A DNA stretch of 64,000 bases from Rugalucina vietnamica (Eukaryota; Mollusca; Bivalvia; Lucinida; Lucinidae): contig OZ024874.1 of the NCBI GenBank assembly GCA_964017185.1, forward strand, positions 54,030,856-54,094,855, given 5' to 3'. This document shows positions 1 to 64,000 of this stretch, piece after piece; position 1 is the first letter of the stretch; every line of letters starts with the position of its first letter. The notes beneath the pieces were generated by a model. It saw only the letters and a list, made by a program, of their open reading frames with translations. It was not told the origin of the DNA and made no database searches. A program made the position numbers and the translations under genes.

Positions 1-188
1 GACATATTCTTGAAATGCAGCTGAAAACGTCAAAATATTGGTATTGAAAACCTATCGTTACAACTATTTATTATTTATATTCCACATGGTTAGAACAAAT
101 GGCTACTATATAGGCAATATTCGCACATAGATCAACATACAATTTGTGGCCGGTTAGAATTTTATATTATAATATTATAAATCAAATC

Positions 189-355
189 ATTTCGTATTGG
201 ACCAGTTACAGGTCCTCGGTCAGCTGTATTAGACATCGGCCTTCTTCTTTTGTATTGGACCAGTTACAGATCAGAGGTTAGTCGTATTGGACCGTGGTCG
301 AAGGCCGAGGTCCAATACAGCTGACCGAGAACCTGTAACTGGTCCAATACGAAAT
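189..355. repeat. foldback repeat
   Basis: ATTTCGTATTGGACCAGTTA at the left mirrors TAACTGGTCCAATACGAAAT at the right, with more pairing inside (CTCGGTCAGCTGTATT against AATACAGCTGACCGAG). An extra copy of GTATTGGACCAGTTACAG lies in the middle. No coding content. Confidence 0.85.
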
Positions 356-1142
356 AACTTGATTAATGAGATTTTTAATAATTTACTGTCAAAAGTCTTT
401 ATCGGTCCATATCATCCGCTGGCACCTCAAGCATACCTTCGCCTTTCTTAGCGCCCATGTCTGACATTCATTTCAAAGATGCTGACTCGATTTTTGTTTG
501 TTTATTCACTATTTTACTCAATCGGCTGAATCGAAGCCATTGTTTTTGTCTTAACTCATTCAACTTGCGTGTCGTATTTTGACCATTTAGATGTAGGAAT
601 TTTCATATAGATAGCAGGTCAATCTATATAAATTCGAGGTCAACCGTATTAGTGCGAAGTGAGCTGTTTTAGGTCGAGGTGAAATCCAGTAGAGACTGTA
701 CAAAACAGACACGTCACCAGTATGCCGAAGACCAAATTCTCTGTATAAGTTCTATATACTAAATTTATTTATAAAATGTAGTTATCTATAATCGTGGAAG
801 AAGGCATAGAGACGTTGGTGGCCGCTTCGAATTTTTACCTTAAATATTACTAATATTTCAATGATATTATTGGTGTCCGGTAAGAAGCTTTGACAAGTAT
901 AATATCGCACCTGAAGTCACAAAATCTTTCATCGTCTCCTAGAGGACACTCCTCCACTCCATTACACAGGGATCCGTTATTTATACACACAGTGGACTGC
1001 AAGCATCTGTACCGTGATTCACAGGCTCGAGAGTCTGTTCACAGAAACAATAATAATTCATCAGGAAAACAAGTCCGTGCAATGTATACCCCATTAAACC
1101 CCACTTATGTATAGAAAAACTAAGGTATGCAGGGGTATATCT
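356..1142. other. AT-rich DNA, no gene seen
   Basis: No open frame with recognisable content, no clear repeat border and no tRNA-like signal was found here. Confidence 0.5.
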
Positions 1143-1257
1143 ATTTTTCTTAGTTTTGCTCCAAAACATAGATTGTGGGTATTCGTTAGAACCGCCTCGG
1201 CGAGGCGGTTCTAACGTGTACCAACAATCTATGTTTTGAGCAAAAATAAGTAAAAAT
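1143..1257. repeat. palindromic repeat, GAACCGCCTCGG family, copy 1
   Basis: CTCCAAAACATAGATTGTGG and GTTAGAACCGCCTCGG pair with CGAGGCGGTTCTAAC and CAATCTATGTTTTGAGC to form a near-perfect hairpin of about 115 bp. Related copies are at 7208-7275, 37725-37840 and 59130-59180. Confidence 0.85.
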
Positions 1258-2217
1258 ATCAAACATTTTCTAATAAAAAATTTCCATTTTTGCAACTTGA
1301 GAAAAATCTATGTATTACATGGGCATGTTTTCGTAATGTGTTATAGATTCGCCGGACCTCGGTCAATGGCAACGAAATACGCAGACAAGGGAAGCGCTTA
1401 CACGAAATTATCAACACATGCGTGCGTGCGCAAAGTAACTTTGTTTTATCTCAGTGTGTTGATACACACCGGAGCTCTAACTGTGTGAAAAAAAATCTGG
1501 AGAAATGGGAACGTCAAATATCGTATAAAAGCTGACGCGTGCTTTTTTGTCAATACACGCTTCTGAACATCTGTATACGTGTACTGTCCATACATCTTCT
1601 TTCAGACACTGCCCTTTTCAAAATTTCATTTTTCTGAAACGCACTGAGAAAAGTATGACCATACATCATTTTGCAGTCCAAAAGTGTCACAAAGTGTCGC
1701 AAAAATTTTGAAGATGGGTTCAGCAATAAAAATATGCACACAATTATTTTGACTCGGCTTTCTGCGTGTGCAAGGGAGGTAATCCAAACACCTTAAAATT
1801 GAAAATCTAGCAAATCTGTGGAAATGTTTTAATAAGTTTGACGCTTAGTTATGTATACTTTGTATTTTTGTTTTGGTCTGGTACATTTTAAATAAAAATC
1901 ATCAATTGAGATTGTTTCCGAGGGTAAAGGTCACTTCCTTTGCTGATATTTTACAATGTAGAAAACCCGTTTCAAAAATATTTTTTTATTTGCTTAATGA
2001 TTTTCAATACTTTTCACTTTGTCGCATTTTTTAGGCTTTTGGAATGCAAACTGGTGACATGGTCATTTTTTTCTTTTAGATGTTTTAGAAAAGTGAGAGT
2101 TTGTAAAAGGTAAATTGTAGAAGATGGTGTATGGACAGTAGTTGAAATTCAGTTACTCTGCCGGTTGACCTATGATAATGCCGCATGATTCTTCGATCAA
2201 TTTTATCTGCTTTAGTT
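1258..2217. other. AT-rich DNA, no gene seen
   Basis: Only short open frames without domain signatures. No repeat borders were identified. Confidence 0.5.
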
Positions 2218-3711
2218 ATGTCTCCCCCTTCAGGGTCGGGAGACATATTGTTTTTCCCAGTGCGTGTCTGTCTGTCCGTCTGTCTGTCTGTCTGTCCGTC
2301 ACAAATTGTGTCCGCTCTATTACTTGAAAACCGTTATAGATTTTTCAACGAAACTTGGTACACTTGTAAACCACGACAAGACGATGTGTCGTGCACAAGA
2401 ACCATAACTCTAGCTTGAGTATTTTTGGAGTTATTCCCCTTTGATTATTTTCGTTACAATTTCGTGTCCGCTCTATAACTTGAAATCCGTTTAAGATTTT
2501 TTCAATAAAACTTGGTACACTTATTAAGCATGATCAGACGATGTGTCAAGCACAAGAACCATAACTCTGGCTTGAGTATTTTGGAGTTATTTCCCTTTGA
2601 TTATTTTCCATGCAATTTCGTGTCCGCTCTTTAACTAAAAAACCGTAAGAGATATTTCAATGAAATTTGGTACACTTATAAAGCACGATTAGATGATGTG
2701 TCGTGCTAAAGAACCATAACTCTTGCTTACATATCTTTGGAGTAATTTTCCTTTGATTATTTTCCATACAAATTCGTGTCCACTCTATAACTTGAAAACC
2801 GTAAGAGAAACTTCAATGAAACTTGGTACACTTATAGAGCACGATCAGACGATGTGTCATGCGCAGGAATTATAACTCTTGCTTTCATATCTTTGGAGTT
2901 ATTTACCTTTGATTATTTTTCCATACAATTTCATGTCCGCTCTATAACTTGAAAACCATAAGAAATATTTCAATGAAACTTGGTACACTTATAAAATACG
3001 ATGAGATGATGTTTCATGCTAAAGAACCATAACTCTTCCTTGCATATCTTTGGAGTTATTTTCCTTTGATTATTTTTCATACAATTTTGTGTCTTCTCTA
3101 TAACTAAAAATCATTAGAGATTTTTCAATGAAACATGATACACTTATAAAGCATGATGAGACAATGTGTCATGCACAAGAACTATAACTCTTGCTTTCAT
3201 ATCTTTGGAGTTATTTCCCTTTGATTATTTTACATACAATTTCGTGCCCGCTCTATAACTTGAAAACCGTAAGATATATTCCAATGAAACTTGGTACACT
3301 TTTCAAACAGAATTTATTTATTTATTAGAAATTTTAGTCAACATATGAGCCGTCTCGTGAGAAAACCGACAATGTGGTTTCCGAACAGGTCCGACACAAA
3401 TCAGGCTGCAAAGTCACAGAAGCAGGCTAGAAGATTGAAATTTCAGATTTAAGAATAAGAGGAATTGTGCTATCCGTGTGGCGAAAACAAAGGCGCTGAT
3501 CAGCTTCGCGGTTACCGCGAAGCTGATCTGCGTCTTTGTTTTCGCATATGCAGATTGTTGGTTTTCCCATGAGGCGGCTCATATAATACATACATGTGAC
3601 ACGGATTGGGCACAGGCAGAGCCTAAAACAGAATAACAGGATATGTGATGCAAAAGAACTATAACTCTTGCTTGCATATTTTGGACATGCACGTAGAATG
3701 GGGGGAGACAT
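2218..3711. mobile_element. minisatellite-bearing element with TGTCTCCCCC ends
   Basis: It begins ATGTCTCCCCCTTC and ends GAATGGGGGGAGACAT, an inverted pair. After a TGTC/CCGT microsatellite come about seven ~155-bp units with landmarks CGTGTCCGCTCTATAAC, AACTTGGTACACTTATA, ACGATGTGTC and TTTGGAGTTATT. A GAGCCG foldback element (3346-3580) interrupts the last unit. Confidence 0.8.
3346..3580. mobile_element. GAGCCG-type foldback MITE, copy 1
   Basis: Ends GAGCCGTCTCGTGAGAAAAC and the inverted GTTTTCCCATGAGGCGGCTC, flanked by ATAT. A strong inner hairpin AGCTTCGCGGT/ACCGCGAAGCT lies in the middle. Other copies are 39771-40005 and 59358-59560. Confidence 0.85.
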
Positions 3712-3739
3712 CAGTTTTCACATAGAAAACAAATTCTAG

Positions 3740-3832
3740 TTTTATTTTTTTCACCTCGATTTTTTGAGTGGGAATTTCTTTCTGACTGCGCCTTTTCCTG
3801 ATCATTGCCTACTTATACCTTTTCAGAAGGGT
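3740..3832 (+). repeat. PLE 3'-terminal fragment
   Basis: Only the last 90 bp are present: CACCTCGATTTTTTGAGTGG, then GCGCCTTTTCCTGATC and a diverged CCTACTTATACC end. It lies just past the TGTCTCCCCC minisatellite element. Confidence 0.7.
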
Positions 3833-3835
3833 CAT

Positions 3836-4561
3836 GCAATTACAGTCGGCTTAACATGATATTCTTAGATATATCATCGTGTTTCACTCTAAAATTGTCA
3901 AAATTAAACAGATACAAATTTGTGCTTGCATTAAAACAATCGTTATAAAACAGCACAGTGGAACTCTTTAAAAGAGTCTCGGTCATACTGATTTCGAGAG
4001 AAGTACCATGATAGATTCCGTTTGACGAGGTGACGAAGTCTCGTAACCTCTATTTTGCGGTAAAACCAATGAAACCCACACATGAAACTTATGAATCGAG
4101 TTAAGCAGACTCCAGATTTTACTATTCCGCAATATTTTAGCGGATGTCATATTTTCACGGAAATTAAAAAAGAACCATCGGTTATTGTTGTTATTGCGCG
4201 TCTAGCGGCTGCTTATCTAAGTAAATTCTGTAAACAAGTCCCAAACCCTTCTGCTAACGAATGAACCAATAATGTGCTGTATTTCAATAAGCTATAAACG
4301 TAAATTATTACTACATTCAAAAACCATGCTGTGTTTTTTTCGATCCGTAATTCCTTCTACCATATTATCCCTCTTAACATAGGGAAGAAATGCAGTTGTG
4401 ATAGATGCAGTGCGTCTGCACATCCAAAAATGAAATAGAATTTGTGTATCCATTCCATGGGCCTAACAAATTTCCCACCACAAGAGAAACAGAGAAACTT
4501 TTTCATCATCCTCGAAAATAATACGCCGTGATTCAGTATTATGGCAGTGACAATGTTAACA
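3836..4561. other. no gene seen
   Basis: AT-rich sequence with short open frames only; no domain or repeat border recognised. Confidence 0.5.
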
Positions 4562-4945
4562 ATCGAGGTGTGATTTAGCAAACAATTTTGTCTACAGATA
4601 ATTCAGATGGTTATTATATGATAAAGCTATATCATTTTTCACAAGGAGAGGTGTTATGTACCATTGCACAACTCATTCATTCGAGATTTATCGAGGTGTG
4701 ATTTAGCAAACAATTTTGTCTACAGATAATTCAGATGGTTATTATATGATAAAGCTATATCATTTTTCACAAGGAGAGGTGTTATGTCCCATTGCACAAC
4801 TCATTCATTCGAGATTTATCGAGGTGTGATTTAGCAAACAATTTCATCTACATATAATTCAGATGGTTATTATATAATAAAGCTATATCATTTTTCACAA
4901 GGACAGGTGTTATGTCCCATTACACAACTCATTCATTCAAGATTT
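4562..4945 (+). repeat. three tandem ~128-bp repeats
   Basis: Units start ATCGAGGTGTGATTTAGC at 4562, 4690 and 4818, with shared TTCAGATGGTTATTATAT and CACAAGGAGAGGTGTTATG. The last runs into a tRNA-derived SINE-like unit. Confidence 0.9.
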
Positions 4946-5160
4946 ATCTGCCGTGGTTGGAAGGTCGGGTTGGCATATCACATGATGCGTAGCGTCTAAA
5001 AATAGCAAACCTATTCGATACAATGTATCATATAAGTACAATCTCTGACATATATCGTCAGGGAGTGCACTCTTTGGCTCAGTGATTAGAGCATTGGATT
5101 TCTACTCCGGCGTTTGGGGTTCGAATCCCGTAAGGGACCCGGGATTTTTTCAAACTATGC
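4946..5160 (+). mobile_element. tRNA-derived SINE-like unit 1
   Basis: The tRNA-like head at 5061-5140 has a good A box (TGGCTCAGTGATTAGAGC) and perfect B box (GGTTCGAATCC). The anticodon arm could read TCT, but acceptor and T stems pair poorly. It is preceded by TGCCGTGGTTGGAAGGTCGG, shared with unit 2. Confidence 0.75.
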
Positions 5161-5287
5161 ATCATTAATTTTGATAGTTACGAATTTTCATATTCATAAG
5201 ATGGGGGCTCGTCAGGGATGGACCATTTGAGTCATGCAGTCATAAAAATGACATTCTCGTTATCATGATTAGTTTCTCGAAATGGGG

Positions 5288-5530
5288 GGGTGTTATGTCC
5301 CATTGCACCACTCATTCATTCGAGATTTATCTGCCGTGGTTGGAAGGTCGGGTCGGCAGATTATATGATGCGTAGCGTCTATAAATAGCAAAGCGTATCA
5401 TATAAGTACAATCTCTGACATACTACGCCAGGGAGTCGGCTCTTTGGCTCAGTGGTTAGAGCATTGGATTTCTACTCCGGCGTTCGTGGTTCGAAGCCCA
5501 TAAGCGACCTGGGATCTTTTTCAAACTATG
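5288..5530 (+). mobile_element. tRNA-derived SINE-like unit 2
   Basis: It repeats unit 1 about 370 bp downstream: GTGTTATGTCCCATTGCACC, TGCCGTGGTTGGAAGGTCGG, then A box TGGCTCAGTGGTTAGAGC and a slightly changed B box (GGTTCGAAGCC). Confidence 0.75.
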
Positions 5531-5745
5531 AACCATGTCTTATTTACCAATTTTCATATTCGTAAGACAGGTAAATAGCGGCAAATATATGTAATCAGTA
5601 CAGAGGTACTCCAGCATTAGGGATAGCGTTTCTCATTGGAATAAGCAAACTTTGTAAACGTTTGTAGTACTGTAGATATGTTACACCAGTAAACACCAAA
5701 ACGCGGATGAGTCGATTTTATTTGATTCTAAAATATTTCATGATC

Positions 5746-6751
5746 TACGTAGTTTGTCCGGAAAGTTCGTAGACGCCATTAATATTTTCGACAGGAAATG
5801 AAATGCAGTCAATTTGAATATATCTGGGTTTGCAAACATATTTCATGAGCAAATTGATGAAATTTTATGAAAATCTGACCAACACGACATCTTCTACAAC
5901 CTTTTCTGTGCACCTCCCTGGGGCAAGGGTCAACGTCTTAGTGACGTCACTTGAAGTTTGTTGCTGTCAGTGCCTTACATATTTGTAACAAATTCAACCG
6001 ATGTTTTAGAGTTTTTCCACATAGGGTCCTTGGATATCGGTACATTTTATTATTTGTATCCCGATGTTAAATGCAGATCAGTGCCAACTGTCGCTAAGTT
6101 ATCTGACGCCCTGTTGAACATATGAAACCATTTTCATGCGCTGAGCATGTAAGATGAGTGCCCTTCCGCCGCCGTTTATCATCTAAGATGATACATCGAG
6201 CATCCAAAAATCAGCTATGCCTCTTGTAAACTGGTTACCGACAAGCTGATAGCTTTTATGTTGTTGTTTGTATCATTTCCATTGTGTTTGCTGGCGATTT
6301 CCATAACAAAAGCACATAGTTTTATGATTATCGGCTTTTCTCCGACGTCAAATAACGCCATTTTTTCAAACATTATTTTCAGACTGCATCTGAAATTTTA
6401 TTTACAGATATCAGACTATACTGCCACCAAGGCCAAAACATTCAGAAAATGATGATAATTGAACGTTCTTTCAGGATCAAAAGATTTTATCGTCTCAGTT
6501 CCGTTTCACAAGCAAAAACCGAATGTGAAAATCGTCACATTTTATCACGTTTTGACACCTGCCACGCGGGGCCCTATACTCAAGCATAAAACTGGTCATA
6601 TCAAGCGTGTTTTCATTTCAAACTGCACCTAATTTTTAAAATATATACTCATACGATGTTGCTGCTAGAAATTATACATAACACTTCTTCAACAACGCGT
6701 TACTTTTTCTGATAGCTGAAGTGTCTACGAACTTTCTTGCCAAACCTCGTA
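5746..6751. mobile_element. mariner-like non-autonomous element
   Basis: The left end TACGTAGTTTGTCCGG-AAAGTTCGTAGAC mirrors the right end (reverse complement TACGAGGTTTGGCAAG-AAAGTTCGTAGAC), with TA at both borders. About 1 kb lies between with no transposase frame on either strand. Confidence 0.75.
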
Positions 6752-7207
6752 TACAGGAAGATTTCAAATTCACGTGTTGTTCGCTGGCTTAAAAATGATA
6801 TAATATTTAATCACATGGGTGTTTTAATGTGTCTTTTATTAAATCGTTATAAGCATTTTTTTTTGTTTTACTGCAAACATACTGCGTGCTAGACTGAGCA
6901 TAGATCAAGTGTGCTAATGCACACAGTTAATTTCAAATAAAAATAAAACTGAGATCCTTTAAGAGCAGTGAGCATATTAATGAGAAAAAAGATGGGCCAT
7001 ACTGCGGTTGCAAGCACCGTTATTGAGATAAACAGATTAGAGAGTATACTGCATAAGCAACGTTCAAACATCTACCGTATATCGAGATACATGTACACAG
7101 ACTCGAGATTTCATTTCATAAACCGGGCAAATCATTACGACAATTTGTCTATGCAATATACAGAGATCTTTACCAGAAGAAAAATGAAAATTCATTCGAA
7201 AAATGTT

Positions 7208-7275
7208 GATATATTTGATAGATTTGCTCAAAATATTGATTGTGGGTACCCACAATCTATGTTTTGGATCAAAAA
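7208..7275. repeat. GAACCGCC-family palindrome, short copy
   Basis: TTTGCTCAAAATATTGATTG and CCCACAATCTATGTTTTGG pair, but the GAACCGCCTCGG core is deleted, leaving GGGTACCC at the centre. Confidence 0.65.
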
Positions 7276-7438
7276 TAAGAAAAAAAAATAGGTAAACCCC
7301 ACCTTTTTTAAAGTGGGGTTCAAGGGGGTGTACATTTCACGGACATGTTTCCTGGTGGTTTATCTAATATTATCATTTGAATCGATTGTGTGCAGACACG
7401 AGATCATACAAAATAAAAAGGAACTTGTTTGTTGATCA

Positions 7439-7598
7439 CTCGGCTTAGTTCAAATACCCAGTAGGCACATGACGCCAGAATGACGTCAGATCGACGTCGA
7501 TGCGACGTCATGACATCGCATCGACGTTGATATGACGTCATTTTGACGTCATGTGCCCGCTTGGCATCGATTGAGATAAAGAGACTAAGCCGAGAAAT
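7439..7598. repeat. palindromic element rich in TGACGTCA-like sites
   Basis: The outer arms are CTCGGCTTAGT and ACTAAGCCGAG; the inner arms GGCACATGACGCCAGAATGA and GACGTCATGTGCCCGCTTGG pair with small mismatches. At least six GACGT/ACGTC motifs lie between them. Confidence 0.75.
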
Positions 7599-7783
7599 GA
7601 GATTCAACTTCATTCGCCTTTAATGAAAAATAAAACAGATCCTTTCAGAAACTAAATATAAATTCTAACTATGCATCTGATACGACTGTTTGAAGAAAAT
7701 GAAATTATTGCTTCTAAACAGAATGTATTGTTAGTTGAATAATATAAGACATAATGAAATTGATACGCATCGACACAACTCAC

Positions 7784-7900
7784 CACATCCTCGTTCGTCT
7801 TCCCCCCACTCACAGTGATGCTCTCGGTCACACACAAATCTCTCCTCAATGCAGAAACTATTAGGGCATTTGAAATATCCATTTGGGCATTCGTGTGAGG
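7784..7900 (-). CDS. exon 12: complete LDLa repeat
   Basis: 117 nt, phase 1-1, acceptor TTTACCTTAG and donor GTGAGT. It encodes ECPNGYFKCPNSFC, IEERFVC, DREHHC and EWGEDERGC: six cysteines with an acidic E..GEDE box. It is the last exon I can find; the gene should continue in phase 1 below this point or outside the window. Confidence 0.88.
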
Positions 7901-7946
7901 CTAAGGTAAATAAACAAAATGTTGCAGGATTAACAGTTTATTTAAA

Positions 7947-8140
7947 TGGGGCCGAACTTTCTTGTCTGCTGCTTGGTCTAACGGGATCCAATATGCGCCT
8001 TTCTATCGATCAGATTTTCAGTGGCGTTTAGCTTCTTGTGAATTTCCAGTAAACATACAGCACATGCGTGAGTTCGGTTTTGATTTATCATGGCGTTTTT
8101 ATGTGATGTATTTGTTTACCATGATAATTCATTAACTATT
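7947..8140 (+). repeat. PLE-derived segment, left of LINE 8165-9480
   Basis: It begins GGGGCCGAACTTTCTTGTC, as in the PLE 3' UTR (GGGGCCGGAGCTTCTTGTC), then diverges into TTTATCATGGCGTTTT. A near-duplicate occurs at 9585-9775, on the other side of the LINE fragment. Confidence 0.6.
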
Positions 8141-8164
8141 TAAATAACAAAATGCTGTCAGAAT

Positions 8165-9480
8165 CAGAATCATAATAGTTTACTGGTGAAACGTCAAACT
8201 GACAATCTCGGGGGTGGGGGTAACTAAGGGGCAATTGTGGTACGGGTGTGTGACCCAAATTTCTGAAACCTACACCAATCTTATACCTGGTCATTGAAAA
8301 AATAGACCCATTCATATATTTGATTGATCAAAATATTGACACATTCATATACTGTCCTTTGATACCATATTCAAGAACATACATGTATCTCACCAGACCT
8401 TTATAGGCTGCTCCCCTCACATATGGGGGCAAGAAAACAGATTTCGTCTAAAAAGCCAAGGGTCCTATTGGATTTCGTGCACACATTGCTGGTGTGAGTA
8501 TTCTATTTTAAATCCTTGGTTATTGTTACACCAACATTTTCCAACACTGTACACTCAAGTTTGTAAGAAGCCTGAATTTTTCTAGTCCGTTTGTTCGTCA
8601 ACTGCATCATATTGCACTTCACGGGTTGGAATCTCATACCCCATTTCCGGGCCCAACTACCTAAACGATCAATATCCTTCTGAAGTTTCACTGTATACTC
8701 CACATTCTTAGTTTCACGATAACAAACGCAATCATCAGCAAAGAGTCGAATTTCCGATTCGGTATCCGAAGTGATATCATTTATATGCAAAGAGCACAAC
8801 AAGGGGCCAAGAACGGTGCCCTGAGGGACACCAGATACAACAGGAGCCCAGTCAGATTTAATGCCATTAACCATAACTCTTTGTTGTTTGTAGCAAAGGA
8901 AAGCATCAATCCATTTAATTGTCTTCCCACCAATTCCATAACAGAACAATTTGCTTTTAAGGAGTTTATGTGGAGGAGTGTCAAAAGCTTTTCCAAAATC
9001 CAAGATAAATGTATCAACCTGACCTTGATTATCTAAGATGTTTGTCCAATCATCAATCAATATAGCTAACTGAGTTTCACAGCTATGGATGTTTTTGATT
9101 TTTATGAATGCGTGTTGCCTGTCTGACAAAAGCGTATGTTCATCCCAATGAGACATGCTATTAGAGTACACTATATGCTCCAGAAGTTTGCAGGGTACGC
9201 AGGTCAAGGAAACTGGGCGATAACTACAAGCAAGAGATCTGCCAGCCTTTCTGAACAGGAACAAATGTTTGCTAAAGACCATTCGTTGGGGATTTCACCC
9301 GAGTATATTGACTGTTGAAAAAAGATGTGCAAATACTGGACCTAGCTCAAATGCCAATTCTTTAAGGAATCTGGAATGAAGCTCATCAGGGCCTAAAGCT
9401 TTCGACGGGTTCAAACCTTTGAGAAGTTGTATCACACCTTCTTTAAATACCACTATGTCTTCCATGAACGGGAATAAGCA
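8165..9480 (-). pseudogene. 5'-truncated LINE fragment, same family as 59943-62914
   Basis: The minus strand carries the palm and thumb of the RT (YRPVSLTCVPCKLLEH, DFGKAFDTPPHK, GVPQGTVLGPLL, LFADDCVCYRE) and a 3' tail of GATTCTGATTCTGA. The upstream part (9283-9480) is in a different frame. A deletion near 8520 removes the residues between VLENV and GVTIT. It is flanked by two related direct segments (7947-8140 and 9585-9775). Confidence 0.85.
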
Positions 9481-9507
9481 GTTGATGTGTGTATGGTTTC
9501 TTCTTTA

Positions 9508-9775
9508 TTTGCACGCCGGATGGTCGGATGTCAGACTCTTTGATGACTCCTATTAAAAGCTTTTCATTTTAGTTGCTTTGGGCCAATTTTTGTCTGCTGC
9601 TTGGTGCAACGAAGGTTCAACAGGCGACTTTTTTGCACCCGATGTCGATTTTAAGTGTTGTGTAGCTTCTCATGGATTTCCAGTTAACATGCAGCATATG
9701 GAAGACCTCAGTTTTAATTTATCATGGCGTTTCATGTGATTATTTGTTTACCTTGATAATATACACCTCGCCAAA
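9508..9775 (+). repeat. PLE-derived segment, right of LINE 8165-9480
   Basis: It contains the PLE stop-region sequence CACGCCGGATGGTCGG, the following TTTTCATTTTAGTTG and TGTCTGCTGCTTGG, then the same TTTATCATGGCGTTTC stretch as 7947-8140. A minus-strand PLE tail abuts it at 9778. Confidence 0.6.
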
Positions 9776-10169
9776 AGTTAAAAAGGTACAAGTAGGCAAA
9801 GATCAGGAAAAGGAGCAATCAGAAAAAGATTCCCACTCCAAAAACCGAAGTGGGAAAAAACCAAACTAACAATCAGGTACTTATACAATGAAAACATATC
9901 GTCAGACGAATGAGCAGCTATTTTCCCAATAGGTGGCCACTCGGTTACCTAAACTTAACTAAAAATATGAAAACATACATAAGGCGCCAGCAGCACAAAT
10001 TTTTTTAAACACCAATAAATAAAACAAAATAAACCACCACAGAAGTTGGGATTTTAGCTTGGTTTTATCAAAAGTTTTTGTTGCATGTGTTCGCCAGTGG
10101 AAGGATATTTTTGTTTTTATTTAATTTTCTTTCTTAAAGTTTATAAATTCGAGAATGTCCCCAGGAGAA

Positions 10170-10530
10170 GAGGTTTTCGGCGTTGTGCCTGGTAAGAACG
10201 TTAAGTTGTGTCCCAGATAGAGTGATTTGTTTTCATCATACTTGTCCCCTGTTGGAACAATAATCGGTGTCCCAGGAAAAGTGGTTTGTCTTCATTGTAC
10301 TGTTGTTTATTGTGCCTGCCTCTCTGTCGTGCTCGTTCCCTTTCGTTCCTGTTGGGACCTAGCCGGATGGCTACCTTGTTTGGAAAGAGCTAGTCATTCT
10401 GCTCTTCGAGTGTGTTGCCGGAAAATGTTTTGTTGTGTTTTATGTATTTTCTTTCCCACCCGCTGTCTATGTTGGGTCTTTAAATTTGATTGCATCGATT
10501 CCTGGTCCCTCTGTTCTTACTTTACATGGC
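10170..10530 (+). repeat. dispersed repeat shared with 55850-56145
   Basis: Shared landmarks are GTCCCAGG(A/G)AAAGTGGTTT, TGTTTATTGTGCCTG, GTCATTCTGCTC and a C-C-C-G-x-TGTCTATGTTGGG block, then TTGCAT(C/T)GATTYCTGGT. One copy interrupts a PLE and the other lies in unit 2 of the 5.2-kb insertion. The family is not recognised. Confidence 0.7.
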
Positions 10531-10683
10531 CATAACCTCACCCTCAGCTTCTGCAGTGGTTAATAACATTTAGTTAGTTCTTCGGTCCTTGTGGTGAATT
10601 TCTAAATAGTCAATGAATCATCAAGAACAAACAAATAGATCACGATACACATCCTAATGAATCAATATCCAGGACTCACAGAT

Positions 10684-11106
10684 TTAGTAAGCTGCCCGAC
10701 GATGGAGATCCCTGGGCGCCGAATAACTTACTAACTCCGGAGCAAAAGAAAAACACCAGTTGGACCCCGGTGGGCCAAGCAACAGACAAGAAGTTTCTAT
10801 AAGACTTCCTATAAGTTTCTTAAATTTGTAAACCACGTCACCATAAAATCCAGGTTCCGAAAGGCCCTCACTTAGAAGCGTCTTTAACCCAACATTATAT
10901 TTGGAAATCAATTCATAGTGTCTACGATAAAATTTAGAAAAGGTTTTTCGAAGTTTATGATACCGATAGCCCTGTTGGAGAAGCTTTGCCGTTAAACATT
11001 TATTTCGAGCGTTGAAGTCTGTAACATGATTGCAGACTCTAGCAAACCTAATAAGTTGCGAAATGTAAACACCATAAGAAGCACGACGAGGAACGTCACC
11101 ATCCAA
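10684..11106 (-). pseudogene. PLE RT C-terminal fragment
   Basis: It reads MDGDVPRRASYGVYISQLIR, FARVCNHVTDFNARNKCLT, KLLQQGYRYHKLRKTFSKFY and LLSEGLSEPGFYGDVVYKF. This is the segment missing from the 27686 copy, so the two together give the family's order. The frame then runs into 3' UTR sequence after a deletion following KKLIGS. Confidence 0.8.
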
Positions 11107-11120
11107 AAACGCAAAATTAT

Positions 11121-11914
11121 TCTACTTTCATAGTGCTTAAGTAAGATTGCCTGAAGAAATATTCCGAAAGCATATTACGACTTCATCATTCATTGATTTA
11201 GAAAGGAAGCATGTCGTAGCAAAGAACAAATGACAGTTTTGTCTCGGCCTATCAGATTTTGAAAAAAATTGGAAATATAATAATGCATTGTTTTAATTAT
11301 AAGCCATGTCTCTTGATGCTGAATTTTGCACACTACACGCTATGTTAGAAAAAATTGACCCTTGTCGAAGAAGAGTATGTTAAAACGATTTGTTACAAAC
11401 AAAAAGTGGTGACCTGACATCAAACACTGACATTTCTGGAAGGAACGAAAATAGCAAAATTTAAATGTTAAACATTTTTAAAAGAAGTTTGACTTAAAGA
11501 TGCCTAATGCCTACATGTCAAATGACATGATGATAATTTTATACCACATTATTATTCTATCTATCACCTAAAGGTTATAAAAATGTTTAATTGAAAATAC
11601 TGAAAGTGAGTACGTTTTGAACAAGAATTTTTAAAAGTGTCGCAAATAACCTTTTCAAACTAGTGACCTTATCTTTTGTCGTTTAGTATCTAACTAACTA
11701 CCGATTTTGAATTTGTAAAAGTCCTGATTGTTTCAACCGTAACCATGACATCGAATAGGGACAATTGTGTCGAAATATTTATTCACTGTGGTTAGTTATA
11801 ATCAGTTATTTTTACCTTCTGTTTAACGAATAATTATGCCAAACGTTTGGCGAAGGGTATATTAAACTAGTTAGAAAACAAAAAATAAAAACAAAATAAT
11901 AGTTGACGTGTGTA
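11121..11914. other. no gene seen
   Basis: AT-rich spacer between two PLE pieces. No exon-like or repeat signal was recognised. Confidence 0.5.
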
Positions 11915-12620
11915 TAGAACTACACGGTGATAACTATGCTTCCTTCCTATTTCTTTCTAAATTGCCCGCCGGTGGGTCGGGCAACTTATATTGTGATGGC
12001 CTCTCCCCGACTTAAAGCTTTTAATTTTAGTTGGTTTGGGCCGGAGGTTTTTGTCTGTTTCTTGGCCCGCTGGGGTTCAACTGATGTTTTTCGTTTGCTC
12101 CAGCTTTTCAGTGATGCTGTTTGGCACTCAGGGATCTTTAGCCACTGGGCATTGTATTGTATATGTGAGTCCTCCTTTTTATTCATAAAGGTGTTTATTA
12201 AGATTTTTTGTTTGTCCTTAATGATTCATTGACTAGTTAGATTCACCTCGAGGACCGAACGATTTACTAAAAGTTATGAACCACTGCAGAAGTTAAGTTT
12301 GAGGTTAAGGCAATGTAAAACCGGTTTAAGCCCGCCAGCATTTTTATATTACTGATCGTTCTAAGACTACACTCCTGTTGTGGTTGTAATTGTTTAACGT
12401 TTCGGTGTTTAATGTTTGTGCAGTTTGCTGCCTATGCACGTTTTCATATATTTAATTAAGTTCGGATAATAACGGAGTGGCCGCCTCTTAGGAAATAGCT
12501 GATAACCTGACTAACCAAATGTTTTGATCCACTGCAGAAACTGGGATTACGGTTTTGGTCCTGTGAATGCGATTTAAGACCCCTCTTAATTTATGCTATT
12601 AATTGCTCCTTCTGGTTATG
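11915..12620 (+). repeat. PLE 3' UTR fragment with internal re-duplication
   Basis: It matches the PLE from the RT stop region (TTGCCCGCCGGTGGGTCGGG) through GATTCACCTCGAGGACCG, GCCCGCCAGCATTT and GTGGCCGCCTCTTAGG. The CCACTGCAGAAACTGGGATT block then recurs near 12535, and the terminal hairpin is missing. It is diverged and old. Confidence 0.7.
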
Positions 12621-14015
12621 GTAAAATGAAAATTTTAGTGACTTATGTCTTTGAAAATCAGTTTGCAGTCTCCAAAACTTGATTAAATCTTAATTTTGCA
12701 CCATTGTTGTGTACAATTAATTTTGATTTCAAAAGCTATATAGATAAGGCAAATATAATTGATGTTTGGAAAGTGGGTGGGGTAACATGGTCTTGCTTTT
12801 TTCCAATACATAAACCATATTTTGTAAACAGGTTTCCCTATATGTTTACACAATGATTAATACTTGTATTTTAATTGTAATTTTTGTTCAAAATAGCTTG
12901 TATGTGCATTTCAAATAATGTAAGTGCGGCTACTACCATAATACCCCTTAATGCTAAAGTCAGAAAGTTTAAATTTGGACATTTGTCAATGGGTGGGAGA
13001 GTTTGATATTGTATTTCTCTTATCAAACTAGTTATTTAAATGTTCTAGACCTGCAGTTCTCTAAAATATACGAAGGAGATGTATTTCAATCAAGTTTATT
13101 AACTGTTTTTCATTTGTTTTAATGTACATGCCTTTTGATGGTGAAACATGCCTATTTTAGTGTAATTTGACCTTGAAAGTCAGGTCAAGGTCACAAAAAT
13201 TTAACTACCTCCTGCCCTTGTGATAGTGATGTAACCATCCAAACTAAGTTAATACAGCTATAAGTAAAACGCAAATAGAACCATTTTTGAGAAAGTGGGT
13301 GGGGTAACGTGGTATCGTTTTTTACAAAAACAGCTAATTTTGTAGTTCCCTACAGGGTTACAAATGCTTTTAATGCTATTCATTTAGGTCAAAAGGTCTT
13401 AAAGATGCATTCAAAATAATTTGCTGATTGGCTGTGATATTAATAACCATGTTAAGAAGCAGTTATTCAAAAAATCCTTATTTTTACATTTTTGTGGGTA
13501 CGGGTATATATTCGATTCTAACTCTTAAACTCGATGGTGAATGATATTCTTATTCTCTGAATATTTGTCTAATGTTACGATTATTCTGTTGGAAAAGTTT
13601 TAAAAAAAATCTGATTTTTTAAACTGTGTTTAAATTTTGCCTTTATGCTGTGCGTGTCTTGAAACGTTATGTTGTTGATAGGTAATCTTTGGTTGAATAA
13701 ATAGGATAATTACAAATAGTTATTCTGTCACTGGATAAAAAAAGTTGTTGCTTCATTTTGTTATTCCTAGTAGATGCCTCAGAGATGTACAACATAAAAA
13801 TGGTTCATGTGATATTTTATCTCATTTTTCATATTACCTCTACATTGGAGAAAAAGGCTTATAACACATAGTACATGTCACACGTTTAGACGGCTATAGC
13901 TCTTAAACGAATGTGGTGAGGTACCATTTTTGGGGGGTTAAATTACTTATTTTCGGCTCAAAAGTCGACACACTACCAGGGATGACCTTAATTGAATGTT
14001 ACTTATTATTCTCAC
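12621..14015. repeat. old diverged repeats, no gene
   Basis: GAAAGTGGGTGGGGTAAC occurs near 12770 and again near 13295, with related surroundings (TTTTTTCCAATACA/TTTTTTACAAAAAC), suggesting two diverged units of about 530 bp. No coding signal until exon 11 of the host gene. Confidence 0.5.
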
Positions 14016-14153
14016 CACAGTCGAACAGATGTTCCATCGAACTACAACCAAGAATGTGACCGTATTCATCAGTGTTGTATAGACATTTGAATTCCGATGG
14101 TGCGCTGTAGCCTCTACGACAGGGTATCCTTGATTGTGTAGTATTTGTTATAC
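14016..14153 (-). CDS. exon 11: four-cysteine LDLa-like module
   Basis: 138 nt, phase 1-1, acceptor TTTATGACAG and donor GTGAGA. After a Thr-rich linker it reads PCRRGYSAPSEFKC, LYNTDEYGHILGC and SSMEHLFDC. The first half follows LDLa spacing (C..GY..FKC), but the calcium-box cysteines and acidic residues are absent. I recall this C-FKC-GC-LxxC block just before the LDLa repeats of GRL101-like receptors; that is memory, not a search. Confidence 0.75.
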
Positions 14154-14807
14154 CTGTCATAAAGGATAACATTAAAGATATATGCCTAGATTAAATGTAA
14201 ACGGCTTTAATCAAGGAGAAAAAATCGCATAATTGCGCACGTAAAATTTACTTAGATCAATATGAATTATTAACAATAAGTTAATACTATTTACATATGT
14301 TTTGGGAAATTGTGTGCAGGTCTGATCTGATCCTAAAGAATCGCTCACAACTGTACTCGTATGGGATTTAATTTTGTGAAATGCGTTCCAGATGGGTTGA
14401 GAACATTTGTTTCTTTACAATCTTTTAATGGAAAGAAACAGACATGTTGGTATAAAATGTTAGATATTTAGACATGCACTGTAATACCCGACCTTTTTTC
14501 AAACTTGTCTGCACAGAGGGTCTCACAATGGCAATTCAGAAAAAATGCATAGTACGAGTAACAGTCATATTTAACGAATGGACGCTAGTGTCAGACTCAG
14601 CGAATTTCTTTGGGGTGTTACTAACAGTGACTTTATTAGGCCCCTGCAATTACGCACGGTAAACTGTAAATCATCGCCGGTGTTCAACGTAAAAAAAATT
14701 GAATTTTATCCGGTGATCATTCTGAGCGTTTCCTGTAAATAGTTGTTGGGAAATTTACTGAGGTGAAAGGTACGATATTTTTGTTTTATCAAAGACTAAT
14801 TATAACA
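14154..14807. other. intronic DNA, no gene seen
   Basis: Intron between host exons 10 and 11. Short open frames only. Confidence 0.5.
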
Positions 14808-17125
14808 AGTAGCCCAAGGGCAACGATCGCTTACCTGAGAGTCAACAAGTACAGTCACTGGACAAAGTAGTTGGGGTTTTTACCATATATGGGTATGGTG
14901 GCTATCTTGTTTATGTGACATTGAAACCCTACTTACATCAGCAGAAAAGCTCTTGTCTGGATCGTGTATCCTCTTGTTTGCCATTTTGGTTCACTTTAAA
15001 AAATCATCATACAAGGTCAGGGTCCTATAATGACCCCCTGGGTGGGGCCATATTTGACCACAGGGGCATGATTGGCAGGATTTATGTAGAGCTCCACATG
15101 ACATTGTTGCATATCAAATATACAAGCTTTTTGTCATAGAGTTGCAGAGAAGAAATTTTTTTCATGTATTTCCATTATAAGTCTATGGTAGATAATGACA
15201 TGCCTGGGGCGTGGCTTGTATGCACCCCAGGGGCACTGTTGGCAGGATTTATAAAGTGGAGTACTATACATTGCTCCACACAAAATATGAAAGCTCTGGC
15301 CCATGCGATTTCGGAGAAGAAGATTTTTGTATGTTTTTTTTTTTCATTGTAAGTCTATGGGAGCTATTGACCCCAAAGAGTGGTGCCATTTTTGACCCCA
15401 GGGGCATGATTCGGAGGATTTATGTAAAGCGCCAAAATAACAATGTAAAACATACCAAATAAAGAAGCTTTGGCTCTTGTAGTTCAGAGAAGAAAATATT
15501 TACATGTATTTCCCATTATAAAACTATGGCAAATGATGACGCCCCCTGTATGAATCCCAGGGGTACGTTTGGCGGGATTCATAAAGAGGACCACTATACA
15601 TAGCTACACACAAAATATGAAAACTCTGGGTCTTGTGTTTTCGGAGAAGATTTTTTTATGTTTTTTTTTAAGTCTATGGGATTTAATGACCCCCGGGACG
15701 GGGCCATTTGTGACTCTAGGGGCATGGTTAGCAGGATTTATAAAGAGGTTCAGTACTCATTGCTACATGCAAAATATGAAAGCTCTGGGCCTTGTGGTTT
15801 CGGAGAAGAAGATTTTCCCATGACGTCCCCGGGACAAGGCCAGTATGGACCCCAGGGGCACCGTTGGCAGGATTCATAAAGAGGACCACTATCCATTGCT
15901 ACACAAAAATATGAAAGCTCTGTACCTTGTGGTTTCGAAGGAGAAGATTTTTTTCTATGTTTTTCATATTGTAAGTCTATGGGAGATAATGACCCCCGGG
16001 GCGGGGCCATTTTTGACCCCAAGGGTATGGTTGGCAGGATTTATAAAGAGGAACACTACACATTGCTACATACAAAATATGAAAGCTCTGGGTCTTGTGG
16101 TTTCGGAGGAGAAGATTTGTATTTATGTTTTTCTCATTGTAAGTCTATGGGAGCTAATGACCCCCAGCGGCGGAGCCATTTTTGACCCAGGGTCATGGTT
16201 GGCAGGATTTATAAAGAGGACCACTACACATTGCTACAAACAAAATATGAAAGCTCTGGGTCTTGTGGTTTCGAAGAAGAAGATTTGTTTGTGTTTTTCT
16301 CAATACGCCCCCGGGGTGGGGCCTGCATGGACTCCAGGGGCACGGTTGGCATGATTTATAAAGAGGACCACTATATATTGCTACAAACAAAATATGAAAG
16401 CTCTGGGCCATGTGGTTTCGGGGAAGAATATTTTCCCATTGTAAGTCTATGGGAGATAATGACGCTCGGGGCCGGGTCAATTTTGACCCGAGGGGCACGG
16501 TTGGCAGGATTTATAAAGACGACCACTGTACATTGCTACACACATAATAAGAAAGCTCTGTGCCTTGTGTTTTCAGAGAATAAGAATTTGTTTATGTTTT
16601 ACTCATTATAAGTCTATGAGAGCTAATGATTCCCAGGGGCGGAGCCATTTTTGATACCAGGTGCATGGTTGGCAGGATTTATAAAGAGGACCATTACACA
16701 TTGCTTCATACAAAATATGAAAGCTCTGGGTCTTGTGTTTTCGGAGAAGAAGATTTTTTTTATGTTTTTTCTCATGACGCCCCGGGGCGGGGCCTGTATG
16801 AACTCCTGGGGCACATTTGGCAGGATTTATAAAGAGGACCACTTTAAATTGCTACCTACAAAATACGAAAGCTCTGGGCCATGTGGTTTCGGGAAAGAAG
16901 ATCTTTTTATGTCTTTCCAATTGTAAGTCTATGGGAGCTATCTGTTGCCATGGAAACCCGAGTTCTGATCCGACCTGACCCAAAACTTATCACAACATTT
17001 CCCCCTCCGTAATGATGCTTTAGATAAAATTTTATTACAATTGGTCTTGACGTCTTAGAGATATTCAAATTAGAAAATGTGAACGAACGGACGGACGCAC
17101 GCACGCACGGACGGACGCCAGCTCG
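14808..17125 (+). repeat. tandem array of ~165-bp units, CCCCGGGG family
   Basis: About a dozen units share GTAAGTCTATGGGAG, GACCCCCGGGGCGGGGCC, GGTTGGCAGGATTTATAAAG, ATATGAAAGCTCTGGG and GGTTTCGGAGAAGAAGAT. The array ends with GACGGACGCACGCACG-type repeats. A related array is at 22655-24480. Open frames across it are by-products. Confidence 0.85.
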
Positions 17126-17460
17126 ACTATTATACTATAAGCTCTTCAAAAATTGAAGAATGTCAGGCTATCAGTTTTTGTCTTTGATTGACTACCCGAA
17201 GTGGTGGCTGAAACAAATCCTTTCACTGCAATTGCTTGTGCTCTGTTTGATCGGTGGTGAAAACGACAAACACAGGCTAAATGCCCAAATTGTGCCGTTG
17301 CAAGCGTTTAGTAGGAAATGGTCGTTGAATTTAATTACAACAACACTAAATTTGGTTTTAAAACATACTTTTAACCAGAGGACCAATGGTCCTGTAAACG
17401 CTTAGCTGATATACCAATGAATTTGTTTGACTATTATGTCCATATACATGTATGTATATA
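17126..17460. other. spacer between arrays
   Basis: It contains GAGGACCAATGGTCCTGTAAA near 17378 (split GAGGACCAATGG, TCCTGTAAA), which is also the opening motif of the array at 22636. No gene seen. Confidence 0.5.
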
Positions 17461-19100
17461 GCCCCAGAGGAGGGTCAGAATAACCCATTGGGTAAATTTC
17501 TTTTACTTTTTAAAGTTCCGGAGAAGAAGATTTTGAAGGGTTTTACCTTGTATTGGCATGGTGGCCATCTTGGTTGCCATCTTGGCCATGTGACCTGAAT
17601 CATTTATATACACGTTGGTTCCCAATTCGTACAAATGCTTCATGTAAAATTTGGCTTTGATTGGCCAAAGTGTTTCAGAGAAGATCTTTGAATATTTTTG
17701 TAACATACAGGTATTTTCCCCCTGGTGGGAAAAGGCCAATCCCTGGAGTCCAAATGGTTTCAGAATCATAAATATTCAGTCCATTTGTCCATTTCATGCT
17801 AGTTTTCACCTTCAAATGACATTCTAACAGTTTTCCCCATTCAAATACATAGGCGACCTATGTTGACCTTGCCGTAAAATACTTCAAGGTCATACCAGGG
17901 TCATAACTTATAAACACATTGAAGTACTCTGGTCAATTATGCTACATGCTAAGCTTCTTTAAAATCGATCCACCAGTTCCGGAGAAGATTTTTGAAGGGT
18001 TTTTACCATATATGGGCATGGTGGCCATCTTGGTAATGTGACATAGATTATTCATAAATAAATTGGTACCCCCTTCCTGTAGATGCTTCATATAAAATTT
18101 GGCTTTGATTTGCCAAGCGGTTTCAGAGAAGAAGATCTTTGATAATTTTTGTAATAAATATGTAAATTGTCCCAGGGTGGGGGAAGACTAACCCCTGTGG
18201 TACAAATGGTTTCAGAGTCTAAAATCTTTAGTCCATTTTCCCATTTCCTGCAACGTATGTCCTTCAAATGACATTTTTACAGTTTTCTCCATTCAAATGC
18301 ATGGGTGACCTATGTTGACCTTGCCGTAAAATAGGTCAAGGTTATCAGAAGGTCATGATTTATTAACACATTATAGTACTTTAATCCCCGATGCTCATGC
18401 TAAGTTTCGTTGAAATCGATCTAGTGGTTCCGGAGAAGACTTTTGAAGGGTTTCTACCATATATGGGCATGGCGGCCATCTTGGTCATGTGACCTGGATT
18501 ATTTATTTATTCATTGGTTCCCCCTTCCTATAGATGCTTCATGTAATATTTGGTTTTGATTGGGCAAGGGACTTCAGAGAAGATCTTTGATTATTTTTGT
18601 AATAAACATGTAAATTGCCCAAGGGTGGGGGAAGACTGACCCCTGGGGTACAATTTTTTCAGAATCATAAATCTTCAGTCCATTTGCCCATTTTCTGCAA
18701 GTTATTCCCTTCAAATGACATTTTAACGGTTTTCCCCCATTCAAATGCATGGTTGGCCTATGTTGACCTTGTCGTTAAATAGGTCAAGGTCATAAGGGGG
18801 TCATGAATAATAAACCCATTGTAGTACTTTAATCCCTTATGCTTCATGTCAAATTTCGTTGAAATCGATCTAGTGGTTCGAGAGAAGAAGATTTTGAAGG
18901 TTTTTTTTATCATATAGTGGCATGGCGGCCATGTGCCCTGGATAATTTATAAACGCATTGGTTCCCCCTTCCAACAGATGCTTCATGTAAAATTTGGTTT
19001 TGATTGGCAAAGGGGTTTCAGAGAAGTAGAACTTTGAAAATGGTGGACGACGGACCTACGACGGACGGACGGACGACGGACGGACCTTGTGAGCCTAACG
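17461..19100 (+). repeat. tandem array of ~457-bp units
   Basis: Units share GTTCCGGAGAAGA, GGCATGGTGGCCATCTTGG, TTCAAATGACATT and CTATGTTGACCTTGCCG, at about 17515, 17970, 18430 and 18880. The array ends in ACGGACGGACGG repeats. No coding content. Confidence 0.85.
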
Positions 19101-19550
19101 GACCAGATTCGGTAAAAATATCTAAGCTTTCTTTTTACAACGTTTTGATCGATTTTGCGGTAGTCGTATTGATTAACGGGGATTACAATTTAAATTTTGA
19201 TCATGAGAATCCAGCCAAGCCACAAAAAATCAACTTAACTGTCATTTTCGTTTGCAGTCAGGACAAAATAAATGGAAACTCATTCTGAACACAGACACTT
19301 TCAAATGAACATTATGGAAACATCTCGATGAACTCTCGGTAATCTCAGTAATTTGATATGAAATCACAATTATTGAGTTGAAGACTAATATTGGTGACAA
19401 TAAGTAACATCATGCTGGCATCCACGATGAAAATTTACATTGTGATCCCCATTAATCAATAAGACTACCACAGCATCAAGTTGACTTCCGGTAGAAAATC
19501 CTTCTCAGCGTTGAAAGGAAAGCTTGGGTATGTTTAAGATTATGTCTGAA

Positions 19551-19832
19551 AAGTAAACTGTGGTGGTTCTTTTTGTTTTATGTCTTGGTGTTTAATTTTT
19601 TTTGTGCCGTTGGCGCCTTATGTATGTTTTCATATTTTTAATTAAGTTAAGGTAACTCAGTGGCCACCTATTGGAAAAATAGCTGCTCATTCGGCTTACG
19701 ATATGTTTCATGGTATAAGTGCCTGATTGTTGGTTTGGTTTTTTTCCACCTCGGTTTTTGGAGTGGGAATCTCTTTCTGATTGCGCCTTAAGTTTTCCTG
19801 ATCTTTGCCTACTTGTACCTTTTTAGTTTTGA
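19551..19832 (+). repeat. PLE 3'-terminal fragment
   Basis: It runs from GTGGTGGTTCTTTTTGTTTT through TTGGCGCCTTATGTATG to the hairpin CCACCTCGGTTTTTGGAGTGG and CCTACTTGTACCTTTTTA, split here into short blocks. Orientation is plus. Confidence 0.75.
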
Positions 19833-20201
19833 TGTACTTACTTCAACGAACATTGATTACTTAAAGATTGCAACGGACCAAACGGCATTCTAACCTGCGT
19901 TTGCCCCGATTCTTCTTTCGTTTTCACAATCGATCAAACAGAACAGAAGCGATTGCAGTGCAACGATTTACTTTTTTCAACTATCACTTCGGGTAAACAT
20001 TCAACGAAACCCCTACCCCCCCAGAAAAAAAAAAAAAAAAAAAAAAAAAAAAAGCAAAAAAAAAAAACGATAGCCTGATATTCTTTGATTTTTATTGTAA
20101 GATTTGATTAAAAGATATACATGTATTATATCATCTTAATAAATCTCGTAGTTTTCCGGGCGTTACAATGGGATTTTTGCATACAGAAAGAAGATTCATA
20201 C
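19833..20201. other. intronic spacer with poly(A)
   Basis: An A run of about 30 lies at 20024-20053, followed by AT-rich sequence. The TGA that would end the run-on frame of exon 10 is near 20131. Confidence 0.55.
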
Positions 20202-20386
20202 TTGCGCCACATGTGATCGGGAAATAAACTATCTTGGTTATATTGAGTGATTTGTACGAATGATGCTTCTCGTCAGATGTTATATCGACGAGCACATATG
20301 TTGCTGGAACGGCTGTATCAAACTCTACTCTGTGGTGAATTGTATCTTGTGTGATTTCATCTCCCTTGCAATCGAGTTCAAACAAG
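20202..20386 (-). CDS. exon 10: end of beta-rich region
   Basis: 185 nt, phase 2 to phase 1, acceptor CTTTTTACAG; the donor chosen is CAA|GTATGA. It encodes FELDCKGDEITQD, PATYVLVDITSDEK, and SLNITKIVYFPITCG, the last two resembling the closing strands of galactose-binding-like jelly-rolls. The open frame runs on to a TGA near 20131, so an alternative reading is a terminal exon. The donor is preferred because it gives the right phase for exon 11. Confidence 0.7.
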
Positions 20387-21178
20387 CTGTAAAAAGATTA
20401 GGGGTTAATACACGCTAAACGCGCGCAAGATCTGTATTGGAAATTCAAGTCTATTTATATACTTTATCATATGAAGAATAAAATGGAGGACCAATAGTTA
20501 GGTGAGCTAAATATACTATATACATTTGTTTTTGTATGTATGTTGTTTAGCAACGCGTCAATTCTGGTGGATCATTTGCGTCTTACCTGGTAAAATGCAT
20601 AATTAAATTAAACAATATCGTCGATTATTGTAAAAAATGTATGAGCGCGGATCTGGTAAAAGGTGTCTTCGGACATTCAAGTACATTTTGCCCTATTAAA
20701 AATTAAAAACCATCTAAGTTTGAAATATTTGACATATTCTGATATATATTTCATACAGCTTTAATATTGTAACACAATCCAAGACACATACTTTTCTTAA
20801 TGGTCAAACGTTGCCATGGCAACCATTGCGCCATAAGGACTGCCCTCATTTTAAAAACCAAGTGCGCCCTTTGTACTGTATTGCATGTTTTATCAAACAG
20901 TTTGTGAATTCGTGCCTATTGCATAGTCTGTGCAGAAGTAGAGATGTTAAACTTCAAGAAACACGCATAATTTCGAGAATTTAAGTCTTACATTCTTTTA
21001 ATTACAGTCATTTAAAAACGTTTTTGTCATCAACGTCCAAACGTCATCAACAGTTTTATGACGCCATGTTTAGATTTCATCAACTGCACACCTTTCAAAG
21101 TTCATATCTTTGCTATTTGTAAAGATAATTTCTTCAAATTTTCAGGAAATACTTAGAGAAAATTGCTCGTTCATATGT
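20387..21178. other. intronic DNA, no gene seen
   Basis: AT-rich intron between exons 9 and 10, without a recognised element. Confidence 0.5.
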
Positions 21179-24100
21179 TAAGCCTACGTTACATTTACCC
21201 AGATCATCGTACGTTTTTTTTTTTGGTCTGCGATTTTCCCTACGATTTTTAGACATCGTAGGTGATAGTGGGCTACGACCATTGCGATTACAATTCGTAC
21301 GGGCATCGTACGATTACTTGATCTGCCTTTTGTCGACGTTCTGATACAAAAATGCATAGCGATCGTACGGTAGTTCTCCGCAGATTTTAAGTGGATATCG
21401 TACAAAGCCCGTGCGATGTCCGCACGGAGTCCCTATACATTCTGATACAAAACGCTAGGCGGTCGTACGGTAGTCGAAGGGTCTCCGCAGACTTTAAGTG
21501 GACATCGTACGGAGTCCTTTGGACTTCTGACTGATGCCTTGGTTACATTTGGCCTACGATTTGCGATGATCGTACGATGCCATTTTTTTCATTTTCTTGC
21601 TGTCTCCGCAGGGTGATCCTACGATGTCCCTACGATCCTACGATATCCTTAGGCTCTACGATTTTGAAATAGTCTGCACTATTACAAATTTTAAAAATCG
21701 TAAGACCGTAGCCCGTAGACACGCCGTACGTCATCATTTGGGCGCCGTACGGAGACCCTGCGATGATCGTGCGGTCACCTCACGATTTTGGTATAATAGT
21801 TTGGGGACAAAAATTGTACAGCAATCGTAGGGAGTCCGCAAAGGGACATGCTTAGTAGGTTACATTTGCCACGGTCTGCGATTTTCCCTACGATATTTTA
21901 GACATCGTAGGTGATAATGGGCTAAGACGTAGGTGTTTACAATTCATGCAGGCATCGTACGATTTCTTGTTCAGGCTTCTTTCGATGTTCCTAGTCAGAA
22001 CCGTACGGAGATCGTAGGGAAATCGTAGTGTCTCCGCACATTTTAAGTGGAAATCGTTAGGAACCCGTACGATGTCCGTGAGGAGTCCCTACGATTTCTG
22101 ACTGAGCCCTTGCGGTCTCCCTACAATAGCCGTGCGATGTAAGATGTCCGTCCGTCTTAAACGTGTACAACTTCACAGTACACCATGGCTCCCCCGAAAG
22201 GAAAAGGCAAGCGGTCCTATTGAAATCTATCCCATCATAAATGCACAGCAATCACATGGCGGCCGCACGATAAACGTGCGGACGCCGTGGTGTGTCCGTA
22301 TTATGACCGCACGATATCCGTACGATATTCATAACTTTGCGATATAGCCGTACGGATGCCGTACGATCATCCTAAAGGTCTACGATTACCTTACGATTTT
22401 ATTCCCAGAATTATCATAAAAACCGTGGGGTGACCGCACGATCACTGCAGGGTTTCCGTACGGCGCCCGTACGATGTAACCTACGACATGTCTACGAGCT
22501 ACGGTCTTACGATTTTTAAATATTTGTCAAAGTACAGACTACTACAAAATCGTACAGGCTACGAAGATCGTAAGAAGCCGTAGAATCGTAGGGACATCGT
22601 AGGATCACCCTACGGAGACCGCGAGAAAATGCAACTAGAGGACCATTGGTCCTGTAGCTCACCTGAGAGATTATCACATTGTAAGCTCATGAGATTTAAA
22701 TTAATTGAGAATCGACCAATGAAATTCTATGCATGGACACTATTGACCCCCGGGACATGGCCAAATTTGACCCAGGGGCATGACTGGCACAATGTATAAT
22801 GGGGACTACCAAACATTGCTACATGCAAAATATAGAAGCTCTGGGCCTTTTGGTTTCACAGAAGAAGATTTTTGTTAGTTTTTCCCATTGTAGGTCTATG
22901 GAGACTATCTACCCCCGGGGCGTGGCCAAATTTGACCCCAGGGGCATGGCTGGCACAATTTATGTAGAGGACCATTAGTCATTGCCACATACAAAATATC
23001 AAAGCTGTGTGCCCTGTGGTTTCAGAGAAGAAGATTTTTTAATTTTTCTTCCCATAGTAAGTCTATGGAGACTATCAACCTCCGGGGCCAGGCCAAATTT
23101 GACCCCAGGGGCATGAATGGCACAATTTATGTAGAGGACCATTAGCCATTGCTACATACCAAATATCAAAGCTGTGGGCCTAGTGGTTTCAGAGAAGAAG
23201 ATTTTTTAATTTTTTTCCCATAGTAAGTCTATGGAGACTATCAACCCCCGGGGCGTGGCCAAATTTGACCCCAGGGGCATGAATGGCACAATTTATGTAG
23301 AGGACCATTAGCTATTGCTACATACCAAATATCAAAGCTGTGGGCCTAGTGGTTTCAGAGAAGAATATTTTTTTTAGTTTTTCCTATTGTAGGTCTATGG
23401 AGACTATCGACCCCCGGGGCGTAGCCAAATTTGACCCCGGGGACATTATTGGCACAATTTATGTAGAGGACCATTAGCCATTGCCACATACAAAATATCA
23501 AAGCTGTGGGCCCTGTGGTTTCAGAGAAGAAGATTTTTTAATTTTTTTCCCATAGTAAGTCTATGGAGACTATCAACCCCCGGGGCGTGGCCAAATTTGA
23601 CCCCAGGGGCATGAATGGCACAATTTATGTAGAGGACCATTAGCCATTGCTACATACCAAATATCAAAGCTGTTGGCCTAGTGGTTTCAGAGAAGAAGAT
23701 TTTTTTTTTGTTTTTTTCCTATTGTAGGTCTATGGAGACTATCGACCCCCGGGGCGTGGCCAAATTTGACCCCGGGGGCATGAATGGCACAATTTATGTA
23801 GAGCACCATTAGCCATTGCTACATACCAAATATCAAAGCTGTGGGCCTAGTGGTTTCAGAGAAGAAGATTTTTTTTAGTTTTTCCAATTGTAAGTCTATG
23901 AAGACTATCCACCCCCGGGGCGTGGCCAAATTTGACCCCAGGGGCATGGCTGGCACAATTTATGTAGAGGACCATTAGCCATTGCCACATACCAAATATC
24001 AAAGCTGTGGGCCCTGTGGTTTCAGAGAAGAAGATTTTTTATTTTTTTTCCCATAGTAAGTCTATGGAGACTATCGACCCCCCGGGGCGTGGCCAAATTT

Positions 24101-24539
24101 GACCCCAGTGGCATGAATGGCATAATTTATGTAGAGAACCATTAGCCATTGCTACATACCAAATATCAAAGCTGTGGGCCTAGTGGTTTCAGAGAAGAAG
24201 ATTGTTTTAGTTTTTTCCCATTGTAAGTCTATGTGACCTATCTGTTGCCATGGAAACCACAATTTTGATACAATCTGCTCCAAAACCTAATGCCATCAAT
24301 CCCCCAACCCAATTATGGTTCACATTAAATTTGATCAAGATCGGCCTACTAGCTTCAGAAATATTCTTCTTTGAAATTGTGGACGGACGACGGACGACGA
24401 CGACGACGACGACGACGACGGACGACGGATGCCTGCCTATCCTATAAGCTCACCTGTGAGCCTTCGGCTCAGGTGAGCTAAAAATAGGCATCGTACGATC
24501 ATCACAAGCTAATGGTAGGCCAAATGTAACCTAGGCTTA
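21179..24539. mobile_element. CGTACG-rich inverted-repeat element
   Basis: Left end TAAGCCTACGTTACATTT mirrors the right end AAATGTAACCTAGGCTTA. The 1.45 kb left part is packed with CGTACGAT, CGTAGG and GTCCGTACG-type words in both orientations. A second element (22655-24480) is nested near its right end. No transposase frame. Confidence 0.75.
22655..24480 (+). mobile_element. minisatellite element with AGCTCACCTGAG ends
   Basis: It starts TAGCTCACCTGAG and ends CTCAGGTGAGCTA. Inside are about nine ~167-bp units (GTAAGTCTATGGAGACTATC, GACCCCCGGGGCGTGGCC, TGGCACAATTTATGTAGAGG), then a GACGAC microsatellite. The units are related to the 14808-17125 array. Confidence 0.8.
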
Positions 24540-24546
24540 CCTAGGT

Positions 24547-25003
24547 AATCAGGATGTTTATCTTGATTTATCTGTGTGTTCTTGATGATTCATTGACTAG
24601 TTAGAGATTCACCACAAGGACCGAAGAACTAACTAAATGTGACGAACCACTGCAGAAGCTGAGGGTGAGGTTATGGCCATGTAAAATCGATTGAAGCCGG
24701 CCAGTAATTTTTTTTATTACTGATCGTTCCAAGGCAATACTTAATGTGGTGGTTCTGTATGTATTATGTCTTTTGTTTAAAATTTTTGTGCTTTTGGCTT
24801 TATGTATGTTTTCATATTTTTATTTAAGTTTAGGTAACTGACTGGCCACCTATTGGGAACATAGCTGCTCATTCGGCTTACGATATGTTATCATGGTATA
24901 CATTGTAAGTACGTGATTGTTAATTTATTTTTTTCCCATCTCAGTTTTTGGAGTGGGAATCTTTTTCTCTGATCTTTGCCTACTTGTACCTTAATTAGTA
25001 TCT
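24547..25003 (+). repeat. PLE 3'-terminal fragment
   Basis: It starts near AATCAGGATGTTTATCTTG, right after the CGTACG-rich element, and runs through GATTCACCACAAGGACCG to the terminal hairpin and CCTACTTGTACCTT. The GCGCCTTTTC part is shortened. Confidence 0.75.
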
Positions 25004-25381
25004 TATTTTTGATTTGTCTGCCATAAGACACCTTTTATCAGATCTTGTCCCGTATACATATTGAAAAAAATATCCGGAAAAAGAATGATAATGTGGTCAA
25101 TGAAATTCATTTTAACGTCTTTTATTTGTTTAAAAGGTTAATTGGTTTTAAAAACGACAAAATAACTTGATTTACGACTAAATACAATTGTTTATGAGTA
25201 TCGGGAAATATCGCGTGTTTCCATAAACATCTTATCAGTGCATTTAATGACTGTGTTTTTTTTTTACCCAAAGTAAAGAAGAGAATTGAATATGAAAGAA
25301 AATTTTCTAAATCATATTGCATGTTATATGTTACAGAACATTTATCTGTTGATATCACATGTAAGAAGCAAGATACTTATA
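25004..25381. other. intronic spacer, no gene seen
   Basis: AT-rich; nothing recognised between the PLE tail and the mariner-like element. Confidence 0.5.
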
Positions 25382-26462
25382 CTCAGTACATAAAGCAACC
25401 CAAAACGATTATTTTCTGCTATAACGTATACAATTTTAACGGTAACCCTTTCAATTTTTCAGGAAAATAAACTGACATGTCTCCTACCAGCAGACTGAAA
25501 TCAATAACTTTCCGAACCCGTAAACGTTATGTTTTTCTGTGTCAATCAAGACAACCCATAAACATAAAGTCGCAAGAGTATGTGGTCAAGAAAACTATTT
25601 AAGGCTCCTTTAAACAAACTTCTTATGGTCCCTTTGTTTTTAAACGATGTTTAATCATTTTCTGATTGCTTCTAGGGAATAAGAATTGACTTTGTGAGTC
25701 ACTAAGACTAACTTGGACTGCTATAGCCAAGAGCATGAATAAGTAGCCAAATGCCCAAAACGGTAGCCAATCTGGCGCACCTTACATTTTGCTTTTGCAA
25801 AAAAAAAAATGGCTAATCTTCAAGATTGTCCAAAAATTAAATTCGGGGTAGTAGCAAATTGCAAATTACATTATATTGACGCCGTGAACTGTAGTAAAGT
25901 TTTCAGCCGCCAACTTCTAAACGTGCGCCTTAACCGGGATTGTATCACTAAAATAACCCTTTTTCAATGAACCGGAAGTTCGAAAAAAAATGACTTGGAA
26001 TTTTAACTGAGGGTTTAGCATTTAGAAAGTCACATATCTGTAAACTTACATTATGTTTTTGAAAAAGCGACATACTTTTCCATAACTGCTCAAGATGTCG
26101 AATTTCCAAAACGCTTGAAATTTTCTATAATAGGCATTTTTTTCAAAAATCCCAGAAATTTTCCTGTTAATGAAACTCAATTAATTTGTGTTTTTTTTTT
26201 TTTTTTCTGATTTGCTGGTCCATAATTATCATACTAAAAGCAAGTTTTTGTTTATGTTTTCGCTCAATTGTGATTTTTTGGGGAGAAATGTTGATTTCAC
26301 AAGTTATCTCCTAAAACAGTTCACCGTTTTTAAATCGCAACGAAACTCAGTTGTGAATTGATCATATGAATGGTTAATACTTAGAAATTTTTGCATTTTG
26401 TAAATATTTTATATTAACGCGAAAAAATGAAAATAAAAAATTGCGTTTCTTTATGTACTGAG
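25382..26462 (+). mobile_element. TA-flanked mariner-like non-autonomous element, copy A
   Basis: The ends are CTCAGTACATAAAG and CTTTATGTACTGAG with TA on both sides. The 1,081 bp interior has no transposase frame. An inverted relative lies at 30440-31758. Confidence 0.8.
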
Positions 26463-26554
26463 TATATATAGTTACTGATAGCATGTTTAGGTGATCTGGA
26501 TGCCGAACCAAAATACATTAGTTGTATAACGTCGAAAAATGCTTAAAAATGCTT

Positions 26555-26886
26555 ATGGCCATGTAAAACCGGTTTAAGCCCGCCAGTAACTTTGTGTTAC
26601 TGATCGTTCCAAGTCGATACTTCTGTGGTGGTTCTTTTTGTTTTATGTTTTGGTCTATAAAAAATTTTTGTGCTGTTGGCGCCTTATGTATGTTTCCATA
26701 TTTTTAGTTAAGTTAAGGTAACTGAGTGGCCACCTATTGGGAAATAGCTGCTCATTCGGCTTACGATATGTTTCATGGTATAAGTACCTGATTGTTAGTT
26801 TGGTTTTTTCCCACCTCGGTTTTTGGAGTGGGAATCTTTTTCTGATTGCGCCTTTTCCTGATCTTTGCCTACTTGTACCTCTTTAG
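26555..26886 (+). repeat. PLE 3'-terminal fragment beside exon 9 donor
   Basis: It runs from GGCCATGTAAAACCGGTTT through the conserved 3' UTR to the hairpin and CCTACTTGTACCTCTTTA. It ends about 17 nt inside the intron that follows exon 9 of the host gene, in antisense. Confidence 0.75.
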
Positions 26887-26908
26887 GTAGCATGCAAAGG
26901 ATATTTAC

Positions 26909-27230
26909 CTAGACGAGAAATAAGAAGAAGAGTCTTTCAAAGTTTGCCGCACAAATCTCCTACATCGACAAGGAACAAGGAACAATAATTGATAATCAGT
27001 ATAATTATCTTTCAGGCAAACGATATGGAAAACTTCGTGGCAAATGTTGCTTGAAGCAACTAATTCCCGGACAGCATCCTCTGATTTATAATATATGTTC
27101 ACTCGCCGACCTAGTACAACCCTCGCAGTCAGAATGAACTCATTGATCTTAATTGATAAATCACTGTATGTCGTCGATATTATGCCCGTATTGTCCACGT
27201 GTCCAAAATCACACGTCATATATACACCAT
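26909..27230 (-). CDS. exon 9: beta-rich extracellular region
   Basis: 322 nt, phase 1 to phase 2, acceptor TTGTATTTAG and donor GTAAAT. It begins HGVYMTCDFGHVDN and continues with alternating hydrophobic stretches (NEFILTARVVL, RVNIYYKS, EVFHIVCLKD, QLLFLVPCRC). The pattern suggests a beta-sandwich, perhaps a discoidin-like jelly-roll, but I do not recognise the family. A PLE 3' fragment ends only about 17 nt inside the following intron. Confidence 0.8.
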
Positions 27231-27496
27231 CTAAATACAAAATGACCATTCAATATTAGTGTGTAGATGACGACTCGAGCGCAATGGAATTAAATTCAAA
27301 TTGCGTTATAGGCAATTATTGATTCTGTCCAATCCAACCGAATCAGATCTAGAAGCGCATCAGTTCTAGCAAAGCTCACAAACTATGCATGTTGTTATCA
27401 AGTTTTATTCGTACAGAATAAGAAATTAAAAACTGACACTTTTGTTCTTGTCGCATGTTTAAAGTTCCCAAATGTCATGTAAATTAATTAACTTAC

Positions 27497-27676
27497 GTAT
27501 CAATTCAACAGTACGATCCCTATATCCAGCATTCCACCAGCCAACACATGACTGAGGTCGGCAATTCGTTTCGTCAGTTTCTGTTTCACAGTTCACAACT
27601 CCATCACAATATTCGGACCATGATACACAAGTTGAATCACCACAACCGAATCCTCTACCATTGTTGCAATTCATAT
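27497..27676 (-). CDS. exon 8: LDLa repeat and start of beta-rich region
   Basis: 180 nt, phase 1-1, donor GTAAGT; the acceptor CATTTAAG has a poor pyrimidine tract because a PLE copy starts about 10 nt upstream of it. It reads MNCNNGRGFGC, GDSTC, VSWSEYC, DGVVNC and ETETDETNC, a six-cysteine LDLa repeat, followed by QSCVGWWNAGYRDRTVELI, which opens the next domain. Confidence 0.85.
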
Positions 27677-27685
27677 CTTAAATGG

Positions 27686-28531
27686 ATGACGTATGATTTT
27701 TCTACTCTGTATACAACATTACCACATAATCTAATAAAAGAAATACTTCTGGATTTGATAGAGTGGACCTTCAAAAGGGCATTAAAACTATGGTTCACTT
27801 TATTTGGCATGTAATGACAGAAAGGCTTTTTTCACTTCCTCTGACCAAAGTCGGTATACACTTTGGTCATGTCAGAATGTGTGCGACGCCTTGTCATATC
27901 TCCTTGATAATATTTATATTAGATTTGGGACCAAGTTATACAGACAAATTGTTGGAATTCCGATGGGTACAAATTGCGCACCTCTCGTAGCTGATTTATT
28001 TTTATACTGCTACGAAAGAGATTTCATGGATTCTCTTAACAATGATAATCAAGCTGATGTTATCGAGGCTTTTAATTCCACATCTAGGTACCTCGATGAC
28101 CTTTTGAACATTGACAACCCTTATTTTGAAGGTATGGTCAAACAAATTTATCCACCTGAACTTCAGTTGAACAAAGCGAATATCTCAGATACCGAAGCCC
28201 CCTTTTTAAATCTACATCTTTCTGTTGCAAATGGATTTTTTTCTTCTAAAATTTATGATAAGCGCATGCAGACGCTTTTAAGTGAGGGCCTTTCGGAACC
28301 TGAATTTTATGGTGACTTAGTTTACAAATTTAAGAAACTTATAGGAATTAATGATTTTTCTTTTCAGTTCAGAAAAATCATAACACGTTACAGACGTATA
28401 GGTTATAACTTGAATGTTATGCGACAGTCTACATGCTTAGTTTTTAACCCAATCATGGTTGATAACTATGCTGCCTTCTTTAATTGCACGCCGGTGGGTC
28501 GGGCGTCAGACTTTATGATGGCCCCGACTTA
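27686..28531 (+). pseudogene. PLE-type reverse transcriptase, frame-broken
   Basis: The order is DFSTLYTTLPHNLIKE, a frame break near 27800, WSCQNVCDALSYLLDNIYI, LYRQIVGIPMGTNCAPLVAD, catalytic SRYLDDLLNI, LQLNKANISDTEAPFLNLH, KIYDKR, then directly QTLLSEGLSEPEFYGDLV and a C-terminus TPVGRASDFMMAPT. The YLDD box and GIPMG motif mark an RT active site. About 75 residues between KIYDKR and the C-terminal part, present in the relatives at 10684 and 48200, are deleted. No GIY-YIG endonuclease is visible. Confidence 0.85.
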
Positions 28532-29157
28532 AAGCTATTCATTTTAGTTGGTTGGGGCCGGAGCTTCTTGTCTGTTGCTTGGCCCACCGGGGTCCAACTG
28601 GTGTTTTTTCTTTTGCTCCGGAGTTAGTAGGTTATTCGGCGCCCAGGGATCTCCATCGTCGGGCAGCTTACTCAATCTGTGAGTGCTTGTTTTTGATTCA
28701 TAAGGATGTTTTTCATGATTTATTTGTTTGTTCTTGATGATTCATTGATTAGTTAGAGATTCACCACGAGGACCGAAGAACTTACTAAATGTTATGAACC
28801 ACTGAAGAAGCTGAGGGTGAGGTTAGGATCCTGATAAACCGGTTAAAGCCCGCCAGTAACTTTGTGTTACTGATCGTTCCAAGGCGATACTTCTGTGGTG
28901 GTTCTTTTTGTTTTATGTCTTGGTGTTTAATTTTTTTTTTTGTGCTGTTGGCGCCTTATGTATGTTTTCATATTTTTAATTAAGTTAAGGTAACTGAGTG
29001 GCCACCTATTGGGAAAATAGCTGCCCATTCGGCTTACGATATGTTTCATGGTATAAGTGCCTGATTGTTAGTTTGGTTTTTTCCCACCTCGGTTTTTGGT
29101 GTGGGAATCTCTTTCTGATTGCGCCTTTTCCTGATCTTTGCCTACTTGTACCTTTTT
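28532..29157 (+). repeat. PLE 3' UTR with terminal hairpin
   Basis: This is the reference for the other 3' fragments in the window. Landmarks are GGATCTCCATCG, GATTCACCACGAGGACCG, GCCCGCCAGTAACTTTG, TTGGCGCCTTATGTATG, GTGGCCACCTATTGGG and a terminal stem TTCCCAC / GTGGGAA with loop CTCGGTTTTTG(G), followed by TGATTGCGCCTTTTCCTGA and CCTACTTGTACC. Confidence 0.8.
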
Positions 29158-30209
29158 AATCAATATCCCAAAATAAGAATAACGAGGTATTTTTTCCTCA
29201 AATTCAGTTTTACGTCCCTTTCAAAATTATTTCAGCTCCTATAAGGCGGGCCAAACAGGTGGGGCTGGAAAACGGGAGAACCCCGAAGAAACACCCACCT
29301 GGTACACCCGCAAGCACAACTTGGCTTGTATCACATCTGCCTAGTGCGGGGCTCGAACCCACACCAGACACAGGGGTGAGATGGGTTACTATACCTCAGT
29401 CGATGATGCATGTGGGAATATTTACAGCTACCCCAAGGCACAACCCCAGCTTTAGTTATACAAAAATATTTATCATATGACGCCGCTGTTTTCCAGTGGA
29501 TAACGTCATGTCATAAAATCGTATGACCACAGGTGTAATAACACTTTTGCGGGAATACGTAACGTCATTGACGACGTCCGTAACAACAGTGTAAATTTTC
29601 ATTGGAAATATGTACACTTTAAAAGCAATAAAAACCTATTTTAGAAGTCATATGATAAAACGAATCTTACACTCGTGGTCATTTCATATGAAATTTATTA
29701 AACTCGCCCAAGGCTCGTTTAATAAATTTCATATGAACTGACCACTCGTGTAAGATCCTCTATATAACAAATGCTAGTATAACACAAATGGATGGTATAC
29801 ATTGTATTTGTTTGATATGAAAGTGGAGCAGCCAATGTAAAAGGTTAATTTATGCTAAGGAATTTGCAAAATTTGCGTAATAACCTAGCCAGCAGGGATA
29901 TTTTATTCATATTACACATCTACCAATATTGACGAGCCTGTTATAGATAAGTCCAGCCTGAAAGCCAAAATATTTTAAACGACATTTTCAGCAGGTCAAA
30001 TAATGTGCCAAAGAAACTGTGCATTTTTCTTGACGTCAAATTTCATGCCTCGGCAAAATTGGCGTCTTCGCAGACTTTCACCTTCGAAACAGATTAAAGG
30101 TTTAAATGGTTAGAGGAAATCCAAATAACTGTGTCATTTATGATTTTAAAGGTTTGTGACCAGTCAGGTGACGTAAGGTTCTAGGTTATTACTTATCAAT
30201 CAATCTTAC
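29158..30209. other. intronic DNA with a foldback at 29655-29755
   Basis: CATTTCATATGAAATTTATT pairs with AATAAATTTCATATGAACTG (mismatched at the ends), and CTTACACTCGTGGTCA with TGACCACTCGTGTAAG. The interval near 29230-29440 contains GGGTTCGAGCCC on the minus strand, perhaps an old tRNA-type B box. No gene. Confidence 0.6.
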
Positions 30210-30329
30210 CGCAACCTTCCTCGTCCGAGCCATCTCGACAGTTTCGTCGTCCATCACACCTCTGTCGCTCATGTATACACTCACTATTGTTGCAATGGAA
30301 ATATCCAGTAGAGCAAGTGGCATGAAATT
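30210..30329 (-). CDS. exon 7: complete LDLa repeat
   Basis: 120 nt, phase 1-1, acceptor ACATTTCAG and donor GTAAGA. It encodes a textbook LDL-receptor class A repeat: CSTGYFHC, NNSECIHERQRC, DGRRNC and RDGSDEEGC, with all six cysteines and a full calcium box. Two decayed partial copies of its 5' half and acceptor lie just upstream (30341-30421 and 31761-31839). Confidence 0.92.
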
Positions 30330-30340
30330 CTGAAATGTAT

Positions 30341-30421
30341 AGATATAGACACCATGACTCTGATGTATGCAATCACTATTGTTACAGTGGGCATAAACTG
30401 GAGAGCAGGCGGCAGGAAACT
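30341..30421 (-). pseudogene. partial duplicate of LDLa exon 7 (copy 2)
   Basis: The minus strand repeats the exon-7 acceptor (ACATTTCAGA) and its first half, reading FPAACSPVYAHC, NNSDCIHQ, then breaking into SHGV before the fourth cysteine. There is no donor where expected. It is a decayed partial exon duplicate immediately upstream of the functional exon. Confidence 0.75.
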
Positions 30422-30439
30422 CTGAAATGTACAAATATA

Positions 30440-31758
30440 CTCAGTACAAAAAGAAACGCAACTTTTTCATTTTTTCGCGTAAATATAAAATATTTACAAA
30501 ATCCTAAATTTTCTAAGGATTTACCATTCATATGAGCATTTCACAATCGCGTTTCTTTGTGATTGAAAAACGGTGAAATGTTTAGGAGAGATGTTGTGAA
30601 ATCAACATTTCCCCCAAAATCAGAATTGAGCGAAAAAAATAACAAAAGTTTGTTTTAGTATGATAATTATGGACCAGCAAATCAGAAAAACACAAATTGA
30701 TTGAATTTCATTTTCAGGAATATTTTTTCTGGGATTTTTTTTAAAATGCGTTTAAAAAAATCAAGCGCTTTGAAAATTCGACATCTTGAGCCGTTTTGAA
30801 AAATTATGTCCCTTTATCGATTACATAATGATAGCTTACAAACATGTGACTCTCTTAATGCTAAACCCTCAGTTAAAATTTCAAGTCGTTTTTTTTTTCT
30901 TTTTTTCGAACTGCCGGTTTATTGAAAAAGGGTTATTTAAGTGATACAATGCCGGTTAAGGCGCACGTTTAGAAGTTGGCAGCTTAAAACTTTACTACAG
31001 TTCACGACGTCAATATAACGTAATTTGCAATTTGCTGCTACCCCGAATTTAATTTTTGGACAATCTTGAAGTTTTGCCATTATTTTTTTTTTTGCAAAAG
31101 CAAAATGTAAGGTGCCGTACATTTTACAGACGGTATAAAACTACGTTTAAGACAGTATTATCCTTTCGGAAGAGGGTTGTATGATATCATATTTTTAGTT
31201 AAGTTTAGGTAACTGAGTGGCCACCTTTTTTGAAAATAGCTGCTCATTCGGCTTACGAAATGTTTTCATGGTATAAGTACCTTATTGTTCGTTTGCTTTT
31301 TTCCCGCCTCGGTTTTTGGAGTGGGAATTATTTTTTGATTGCGCCTTTTCCTGGTCGTTGCCTACTTGTACCTTTTTATTCATGTTCTCGGCTATAGCAG
31401 TCCAAGTTAATCTGAGTGACTCACAAAGTCAATTCTTATTTCCGAGAAGCAATCAGAAAATGATTAAATATCGTTTAAAAAGTGACCATAAAAAGTTTGT
31501 TTAAAGGAGCATAAAATAGTTTATATCACCTCATTCTTTTGCGACTTTATGTTTATGGGATCTCTTGACTGACACACACACACACACACACACAAAAAAA
31601 ATAACGTTTACGGGGTTCAGAAAGTTATGGATTTCAGTCTGCTGGTAGGAGACATGTCAGCTTTTTATTCCTGAAAATGTGAAAGGGTTATCGTTGAAAT
31701 TGTATACAGTGTAAATCATAGCAGAAAATATACGTTTTGTGCTTCTTTATGTACTGAG
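30440..31758 (-). mobile_element. mariner-like non-autonomous element, copy B (inverted)
   Basis: Terminal CTCAGTACAAAAAG and CTTTATGTACTGAG are flanked by TA. Read on the minus strand it aligns along its length to copy A. It carries a PLE 3' fragment at 31190-31378 and a (CA)n tract near 31573. It sits inside the array of decayed LDLa exon copies. Confidence 0.8.
31190..31378 (+). repeat. PLE 3'-terminal fragment inside mariner-like copy
   Basis: It starts at ATATTTTTAGTTAAGTTTAG and ends CCTACTTGTACCTTTTTA. The host mariner-like sequence resumes with TTCATGTTCTCGGCTATAGC, which in the uninterrupted copy at 25382-26462 is continuous with the left flank apart from a short divergent stretch. 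Confidence 0.75.
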
Positions 31759-31760
31759 TA

Positions 31761-31839
31761 TACAATCACCATGTCCCTCATGTGAGCATATATTGTTGTT
31801 ACAGCAGAACTATCAAGGAAAGCTAGTGGAAGGGAATTT
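31761..31839 (-). pseudogene. partial duplicate of LDLa exon 7 (copy 3)
   Basis: A third copy of the acceptor and 5' half of exon 7. It has a first-cysteine change to Ser and an early in-frame stop after FPSTSFP, and it ends where the mariner-like element at 30440-31758 is inserted. Nucleotide similarity to 30210-30421 is plain, including the CTGAAATGTATAGATATA flank. Confidence 0.65.
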
Positions 31840-32711
31840 CTGAAATGTATAGATATAAGCTCACTGTGAACATTTTTAAATAAATAAATAAATAAATATA
31901 TTATATCATAACACCCCTGTCTTTATTCTCATTGTTGCCAAAATTCAAATATCTAACTGAAAGGGGGCACGAAAATTTTAAATGTACGTTTATAGCGATG
32001 CGAAGCGTCGCTCTTATGGTAGAGGGCGGTAAAAATGTTCTGTTCTACTCTGTTCTTGTCTACATTGATAGAAAAAATCTTTCTTCAGCCGGAACCGGAA
32101 TTCGCCCAGTTAATTTGCATAAATCGTCAGGAAATGTTTTGATTGGACAGTACGACTGATCCGCACGCACTCATAGAAATCACGTCAATGTCAGTCATTT
32201 TGAATTGTTTGACTTCATCATGACGTTTCGACACGCTAATTAATCAATTAGCTTTCCAATTTGGTTTGACGTCATCGTGACGTTTTCAACACGCGCTACA
32301 TTATACTAATTGATCAATTAACTGTCCACAAAGATGTATAGGGAACATTTGCATGTGAGTATAGAGAGTGATCGCAACTGCCTTCTTCTCAGACCCCTGA
32401 AAACATATGGCCCTTTTCCCCAGATCCCCAAAACGCTGGAAGGACCCCAGAGTAAGGAAGCTGGCATATATGTAACTTATTTTAAAATCAACTGCGCAAT
32501 GGGAGTAGAGTGTCGCGACAAAGTTAGTGCCTTATTTCATAAAAAGGATTATAGGATTATAGGTAGGCGTTTGAAATTCATTCAGCTGATTAGGCTATCG
32601 TAATAATGTTGATACCAATAAAACATTTAAATATCGCTAAAAATGCACGGACATTTCAGTGGACGCACCCTCTTTAGATGGGAAAGGGAAGTAAATCTTC
32701 ATCTGACTTAC
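31840..32711. other. intronic DNA, no gene seen
   Basis: Short open frames lack domain signatures. AAT-type repeats occur near 31880, and a GCGATGCGAAGCGTCGC palindrome near 31996. Confidence 0.5.
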
Positions 32712-32797
32712 GACATGCTGTTTCGTCTGAATGATCTTTGCAGTCTGACTGATGATCACAAACAACGGATACTGATACACATGTACCATCTGAACAC
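32712..32797 (-). CDS. exon 6: main part of an LDLa repeat
   Basis: 86 nt, phase 2 to phase 1, acceptor GTTTCTTTCAG and donor GTAAGT. It reads CSDGTCVSVSVVC, DHQSDC and KDHSDETAC. With the micro-exon upstream the repeat has all six cysteines and the acidic D-x(3)-D-x-SDE box that binds calcium in LDLa folds. The protein is presumed extracellular. Confidence 0.85.
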
Positions 32798-33534
32798 CTG
32801 AAAGAAACACACCGACCGTGTACCTGAAAATGCTATAAACGACAAAAGGCAACGACATTTCAAAAATGTTGTCTTTTTCAAATTGTTTGTTTCTATTATG
32901 TTAATTTCAACATGAATTCTAGGCTAATTCCAATATCAACTCATTTTGAAGCAAAGTGTTACAATTGGACGGAAAAGGAAGGTTGTATTTTAATGTTAAA
33001 GATATGTTATCACAGCAAAATGCTTTATGCAACCGATAGACTATGTGTCATATGGCTTGGGAACTGAATTCGCATCTTTAAATGAAAATGCACCTAATTA
33101 AACAGCAACTTAACGCTGACAAATTCGTTAGTTTGAAAATGATGGGCTCCTTACCTAAATAACTTCGCATAATAAATATTTATTGAATCGGTAAAATAAG
33201 AAATTATTAGTTTAAGTATTAAAGTGCAATTTGTAGACATATCGTATCAAAGCTTTCTTTTGATTCATTGTTCCGTTACTTAACAGGTAAACGGGGCAAA
33301 GCTAGTCACGGGGAGACGGCAATAAACAATGTGACCATTATAGTGAGATAATGTCAGAAAATATTGTTGGTTGAAAAGATTGTCATTAAGTTAATAATCG
33401 AAAAACAAAAGTTGACATGAAACTGATATATATATATATATTGATTATGACTATTATATAACGATAAGCCTGGTGCCTATCGATTCCGGATCCCCCATTC
33501 ATACTTTATTATGTCTACCTTCTAGACATTGATT

Positions 33535-33586
<52 letters not shown>

Positions 33587-33809
33587 ATGAGGTCCAATTA
33601 GTCTAGGTTTAAGGGTATCATGTACATTTAAGATGGTTACTACGTCTGCAAGAACTATTAGAACATACAATTCACTATAATATCGTGCTTATTTTGCGTC
33701 AGATTTTTATCGATATGTATCATTTTTGTACCATGATTGTCATGAAAGGCAATTGTTATTCAAGATGTAAACTATTAAAATGCCTTTAGAATTATCGTTA
33801 TAAACTTAC
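32798..33809. other. intronic DNA with (GT)n
   Basis: A GT microsatellite of about 46 bp lies at 33538-33583. Otherwise AT-rich intron between exons 5 and 6. Confidence 0.6.
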
Positions 33810-33834
33810 TGAAATTCCTTGTGGGTACAGGAAG
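33810..33834 (-). CDS. exon 5: 25-nt micro-exon of an LDLa repeat
   Basis: The exon is 25 nt, with a strong acceptor (poly-T then CATTCAG) and a consensus donor GTAAGT. It starts in phase 1 and ends in phase 2. It supplies SCTHKEFQ, the first cysteine and aromatic position of an LDLa repeat whose other five cysteines are in exon 6. Without it exon 4 (phase 1) could not join exon 6 (entered in phase 2), so the phases themselves support it. Confidence 0.75.
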
Positions 33835-34237
33835 CTGAATGAAAAAAAAAAACTATGTCAGACGATGTCAATATTGTGTATCCAAAATCTATATAGTAAG
33901 ATTTATTTTTCAAAGATGAGTGGAATCGCATGAATGTATGAACAGATGAAATAATTGAATAAATATACAGCACTCGGTAGTGCAACTGGCACTATTTTGT
34001 CGTAGAATGCTATGTAGATATATACTCGTTTAAAGATAAAGGAACAGACATTCAATTACAATAAATATGTTAATTGACAATATAATTAGACATTACTTAT
34101 GAATTTTGGGGATTTGTATCTAAATATAACATTAAATTTAAAAACATAATGGTGACTTTGGGTGTAATGGTAGACAAATGTAGAATAATTGCAAACAACA
34201 ATGTACAAACAATGGTTATTACACGATTGTAATGTAT
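33835..34237. other. intronic DNA, no gene seen
   Basis: AT-rich intron between exons 4 and 5 with no recognised element. Confidence 0.5.
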
Positions 34238-34555
34238 AAATGACATCTCAGTTGACATTGAGTCATGTATATACATGACATCTCAGTTGACATTGAGTCA
34301 TGTATATAAATGACATCGTAGTTGACAATGAGTCTGAAATAAGACTCTTTGCTGATGATAGTATTTGTTATCACGAAATGAAGACTAAAGCGGATACAGT
34401 GAATCTTCAGAGAGACATCGATCGTTTAGGCAGTAGGGCTAGGAAATGAAGAATGAGATTTTAACCCGTCCATATGATGCAGCTGACAAACAACGGGCTT
34501 ATAAAATACAGGCTAATTACACCCCTGAGGGTACTGTAATGGACAATTAAATATA
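34238..34555 (+). pseudogene. LINE RT fossil fragment with 38-bp tandem triplication
   Basis: From about 34320 the plus strand reads NESEIRLFADDSICYHEM, then LQRDIDRLGS, with later stops; this matches the RT core of the 59943 LINE. Just before it, the block GACATCTCAGTTGACATTGA is repeated three times at about 38-bp spacing, the last copy running into the RT frame. It is a dead fragment. Confidence 0.75.
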
Positions 34556-34798
34556 AACGTTTGATCCCATGGAAGCAGTGAAAACGTCTAATGGGCCATA
34601 TTGCGCAAGAACAGCAAACACAGTAAAGATATTGATAAATTAGATTCCTTTCAACACATATGACTTGACTGTTGACTATCTGTCAACACATATGACTTGA
34701 CGGTTGACTATCTGAATGCAAAGAATACGTACAGTTGTTTAAATATGCCATATATCTTCAAATAATATAATACATATGAGCCGCGTCATCTAAATCTA

Positions 34799-34839
34799 TA
34801 GTCACCGAAGAGGCTTAAGTAGCCGAAACGGTATGGCCC
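34799..34839 (+). ncRNA. hammerhead ribozyme motif, damaged core
   Basis: It carries CCGAAGA (core should be CUGANGA), stem II GGCT-TAAGT-AGCC, GAAA, a shortened stem III, then TA and TGGCCC. It parallels the better copy at 43556-43599. The C-for-U change at core position 4 probably abolishes cleavage. Confidence 0.55.
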
Positions 34840-34858
34840 ACCCCCTTTCTCATTAATA

Positions 34859-35363
34859 CAGTGGCGTGCAAATTAATGTCCACAACGTCGCAAACTCCAA
34901 TGACTTCAATGTATTTTTACGTTTGCAAGAAAAACTATTCCGTTGCTCCTAGGCCTGGTCGACATATTTTCATAATTTGGGTGACATTTGAAAGGCGAAT
35001 ACATAAAGCAATAAAAAAGATTTTTCATGAAATTTTCTGACCTTGTATTTTTTCATATACAAAAATTTAAAACTGTAGAAAATTTTGAAAAATTCATTTT
35101 CCTATGGCGTCAATGGTGACGTTGCCCAAAAACTGTAAAATAATCTCACACTTTCTTTAAATAATTGAAGCCGTGAATCGCATGGATAGAATTGAATAGA
35201 AATATCTTGTTTATTGCTTCATTTATTCACCTTTCAAATGACACCAAAATCGGGAAAATCGATTGTCCAGAAGAGGCAGGATATTTTTTTTCTTGTAAAC
35301 GTGAAAATACATTGCAGTCTATGGAGATTCTGACGTTGTGGACATTAATTTGGCACGTGACTG
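34859..35363. mobile_element. TA-flanked foldback element (Tc1/mariner-type MITE)
   Basis: The ends are CAGTGGCGTGCAAATTAATG and the inverted CATTAATTTGGCACGTGACTG (split: CATTAATTTGG, CACGTGACTG), each flanked by TA. Pairing continues inward (ACCTTTCAAATGACACC against GGGTGACATTTGAAAGG), so almost the whole 505 bp folds back. The short open frame inside is not taken as a gene. Confidence 0.85.
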
Positions 35364-35436
35364 TATTTTCACTGCACTAAAAGGATCTGAGTTTTTTTAT
35401 TTATGTATTATTATTATTATTATTATCTTCATTGAA

Positions 35437-35690
35437 TTTGGAAATCAATACATTGTGTCATTGATAAAATTTAGAAAAAGTTTTTGAAGTTTACGATACA
35501 GATAATCATACTTGAGCAGTTTCGTTTTTAAGCATTTATTTCATGCTTTGAAGTTCGAAACATGATTAACAGACTATGACAAAATTAATAAGTTGCGAAA
35601 TGTACACAACATACGAAGCGGGGCGAGGAACGTCACCATCCGAGAACGGAAAATTTACTGTATCAAATTCAAAGTCATCGAGCATAATGT
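35437..35690 (-). pseudogene. PLE RT C-terminal relic
   Basis: The minus strand reads [25 protein letters not shown] and, after stops, KTFSKFYQ, aligning to the 10684 fragment. It carries several stops and is dead. Confidence 0.65.
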
Positions 35691-35733
35691 CTATGAAAAT
35701 GTAATATTTGTTGATCAATGCTAATGACGGTGC

Positions 35734-35863
<130 letters not shown>

Positions 35864-35972
35864 GGCTAATGCTTATTTCAATTCTCCAATTCTGATTGCT
35901 TATTTCAATTCTCCAATTCTGATTTAATGCTAATGACAATGTCAGGTGATGCTGAACAAGCCTGATACTCAC

Positions 35973-36149
35973 AAGTTATATTGCAGTTGTCTTCATCTCC
36001 CAAATCATAGCATTCGTTATAGCCATTACAACGTGCAAGAATCGAAATTGTCTCTCCGGACTCGCATAAGGTGTATCTTCCACTTTCTTCATCACCTAGT
36101 ATTGTACCCGTGCCGTCCCTGATTGATGTGGATACATTGGAGTGTATAC
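35973..36149 (-). CDS. exon 4: linker plus degenerate LDLa repeat
   Basis: 177 nt, phase 1-1, acceptor TTTACTGTTAAG and donor GTGAGT. After a Ser/Thr-rich linker (SNVSTSIRDGTGTI) it reads RYTLCESGETISILARC, NGYNEC and YDLGDEDNC. The spacing and the C-terminal DLGDEDNC acidic box mark an LDL-receptor class A repeat. Only Cys 2, 4, 5 and 6 are present; Cys 1 and Cys 3, which pair with each other in this fold, are both missing. A (TA)n tract of about 100 bp lies 135 nt past the donor. Confidence 0.75.
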
Positions 36150-36211
36150 CTTAACAGTAAACAATAATTTCACCATACCGATCCCATTTTACTAACCAAG
36201 CAATGAAACAA

Positions 36212-36880
36212 AGAAAGGCACAAGTAGGCAGCGATCAGGAAAAGGCGCAATCAGAAAAAAATTCCCACTCCAAAAACCGAGATGGAAAAAAACTAAATTA
36301 ACAATCAGGTACTAATACCATAAAAACATATCGAGAGCCTTATGAGCAGCTATTGTCCCAATAGGTGGCCACTGAGTAACCTAAACTTAACTAAAATATG
36401 AAAACATCCATATGGCGCCAACAGCACAAAAATTTAAACACCAAGATATAAAACAATAAGAACCACCACAAAAGTATCACCTTTGAACGATCAGTAGTAT
36501 AAAATTACTGGCGGATTTAAATCGATTTTACAGGTACTTAACCTCACCCATAGCTTCTGCAGTGGTTCACAACATTTAGTTAGTTGTTCGGTCCTCGTGG
36601 TGAATCTCTAACTAGTCAATGAATCATAATGGACAAACGAGTAAATCATGATAAACACCATGATGAATCAAAAACGAGGACTCACAGATTGAGTAAGCTG
36701 TTCGACGATGAAGATCACTGGGCGCCAAATAACTTACTAATCAGGAGCGAAAGAAAAACATCAGTTGAACCTCGGTGGGCCGAGCAACAGACAAGAACCT
36801 TTGGCCCCAACCAACTTAAATGAATAGCTTCATGTCAGGGCCATCATAGAGTCTGACGCCCGACCCACCGGCGTGCAGGT
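36212..36880 (-). repeat. PLE 3' UTR fragment, minus strand
   Basis: Read on the minus strand it runs from the RT stop region (CACGCCGGTGGGTCGGGCG) through the complete 3' UTR to the hairpin and CCTACTTGTGCC. It lies 60 nt upstream of exon 4, sense to the host gene. Confidence 0.75.
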
Positions 36881-37724
36881 TGGTTCAACATTCTACAACT
36901 TGGCCATTCCACGTCTCTTTTTTGCGCATGCTTGAGCAGACAGTATGTCCATTTCCTCTATAAAGTAAGCCACCACATCCGACCCAAAAGCAGAACTATC
37001 CAAATATATTTATAATAGATGTTTCTCTGGTGTTAGTTTCGCGAAGAAGAAAACAAAATCGTTTTCTGACCATTTCCAAATATGTGACGTTCTCTGAGAT
37101 TTTCGGAATTCTTGAGGGACGACGCTGACGTCACAAAACGTAAACTTAAAGTTGACGTCACAAAACTGCATGCGACGTAAATTGGATTTTTGCGCACTCA
37201 GTCATTAGCTTCTAAACGCCGCCTAATAAGACAGGTTGGGTATTTCTAGCAAGACTTTCACAATTTCCGATTTTATAATATTTAGACAACTTTCACTGTG
37301 AAGGACAAGTAACCAAGATTCTATAACTCTGTGTGACAAACGATTTTCCAACGCCAATTCATTTCTTTACAAATTAACAGCACTAAGATGCAAACTATGG
37401 GTGGTACGTGTTTTCTCTATTTTTCTTATTAATCGTTAGCGCTATTTATTAAAGCCTTTGGACATGGATTATTAACAAGTGCCCACAATCAATGTTTTGA
37501 GCATATTATAAAATGCTGAAAACATCAATTTTGTTTTTCAATGAAATTTTATTTTTTTCTCCAGAAAAAAATCTTTGTATATTGCATACTTTTAGGCAAC
37601 GTTTCGTTTTGTCTCCGCATTTTAAGAAAGCAGTCTCACATCAGGAAAACATGTCCGTGCAATATAATTATACGCCTTAAATCCCACTTTTATTTAGTAA
37701 AACTGGGGTTTGCAGGGGTTTGTC
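36881..37724. other. intronic DNA, no gene seen
   Basis: Intron between exons 3 and 4. TGACGTCA-like sequences occur near 37125-37160. Nothing coding recognised. Confidence 0.5.
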
Positions 37725-37840
37725 TATTTTTCTTATTTTTGCTCCAAAACATAGATTGTGGGTACTCGTTAGAACCGCCTCGGCAAGGCGGTTCTAACGT
37801 GTACCCACAATCTATGTTTTGAGCAAAAATAAGAAAAAAT
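37725..37840. repeat. palindromic repeat, GAACCGCCTCGG family, copy 2
   Basis: Nearly the same as 1143-1257: CAAAACATAGATTGTGGGTA and CGTTAGAACCGCCTCGG pair with AAGGCGGTTCTAACG and TACCCACAATCTATGTTTTG. Flanking homology (AACATGTCCGTGCAAT) extends about 70 bp upstream. Confidence 0.85.
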
Positions 37841-37989
37841 ATCATTTTTTTTTGTTCTTCTGAAGTATTCAGTTTTTACAGGTGAAAAAAATATCTGTAT
37901 ATTGCAGGCCTTTGGGCAAGTTTTCGTAATGCACTTGAATTAAAATCAATGCTATTAAATTCTGCCGGTATTAAACTTTTTCTTGTTAC

Positions 37990-38162
37990 CTGATTCATCA
38001 TTTGTGTAACTATTACAGATGAAAAACTTCTGTAATTTCATTTCGACGCACTTAGCGGACATCCAAACAAAGTTCAATTTTGGTCCATGTTTAGTAGTAG
38101 TCGTTTCGGCAACAAGTTTGGTACAGTCGAGACCTTTTGCCAAAGAGGGTTGTCCCTCCGCC
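37990..38162 (-). CDS. exon 3: C-terminal half of C-type lectin domain
   Basis: 173 nt, phase 2 to phase 1, acceptor TTTACCTCGCAG and donor GTAACA. It begins AEGQPSLAKGLDCTKL and ends FVWMSAKC..KFFIC, giving the three conserved cysteines of the fold core. The positions that bind calcium and sugar in classical lectins are altered: EPN/QPD reads QPS and WND reads WMS. Calcium-dependent sugar binding is therefore probably lost (inference), leaving a protein-binding or structural domain. Confidence 0.85.
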
Positions 38163-38715
38163 CTGCGAGGTAAATAAGGAAAACATGCGGCATTGAAGAA
38201 ATCGCAAGTAATGATCATTCACATGTTTCCATTGCTTCAGGACACCTATTTAGATGTGCATGTGCATCTGTAACGTGTACATTGTTGTTATTTTAGTTAA
38301 TGTAGTTTAAATCGTTGGTTAACAAATACACAAACAGTGTTTGATGATTCAAATTGAGGTTGTGGATTGCACTGTTGTTGCAGCAAATGAGAATTTGGGA
38401 CCACGTCCTTTTTGGGGCTGCTTGTGCCTCCAGGCTAAGATTAAACTACTGACAATCTGAGTCTGTCCATGAATAGTGGCTAAAGTCAAACTACACAAAC
38501 AAACAAGCCTTAGATGTCTACTCGGTTGGTTATGATGTCAGGAAATTCAATTTGGGTAGTAGTCCAAAACATAGGGCCACTTCCCGACGTGACCATAGCT
38601 GTTGACTTATACGCTAAGCCTAGAATCAAACAAACAAAAATACTGATTACAATATCAATGAACATTTAGCTCATGATAGAAATAGAATTTAGACTGTTGA
38701 CGTGAATTATCATAC
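38163..38715. other. intron, no other gene seen
   Basis: Intron between exons 2 and 3 of the host gene, without a recognised repeat. Confidence 0.5.
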
Positions 38716-38794
38716 CAATTTGTAAACGTGACTGGACTATGATCCATCCAGGTATACTTGTAATATCCCTCTGGCCGAAGTGATCTTTGGTAAC
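38716..38794 (-). CDS. exon 2: middle of C-type lectin domain
   Basis: 79 nt, phase 1 to phase 2, acceptor TTTTGACAG and donor GTATGA. It encodes YQRSLRPEGYYKYTW then MDHSPVTFTNW, the last Trp being completed by the next exon. This corresponds to the W-x-DGS-x(3)-Y-x-NW segment before the long loop of lectin domains. Both phases match the flanking exons exactly. Confidence 0.85.
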
Positions 38795-39770
38795 CTGTCA
38801 AAAGAGAACATACTCATTAAAAATGTATTGCCCATGCCCAAGATAAAGGGATCTGAGATAAAATTAGTCATTTTCTTCTAGACATACTTCTTGGCCTGAC
38901 CAAAACCGACCAGGAGATGGCAAGAGTTGCTTTCAGATGGAAAGCACTGAGTTAAGATAACGGACATAACCACATATTCACTATGCACAATAAATTTAGC
39001 AAGTTTAGATGGGTTTTATATTTTGTGTCTTAGAGCAACATTGGACATTTTGTAATGGCTATGACAAATGCACTATCTGAAGCCCACGGTACGACGGATT
39101 TATTATTGATGTTATAACTAAAACTGCCGAAAGTATGTGTAGGCAAAAGTCACATTAAACACAGAGCAAACGGCTGACTTGTTGAAAATCCTGACTTTTC
39201 ATCCTTTGCTTATGACCGATGTTCATTATGTGACAGATGTAATTTGGCCTTGTTGCTGGGAAATAAATTGCCCTCCCACACACACACACCTCTGATATGT
39301 GCTTGTTTTTCCGTAATTTTCCTCTAAATTCAAAAGGTTTTGTTAATATTCATAAAATAAAAAAATGATTGACTTACATATTGTAGTACAGGATTGTATA
39401 ACATTGCCCTAGCAACCATTTAATGCTTTAAACATAAAATCATTTGGCAACTCAATGAGGAGAAATGCTGATTTTGTGGCTCTATTTCGACGGTAAATGA
39501 TTCAGTTTTAATTGCTCTTTTAAGCTCATAATAAATAATCAAATATAGCAAACCCCGCTATACTTAATCGTTGATTTGCTGCGAGCTTGTTTACTGTACG
39601 TTAACCGCTTATCTATACGTAAAGACAAACCAGTGTAGTCATTGTTTGGCAATAGTTTTGATTGGAAAAAATGGTCATGTGACAGAGCGCCACGTGATTT
39701 CGACAACGATCAAATACGGAAAAGTGAAATTAACTATACCAGCCATGTATATGAATGGACTTACAAAATT
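38795..39770. other. intron, no other gene seen
   Basis: Intron between exons 1 and 2; a short (CA)n lies near 39278. Nothing else recognised before the foldback at 39771. Confidence 0.5.
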
Positions 39771-40005
39771 GAGCCGCATCGTGAGAAAACCGGGTTTTTG
39801 CCTAGGCGAAAACAAAGGCGCAGATCAGCTTCGCGGTAACCGCGAAGCTGATCAGCGCCTTTGTTTTCGCTACTCGGATAGTACAATTCCTCTTCTTCTT
39901 AAATCCGAAATTTCAAGCTTCTAGCTCTTTTCTGAGCTTGTACAGGCCGGTTTGTGTCGGACCTGGTCGGAAATCCCGAAGACCGGTTTTCTCGCGTCGC
40001 GGCTC
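39771..40005. mobile_element. GAGCCG-type foldback MITE, copy 2
   Basis: Ends GAGCCGCATCGTGAGAAAAC and GTTTTCTCGCGTCGCGGCTC, flanked by AAATT. The inner hairpin AGCTTCGCGGT/ACCGCGAAGCT is intact. It lies 31 nt inside the intron after exon 1. Confidence 0.85.
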
Positions 40006-40036
40006 AAATTTAATATCCCTGGCGAACGTAACTCAC

Positions 40037-40210
40037 CGATGAATAATCCAGATGAGAGAAAGCTTTCGTTTAGTGGCTTATAGGATTTTATTATAAGATT
40101 AACAGCGACTTGTTCTATTCGGGAGTGAAGACCAACTAACGTTAAATTCAAGCTCGCGCAATTTTCGCCGTATAGTATATAGAAACACTTTTTCAAATTC
40201 TCATCACACA
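40037..40210 (-). CDS. exon 1 seen: N-terminal half of C-type lectin domain
   Basis: 174 nt, phase 1 at both ends, acceptor TTTAATTTCAG and donor GTGAGT. It reads CDENLKKCFYIL, then ENCASLN, LVGLHSRIEQ and SGLFIG. This is the usual start of a C-type lectin domain: the first cysteine pair, the alpha-helical region with L..LHS..E, and the hydrophobic strand that is WIGL in most members (here LFIG). It is the most upstream exon I can recognise; the signal-peptide exon was not found in the 24 kb upstream. A GAGCCG-type foldback element lies 31 nt past the donor. Confidence 0.85.
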
Positions 40211-40739
40211 CTGAAATTAAAGAAAAAGTCTAACCAGATAATTATAACAGTGTAAAATGAAAAACGAACCTCGTTTATTAAAACCAAACTTTATATACAC
40301 ATGGAAAAAAGTTATGTTACGTCGTATTTTCGAAGTGTATTTTTGTTCCGAATACGAATTTCGAAATGCTATTGACGATATTAGAAAATTATTTCGCATT
40401 CACAGCACACCGACAAATGTGAAGTAGAATTGTTAAACTATCCATGCTGAATAGCGTATTTCATTGCTTGTACATTGATAAAATTCGAAGTCCTAATTTA
40501 ATAAAAATACCATTGATTTAGAAGTATGGACATAGGAACAACAAAACTTGTTTAGGGTTGTGATTTCTGGTACGAGAATCTTTTCAGGATGATACAATTA
40601 GAACATAGGCGTCAACATTTCTAATGTCATCCGTGAACATGGGCCAAACTTTTATTGGCCTGTGCTAAATAACAGAAAGCAGAGTGTGTCTCTGCTGCTT
40701 TAAGTATGTGCCTATTCAGTTGATTACCTTATCCTGGCT
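40211..40739. other. upstream intron, no gene seen
   Basis: AT-rich sequence upstream of exon 1. No signal-peptide exon recognised. Confidence 0.5.
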
Positions 40740-40757
40740 GAAATTGTACAATATGGC
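40740..40757 (+). ncRNA. 3' half of a hammerhead motif
   Basis: GAAA-TTGTACAA-TA-TGGCCC is present, as at 47430-47449, and is followed by the same TTGAATGCTTTTACTGCTTC flank. The upstream core (CTGATGA) has decayed, so it is not expected to fold. Confidence 0.5.
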
Positions 40758-40807
40758 CCACCTTCTCTCTTTGAATGCTTTTACTGCTTCCAAAGGATCT
40801 AACAATT

Positions 40808-41100
40808 GTATTTTATTTGTTTTTGATGATTCAATGATTAGTTAGAGATTCACCACAAGGAGCGAACAACTAACTAAATGTGGTAAACCACTGCAGAAGA
40901 TGAGGGTGACGATAGGCGCCTGTAAAATCGATTTAAGTCCCCCCCAAGTAATTTATATTACTGACCGTTCCAAGAAGACACTTCTGTTGTGGTTCCATTT
41001 ATGTTTTGGAGTCGTTGAATTTATGCGCTGTATGAACCATGTGTACGTTTTCATATTTCTATTTAAGTTTGGGTAACTGAGTGGCCGCCTATTGGGAAAT
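40808..41100 (+). repeat. PLE 3' UTR fragment, head of a tandem pair
   Basis: It runs from GATGATTCAATGATTAGTTA through GATTCACCACAAGGAGCG to GTGGCCGCCTATTGGGAAAT and TGCTCACTCGGCTAACGA, stopping before the terminal hairpin. RT sequence of the same family follows at once in the same orientation. Confidence 0.75.
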
Positions 41101-41625
41101 AGGTGCTCACTCGGCTAACGACAAACTCGACAAACTCCCTACAATGTATTGGTTACCCAAGCTTTACAAAAGACCGTACAAAATTAAGATTTATTCCAAA
41201 TTCTAGGTCTTGTACTACTATTGAACTTTCTAAATTATTAACATTCTGTCTTAATACTATCAAATCTCATGTCATAAGATACTGTACGACAGTGTATGAA
41301 ACCTCAAATATAAATTGGTTTTGGTCAATAAAATTCTGACGAAGTGCTCAGTTAATTTAAGTGTAGAGGGTTTCGTGCGACAAGCTTGTCCACATATGAT
41401 TTTTCTACTCTGTATACAACATTGCCACATACTCTAATTAACGAAGATGTTCTGTTTTTGATTGTCTGATTGGACCTTCAAAAAACCTTAGAAACTATGG
41501 TTCACTTTTTTGGCAAGTAATGACAGAAAGGCTTATTTCAAGTCCTCTGACCAAAGTCGGTATACACTTTGGTCATGTCAGAATGTGTGCGACGCCTTAT
41601 TATGGAACGCCAAAGTTGTCTGATG
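41101..41625 (+). pseudogene. PLE RT N-terminal fragment, tail of a tandem pair
   Basis: It reads DKLPTMYWLPKLYKRPYKI, PNSRSCTTIELSKLLTFCL and TVYETSNINWFWSIK, then after a frame break STYDFSTLYTTLPHTLI and, shifted again, TLWSCQNVCDAL. It supplies RT sequence upstream of the start of the 27686 copy. It breaks off where the inverted-arm microsatellite element begins. Confidence 0.75.
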
Positions 41626-41828
41626 GTAAGGAATAAAAACAAATATGCATCACGTTGATTATATGGTTCGATAACTTCATTATATGCGCAAACTACATTA
41701 TATGCGCAAACTACATTATATGATGTGACAACTACATTATATGATGTAGACGACTTTGAAGAATTACTTTGACACCGTTTAGAGGGTTATTGTATACATG
41801 CCGGGACTACCGGACATACTGCTGATTA

Positions 41829-41883
<55 letters not shown>

Positions 41884-41965
41884 GATCGTCATGATCATCA
41901 TGATCATGATCGATCATCTTCATCATCATCATTATCGTCATTAAGATCTATCATCATCAATATCG

Positions 41966-42012
<47 letters not shown>

Positions 42013-42701
42013 TATATAATCATCACCATCATCACCATCATCATTATCATCATCATCATCATCATCATGATAGAACATCATTATCATCATCATCATCATG
42101 ATCGAACATCATCATCATCATCATCATCATCATGATCGATGTATTAATTTAAACGGATCATGATCGATCATGATGATGATGATCAATCATCATGATCGAT
42201 TATGATGATGATCGATCATAATGATGATCGATCACGATGATCGATCATGATGATCGATCATGATGATGATGAGGACCGATCATGATGATGATCGATCATA
42301 ATGATCGATCATGTTGATGATGATCGATCATGACGATGGCCGATCATGATGATTGATCCTTCATGATGATGGAAACGATCGTGATGATGATCGATAATGA
42401 TCGATCATTTTGATAATCGATCATGATGATAAAGATCGATTATGAAGATCGATCATGATGATCGATCGTAATGATGATCGATCATGATTATGATGATCGA
42501 TCATGATGATGATGATCGATCATGATGATGATCGACTCTGATGATGATGATCGCTCATCATGGAGATGATCGATGATGCTGATCGATGATGGTCGATGAT
42601 GATGATGATGATGATCGATCATCATCATGATCGACGATGATTTTCGATCATGATGATCGATTATGATGATGCTCGATGATGATGATGATCGATCGTCATG
42701 G

Positions 42702-42750
<49 letters not shown>

Positions 42751-42872
42751 CGATATTGATGATGATGATCGATCATCATGATGATGATGATGATGATGAT
42801 CGATATTGATGATGATAGATCATAATGACAATGATGAAGATGATGGTGATGACCGATCATGATCATGATGAT

Positions 42873-42944
<72 letters not shown>

Positions 42945-42954
42945 TGGATATATG

Positions 42955-43012
<58 letters not shown>

Positions 43013-43240
43013 ATCAGCAGTATGCCGATAGTCCCGGCATGTATACAATACTCTCTAGATGGTGTCAATGTAATTCTCCTTATTGCAAAATCATCCACAT
43101 CATATAATGTAGTTGTCACCTCATATATTGAAGTTTGCGCATATAATGAAGTTTGCGCATATAATAAAGTTATCGAACCATATAATCAACTTGATGCATA
43201 TAAAGACAATAGCCCATAATATAATGAGAAACATACATAA
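41626..43240. mobile_element. inverted-arm element with 1.2-kb microsatellite core
   Basis: The left arm (41640-41825) and right arm (43013-43205) mirror each other: TATGGTTCGATAACTT / AAGTTATCGAACCATA, TATGCGCAAACT / AGTTTGCGCATA, TGTATACATGCCGGGACTA / TAGTCCCGGCATGTATACA. The core is (TATC)n, then ATC, ATG and GATCGATCATGATG mixtures, then (GATA)n. No protein is encoded. Confidence 0.8.
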
Positions 43241-43555
43241 TATAATGAGGTTGTATCAGCATATAATGTAAGTCTACCATAATATAAACATGTTTACTCA
43301 TCATAAAATGTAAATCTACTATAATATAAAGGTGTTTACTTATATTTATATTATATTTTCCTATTGGTCTTTTGAGATCAGCGAGGGTATTCTGAGAGAT
43401 CAGAATTTGTTTTTATTGGTTTAGCTTCCTTTTCTAACCAACGTTTAATATACGTTTTTGGCCCCATTTGGATTATTACAGTCTTTGTATCGACTATCCT
43501 ATTGAAAGGTGCAAAATTACAGTAATTCTCTTGGCTCCATGTTGCCAAATCTATA
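43241..43555. repeat. scattered ATATAATG motifs
   Basis: ATATAATG(A/T) recurs every 20-40 bp here and again at 43670-43750, as in the arms of the neighbouring element. No gene. Confidence 0.5.
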
Positions 43556-43599
43556 GGGTCACTGAAGAGGCTTAAGTAGCCGAAACCGCAGTATGGCCC
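43556..43599 (+). ncRNA. type I hammerhead ribozyme motif
   Basis: The order is GGGTCA (stem I), CTGAAGA (core CUGANGA), GGCT-TAAGT-AGCC (stem II with the conserved G-C closing pair), GAAA, CCGCAG (minimal stem III), TA (cleavage after A), TGGCCC (stem I partner, six pairs including one G-U). Every invariant core position is met. Very short stem III is what is known for hammerheads of Penelope-like elements and retrozymes, which are thought to act best as dimers. Confidence 0.75.
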
Positions 43600-43957
43600 A
43601 TCCCCTTTCTCATCAATACTTTCACTGCTCTTAAAGGATCTCAGTTTTATTTTTATTTACTCATCATATAATGAATATTTTTATAATATAAAGAACCTGG
43701 TCAAACATATAATGAACTTTTCTCAATATATAATGCACACTATACAACATATACTGAGAGGAATTAGAAACTTAAGTCTTGTCTTTGGAAAGTTCCTGCT
43801 TTGAACCAATTCCAAAATTGTGTTTCTTGTTATGAAATGTGCTTACAACAGCATTTCTGTTACAACGTTGGTTTGTCAAAAAAGAATAAAGTTGCTTAGG
43901 GGACTGTATGGGGTCAACGTTTTAATGCAATGGTCAAAATCCAAGTGTTCAAGTAGT

Positions 43958-44106
43958 AATTACCCGCTGAGCGACAGGTGGGTATGATATTTTCCTGACC
44001 TGTCCAGCCAAATGCATGCACCGAGAGCCCGAAGGGCTCGAGGTGCATGTATTTGGATGGACAGGTCAGGAAAATATCATGCCCACCTGTCGCGAAGCGG
44101 GTAATT
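43958..44106. repeat. 149-bp near-perfect hairpin
   Basis: AATTACCCGCTGAGCGACAG pairs with CTGTCGCGAAGCGGGTAATT, and ATGATATTTTCCTGACCTGT with ACAGGTCAGGAAAATATCAT. The loop is GAAG between GAGCCC and GGGCTC. Probably a foldback MITE. Confidence 0.85.
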
Positions 44107-45785
44107 AACTTACCTTATGACACCATTGAGTGACATTGCAGTTTGTAAGACCTACGCAACGATAATGAACACTGGTAATGTGATTTTTCTCGCGGCGTAA
44201 CTATTGACCGAACACTGCACGTGCAAAACGAGGAAGCTTGTCCACTGTACCGCTTTGCTATTGTTTAAAATAGATCATACGGGAGTATTTTCCCTTGTGC
44301 ATATAAAATGATTGAGACATAATTTTTATTGGTACTCTTTAGCATTTTTCTCTCAAAGTTACAATTTACAATAGGCATTATCTTTTATCGAAACAGTTAA
44401 CAGACTGGGTAGTCAATATAAATGATCTCTTTTATATGCAAAAAACATACTACCTCTTCGTAATGATTTTTGGATAGGTATATATATTGTGTGTAAGTTT
44501 ATATTGCAGGTTTGGAATCAAAACCCTCGGACCTAACTTTCCAAAGTCCACATGGTCAGTTAGGGGACCGCAGTACGAAATGCCCAGCTGTATTTAAGGG
44601 ATACAGTTGGTTGTTTCTGATGATCATAATCCCAATGCAAAAATATGTGAAATTGGTTTCTGATTCATTGTTCTTGCACAACAATAACCCACTAACCATA
44701 ATCTGCGAATCTGAAACCAACTTCCATCGAGAGAAGACTCTCAGCTCTACGTAACTGCTCAGTCAAATCAGTGTCCAACACCCACAGTCGACAGCTATTT
44801 ACTTGATAGCTTTAACTTTTGCCTCAGTTCTCAAACAAGAAGTTAAATATATTTATTATAGACCGCTGAAGTAATTTGGGTTTAAATGCAAGTCTTATAG
44901 GGGAAGATGTATTATCGTTTCGTGTGCATTAGTAAATACGGTAAATGTTCACTGATTTTAGCATGAGTATATCGCTTCAAGTCGATGATATAATATCATT
45001 TAAGCTCATGAATTGCGTGAATCTAGAGTGAGTACTGTTCAGTGAGGGTATAAATAATGATTGCATAAGTCTCAAGGTCATTCGAGGCTTGACAGACGAT
45101 ACGGAGCAGTTGAGTTAGGTTTTGTGCGCTTGCCCCCCCCCCCTCCCCACCCATATGTTTGATATAAATGTTTTAGTGCAGAGCTTTTTCGTTTCCGCTG
45201 TACCCATAGCGCATGGTATACCGCAGTGTACAGTAAATCACATACATGTATCAGTCCTGATCAAAACCTGAATGTACCAAATGTGATGGGTCGTGTTGCT
45301 ACAGACCGATGACGCAAGTAGTGATGTAAATTCAGTCTCTCAAACCGTTAATTTGTTATTAGCATGTAGTACAGCTATTTGGAAAATAATGCAAGTGGTC
45401 CGTTTTTTCGTTCATGGAAGATGGTTTAGGAGTAAAATAGTGTGAATATCGAATACATAGACCATATCAGATTATTTTGTTGAAACTTGTCTTTTTGTTT
45501 CAAAGGCACCTGTTCAAATGAGTAATGCTTTTTGAAATGGACATATCATATCTGTTCAACCACATGCACTAGGCTTTATGCAATGCATAAAGTAGGGATC
45601 ACGTAACGTTTGTTTAAACTTATAACACCAACCGGTATTTTTTTGACAAACCGCTTTTCGTCAAATCCAGGACATCTTTCGAAAGCAGCCAGGGCTTCGC
45701 AGTTTATATATACATGAAGTACCTATCAAGTGGTTCTCTAAAAACTTATTTTATCTGCCTGCCTTATCTGCAAGTGCCTGAAAAA
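44107..45785. other. no gene seen
   Basis: AT-rich DNA with short open frames. A C-rich run is at 45136-45152. No recognised feature. Confidence 0.45.
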
Positions 45786-46198
45786 TGGACTTGAAGTTGA
45801 CTTTCCCATGGGAAAATCATGTTTTCCCATGGGAAATGGCCCTTTCCCATGGGAAATCAGGTTGGCCATGGACGAAAAATGGGCCATGGGCAAAACATAT
45901 TGGCCATGGGAAAAAATTAAAAAAATCTTATGGTCAATCAGTTATTAAACACAAAATTATAATCATTGTTGCTTTGGCCATAATGGCCATGTATATATTT
46001 TGCAGTTATAACTATGTGAAAAAAATAACATTTGGGCCATGGCCGACTAAAAATGGCCATGGCCAGATTTGCCCATGGCCGACAAAAAGTGGCCATGGCC
46101 AGTGTGGTTTTGCCCATGGACAATGCAAATGCTCCCATGGCCAAGTATTTATGGCCATGGCCATTTTAATCACACTCAAGTGGGCCATGGCCATTTGA
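45786..46198. repeat. cluster of CCATGG palindromes
   Basis: About 14 CCATGG-centred palindromes (TTTCCCATGGGAAA, GGCCATGGCC and variants) lie in two blocks, 45805-45915 and 46036-46194, around an AT-rich centre. The open frames through it are rich in Met, Gly, Trp and His and are not believed to be genes. Confidence 0.85.
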
Positions 46199-46929
46199 GA
46201 TGGACATTCTACATGTTCTATGCACCATTGAAAAAGAAAAAAGGTTGAAAATTATAGAAAAGGCAGGTTAAAAGCATTCGGTAAGACGTATAGAATATGA
46301 AAGGTTAAAAAATAGTTAAGTAGCTAAAAAATAATTAGGTAGATGCTAAAATCAGCTTTAACAGCTAAATGTATGGTCATGTCAAGGTATTAAAACCTAG
46401 TCAAGTATGTAGATTCTTGCAATTCTGGAACACTGTATGCGAATATTAACATGTGCAGCTGCCGATACTAATCTGCAAAATTGTTTTTGATGTTTTAAAT
46501 TATCATCAAGGTCTCTCTGTGTTTATAGAAATGACTTATCTCTTTTTGTTGTTGTTGTTGCTGACTATTGTTGTTTCTTTTTATTTATTTTTTAACCTTA
46601 TAATATTTTAAAATAACAACAAACAAGGTCAAGACAAGAAAGAAAAGATGTAAAATAATATTTTAGCGTGTTTATTGTCTTTTTAAAACTCGTCAGTCAG
46701 CTTTTGAAAACTTCAAGTTTTTTCAATTTATTGTGACACGAAAATGCAAAAATAATCCGAGCAGTTATTAGTATAACTGCAACTGTATTGCCGGGTGTTA
46801 TAACTGCAACTGTAATGCCGGGTTCTGTGTCATCTCGATCCCGAAACTATCAAAACTCCAAGCGGTTCCACTTCCTGACGTAAGTCCTCTCGAAAAACAA
46901 TATCGGAGAGCAACGGAGTTTTGAAACTG
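46199..46929. other. no gene seen
   Basis: AT-rich. A short direct repeat TATAACTGCAACTGTA(T/A)TGCCGGGT (split: TATAACTGCAACTGTA, TGCCGGGT) occurs twice near 46770-46825. Confidence 0.5.
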
Positions 46930-47134
46930 TTTGGCCCCTTTGGGAATATGAGTCTTTGATTTAGGCTACACAGATGTAAATTCTTGAAACTGCAGCAAAA
47001 ATGTCTGGCTTTCTCTGCCAGTTTTGTAAAGGGTCACTGATGAAGGTTCATTACCCGAAATTCTACAATATGGCCCATCTTCTCGCTTTGAATGTTTTAC
47101 TGCTTCCAAAGGACCTAACAATTATTTTTATTTG
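46930..47134 (+). mobile_element. retrozyme-like unit 1
   Basis: About 205 bp starting TTGGCCCCTTTGGGAATATG, through AGGCTACACAGATG, a hammerhead, and ending CTAACAATTATTTTTATTT. No coding sequence. A second copy in the same orientation lies about 170 bp downstream. Confidence 0.6.
47031..47076 (+). ncRNA. type I hammerhead ribozyme motif
   Basis: GGGTCA, CTGATGA, A-GGT-TCATT-ACC-C, GAAA, TTCTACAA (two-pair stem III, loop CTAC), TA, TGGCCC. Stem I pairs over six positions. The first stem II pair is an A/C mismatch, which may lower activity. It lies in the first of two ~200-bp direct repeats. Confidence 0.68.
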
Positions 47135-47307
47135 CTATTACTGCAGCTGGTATTGTGCCGTGTGGCGGCCCTAAAAAGTCTCCCCGCACATCATCCATAG
47201 TGCAGATTATATTTTTCTTTTGATCCTTTGGGATCAGTGAATATATATTTGGAGTATGTCAAATATATTGTACGTTAAGAATCATCTTCTTAACAGTATT
47301 TTGAATA

Positions 47308-47504
47308 TTTGGCCCCTTTGGGAATATGAGTCTTTGATTTAGGCTACACAGATGTAAATTCTTGAAATTGCAGCAAAATGTCTGGCTTTCTTTCTCAAAT
47401 AAAGGGTCACTGATGAAGGTTCATTACCCGAAATTGTACAATATGGCCCATCTTCTCGCTTTGAATGTTTTACTGCTTCCAAAGGATCTAACAATTATTT
47501 TTAT
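47308..47504 (+). mobile_element. retrozyme-like unit 2
   Basis: A direct repeat of 46930-47134 with few differences, again with a central hammerhead and an AT-rich end. Non-coding direct repeats each with a hammerhead are the known organisation of retrozymes; here the spacer between units is unrelated. Confidence 0.6.
47404..47449 (+). ncRNA. type I hammerhead ribozyme motif
   Basis: Same architecture as 47031-47076, but stem III is the palindrome TTGTACAA, which would pair between two molecules, as expected for a dimer-active hammerhead. It lies in the second ~200-bp direct repeat. Confidence 0.68.
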
Positions 47505-48004
47505 CTGAAACTGTTGGGGAGTTTGGAACCAATCAATAAGAGCGTTTTCGACATGTCATGTTGACCCGAGTAACTTGGGTAGGTCCACATAAGCGCAATC
47601 CAACATTCACTCTTATGGGTGGAATTCTTTATCCTAAAGGTGTCCTAAAACTGTTATATGGCTTAGAAGCACATACACATGTGTTATATGGTTCGATGGC
47701 CTGAATGCTAGGGTATTGTTGTGGTATTGTTGTGATAGCACTTCTCCCCTTATTGGTAATGTTGCTCAGTTCTGACAACAAAACCCGGGCAACTAAAACA
47801 CCTAACAGAATCCACCTGTAACAATAATATTGCGATAATACGGACTACCGAACACTGAATCCCGTGCGCTGCCTCTTTCCTCCCAGTTCTTGACCAGACC
47901 AGACGTCCCTTTGGTGTCTCTGGAGCGTACAACAGCGAGAGCATACAAGAGCATACCGAAACAGGTAAGCTATTTTATAACAGTATTCATTTTAGGCAGT
48001 ATTT
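47505..48004. other. no gene recognised
   Basis: A possible donor CAG|GTAAGC lies at 47965 on the plus strand after a GC-richer stretch, but no coding frame or partner exon was recognised. Confidence 0.4.
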
Positions 48005-48180
48005 CTGAATAATATCATATTTGCCTTTATATCGAGTCGCTTGCTTATGGAAGTGTGCCAGATATTTGGCGACAGGCAAATGTGGTCCCGGTGTTTCAGA
48101 AGTGTGAGAAATATGATGCAGCTGATTATAGAATAGTGTCGTTAACTCGCATCTGTTGCAAAAACTTAGCACATATTCAG
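48005..48180 (+). pseudogene. LINE RT relic (56703 family), first part
   Basis: It reads ESLAYGSVPDIWRQANVVP, then KYDAADYRIVSLTRICCKN, matching the RT fingers of the 56703 copy with several changes. It breaks off at HIQ, where a PLE piece begins, and the match resumes at about 49080. Confidence 0.75.
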
Positions 48181-48189
48181 GGGCAGATA

Positions 48190-48945
48190 CAGGATTGGTT
48201 TCTTCTAAAATTTATGATAAACGCGATGACTTAGATTTTGATATAAAAATTCCGTTTTTGGAGCATGGATGGTGACATTCCTCGCCTTGCTTCTTATTGT
48301 GTATACATTTCGCAGCTTATTGGGTTTGTTAGAGTCTGCAATCATGTTGCGGACTTTAATGCGCGAAATAAATGTTTAACAGACAAACTTCTACAGCAGG
48401 GCTATCGGTATCATAAACTTCGAAAAACATTTTCTAAATTTTATCGCAGACACTAAACTTGATTTCCCAATCTAATGTTGGGCTAAAGACCCTTTTACGC
48501 GAGGGCCTTTCGGAACCAGAATTATGATTCACTGACTAGCTAGAGAGAGTCACCACGAGGACCGAACTACTAACTAAATGTTGAGAACCACTACAGAACC
48601 CTGAAGGTGAGGTGAGGTTAAGGCTCCGTCAAATCGATTTAAGCCCGCCAGTAATTTTATATTACTGATCATTCCAAGGCGGTACTTCTGTGGTGGTTCT
48701 TATTGTTTTATGTTTTGGTTTTTAAATTTTTGTGTTGTTTGCGCCTTATGTATGTGTTCCTATTTTTAGTTAAGTTTTGGTATCTGAGTGGCCACCTATT
48801 GGAAAGTAGCTGCTCATTCGGCTTACGAGGTGTTTTCATGGTATAAGTACCTGATTGTTAATATAGTGTTTTCCCCACCTCGGTTTTTGGAGTGTGAATC
48901 TCTTTCTGATTGCGCCATTTCCTGATCTTTGCCTACTTGTACCTT
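48190..48945 (+). mobile_element. PLE fragment inserted in a LINE relic
   Basis: It contains an RT segment (SSKIYDKRDDLDFDIK, a frame break, MDGDIPRLASYCVYISQLI, LLQQGYRYHKLRKTFSKFY), a jump to EGLSEPEL, then a 3' UTR from TGATTCACTGACTAGCTAGA to the hairpin and CCTACTTGTACCTTTTT. It separates two parts of one LINE relic. Confidence 0.75.
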
Positions 48946-49079
48946 TTTCTGTTTAAATTCGTCTAGAGGCGTTTCTTTTCAACAATTTACCCGATTTTTC
49001 ATAAATTTCTCAATGAAATATTTTCCCAGACAGGTGTTCAAGCGAACCACCCGAACCCCCTCTAAATCCGCCACTGATA

Positions 49080-49300
49080 TTATAGTCAAAGCCCTAAAGC
49101 ATATTATAGTAAGCAATATACATGCGTGTATAAAAGCATCTCATCCTCGAAAACATTCTTTCTGACTGCCAGCATGGTTTTCGGAGCCATGGGTCTTGTG
49201 AGGCCAGCTGGTTCAGATCTTTCATGGCATGGTTACTGAGTAATGTGGATCAAGCTCTAGACCGGGTTGACAGACAATATTTATCAGTGACTTTCCGAAT
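49080..49300 (+). pseudogene. LINE RT relic (56703 family), second part
   Basis: It reads KHIIVSNIHACI, then after a frame change LSDCQHGFRSHGSCEASW and NVDQALDRVDRQY, the sequence that follows KTLEHI in the 56703 copy. Together with 48005-48180 it is one relic split by a PLE fragment; AGCAYATATT-like sequence at both junctions may be a target duplication. Confidence 0.7.
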
Positions 49301-51004
49301 GTGTCATCCATAGTTATATGTGGATCGCTTGTGGAGTGAGATTTCGCGTCTGACGTATGTCGCCTACAAGAAAGTATTCATTATAGCACACCGCTACAGT
49401 ACTGTTGTCCAACATAGTTGCACTGTCGGTGTGGAAAGGTATTACGGGACACCGACGGCAACATTCTGTCTAGTTTCAACTTACTGGGACAGGTAGATGT
49501 ATACTGTTGCCCAATGTACAACGTTGTACTGTATTTCACCGTAGTTATTGCGATGGTTTTATATGATGAGCTGCCCGCAACACTTTCCCATTACATGTAT
49601 TTTCCAGTTGTTCCTCGGTTTGAATTGCATGCTCATGCGTGCTGATAACAATCAACACCACTGGTAATAATTGGTTCCACTGACATGTTGTTCGTGGATA
49701 AGTGATATTATTTCACTTTTGTTACGTATTTCTCTTATAGTATGCTTAAATCGTTCAGCATACAAGGCGTTGTAAAGTCTACCTGAATTATGGACCTGAT
49801 TGAAATTCAAGCTCAATAAAATATTTAACATATTTAACTTTTTTAACCGTAAAAGGACTCATCTGAGCATCCTTATAGGGCTGAGTATTCTTGTCATTTC
49901 TGTGTCAAACTTTTACATTTCATAAGAAAGGGCCCCTGGTCTGTATTAGCTTTATTCCCGGGATAGGGGTACTCCCATACTTTAAAAAGGCAGTAGAGTA
50001 TGTGTCCATGCACTGACCCCCCCCCCCCAACCCCACCCTTTAGCTCTGAAAGCACCTATATACTTTTTCAGTTCGACTCTAAAAGCACACACTCTTTTCT
50101 GTATACACTGGCCTGTTTTACCCAGTTCGATCAGCTCTAAAAGCACAACTTTCACTGAGTATTGTCGCCCAACATGCACAGCTTCAAAACCCTCTGATCC
50201 TACTTACAGATTGGTCCCTACCTATCTCAGAATGGGAGGGGGGGGGGCAGCATCTGATTGAAGAGTACCTAGTCAGGGGTCTTGGCTGGTAATGAGTTCC
50301 AAGCATGTATGATCTTGGAAAAAAGCTGTGCTTGAAGGTTTCCGTGCTTGTGGAATACTGACGCAGCTTCTTTGATAGGTTTGCTCTGAGTGTAAAACAA
50401 TATTCAGCAGGTATATGGTTTTAATTGTCACAAAACTTTACGCTCATTTGACTTGTTTACTTCTTTGGTATGTATTAACCTCCTGTATATAGGAGCACCA
50501 CGTTTTAACTAAAACATGTAAAAGACAAGTTGGCTTCTTTAAAAAGAAACCAATGAAAAGGTCAGCAGCAGTTTGATATAAGAGCTTCCTTTTGCTCCAG
50601 ATTTCAGTGTTGTTGATTCTCTGGTTTGTCATTAATTTCGATTCACATACGTTTCAGTTTCGTATAAATATCGTTTCATGTTATGAACGCTTGACCAGTG
50701 TGTGTATCAGTCACTCAAGGCATTGACTAAAATTTCTGATGTTACAGAATCAAAGCTAATTCTAAAGAGAACACGATTACAATCAAATATGTCGATATGT
50801 CACAGTGTAGAAAACCATTTTGCAGTGCAGTCAATTTGTGACAGAGTTCTGAATTTTGACTTGCAGCCACACTACCGGAGAGAGACACATGGGTCCGATG
50901 TGATGAACTAAGTGTCAGCCATCTAGAGTTCCTATAGTTTATGTACCCCTCATCAGGGTATCTACGATCTTAACTTAGATTCTGTATGTTAACCATTCTC
51001 CCAA
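49301..51004. other. no gene seen
   Basis: Mixed sequence with a C-rich run at 50018-50028 and a G run near 50238. Open frames lack domain signatures. A short inverted repeat precedes the LINE at 51005. Confidence 0.45.
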
Positions 51005-51453
51005 ATGGTTAACATACACACCCGAGAAGACAAGACCCTTGATTTACTGTTTACAAACTCACCATCCCCAATTAACCGTGTTAAAGGGATGCCCCCGATC
51101 GGCAAAGCAGATCATGACATTGTCTATGTTGAGTACGACATTAAGGCTAAACGGATCCAGCAGGCCCCGCGTAAGATCTTTCTATACAATCGAGCGGACA
51201 TGGACGGTCTACATGACCATCTGGCGCGCTTCAGGGATTCGTTCCTTTCATCTGACCATAGTCGCATGTCAGTTAATGACATGTGGGTCAGTTTCAAGTC
51301 GGAGGTTCTCTCGGCTATTGAAAGGTTTATTCCATCAAAAATGACCAAAACAAAATACAGCTTACCTTGGATCGATAGTTCGATCAAACGCTTGATTAGG
51401 AAACGCGATAAGCTTTACTTTCGTGCTCGCAAGTCAAGTAGCCCTGACCTAAA
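51005..51453 (+). pseudogene. LINE fragment: C-terminal endonuclease part of ORF2
   Basis: The frame reads MVNIHTREDKTLDLLFTN, then IGKADHDIVYVEYD (the EN SDH region, here ADHD) and LPWIDSSIKRLIRKRDKLY, the linker before the RT. The EN N-terminus is missing. Upstream is an inverted repeat (TATGTTAACCATT / AATGGTTAACATA at about 50980-51018), perhaps from a twin-primed insertion. The frame is cut after PDL by the 5.2-kb insertion and resumes at 56703. Confidence 0.85.
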
Positions 51454-52434
51454 TGCACTTCTTTTCGGTCGGTCGTCTTTCAGCTGAATATGGTTGGTAT
51501 TTGAGTTCATGTATTATCTCGAGGATTTCGTAAAAATGGTGCAATTGTGAGTGAGCATTTCTCAGTAGCCTGTATATAAGGATTTTAGAAATTTGAAAAT
51601 CATCGACGCTCGTTGCTTCGCAAGTTTGGTACCGTTTCGTTTGTTCGTCAAATTTTCTTGTTTGCGGAATAGAGGAGGAAAATCGGATATCTACGACGAG
51701 GATGCGTGTGATACACAGAGATATTAGTATAATAAGTATATTTACGATTTCTATAAATAATGAAAGATTTTTAGGTTTGGTTTTCATTACGTTTTGCTGT
51801 TTCATGAGAGATGATTTAAGAATTTAGATTAAAAGATTTTGTTGTGGCAAAAGAAACATGTCGGGCCCTTGTATAATTTAGTTTTATTAAGCCTGCATAT
51901 ACATGTATAAATTATTGCTCACAATGGAATGTTCGTAAATTAACCGTTTTTCCTTTTGAGTTTCAGTTGTTATCGAGTTTCGATGTATTCGAGCTGATGT
52001 GATGATTTGGATACAGTGTACAAGTATATAGCTTTTCATAGATCCTTTACCAGCGTATCCGCGACTATTTAAGATAAGTACATACTTTGTTCAGTTTTGA
52101 CTTTGTATCAAAGGCCGATACTTGAAGAATTATCAGTCATGACCGTTTATGATGATAATTTTTTAGTATATATATAAAATAATGCATTATATACGGGTCA
52201 TATTAAAGTACCGAATTGTTTGTAGCTTGTTGTAGCCATAGCGGATCTGTAGATGATCCGGATCAAAATAATTTTCAAACGAATTTTACAAAAACATAAA
52301 ACAAGAATTTTTTAAAATGAACATGGCAACCTGACTCTTGGATCAAACACGTTTCATTCCATCGCTCAATAATCGTGGATAATGACGTCAACAGCTTGTT
52401 CACGTCAATGGTTCCCGGCTCATATACAAAAACG

Positions 52435-52437
<3 letters not shown>

Positions 52438-52481
<44 letters not shown>

Positions 52482-54796
52482 GTTCGCCGAATTTCCCGAA
52501 AATGAAAAGTACCATGTTAGTTAATCTTTCGATATTGGTTGCTAATATTTTTTTTTTTCAATTGTTTTCTGTCATTTTGACGAAGTATCCGTCCTAAAAT
52601 CGAATTTTACGACATATTTAATTGAAACTTTGAAACAGTGCCATTGTAGTTACTCCGAATCACGTTTAACCGCATACTCTCATTTTATGCTTTCAAAGGA
52701 CTTGGATCGTTTGATGTTTGGAACTAAAGGTATATTTATACATTCTGGGTGTTTATGTTATAAAGTTTAGTGTTCAAAATGAAAAAATCTGCGGTTTTAA
52801 CAAGTATCATATAATATTCCGACGTCATTCAGATCTTCCATGGAACATCGTGTGTTCGGTGGGAGTGGGGTTGAGCAAACATGGCTATGGGAAAATGCCG
52901 CTGAAAAAGCCATATGTTTTGGTCCTCGGAATATTTCATAAGGTTCACTGTATGTCTACATGCACAAAATTTGAATGAGAAACCCATCGCTGGTGATATA
53001 TAGTCAATGATTCGGATTACCTCCAATTCATTCGCTTTGACTTCAATTATGCATAGACTTTCATGCTCCAGTGGTCACAGTCGTATGCTTGATAAAAAAT
53101 GAAAACCATTGCATTTGATGAGGAATTAAATTGGCTTCAAGATAGTACTAAGTTTATAAATCTCAAATCATTCATGTGCGCATGCGCAGCAATTTTCATG
53201 AACTTGATCCGGAATGGGTAGAATAATTGTACATGTACCTAGTTTGTAGTTAATAGTCTACAATTTTAAAAGCAAACAAATAAATAAATAAGTAATATAT
53301 TTTCGATTTTTAGATGGTTTTAAGTTAATGTCTGTGTAATTGTATGAATCTGACTTGTTTAGTTTTGTAGGGGTATTGATTTGGATAAGATTGAATGGCA
53401 TATTGTGCGGGTGTTTGGTATGGCAATCGTTTTGGCTATTTAAAGCCGATGACGCATTCATATAACAGTGAAAATTTGACTGGAAATTCTCGCTGTTTTA
53501 AATAGTATTCAAAGGTGCATAAGAGTGCTGCAAAATATGGAATCAAATTGATCTTTTAATATCATGTTTTATAAAACTTTGAATATGTGAGATTCGGACT
53601 GGGGCTGGAGATAGTTGCAATTTCTGCTCGGATTCGGTTTACACAAAGACGAGTTGTATATAGTTATGCTTTAAGTCTGTGCAATGTGGTTTGTTTCGAC
53701 ACAAATAAAATCTCAAGTTTATATATTTTTCATATTTATATGATGAATTTTGTTTAAAATCAAAATGAGATGCATGGGGGGAAAACGATTTTCGACTAGT
53801 GCGTCACAAGTTGATAGTTCTTTTAAATAATTCCATGAAAAAGTTGAAAATAATGAAAAATCGAACCATCTCAGTTTTATGGTTTACTGGTATGATATTA
53901 TAGAATATATTGGTTCAGAGAATAGATTAGTTTTCCGATATTTACGGTTCCGTGAAAAAATTGTCGTCTTATTATCATGCATTTTTGCTTTGACTGTGTT
54001 AGAATTCACTTGATTCAGGGGCTTTATTGTGGTTGTTTTGTTGGACAGGGCTTGAATCTCGACATTTCATGTGTTAGAGTATATCTGTCATAGAAATCTG
54101 TTATTTGTCGTTATTTATTTGTAAGTGTGAAAGCACGATATATAGACTCAGTACCGTTAGTTTGAAACTAAAATATCTAAATGGTTGAATAACGGATTTC
54201 GTTTTCGAGCACATGTGGTGTTTGGCGATGTGGTCATTTCGGGGCATGAATAATTAAAAATAGGTACAACGTTTTAATCAAGAATAATTGGTAATAGGCA
54301 GTTGTAGAAATATTGGTACACAAGTTTATGTATCTGTGTGGTTGATGGTTTTGCTGGTTCTGTGGCTGTTGGTTGGGTTGAACAAACAGGTGCTGGAAAT
54401 GGTTGTATTTTGAGTTGCTTAATACAAGGACAAATTGTAATGATTTTTAACAAAGCTTTAGATACGGTACTTGGGTACATAACGTCGATGGATTGAAGGT
54501 TGGAGTTAGCAAAAGTAAAGATGAGTAAAGTTCTGTTGTGTTTTAAATGGTGCACGAAAACAAAAAAAAAAAAAAAAAAGTGGTTTTTAAAGGCTTAAGA
54601 TAATATGTTAAAGAATTGGCAATGGGTGCCTCAGCAAGTTGAAGAGAATATTGTTCATTGTTGCCACTTGTTGTTTAGATAGATTAAAAAAAAAAAAAAA
54701 AAAAAAAAGTTAAAGATATATGAATGAGATGTGGCTTGGGCCTAAATAAAAAAAAAAAAAAAGAAAAAGAAAAGAAAAGAAAAAGAAAGAAAAGAG

Positions 54797-54863
<67 letters not shown>

Positions 54864-54925
54864 GAAGATATATGAATAAGATGTGGCTTGGGCCTAAAAA
54901 AAAAAAAAAAAAAAAAAAAAGGTCA
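52438..54925 (+). repeat. poly(A)-rich stretches with repeated 40-bp spacer
   Basis: Long A runs occur at 52438-52479, 54562-54579, 54687-54707 and from 54748 to 54921. Between the later ones a block GATATATGAATRAGATGTGG-CTTGGGCCTAAA occurs at about 54715 and again at about 54865. The remaining AT-rich DNA of unit 1 of the surrounding insertion shows no gene that I recognise. Confidence 0.7.
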
Positions 54926-55849
54926 AGGAATGAGACCGCCTGGGCGGCTAAAAATGCGAAAATGACAAATGAGATATGGAGAGTTTTCTATGTTTTTTTG
55001 TTTACTCTATTCAAAATGTATTTTATTGGCATCAGTGTAAGATAATATTATGGATGCACATATATATTCAGTCTACAATATTTATTATGAGGAATCGACA
55101 AGGCGTGGATAAAAATGAAGAGATGGTAAACTAAAGGAAGGAATAGAAGAGGGGGAGTATTTCAGAATCTTTTACATTTTAAGGAATTTTGTTTTTCGAA
55201 ATAATTAAACATGAAAGAGCGGAGGGCATATAAATCATATACTGGTATGTTTCCACTTCTTTGTTTGATCGAAAAATGAAGCAACAGCGGCATTTCAAAA
55301 TATTGTGTTGTGTTCTTTATTACTCTGCAGAAGGGTTCTTGAATTGTGATTAGTTTTGCAAGGCAAGACCTTATATTAAGACCGATAGAGAAAAGACTTT
55401 ATTTATTTGCGGACGAACGAAGTGAGGGAGAAAATAAATGCACTTCTTTTCGGTCGGTCGTCTTTCAGCTGAATATGGTTGGTATTTGAGTTCATGTATT
55501 ATCTCGAGGATTTCGTAAAAATGGTGCAATTGTGAGTGAGCATTTCTCAGTAGCCTGTATATAAGGATTTTAGAAATTTGAAAAAATCATCGACGCTCGT
55601 TGCTTCGCAAGTTTGGTACCGTTTCGTTTGTTCGTCAAATTTTCCCATATAATTTAGTGTAAAAATGTTCAAATATGTTTGGTTATAATAGCTGGATTGA
55701 CACAATTACACTTAATGTTAGATTACATTTGTAGATATTTTGCAAACAAGATCGGATAAATGAACAAAACAATCACATGTTGCAAATAAGATCGGCTAAA
55801 TGAACAAAACAATTACATGCACGCTTGCTTCCAAAAGAAATTATAGTAA

Positions 55850-56145
55850 AATGGTATTTGGCGTTGTCTCCAGTAAAAGTGGTAAGCGACGTCCCAGGGA
55901 AAGTGGTTTTATGTTCATGATACGACTGTTTATTGTGGCTGTCCTTTTTCGTGCCCGTTTTCCATACTTTTGGTTGAAACTTAGCCTACTTCTTACTTTC
56001 ACGAGAGAGAACAAGTCATTCTGCTCCTCGAATTTGTCGCCGGGAAAAATGTTTTTGTTATGTATTATGTATTTTTCCCCGACCCGGTGTCTATGTTGGG
56101 ACTTCAAATTTAATTGCATTGATTTCTGGTTCCTATATTCTTACT
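55850..56145 (+). repeat. dispersed repeat shared with 10170-10530
   Basis: The second copy of the repeat that interrupts the PLE at 9778-11120, in the same orientation on the plus strand, lying in the variable middle of insertion unit 2. It contains a short open frame with no recognisable domain. Confidence 0.65.
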
Positions 56146-56702
56146 CTATAACGCAAACCACGAAATTACGGGCTTTATGGGTATTTTAGAATTTTGTCGT
56201 ACATTTATTTGACAAATATCGGTTCAAGTTTGAGATTTTACGGTAATTGTAACTTCGTTTTAAGTAGAACTTTGTTTTTAAAACAAAAGTAAGTTTGATT
56301 TACATATGTATTCAGTTTTGCTGTTTTAAAATGCAATGTTGTTGTGCTGTGTTTAATAAAGTATTCTAAGTTTCAGACTGTTGAGAGATTAGAGATGTGT
56401 TACAGAGGTGGCTGGCTATAATCCGAAACTGTAGCTGTGAAATGGGATGGAAACAGGATGCGTTTTTGTGGAATAATAAACATATATGTAGACAGTTTTA
56501 AACTGCTGAAATTGAGTGTGGTTGTTATTGAGTCGAAAAATGAAGCAACAGCGGCATTTCAAAATATTGTGTTGTGTTCTTTATTACTCTGCAGAAAGGT
56601 TCTTGAATTGTGATTAGTTTTGCAAGGCAAGACCTTATATTAAGACCGATAGAGAAAAGACTTTATTTATTTGCGGACGAACGAAGTGAGGGAGAAAATA
56701 AA

Positions 56703-58113
56703 GAACCATTACAAACGGTTCAGAGCACATGTTCAAAAGAGCATCAGAGATGCATATTGGAAGCATGTTACCAATATCTTCTCGTTAGAAAATGATAGCC
56801 CTGATCCCGACTGTCCCCGGAAAAATGAGAAGGCAAAAAAGTTTTGGTCATTTGTCAAGTCCCTTAAAAAAGACGCGTCTGGGATCAATACCCTTAGAGA
56901 AAACGGAATTTTGAAGACTGACACCTTGGATAAGGCCAACATTTGTAATAGGCAGTTTCAGTCAGCCTTCACTCGCGAAACAAATGATGAAATCCCCTCC
57001 AAAGGCACAAGTCCTTTCACCGCCATGGGTGAAATTACAGTTGACCCCAAGGGGGTCACTAAACTGTTGAATAATTTGAATATACATAAGGCGCCTGGGC
57101 CAGATGGCCTGAGTGCTAGGGTGTTGAAAGGATGTAGTTCTGAAATTGCTCCTATCCTAGCCTGTATCTACAATGAGTCGCTTGCTCAGGGTGCTGTACC
57201 AGATGATTGGCGACAGGCAAATGTAGCCCCGGTATTTAAGAAAGGTGAGAAATATGATGCAGCTAACTATCGACCGGTGTCGCTTACTTGCATCTGTTGC
57301 AAAACTCTAGAGCATATAATAGTCAGCAAAATAAACAAGCACCTGGCCCTTGAAAACATCCTTGCTGATTGTCAACATGGGTTCCGATGTCAAAGGTCTT
57401 GCGAAACCCAGTTAGTTCAGTTTTATCATGACTTAGTTAGTAATCTGGATCGAGCTGTGAACAGCGGGCATAAGCAAACAGACGTGATTGTCATGGATTT
57501 CGCTAAGGCCTTTGACAAGGTCCCACATAAAAGGTTATTATACAAACTTGACTTTTACGGGATTAGAGGATCCACACATAAGTGGATCGACTCGTGGCTC
57601 TCTGAGCGCTCTCAAAAAGTGGTATTAGATGGCCGAGCCTCAGATCCAGTCCCGGTTCTATCTGGTGTCCCGCAAGGATCGGTCTTGGGACCGGTCCTAT
57701 TTCTTATTTTCATCAATGATCTTCCGGAAAATATCAGGTCATCTGTTCGGCTATTTGCTGATGATTGTGTTTTGTACAGGAATATCAAGTCTCCTTTGGA
57801 TTGTCACATTTTGCAAGATGACCTGAATAGCTTGGCCAAATGGGAAACGGATAGGCAAATGAAATTTAATGTTAGCAAATGTCATTCAATGAGGGTGACT
57901 CGGCTACACCCAAGCAATCACATACAGTTCAGCTACACACTGCACAAGCAAATATTAGAACAGGTTCAGTCCGCTAAATACCTAGGTTTAACTATCACAG
58001 ACAACCTTGATTGGGGTCAACATATTTCGGAAATTACATGCAAGGCAACTAAGACTTTGGGCTTTCTTCGGCGCAATTTGGCATTGGCACCTGAGGTGAT
58101 GATCAGAAATTGA
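56703..58113 (+). pseudogene. LINE fragment: reverse transcriptase part of ORF2
   Basis: It continues the frame of 51005-51453 (KNHYKRFRAHVQKSIRDAYW) into a CR1/Jockey-type RT: HKAPGPDGLSARVLKG, NYRPVSLTCICCKTLEH, VIVMDFAKAFDKVPHK, GVPQGSVLGPVLF and LFADDCVLYRN, then YLGLTITDNLDWG. The nominal first ten residues of the open frame come from the inserted element, not the LINE. The frame stops after MIRN where the family normally continues, followed by short ATCAGT repeats, so the copy is also 3' truncated. Confidence 0.88.
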
Positions 58114-58544
58114 TCGACTCAGTATCAGTATCAGTATCAGAAGATAGATAGATGCGCTATGATAAGAAGTCGCCACGATCGAGACTGCTTGCTAGATATT
58201 TAACGCTTTTTGACAGGGAGTGTCAACAATGGATAAATTAAATTGTTTGCGGTGAACTGTCTAGTCAACATAACCGGGTTCACTAGTTTTTATTTAGCGC
58301 TTTATGTGACAAAACGCGTAATTGAGAGAGAGCAGTCGATCATGGGACCTTTTCCAATAATGTTTGTTAAAAAGCATACATGTTTCAAGAGACCGAACTC
58401 TTGGGAGTGTCAGTCTTTTTAACACTATCACCTCTGATTTTATCTTTTTCCGTACACTTTATGCACCAGGCTTTAAGACGCAATCAACCTGCACGTAATC
58501 CTCGCGAGGGGGTGTTGCAGTATATAAAGAAAGAAAGGCCGATC
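58114..58544. other. no gene seen
   Basis: It begins with ATCAGT and GATA micro-repeats at the truncated LINE end, then unremarkable sequence. Confidence 0.5.
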
Positions 58545-59109
58545 GAAAGGTGTCTGGATGTTTCGCAACCTGGTTCGTTCGCACTTAGTCCGTTCGCTAC
58601 CTCCCATTGGTCCGTTCTCTACTCGGTATTTTTCGCACCTTATCGACCATAGTCGGTTCGCTACCACGATGTTTTTCGCGGCTTCCCGCCCATTATTCAC
58701 TCACTACTGAACCTCACAACTTCCCGCCAATTATGACCGTTAATTATTCACTCACTACCAAACTTCATTGTTGCTTAGCCTACGCACGGGTAGGACATTT
58801 AAATCTTAAAATGATGGTTTTTAAATAATTCAAATTTAGGATGTTTATATATTAATGTTTTGTCTTTGATATATTTGAAACATAATATAACATAAATTTT
58901 ATTCATGACTAAATAAAAGCATAACAAGCTCATCGTCTTCATATACAATACAAAATAAAACTATATATTTTAAACTAATGGGGAAACGGAAATATTACAT
59001 GCAAAGAAAGTTACAGGCAGACAGCAGCACCGTAAATGCAATACGGGTAAGGAACCTTTCAATACGAAAACACACGGTCCTCGCAATGTACAGATATTTT
59101 TCGTCAGTA

Positions 59110-59240
59110 AAAAAAAATGAAAATTTCATTAGCCTCGGCGAGGCGGTTCTAATGAGTACCCATAATCATGTTTTTGGTTAGAAATATGTAAACCTCTGTA
59201 AATCCCACTTTTTCTATATGAAATGGGGTTCAAGGGGTAT
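59110..59240. repeat. GAACCGCC-family palindrome, degenerate copy
   Basis: GCCTCGGCGAGGCGGTTCTA and ACCCATAATCATGTTTTTGG are present, with the left arm mostly lost. Downstream AAACCTCTGTAAATCCCAC resembles the flank of copy 2. Confidence 0.65.
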
Positions 59241-59357
59241 TTAATATATGCACATGTTAGCGTAATGTATCGCGCTTTATTTTTATGATAGTACGATTTT
59301 TTTCAAAGTTTCAAACGAAAACAAATAGTTTTGATACATGACAAAACCAACAATTTG

Positions 59358-59560
59358 GGTTTCCGACCAGGTCCGACACAAACCAGGCTGTACAGTGACA
59401 GCAACAAGCTAGAAGCTTGAAATTTTGGATATACATAAGAGCAGGGGAATAGTACTCTCTGTGTGGCGAAAGCAAAGGCGCTGATCAGCTACCACACTGC
59501 TGATCCGCTGCGTCTTTGTTTTCGCATATGCAAATCGTTTGTTTTCTCATGCGAAGGCTA
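59358..59560. mobile_element. GAGCCG-type foldback MITE, decayed copy 3
   Basis: It keeps GACCAGGTCCGACACAAACC, CAAGCTAGAAGCTTGAAATT and GCAAAGGCGCTGATCAGCT, but the inner hairpin and both ends have decayed. Confidence 0.7.
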
Positions 59561-59942
59561 AAATTTATTTATTTATTTATTTATGTTTTATTTTGTTCTT
59601 TCGTTCGTTCGTTCGTTCATTCAATTATTTGATTCCCTATATTTTATAGTAAATATATGCTAAATTACATTTCTTCCCCTTTTAAGATGTTTTAATCAAT
59701 GCTCATGTTTGAAGCTTTTTATTCGGAGAATCATAATGTACATTTCTTTTTAATATATTTTATGTTAAAATTATAATCTCAATCAGCAGATTTCATCTTT
59801 AAATTGTCTATGAAAATAGTAGAAAAATTAAACTAAATAAATATAATTGTCTACATTGTGTGTTTAAATATGTTTGTATGTAGATAATTGTTACCTCTAA
59901 TTACCCTTTTAGGCTCCACCGATCATTATTTTATGTGTATTC

Positions 59943-62914
59943 TGAATCTGAATCTGAATCTGAATAGTTTACTGGTGACACGCCAAATGACATTATTTCA
60001 CCAGGGGGTTCGGATGGGGGAGAGATTAGTCCCTTGAACGCACGAGTGAAGCGAACTTGGACACACAGTCATCAGACATTTCAGCAGAGGAGATAAGTGA
60101 ATCAGGGAGGTCATTCCAGTCCCTGATAGTCTGTGGAAAGAAACTACTTTTGTATGCTTCTTTGCTAACTGAAGGTATCTGAAAAGCCAAAGAGTGTTGA
60201 TTTCTACAACGCCTATTCTTTGGGATAAGGTCATCTGTGGGTATTCTGGCTTTACCCTTTAGACCTTTGTATAGCAATATAAGTCTACTATCCTTCCTCC
60301 TTTTCTTAAGAGATTCCCATTTCAGTTGACTTAAAATGCCAGTCATGCTCCCAGTTTCAAAAACATAATTTCCCGTCACAAACCTTGCCGCACGATTTTG
60401 GACCTTTTCCAGTTCTTCCTGGAGGCCATGAGTGTGAGGGTCCCAAACTGAGCTTCCATATTCCAAGACCGGCCGCACCAGTCCTTTATAAGCTGCTTCT
60501 TTCACATCTGGGGGACAAGAATACAAATTTCTCCTCAAGAATCCGAGAGTTCTGTTAGCCTTTGTACAAACATTGGAAATATGAGTATTCCATTTCAAAT
60601 CATTTGTGATAGTTACACCCAGGTATTTTATGCTTTCAACGTTTTCCAGTACAGTGCCCTCAAGGGTGTAGTTAGCCTGTATCTTACTAGACCGTTTATT
60701 TGTCAGCTGCATCATGTTGCATTTGACGGGTTGAAATCTCATTCCCCATTTCCTAGCCCAACTGCCTAAACGATCAATGTCTCTCTGAAGTTTCAATGTA
60801 TCCTCTTCATTCTTGATTTCACGATAGCAAACACAATCATCAGCAAAGAGTCTTATTTCAGACTCAATGTCTGCTGAGATGTCATTTATATACAAGGAAA
60901 ACAGCAAGGGGCCGAGAACGGTGCCCTGAGGGACACCCGACACAACTGGAGCCCAATCAGATTTAATACCATTAACCACTACCCTTTGTTGTCTGAAACA
61001 AAGGAAAGCATTTATCCAATTCAGTGTTGTTCCACCTATTCCATAGCTAAACAATTTGCTTTTAAGGAGTTCATGGGGAGGAGTATCGAAAGCCTTTTCA
61101 AAATCGAGTATAAAAGTGTCGACCTGGCCTTTTTTGTCTAAGATTTTGGCCCAGTCATTTATCACTGTAGTCAACTGAGTTTCACAGCTATGCCATTTCC
61201 TAAATGCGTGTTGCCTGTCCGACAAGAGTTCATGTTCATCAAGATGGGCCATAATATTTGAGCATACAATATGTTCAAGAAGCTTACAAGGAATGCATGT
61301 CAAAGAAACAGGGCGGTAATTGCGGGCAAGTGACCTGTCGCCCTTCTTAAACAGGGGGCAAATATTAGCAAGAGACCATTCTTTAGGAATTTCACCTGTA
61401 TCAATTGACTGCTGGAAGAGATGGGCGAATACCGGCCCTAATTCCATAGCCAGTTCCTTTAGGACTCTGGGATGAAGCTCATCAGGCCCTAAGGCTTTAG
61501 ACGGGTTTAGACCTTTGAGAAGTTTGGTCACCCCTTCCTTTGTGACCACAATATCATGCATGAATGGGGCAGATCTATCCATAAGAGGGACCTGTTTGTA
61601 TTCACTTTTAGTGAAAACATCCGAGAACTGACCATTAAATTCTTCCGCCTTCTCAAATTCGGATTGTGCAATTCCACTGCCATTTCTCTTTTTCAACGGG
61701 GGAATACCTTGGGTATCTTTTTTCTGACTGTTTATGTACCTGTAAAAATCTCTAGGATTAGCCTTAACATCTCCTACCAAGTTGTTCACGTAAAGATCAT
61801 GCTGCTTCCTGATATCAGCTTTGATCTCTTTCCGTAAAGATTCAAATTTAGATCTAAATTTTGCACTACCAGTCTTTTTAGCTTTTGCATGAGTTGCATT
61901 TTTTCTGCGAATCTTCCTTCTTATTTCAGGTGTTATCCAAGGGACAGACGAAACTGAGCGACTAGTTTTTGAGGGGATATGTTTATCTGCCGATTCCTGT
62001 ATGAATGATGTAATGAGATTGAAATTTTCCTGGACCGACCGAGTATCTGAGTAACCGTTGAAGTATCTTTCCTTTGCAAATTTAAGTGTTTCTGCTCTCA
62101 TAGATTCATAATCACCTTTCTGATAACGATACACTTTTCTCCTAGGTTTCTTTATAGGGGGGATAGCAATTTTCAATGTGCCAGAAACAATGTCATGATC
62201 ACTGAGCTTATCCGGGGAATGAATGTCTGCAAACTGACCAGGAAGAGAGGTCAAAATTAAGTCCAAAGTATTTCTTTCTCTGGTGGGGAAATTGACTAAT
62301 TGTTCCAAACCATGGTCATTCATGATATCTATCAAAATCTGACCCTCTGTCTGACTCAATGATGACCCAGATTTGCTGAGTCTGTCCGGCCATACAATAT
62401 CTCTAAAATTAAAATCACCTAAAACGTGAATTAAGGGGGGTTTGTTGCCTTTGTTAATATTTTTGATTTTGTCAAGCTGTTCTCTAAATAAATTGTCAAA
62501 CTTTTCCAGGGAATTCAATAAGTCATTTCCATTGTCCGAAACTGGTAAATGACCATCGACAGGTGGTCGATACCAGCTAGCCACAAAGTGAGTTTTCTTA
62601 TTTACAAAGAGTTTGACCCAAACTGACTCTGAGTCATTGTCCAATTCTGTGAGGGGCATGTGTGGGATGTCCTTGTGTACAAGAAGCATAACACCACCAC
62701 CATTTAAGGTTCTATCCTTTCTGTACACGCTGTATGGAAAGGATTCCGGAAATAATTCGGACGTTAATATGGAATTGTCAATTTTTGTCTCCTGAATCGC
62801 CAAAATCTTAGATTGATGAAAATCAATGAAGGCCAACAACTCAAGTTTTTTGCCTCTTATACTGTTTATGTTGATACTGGAAAATTTCAGACCACTAATA
62901 AAACTGTTAGACCA
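59943..62914 (-). mobile_element. CR1/Jockey-like LINE, nearly complete ORF2
   Basis: The element runs on the minus strand from an open EN-RT frame to a 3' tail of repeated ATTCAG units. A short 3' UTR (about 80 bp) separates the stop from the tail. The short-repeat tail is typical of CR1-type LINEs. No ORF1 is visible, and the 5' end stops just before the EN domain at a tandemly doubled 20-bp stretch, so it is 5' truncated. It lies inside a larger unit bounded by inverted TTCGCTACC arrays. Confidence 0.85.
60026..62914 (-). CDS. LINE ORF2: AP endonuclease + reverse transcriptase
   Basis: The frame is uninterrupted for about 960 codons. Upstream of the usual ORF call it opens at 62914 and reads FSSININSIRGKKLELLAF, the start of an EN domain. 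EN motifs are AIQETKID, GGGVMLLVHKD, SWYRPP, LGDFNFRD and LSDHDIV. RT motifs are GPDELHPRVLKE, YRPVSLTCIPCK, FILDFEKAFDTPPHE, GVPQGTVLGPLLF and the catalytic LFADDCVCY (about residue 663 from 62839), followed by LGVTITNDLKW and the usual C-terminal region. The protein would nick target DNA and prime reverse transcription of its own RNA. Lack of any stop suggests a fairly recent insertion. Confidence 0.92.
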   Translation of the reverse strand, partial: WSNSFISGLKFSSININSIRGKKLELLAFIDFHQSKILAIQETKIDNSILTSELFPESFPYSVYRKDRTLNGGGVMLLVHKDIPHMPLTELDNDSESVWVKLFVNKKTHFVASWYRPPVDGHLPVSDNGNDLLNSLEKFDNLFREQLDKIKNINKGNKPPLIHVLGDFNFRDIVWPDRLSKSGSSLSQTEGQILIDIMNDHGLEQLVNFPTRERNTLDLILTSLPGQFADIHSPDKLSDHDIVSGTLKIAIPPIKKPRRKVYRYQKGDYESMRAETLKFAKERYFNGYSDTRSVQENFNLITSFIQESADKHIPSKTSRSVSSVPWITPEIRRKIRRKNATHAKAKKTGSAKFRSKFESLRKEIKADIRKQHDLYVNNLVGDVKANPRDFYRYINSQKKDTQGIPPLKKRNGSGIAQSEFEKAEEFNGQFSDVFTKSEYKQVPLMDRSAPFMHDIVVTKEGVTKLLKGLNPSKALGPDELHPRVLKELAMELGPVFAHLFQQSIDTGEIPKEWSLANICPLFKKGDRSLARNYRPVSLTCIPCKLLEHIVCSNIMAHLDEHELLSDRQHAFRKWHSCETQLTTVINDWAKILDKKGQVDTFILDFEKAFDTPPHELLKSKLFSYGIGGTTLNWINAFLCFRQQRVVVNGIKSDWAPVVSGVPQGTVLGPLLFSLYINDISADIESEIRLFADDCVCYREIKNEEDTLKLQRDIDRLGSWARKWGMRFQPVKCNMMQLTNKRSSKIQANYTLEGTVLENVESIKYLGVTITNDLKWNTHISNVCTKANRTLGFLRRNLYSCPPDVKEAAYKGLVRPVLEYGSSVWDPHTHGLQEELEKVQNRAARFVTGNYVFETGSMTGILSQLKWESLKKRRKDSRLILLYKGLKGKARIPTDDLIPKNRRCRNQHSLAFQIPSVSKEAYKSSFFPQTIRDWNDLPDSLISSAEMSDDCVSKFASLVRSRD

Positions 62915-63240
62915 CTAATAAAACTGTTTAAAGTATTAAACCATATTTATGAATATAGTTTATAAAATTTCTGTTGTGCATATTTGCATGACTTCTATTT
63001 CATGAAATAAAATTAAATTTGATATATATTTCTAATATGACTTCACTATCACTTCTATTACCTATTATTTACATTTTAGAAAATCAGGTAGCGAAAATGT
63101 CAGGTAGCGAACATGTACAGGTAGCGAACATGTACAGGTAGCGAAAGTGTTGGTAGCGAACAGGTCAGGTAGCGAACAGGTATAGGGTGCGAACAGGAAG
63201 GTCGCGAATCGACCATAAATCCGATCGAAACACCACAGGA

Positions 63241-63760
63241 ACGAAATGACTTGGACGTTGGATTTTTTAATAAAGTTTGTGAGAAAAAAAAAACAAAAAG
63301 TGGAAATCTGACATTAAAATGAAATTAATCCTTAAATATATTAAAACGTTATACAATTATTATAAAGGATTAATATTTATGTGCCGATCTGGATGTAGTT
63401 CTGCTTTATTTTTAAGAAAGACCGAAAATATTGATATAATGGATTGTCATAGGTTTTCGCGACTCAGGTTAGTTTGATAATGGTTTCATTTCTAAGCCCA
63501 AAAATGTTATAGAAGCATAGTGTAATAGTTGCCCCAGTTCTCGTGGCACTAATAATTCATAGGCTATTTCATGATCTTATCGTAAATAAATATGTGGCCA
63601 GTCCCACCGATCCAATAATTTGATTAACGCCAGATAGGTCTGTAAGTAACTACAGTAGAGTCTATATTTATGGTATTTATTGGAAATTGAGGTCTCGGCT
63701 AGGTTGTCAAAGCAGTAATTGATAAAGTTTGAAAACATTTGAGCAAATATCCAATATAAT
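63241..63760. other. no gene seen
   Basis: AT-rich spacer between the foldback border and a SINE. Confidence 0.5.
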
Positions 63761-63929
63761 TGGTTGATTGGGGTTTAACGTCCCATCAACAGCTTAGGTC
63801 ATATGGAGACGGGACCTCTGGTTCTGACCTTGGTTTATAGTCCCATCCGATGGACTGGAGAAGCCCGGGATCGAACCTGTGACCCCTGGTTTACAAGGCG
63901 AGTAACATAACCACTGCACCACGGAGGCT
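63761..63929 (-). mobile_element. tRNA-derived SINE
   Basis: On the minus strand it starts GCCTCCGTGGTGCAGTGGTT (A-box region), has a B box GGTTCGATCCC, and ends with GGGACGTTAAACCCCAATCA. The last block is what I recall as a common 3' region of molluscan SINEs. A tRNA gene is excluded by the long unrelated tail. Confidence 0.75.
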
Positions 63930-64000
63930 TCTCATATATCCAATATGTCCAAGATCATGTTTTTTCATAAAGCAATAGCTTAATACATTAACGTTACAAC

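Follow-up and report, generated by a model that had tools for sequence, protein, structure and literature searches.

Non-LTR retrozymes of animals, as described in Mytilus galloprovincialis, carry a type I hammerhead ribozyme (HHR) in small tandem repeats (Cervera & de la Pena 2020, PMC7229834), and efficient self-cleavage is reported there for most invertebrate retrozyme HHRs. The retrozymes of axolotl and newt have a very weak helix III with a palindromic tetraloop, pointing to dimeric action (PMC7229834). Penelope-like elements (PLEs) with minimal hammerheads also occur as tandem copies, with the HHR placed upstream of a fixed internal start of reverse transcription (PMC11167929).

The element described here comes from a bivalve, Rugalucina vietnamica, and was found in a stretch of 64,000 nucleotides of contig OZ024874.1, hereafter the window. 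It resembles the Mytilus retrozymes, the closest published case considered, in unit length (373 bp against 350-390 bp), in the number of motif copies (8,090 against approximately 5,000), in low GC (0.37 here) and in lacking a coding frame of note (PMC7229834). It has the features of animal non-LTR retrozymes: a type I hammerhead with an intact core in each unit, tandem repeats in the range of ~150-450 bp that run from dimers to multimers, and a non-coding sequence of low GC. In that class target-site duplications, when present, exceed 4 bp; the one at the window locus is 10 bp, and in most arrays duplications are short or absent. Circular RNA and cleavage were demonstrated in Mytilus, whereas both are predicted for our element; conversely, the fixed 3' end, the arrays made from one template and the head-to-head arrays reported below are not described in the available text on Mytilus (PMC7229834). 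With the amphibian elements it shares the weak helix III and the palindromic loop, but its host is a bivalve and its palindrome varies by subfamily, with GTAC, GCGC, CGCG and CATG centres. PLEs, which are also present as head-to-head copies in the same genome, encode a GIY-YIG endonuclease and a reverse transcriptase, whereas the longest stop-free stretch in the tandem retrozyme monomer is 69 amino acids and nothing evident is encoded. Plant LTR retrozymes are likewise non-autonomous, hammerhead-bearing elements with a circular-RNA route (PMC4918200), but they carry type III hammerheads in LTRs, have a PBS and a PPT, make 4-bp target-site duplications and form circles of 600-800 nt (PMC7229834). 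Because the open helix of our hammerhead is stem I, it is of type I, and membership in the plant class was rejected. The features of the locus and its relatives in the window are as follows.

46932-47505, plus strand: retrozyme array that measures 574 bp from one target-site duplication to the other and holds ~1.53 units (unit length ~373-377 nt).
47031-47076, plus strand: type I hammerhead 1 (HHR 1), predicted cleavage between 47070 and 47071.
47404-47449, plus strand: type I hammerhead 2 (HHR 2), palindromic stem III ATTGTACAAT, predicted cleavage between 47443 and 47444.
47071-47443, plus strand: 373-nt monomer expected from double cleavage, a predicted circular RNA, placed by the two cleavage sites.
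47135-47298, plus strand: remainder of the tandem unit, as seen in arrays elsewhere in the genome.
47495-47505, plus strand: common 3' end, reading ...AATTATTTTTATTT in most copies; putative start site of reverse transcription.
46922-46931, plus strand: left copy of the 10-bp target-site duplication TGAAACTGTT.
47506-47515, plus strand: right copy of the same duplication.
43350-43661, plus strand: subfamily 2 copy, ~72% identical, 5'-truncated, same 3' end; hammerhead at 43556-43599.
34792-35404, plus strand: subfamily 2 copy, 5'-truncated, divided by a ~500-bp insert with inverted ends; right end placed by eye.
40740-40819, plus strand: short 5'-truncated subfamily 1 fragment, same 3' end position.
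6931-7009, minus strand: short 5'-truncated subfamily 2 fragment, same 3' end position.
45624-50369, plus strand: multi-copy longer segment that holds the array as a passenger, ~95% identical on contig C1; right boundary not reached.

The initial annotation had described a pair of direct repeats of ~200 bp, each with one hammerhead, as a retrozyme-like locus. Both repeats are present (46919-47134 and 47299-47507, 92% identical over 216 nt), and each reads GGGTCA-CTGATGA-stem II (13 nt)-GAAA-stem III-TA-TGGCCC, with the six pairs of stem I that had been claimed, one of them G-U. The sequence between them had been called an unrelated spacer. A search of the organism's own genome (1.09 Gb in 47 contigs) with the locus corrected this, as other arrays repeat the whole ~376-nt stretch head-to-tail; the window locus therefore comprises ~1.53 units and the supposed spacer is the rest of the unit. 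The hammerhead does sit centrally in each repeat, as had been noted, but this is purely an effect of where the array is cut (unit positions 1 and ~204). The suggested contrast with simple tandem retrozymes falls away as well, since the locus is an ordinary short tandem array of a repeat that reaches ~6 units elsewhere in the genome. The palindromic stem III reported for unit 2 is real, but it is the norm of the subfamily rather than a peculiarity of that unit: unit position 134 is G in 144 of 148 aligned copies, and unit 1 of the window carries a rare C. In the subfamily 2 copy at 34792-35404 the core CCGAAGA replaces CTGAAGA, so this hammerhead is probably inactive. The insert dividing that copy (at about 34860-35363, with inverted ends GTGGCGTGCAAATTAATGTCCACAACGTC...) resembles a DNA transposon, and a long inverted repeat with a GATA/ATC microsatellite core (41643-43201) lies closely upstream of the other subfamily 2 copy.

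To place the locus among its relatives, we worked with a sample of 51 arrays: the window array and 50 others that could be distinguished among the matches listed, drawn from searches in which the best 40 of 3,638 and the best 40 of 3,080 candidates were scored. This sample is biased toward young copies, because its arrays are the closest relatives of the window unit. The arrays are 423-2,214 nt long and hold 1.1-5.9 units, and complete units have a modal length of 373 nt (42 of 87). Across the genome, the pattern GGGTCACTGANGANN{8,16}GAAAN{4,12}TATGGCCCA matches exactly at 3,925 forward and 4,165 reverse sites, which fall in several subfamilies; the reversed pattern, used as a control in the same genome, has none in either direction, and the hammerhead pattern itself has no match in IMG/VR and none in GTDB contigs. 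The C1q domain is also strongly expanded in this genome (516 first-look candidates, at least 150 above the cut-off), an expansion that is a mark of bivalves.

A descriptor of the core and the three stems, composed after the sites had been seen, found sites at 47037, 47410 and 43562 in the window, whereas 300 dinucleotide-preserving shuffles, searched on both strands, gave none. The initial annotation had counted the lack of a covariance hit above threshold among its refuting outcomes, and on this point the result was divided. Rfam 15 returned no hammerhead in the window at the gathering score, nor any up to E = 10, whereas a covariance model of 14 motifs from the element's other subfamilies, two of them window sites, recovered HHR 1 and HHR 2 at 54 bits each, with E-values near 7e-12 that are rough owing to a short calibration; the next non-hammerhead match had E = 2. 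The sites at 43556 (73.6 bits) and 34799 (52.2 bits) scored as sequences that are themselves in the model. The Rfam negative is weak, because in this genome Rfam also misses a putative hammerhead-like motif that belongs to a Penelope-like element, with no match up to E = 1. Rfam matches to snoR11, FAS-AS1 and mir-2822 were rejected as chance, their scores being far under the gathering thresholds.

Apart from N7 (121 T, 20 C, 4 A), the positions of the CTGANGA core are conserved in 144 or more of 145 aligned copies. Because the search pattern itself dictated stem I, the covariation count bears on stem II. Among 47 distinct motifs, taken from the matches listed in the first part of contig C1 (3 of 50 were dropped, their block not being 13 nt), 167 of 188 stem II cells are paired, whereas the shuffles average 142 and reach 153 at most. 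Pair 2 is G-C in 35 motifs, A-U in 10 and G-U in 2; pair 3 is C-G in 28 and G-C in 12, with 7 others, so that both show compensatory changes; the outermost pair is the weakest, paired in 32 of the 47. The window subfamily has an A.C mismatch at 10.1/11.1 of this stem. In the 14-row alignment 98.2% of cells are paired and 9 cells carry changes in both partners, compared with a mean of 3.0 in the shuffles. The number of pairs with such a two-sided change, three, lies within the shuffled range, being reached in 140 of 500; the shuffles overstate independence, because the aligned rows stem from a few subfamilies.

Stem III tells a different part of the story. Its block is a perfect palindrome in 29 of the 47 distinct motifs, in four versions (ATTGTACAAT, ATTGCGCAAT, ACCGCGGT and ACCATGGT). 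The centre of such a palindrome is unpairable inside one small hairpin and pairable between two copies, which points to paired, dimeric hammerheads like those published from amphibians. Against this stands the folding energy of the single strand: the hammerhead form reaches approximately -5 kcal/mol, the minimum free energy is -8 to -9, and in an alternative hairpin the core pairs with loop II.

The ends of the arrays follow a clear pattern. In 47 independent arrays, that is, the 51 less four that carry the window's own insertion, the 3' end falls at unit position 201-206 in 39 and at 201-212 in 44, which is 60-71 nt 3' of the predicted cleavage position at 141. The 5' starts, by contrast, fall all along the unit (Rayleigh R of 0.266, against 0.895 for the 3' ends), if not quite evenly (Rayleigh p of approximately 0.036), as 5 of the 47 start at 228-232. 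Three independent arrays depart from the common end, at unit positions 31, 317 and 343. The first of these (L083) is interrupted and a further piece of it ends at 203, so that L064 and L078 remain as exceptions.

The same end recurs in the more distant subfamilies. For subfamily 2, approximately 72% identical to the window unit, 11 matches with identity over 76% were listed besides the query; six of them stop at the same aligned end (query 318-322) with starts from 18 to 250, two others stop at 313 and 345 respectively, and the remaining three are split or internal pieces. Judged by eye, 16 of 20 sampled 3' sides of subfamilies 2-4 become unique sequence near the common end, including both sampled sides of subfamily 4, which have a diverged tail; two others enter the next unit and two are of different arrangement. 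At the loci L112 and L113 the hammerheads resemble those of subfamily 4, and the sequence 3' of them is a different one that includes another ATTGTATAATG-like stretch; this may be a second retrozyme layout. In a separate dispersed family of the window, copies are likewise truncated at the 5' side and share a 3' end, CCTACTTGTACCTTTTT, that lacks poly(A); these ends lie at 29157, 48948, 26885, 19825, 31378, 3823 and, on the minus strand, 9779.

Units within one array are far more alike than units of different arrays. Over 87 complete units, divergence is 1.3% within arrays (53 pairs) and 4.8% between arrays (3,663 pairs), and none of 1,000 label shuffles was as low as the within-array value; in 44 of 54 cases the most similar unit is one of the same array. 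In three arrays (L053, L055 and L075) the units show no difference from one another while sharing 9-11 variants against the column majority. Other arrays are less uniform, with 5.7% divergence within L073 and 4.0% within L039. The array L075 is also notable for its arrangement: an inverted array and a plus array stand head-to-head with their 5' ends 7 nt apart and both 3' ends at unit position 205. Its two complete plus units are identical, and the inverted unit differs by 16 mismatches in 369. The simplest reading is that cDNA synthesis was primed on each of the two target strands, with a different template on each, though L075 may instead represent two separate insertions. It is the one clear head-to-head array among the 51, inverted pieces at L050, L056 and L060 being more diverged or more distant.

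Taken together, these observations suggest that the locus is probably an insertion of a non-autonomous, non-coding, non-LTR animal retrozyme, copied by reverse transcription that begins at one fixed internal point of a small RNA circle and runs round it. Anatomy, covariation, copy number and the tandem arrays found across the genome all favour the retrozyme assignment, with which the initial annotation agrees. Tandem units would be transcribed, and each hammerhead, to judge by its motif, would cut after ...TA to free the 373-nt monomer. Two hammerheads of neighbouring or separate units may act as a pair in doing so, as suggested by the weak fold of the monomer hammerhead and the palindromic stem III. 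The monomer would then be closed into a circle, on which a reverse transcriptase encoded elsewhere in the genome would start cDNA at a fixed site approximately 63 nt 3' of the cut. Synthesis presumably rounds the circle one to several times and halts at varying points. Variable rounds from a fixed start would give arrays of n units plus a fraction, in which the 3' end is constant, the 5' ends vary and the units are nearly identical; such near-identity could also result from local tandem duplication after insertion.

The most serious competitor is SINE- or LINE-like retrotransposition of linear multimers with an RNA 3' end set by the T-run (acting, for instance, as a Pol III terminator), with no circle involved. 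A fixed end just beyond TTTTT and a variable 5' truncation resembling that of LINEs would both suit this route. We nevertheless regard it as unlikely: the commonest array end lies 3-4 nt after the T-run, at ATTT, and a T-run present in every unit should stop multimers from forming. Moreover, arrays copied from a multimeric transcript are expected to retain its unit-to-unit differences, and several arrays have none.

Less probable still is that the repeat is ordinary satellite DNA, expanded, contracted and homogenized by unequal exchange, that carries a hammerhead by chance. The units are indeed tandem, and one insertion shared by several places holds 1.5 units at two of them and ~2.5 at three, so that unit number also changes after insertion. 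A satellite does not, however, explain why dispersed arrays have a constant 3' end and scattered 5' ends, why severely 5'-truncated fragments keep that same 3' end, or why the hammerhead shows covariation. Reverse transcription from the 3' end of a hammerhead-cleaved linear monomer, the expected main RNA, is very improbable, as it predicts ends at unit position 141 and none of the 47 independent arrays ends at 136-146.

The shared insertion just mentioned is that of the window itself. Four other arrays (L039, L040, L041 and L044) have flanks 94-99% identical to those in the window and the same insertion point, and the segment common to the window and contig C1 extends from 45624 to at least 50369. 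The window insertion was thus multiplied afterwards, carried along as a passenger when a larger repeated segment was copied.

With regard to integration, the window insertion has the 10-bp TGAAACTGTT on both sides. Flanks match over at least 6 bp in 12 of 46 arrays, compared with approximately 11.5% of 2,064 mismatched flank pairs, but one of these 12 is an 18-bp match that joins inverted-repeat flanks and two are the same insertion. Best-match lengths are barely above those of mismatched pairs, and duplications are mostly short or absent; occupied and empty sites compared by eye at L048, L061, L077 and L085 indicate gains of roughly 0-7 bp. No clear target motif emerged from 43 of the 51 arrays, the eight omitted being duplicates of the window insertion, nested or odd-ended.

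Other repeats in the window yielded matches to structured RNAs. An Rfam SECIS_1 match of 40 bits (28507-28574) lies inside a repeat family that recurs at 36877-36214, and probably does not mark a selenoprotein gene. Two Rfam tRNA matches (5070-5136 and 5438-5509), for which ARAGORN makes no call, fall in a duplicated stretch (4906-5201 and 5289-5567) and are possibly a tRNA-derived SINE.

The discussion of the Mytilus work leaves the mobilizing enzyme open and names LINEs or Penelope-like elements as candidates (PMC7229834). In this genome GIY-YIG domains are common, with at least 150 of 451 candidate places over the Pfam cut-off, and copies with 964-aa frames stand in tandem with a period of 3,893 nt. 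A hammerhead-like motif lies between the ORFs of one such element. Among the 150 places listed of the 451, neighbours within 6 kb are head-to-head in 21 cases, in tandem in 11 and tail-to-tail in 2, and the retrozyme array L075 is likewise head-to-head. A purified PLE from the anole starts reverse transcription at an internal RNA site downstream of its HHR and extends both DNA strands (PMC11167929); by subtraction of the printed coordinates, the start lies 85-92 nt past the HHR cut (PMC11167929). A PLE with GIY-YIG endonuclease and reverse transcriptase is thus a candidate for the enzyme that mobilizes the retrozyme, an addition to our explanation that we hold tentatively, as somewhat less likely than not.

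Several observations weigh against it. HHR mutations left insertion by the anole enzyme in vitro unchanged (PMC11167929), and LINE-type reverse transcriptases are also present in the genome. The retrozyme has no sequence similarity to the PLE regions compared, and a clear head-to-head arrangement is seen in only 1 of 51 retrozyme arrays. In PLE family A, the one array end that was read is a TA repeat approximately 160 nt past its HHR rather than 63, and family B has no CTGANGA core in 801 nt from each of two copies. With that array end so far past the motif, and with no sequence shared by either PLE family, a Penelope driver is plausible rather than demonstrated.

Candidate partners were rejected in turn. 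For family A, L091 gave only chance-level BLAST matches, and with L092 compared with L091 there is no shared tail; for family B, BLAST of L114 found no shared tail, and L115 is 90% identical to L114. A scan for the CTGANGA core in a region upstream of the third GIY-YIG element considered (L093) found none, and by eye no retrozyme tail is present in the 3' regions of two LINE frames in the window or in the repeat family ending at 29157. An autonomous element with the retrozyme 3' tail was not found in the few candidate regions compared. A second hammerhead-like motif, CCTGCTGAAGAGCTGTAAAGTGAAAGCGCTACAGG, occurs near position 1035 of L092 (C15:424300-425700, minus strand), as an inverted pair beyond the PLE array end at the TA repeat.

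Animal retrozymes with type I hammerheads are already established. What is new is the evidence on how they are copied, namely the fixed 3' end, the scattered 5' starts, the low divergence within arrays and the head-to-head array. No description of a fixed 3' end or of arrays from one template appears in the available text of PMC7229834, in passages of the review PMC7761336 or in retrozyme titles and abstract openings, a survey of largely open-access literature. The genomic ends point to a specific start site of reverse transcription, and the thousands of copies in one genome form a natural record of reverse transcription around circles. It is conceivable, if rather doubtful, that retrozymes are copied by a Penelope-type enzyme that loads ribozyme-made RNA circles, starts at a fixed internal site shortly after the hammerhead, travels round the circle and can use both target strands with two different circles at once, as at L075. 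If so, the tandem and head-to-head copies of Penelope elements and the arrays of retrozymes would be products of one mechanism.
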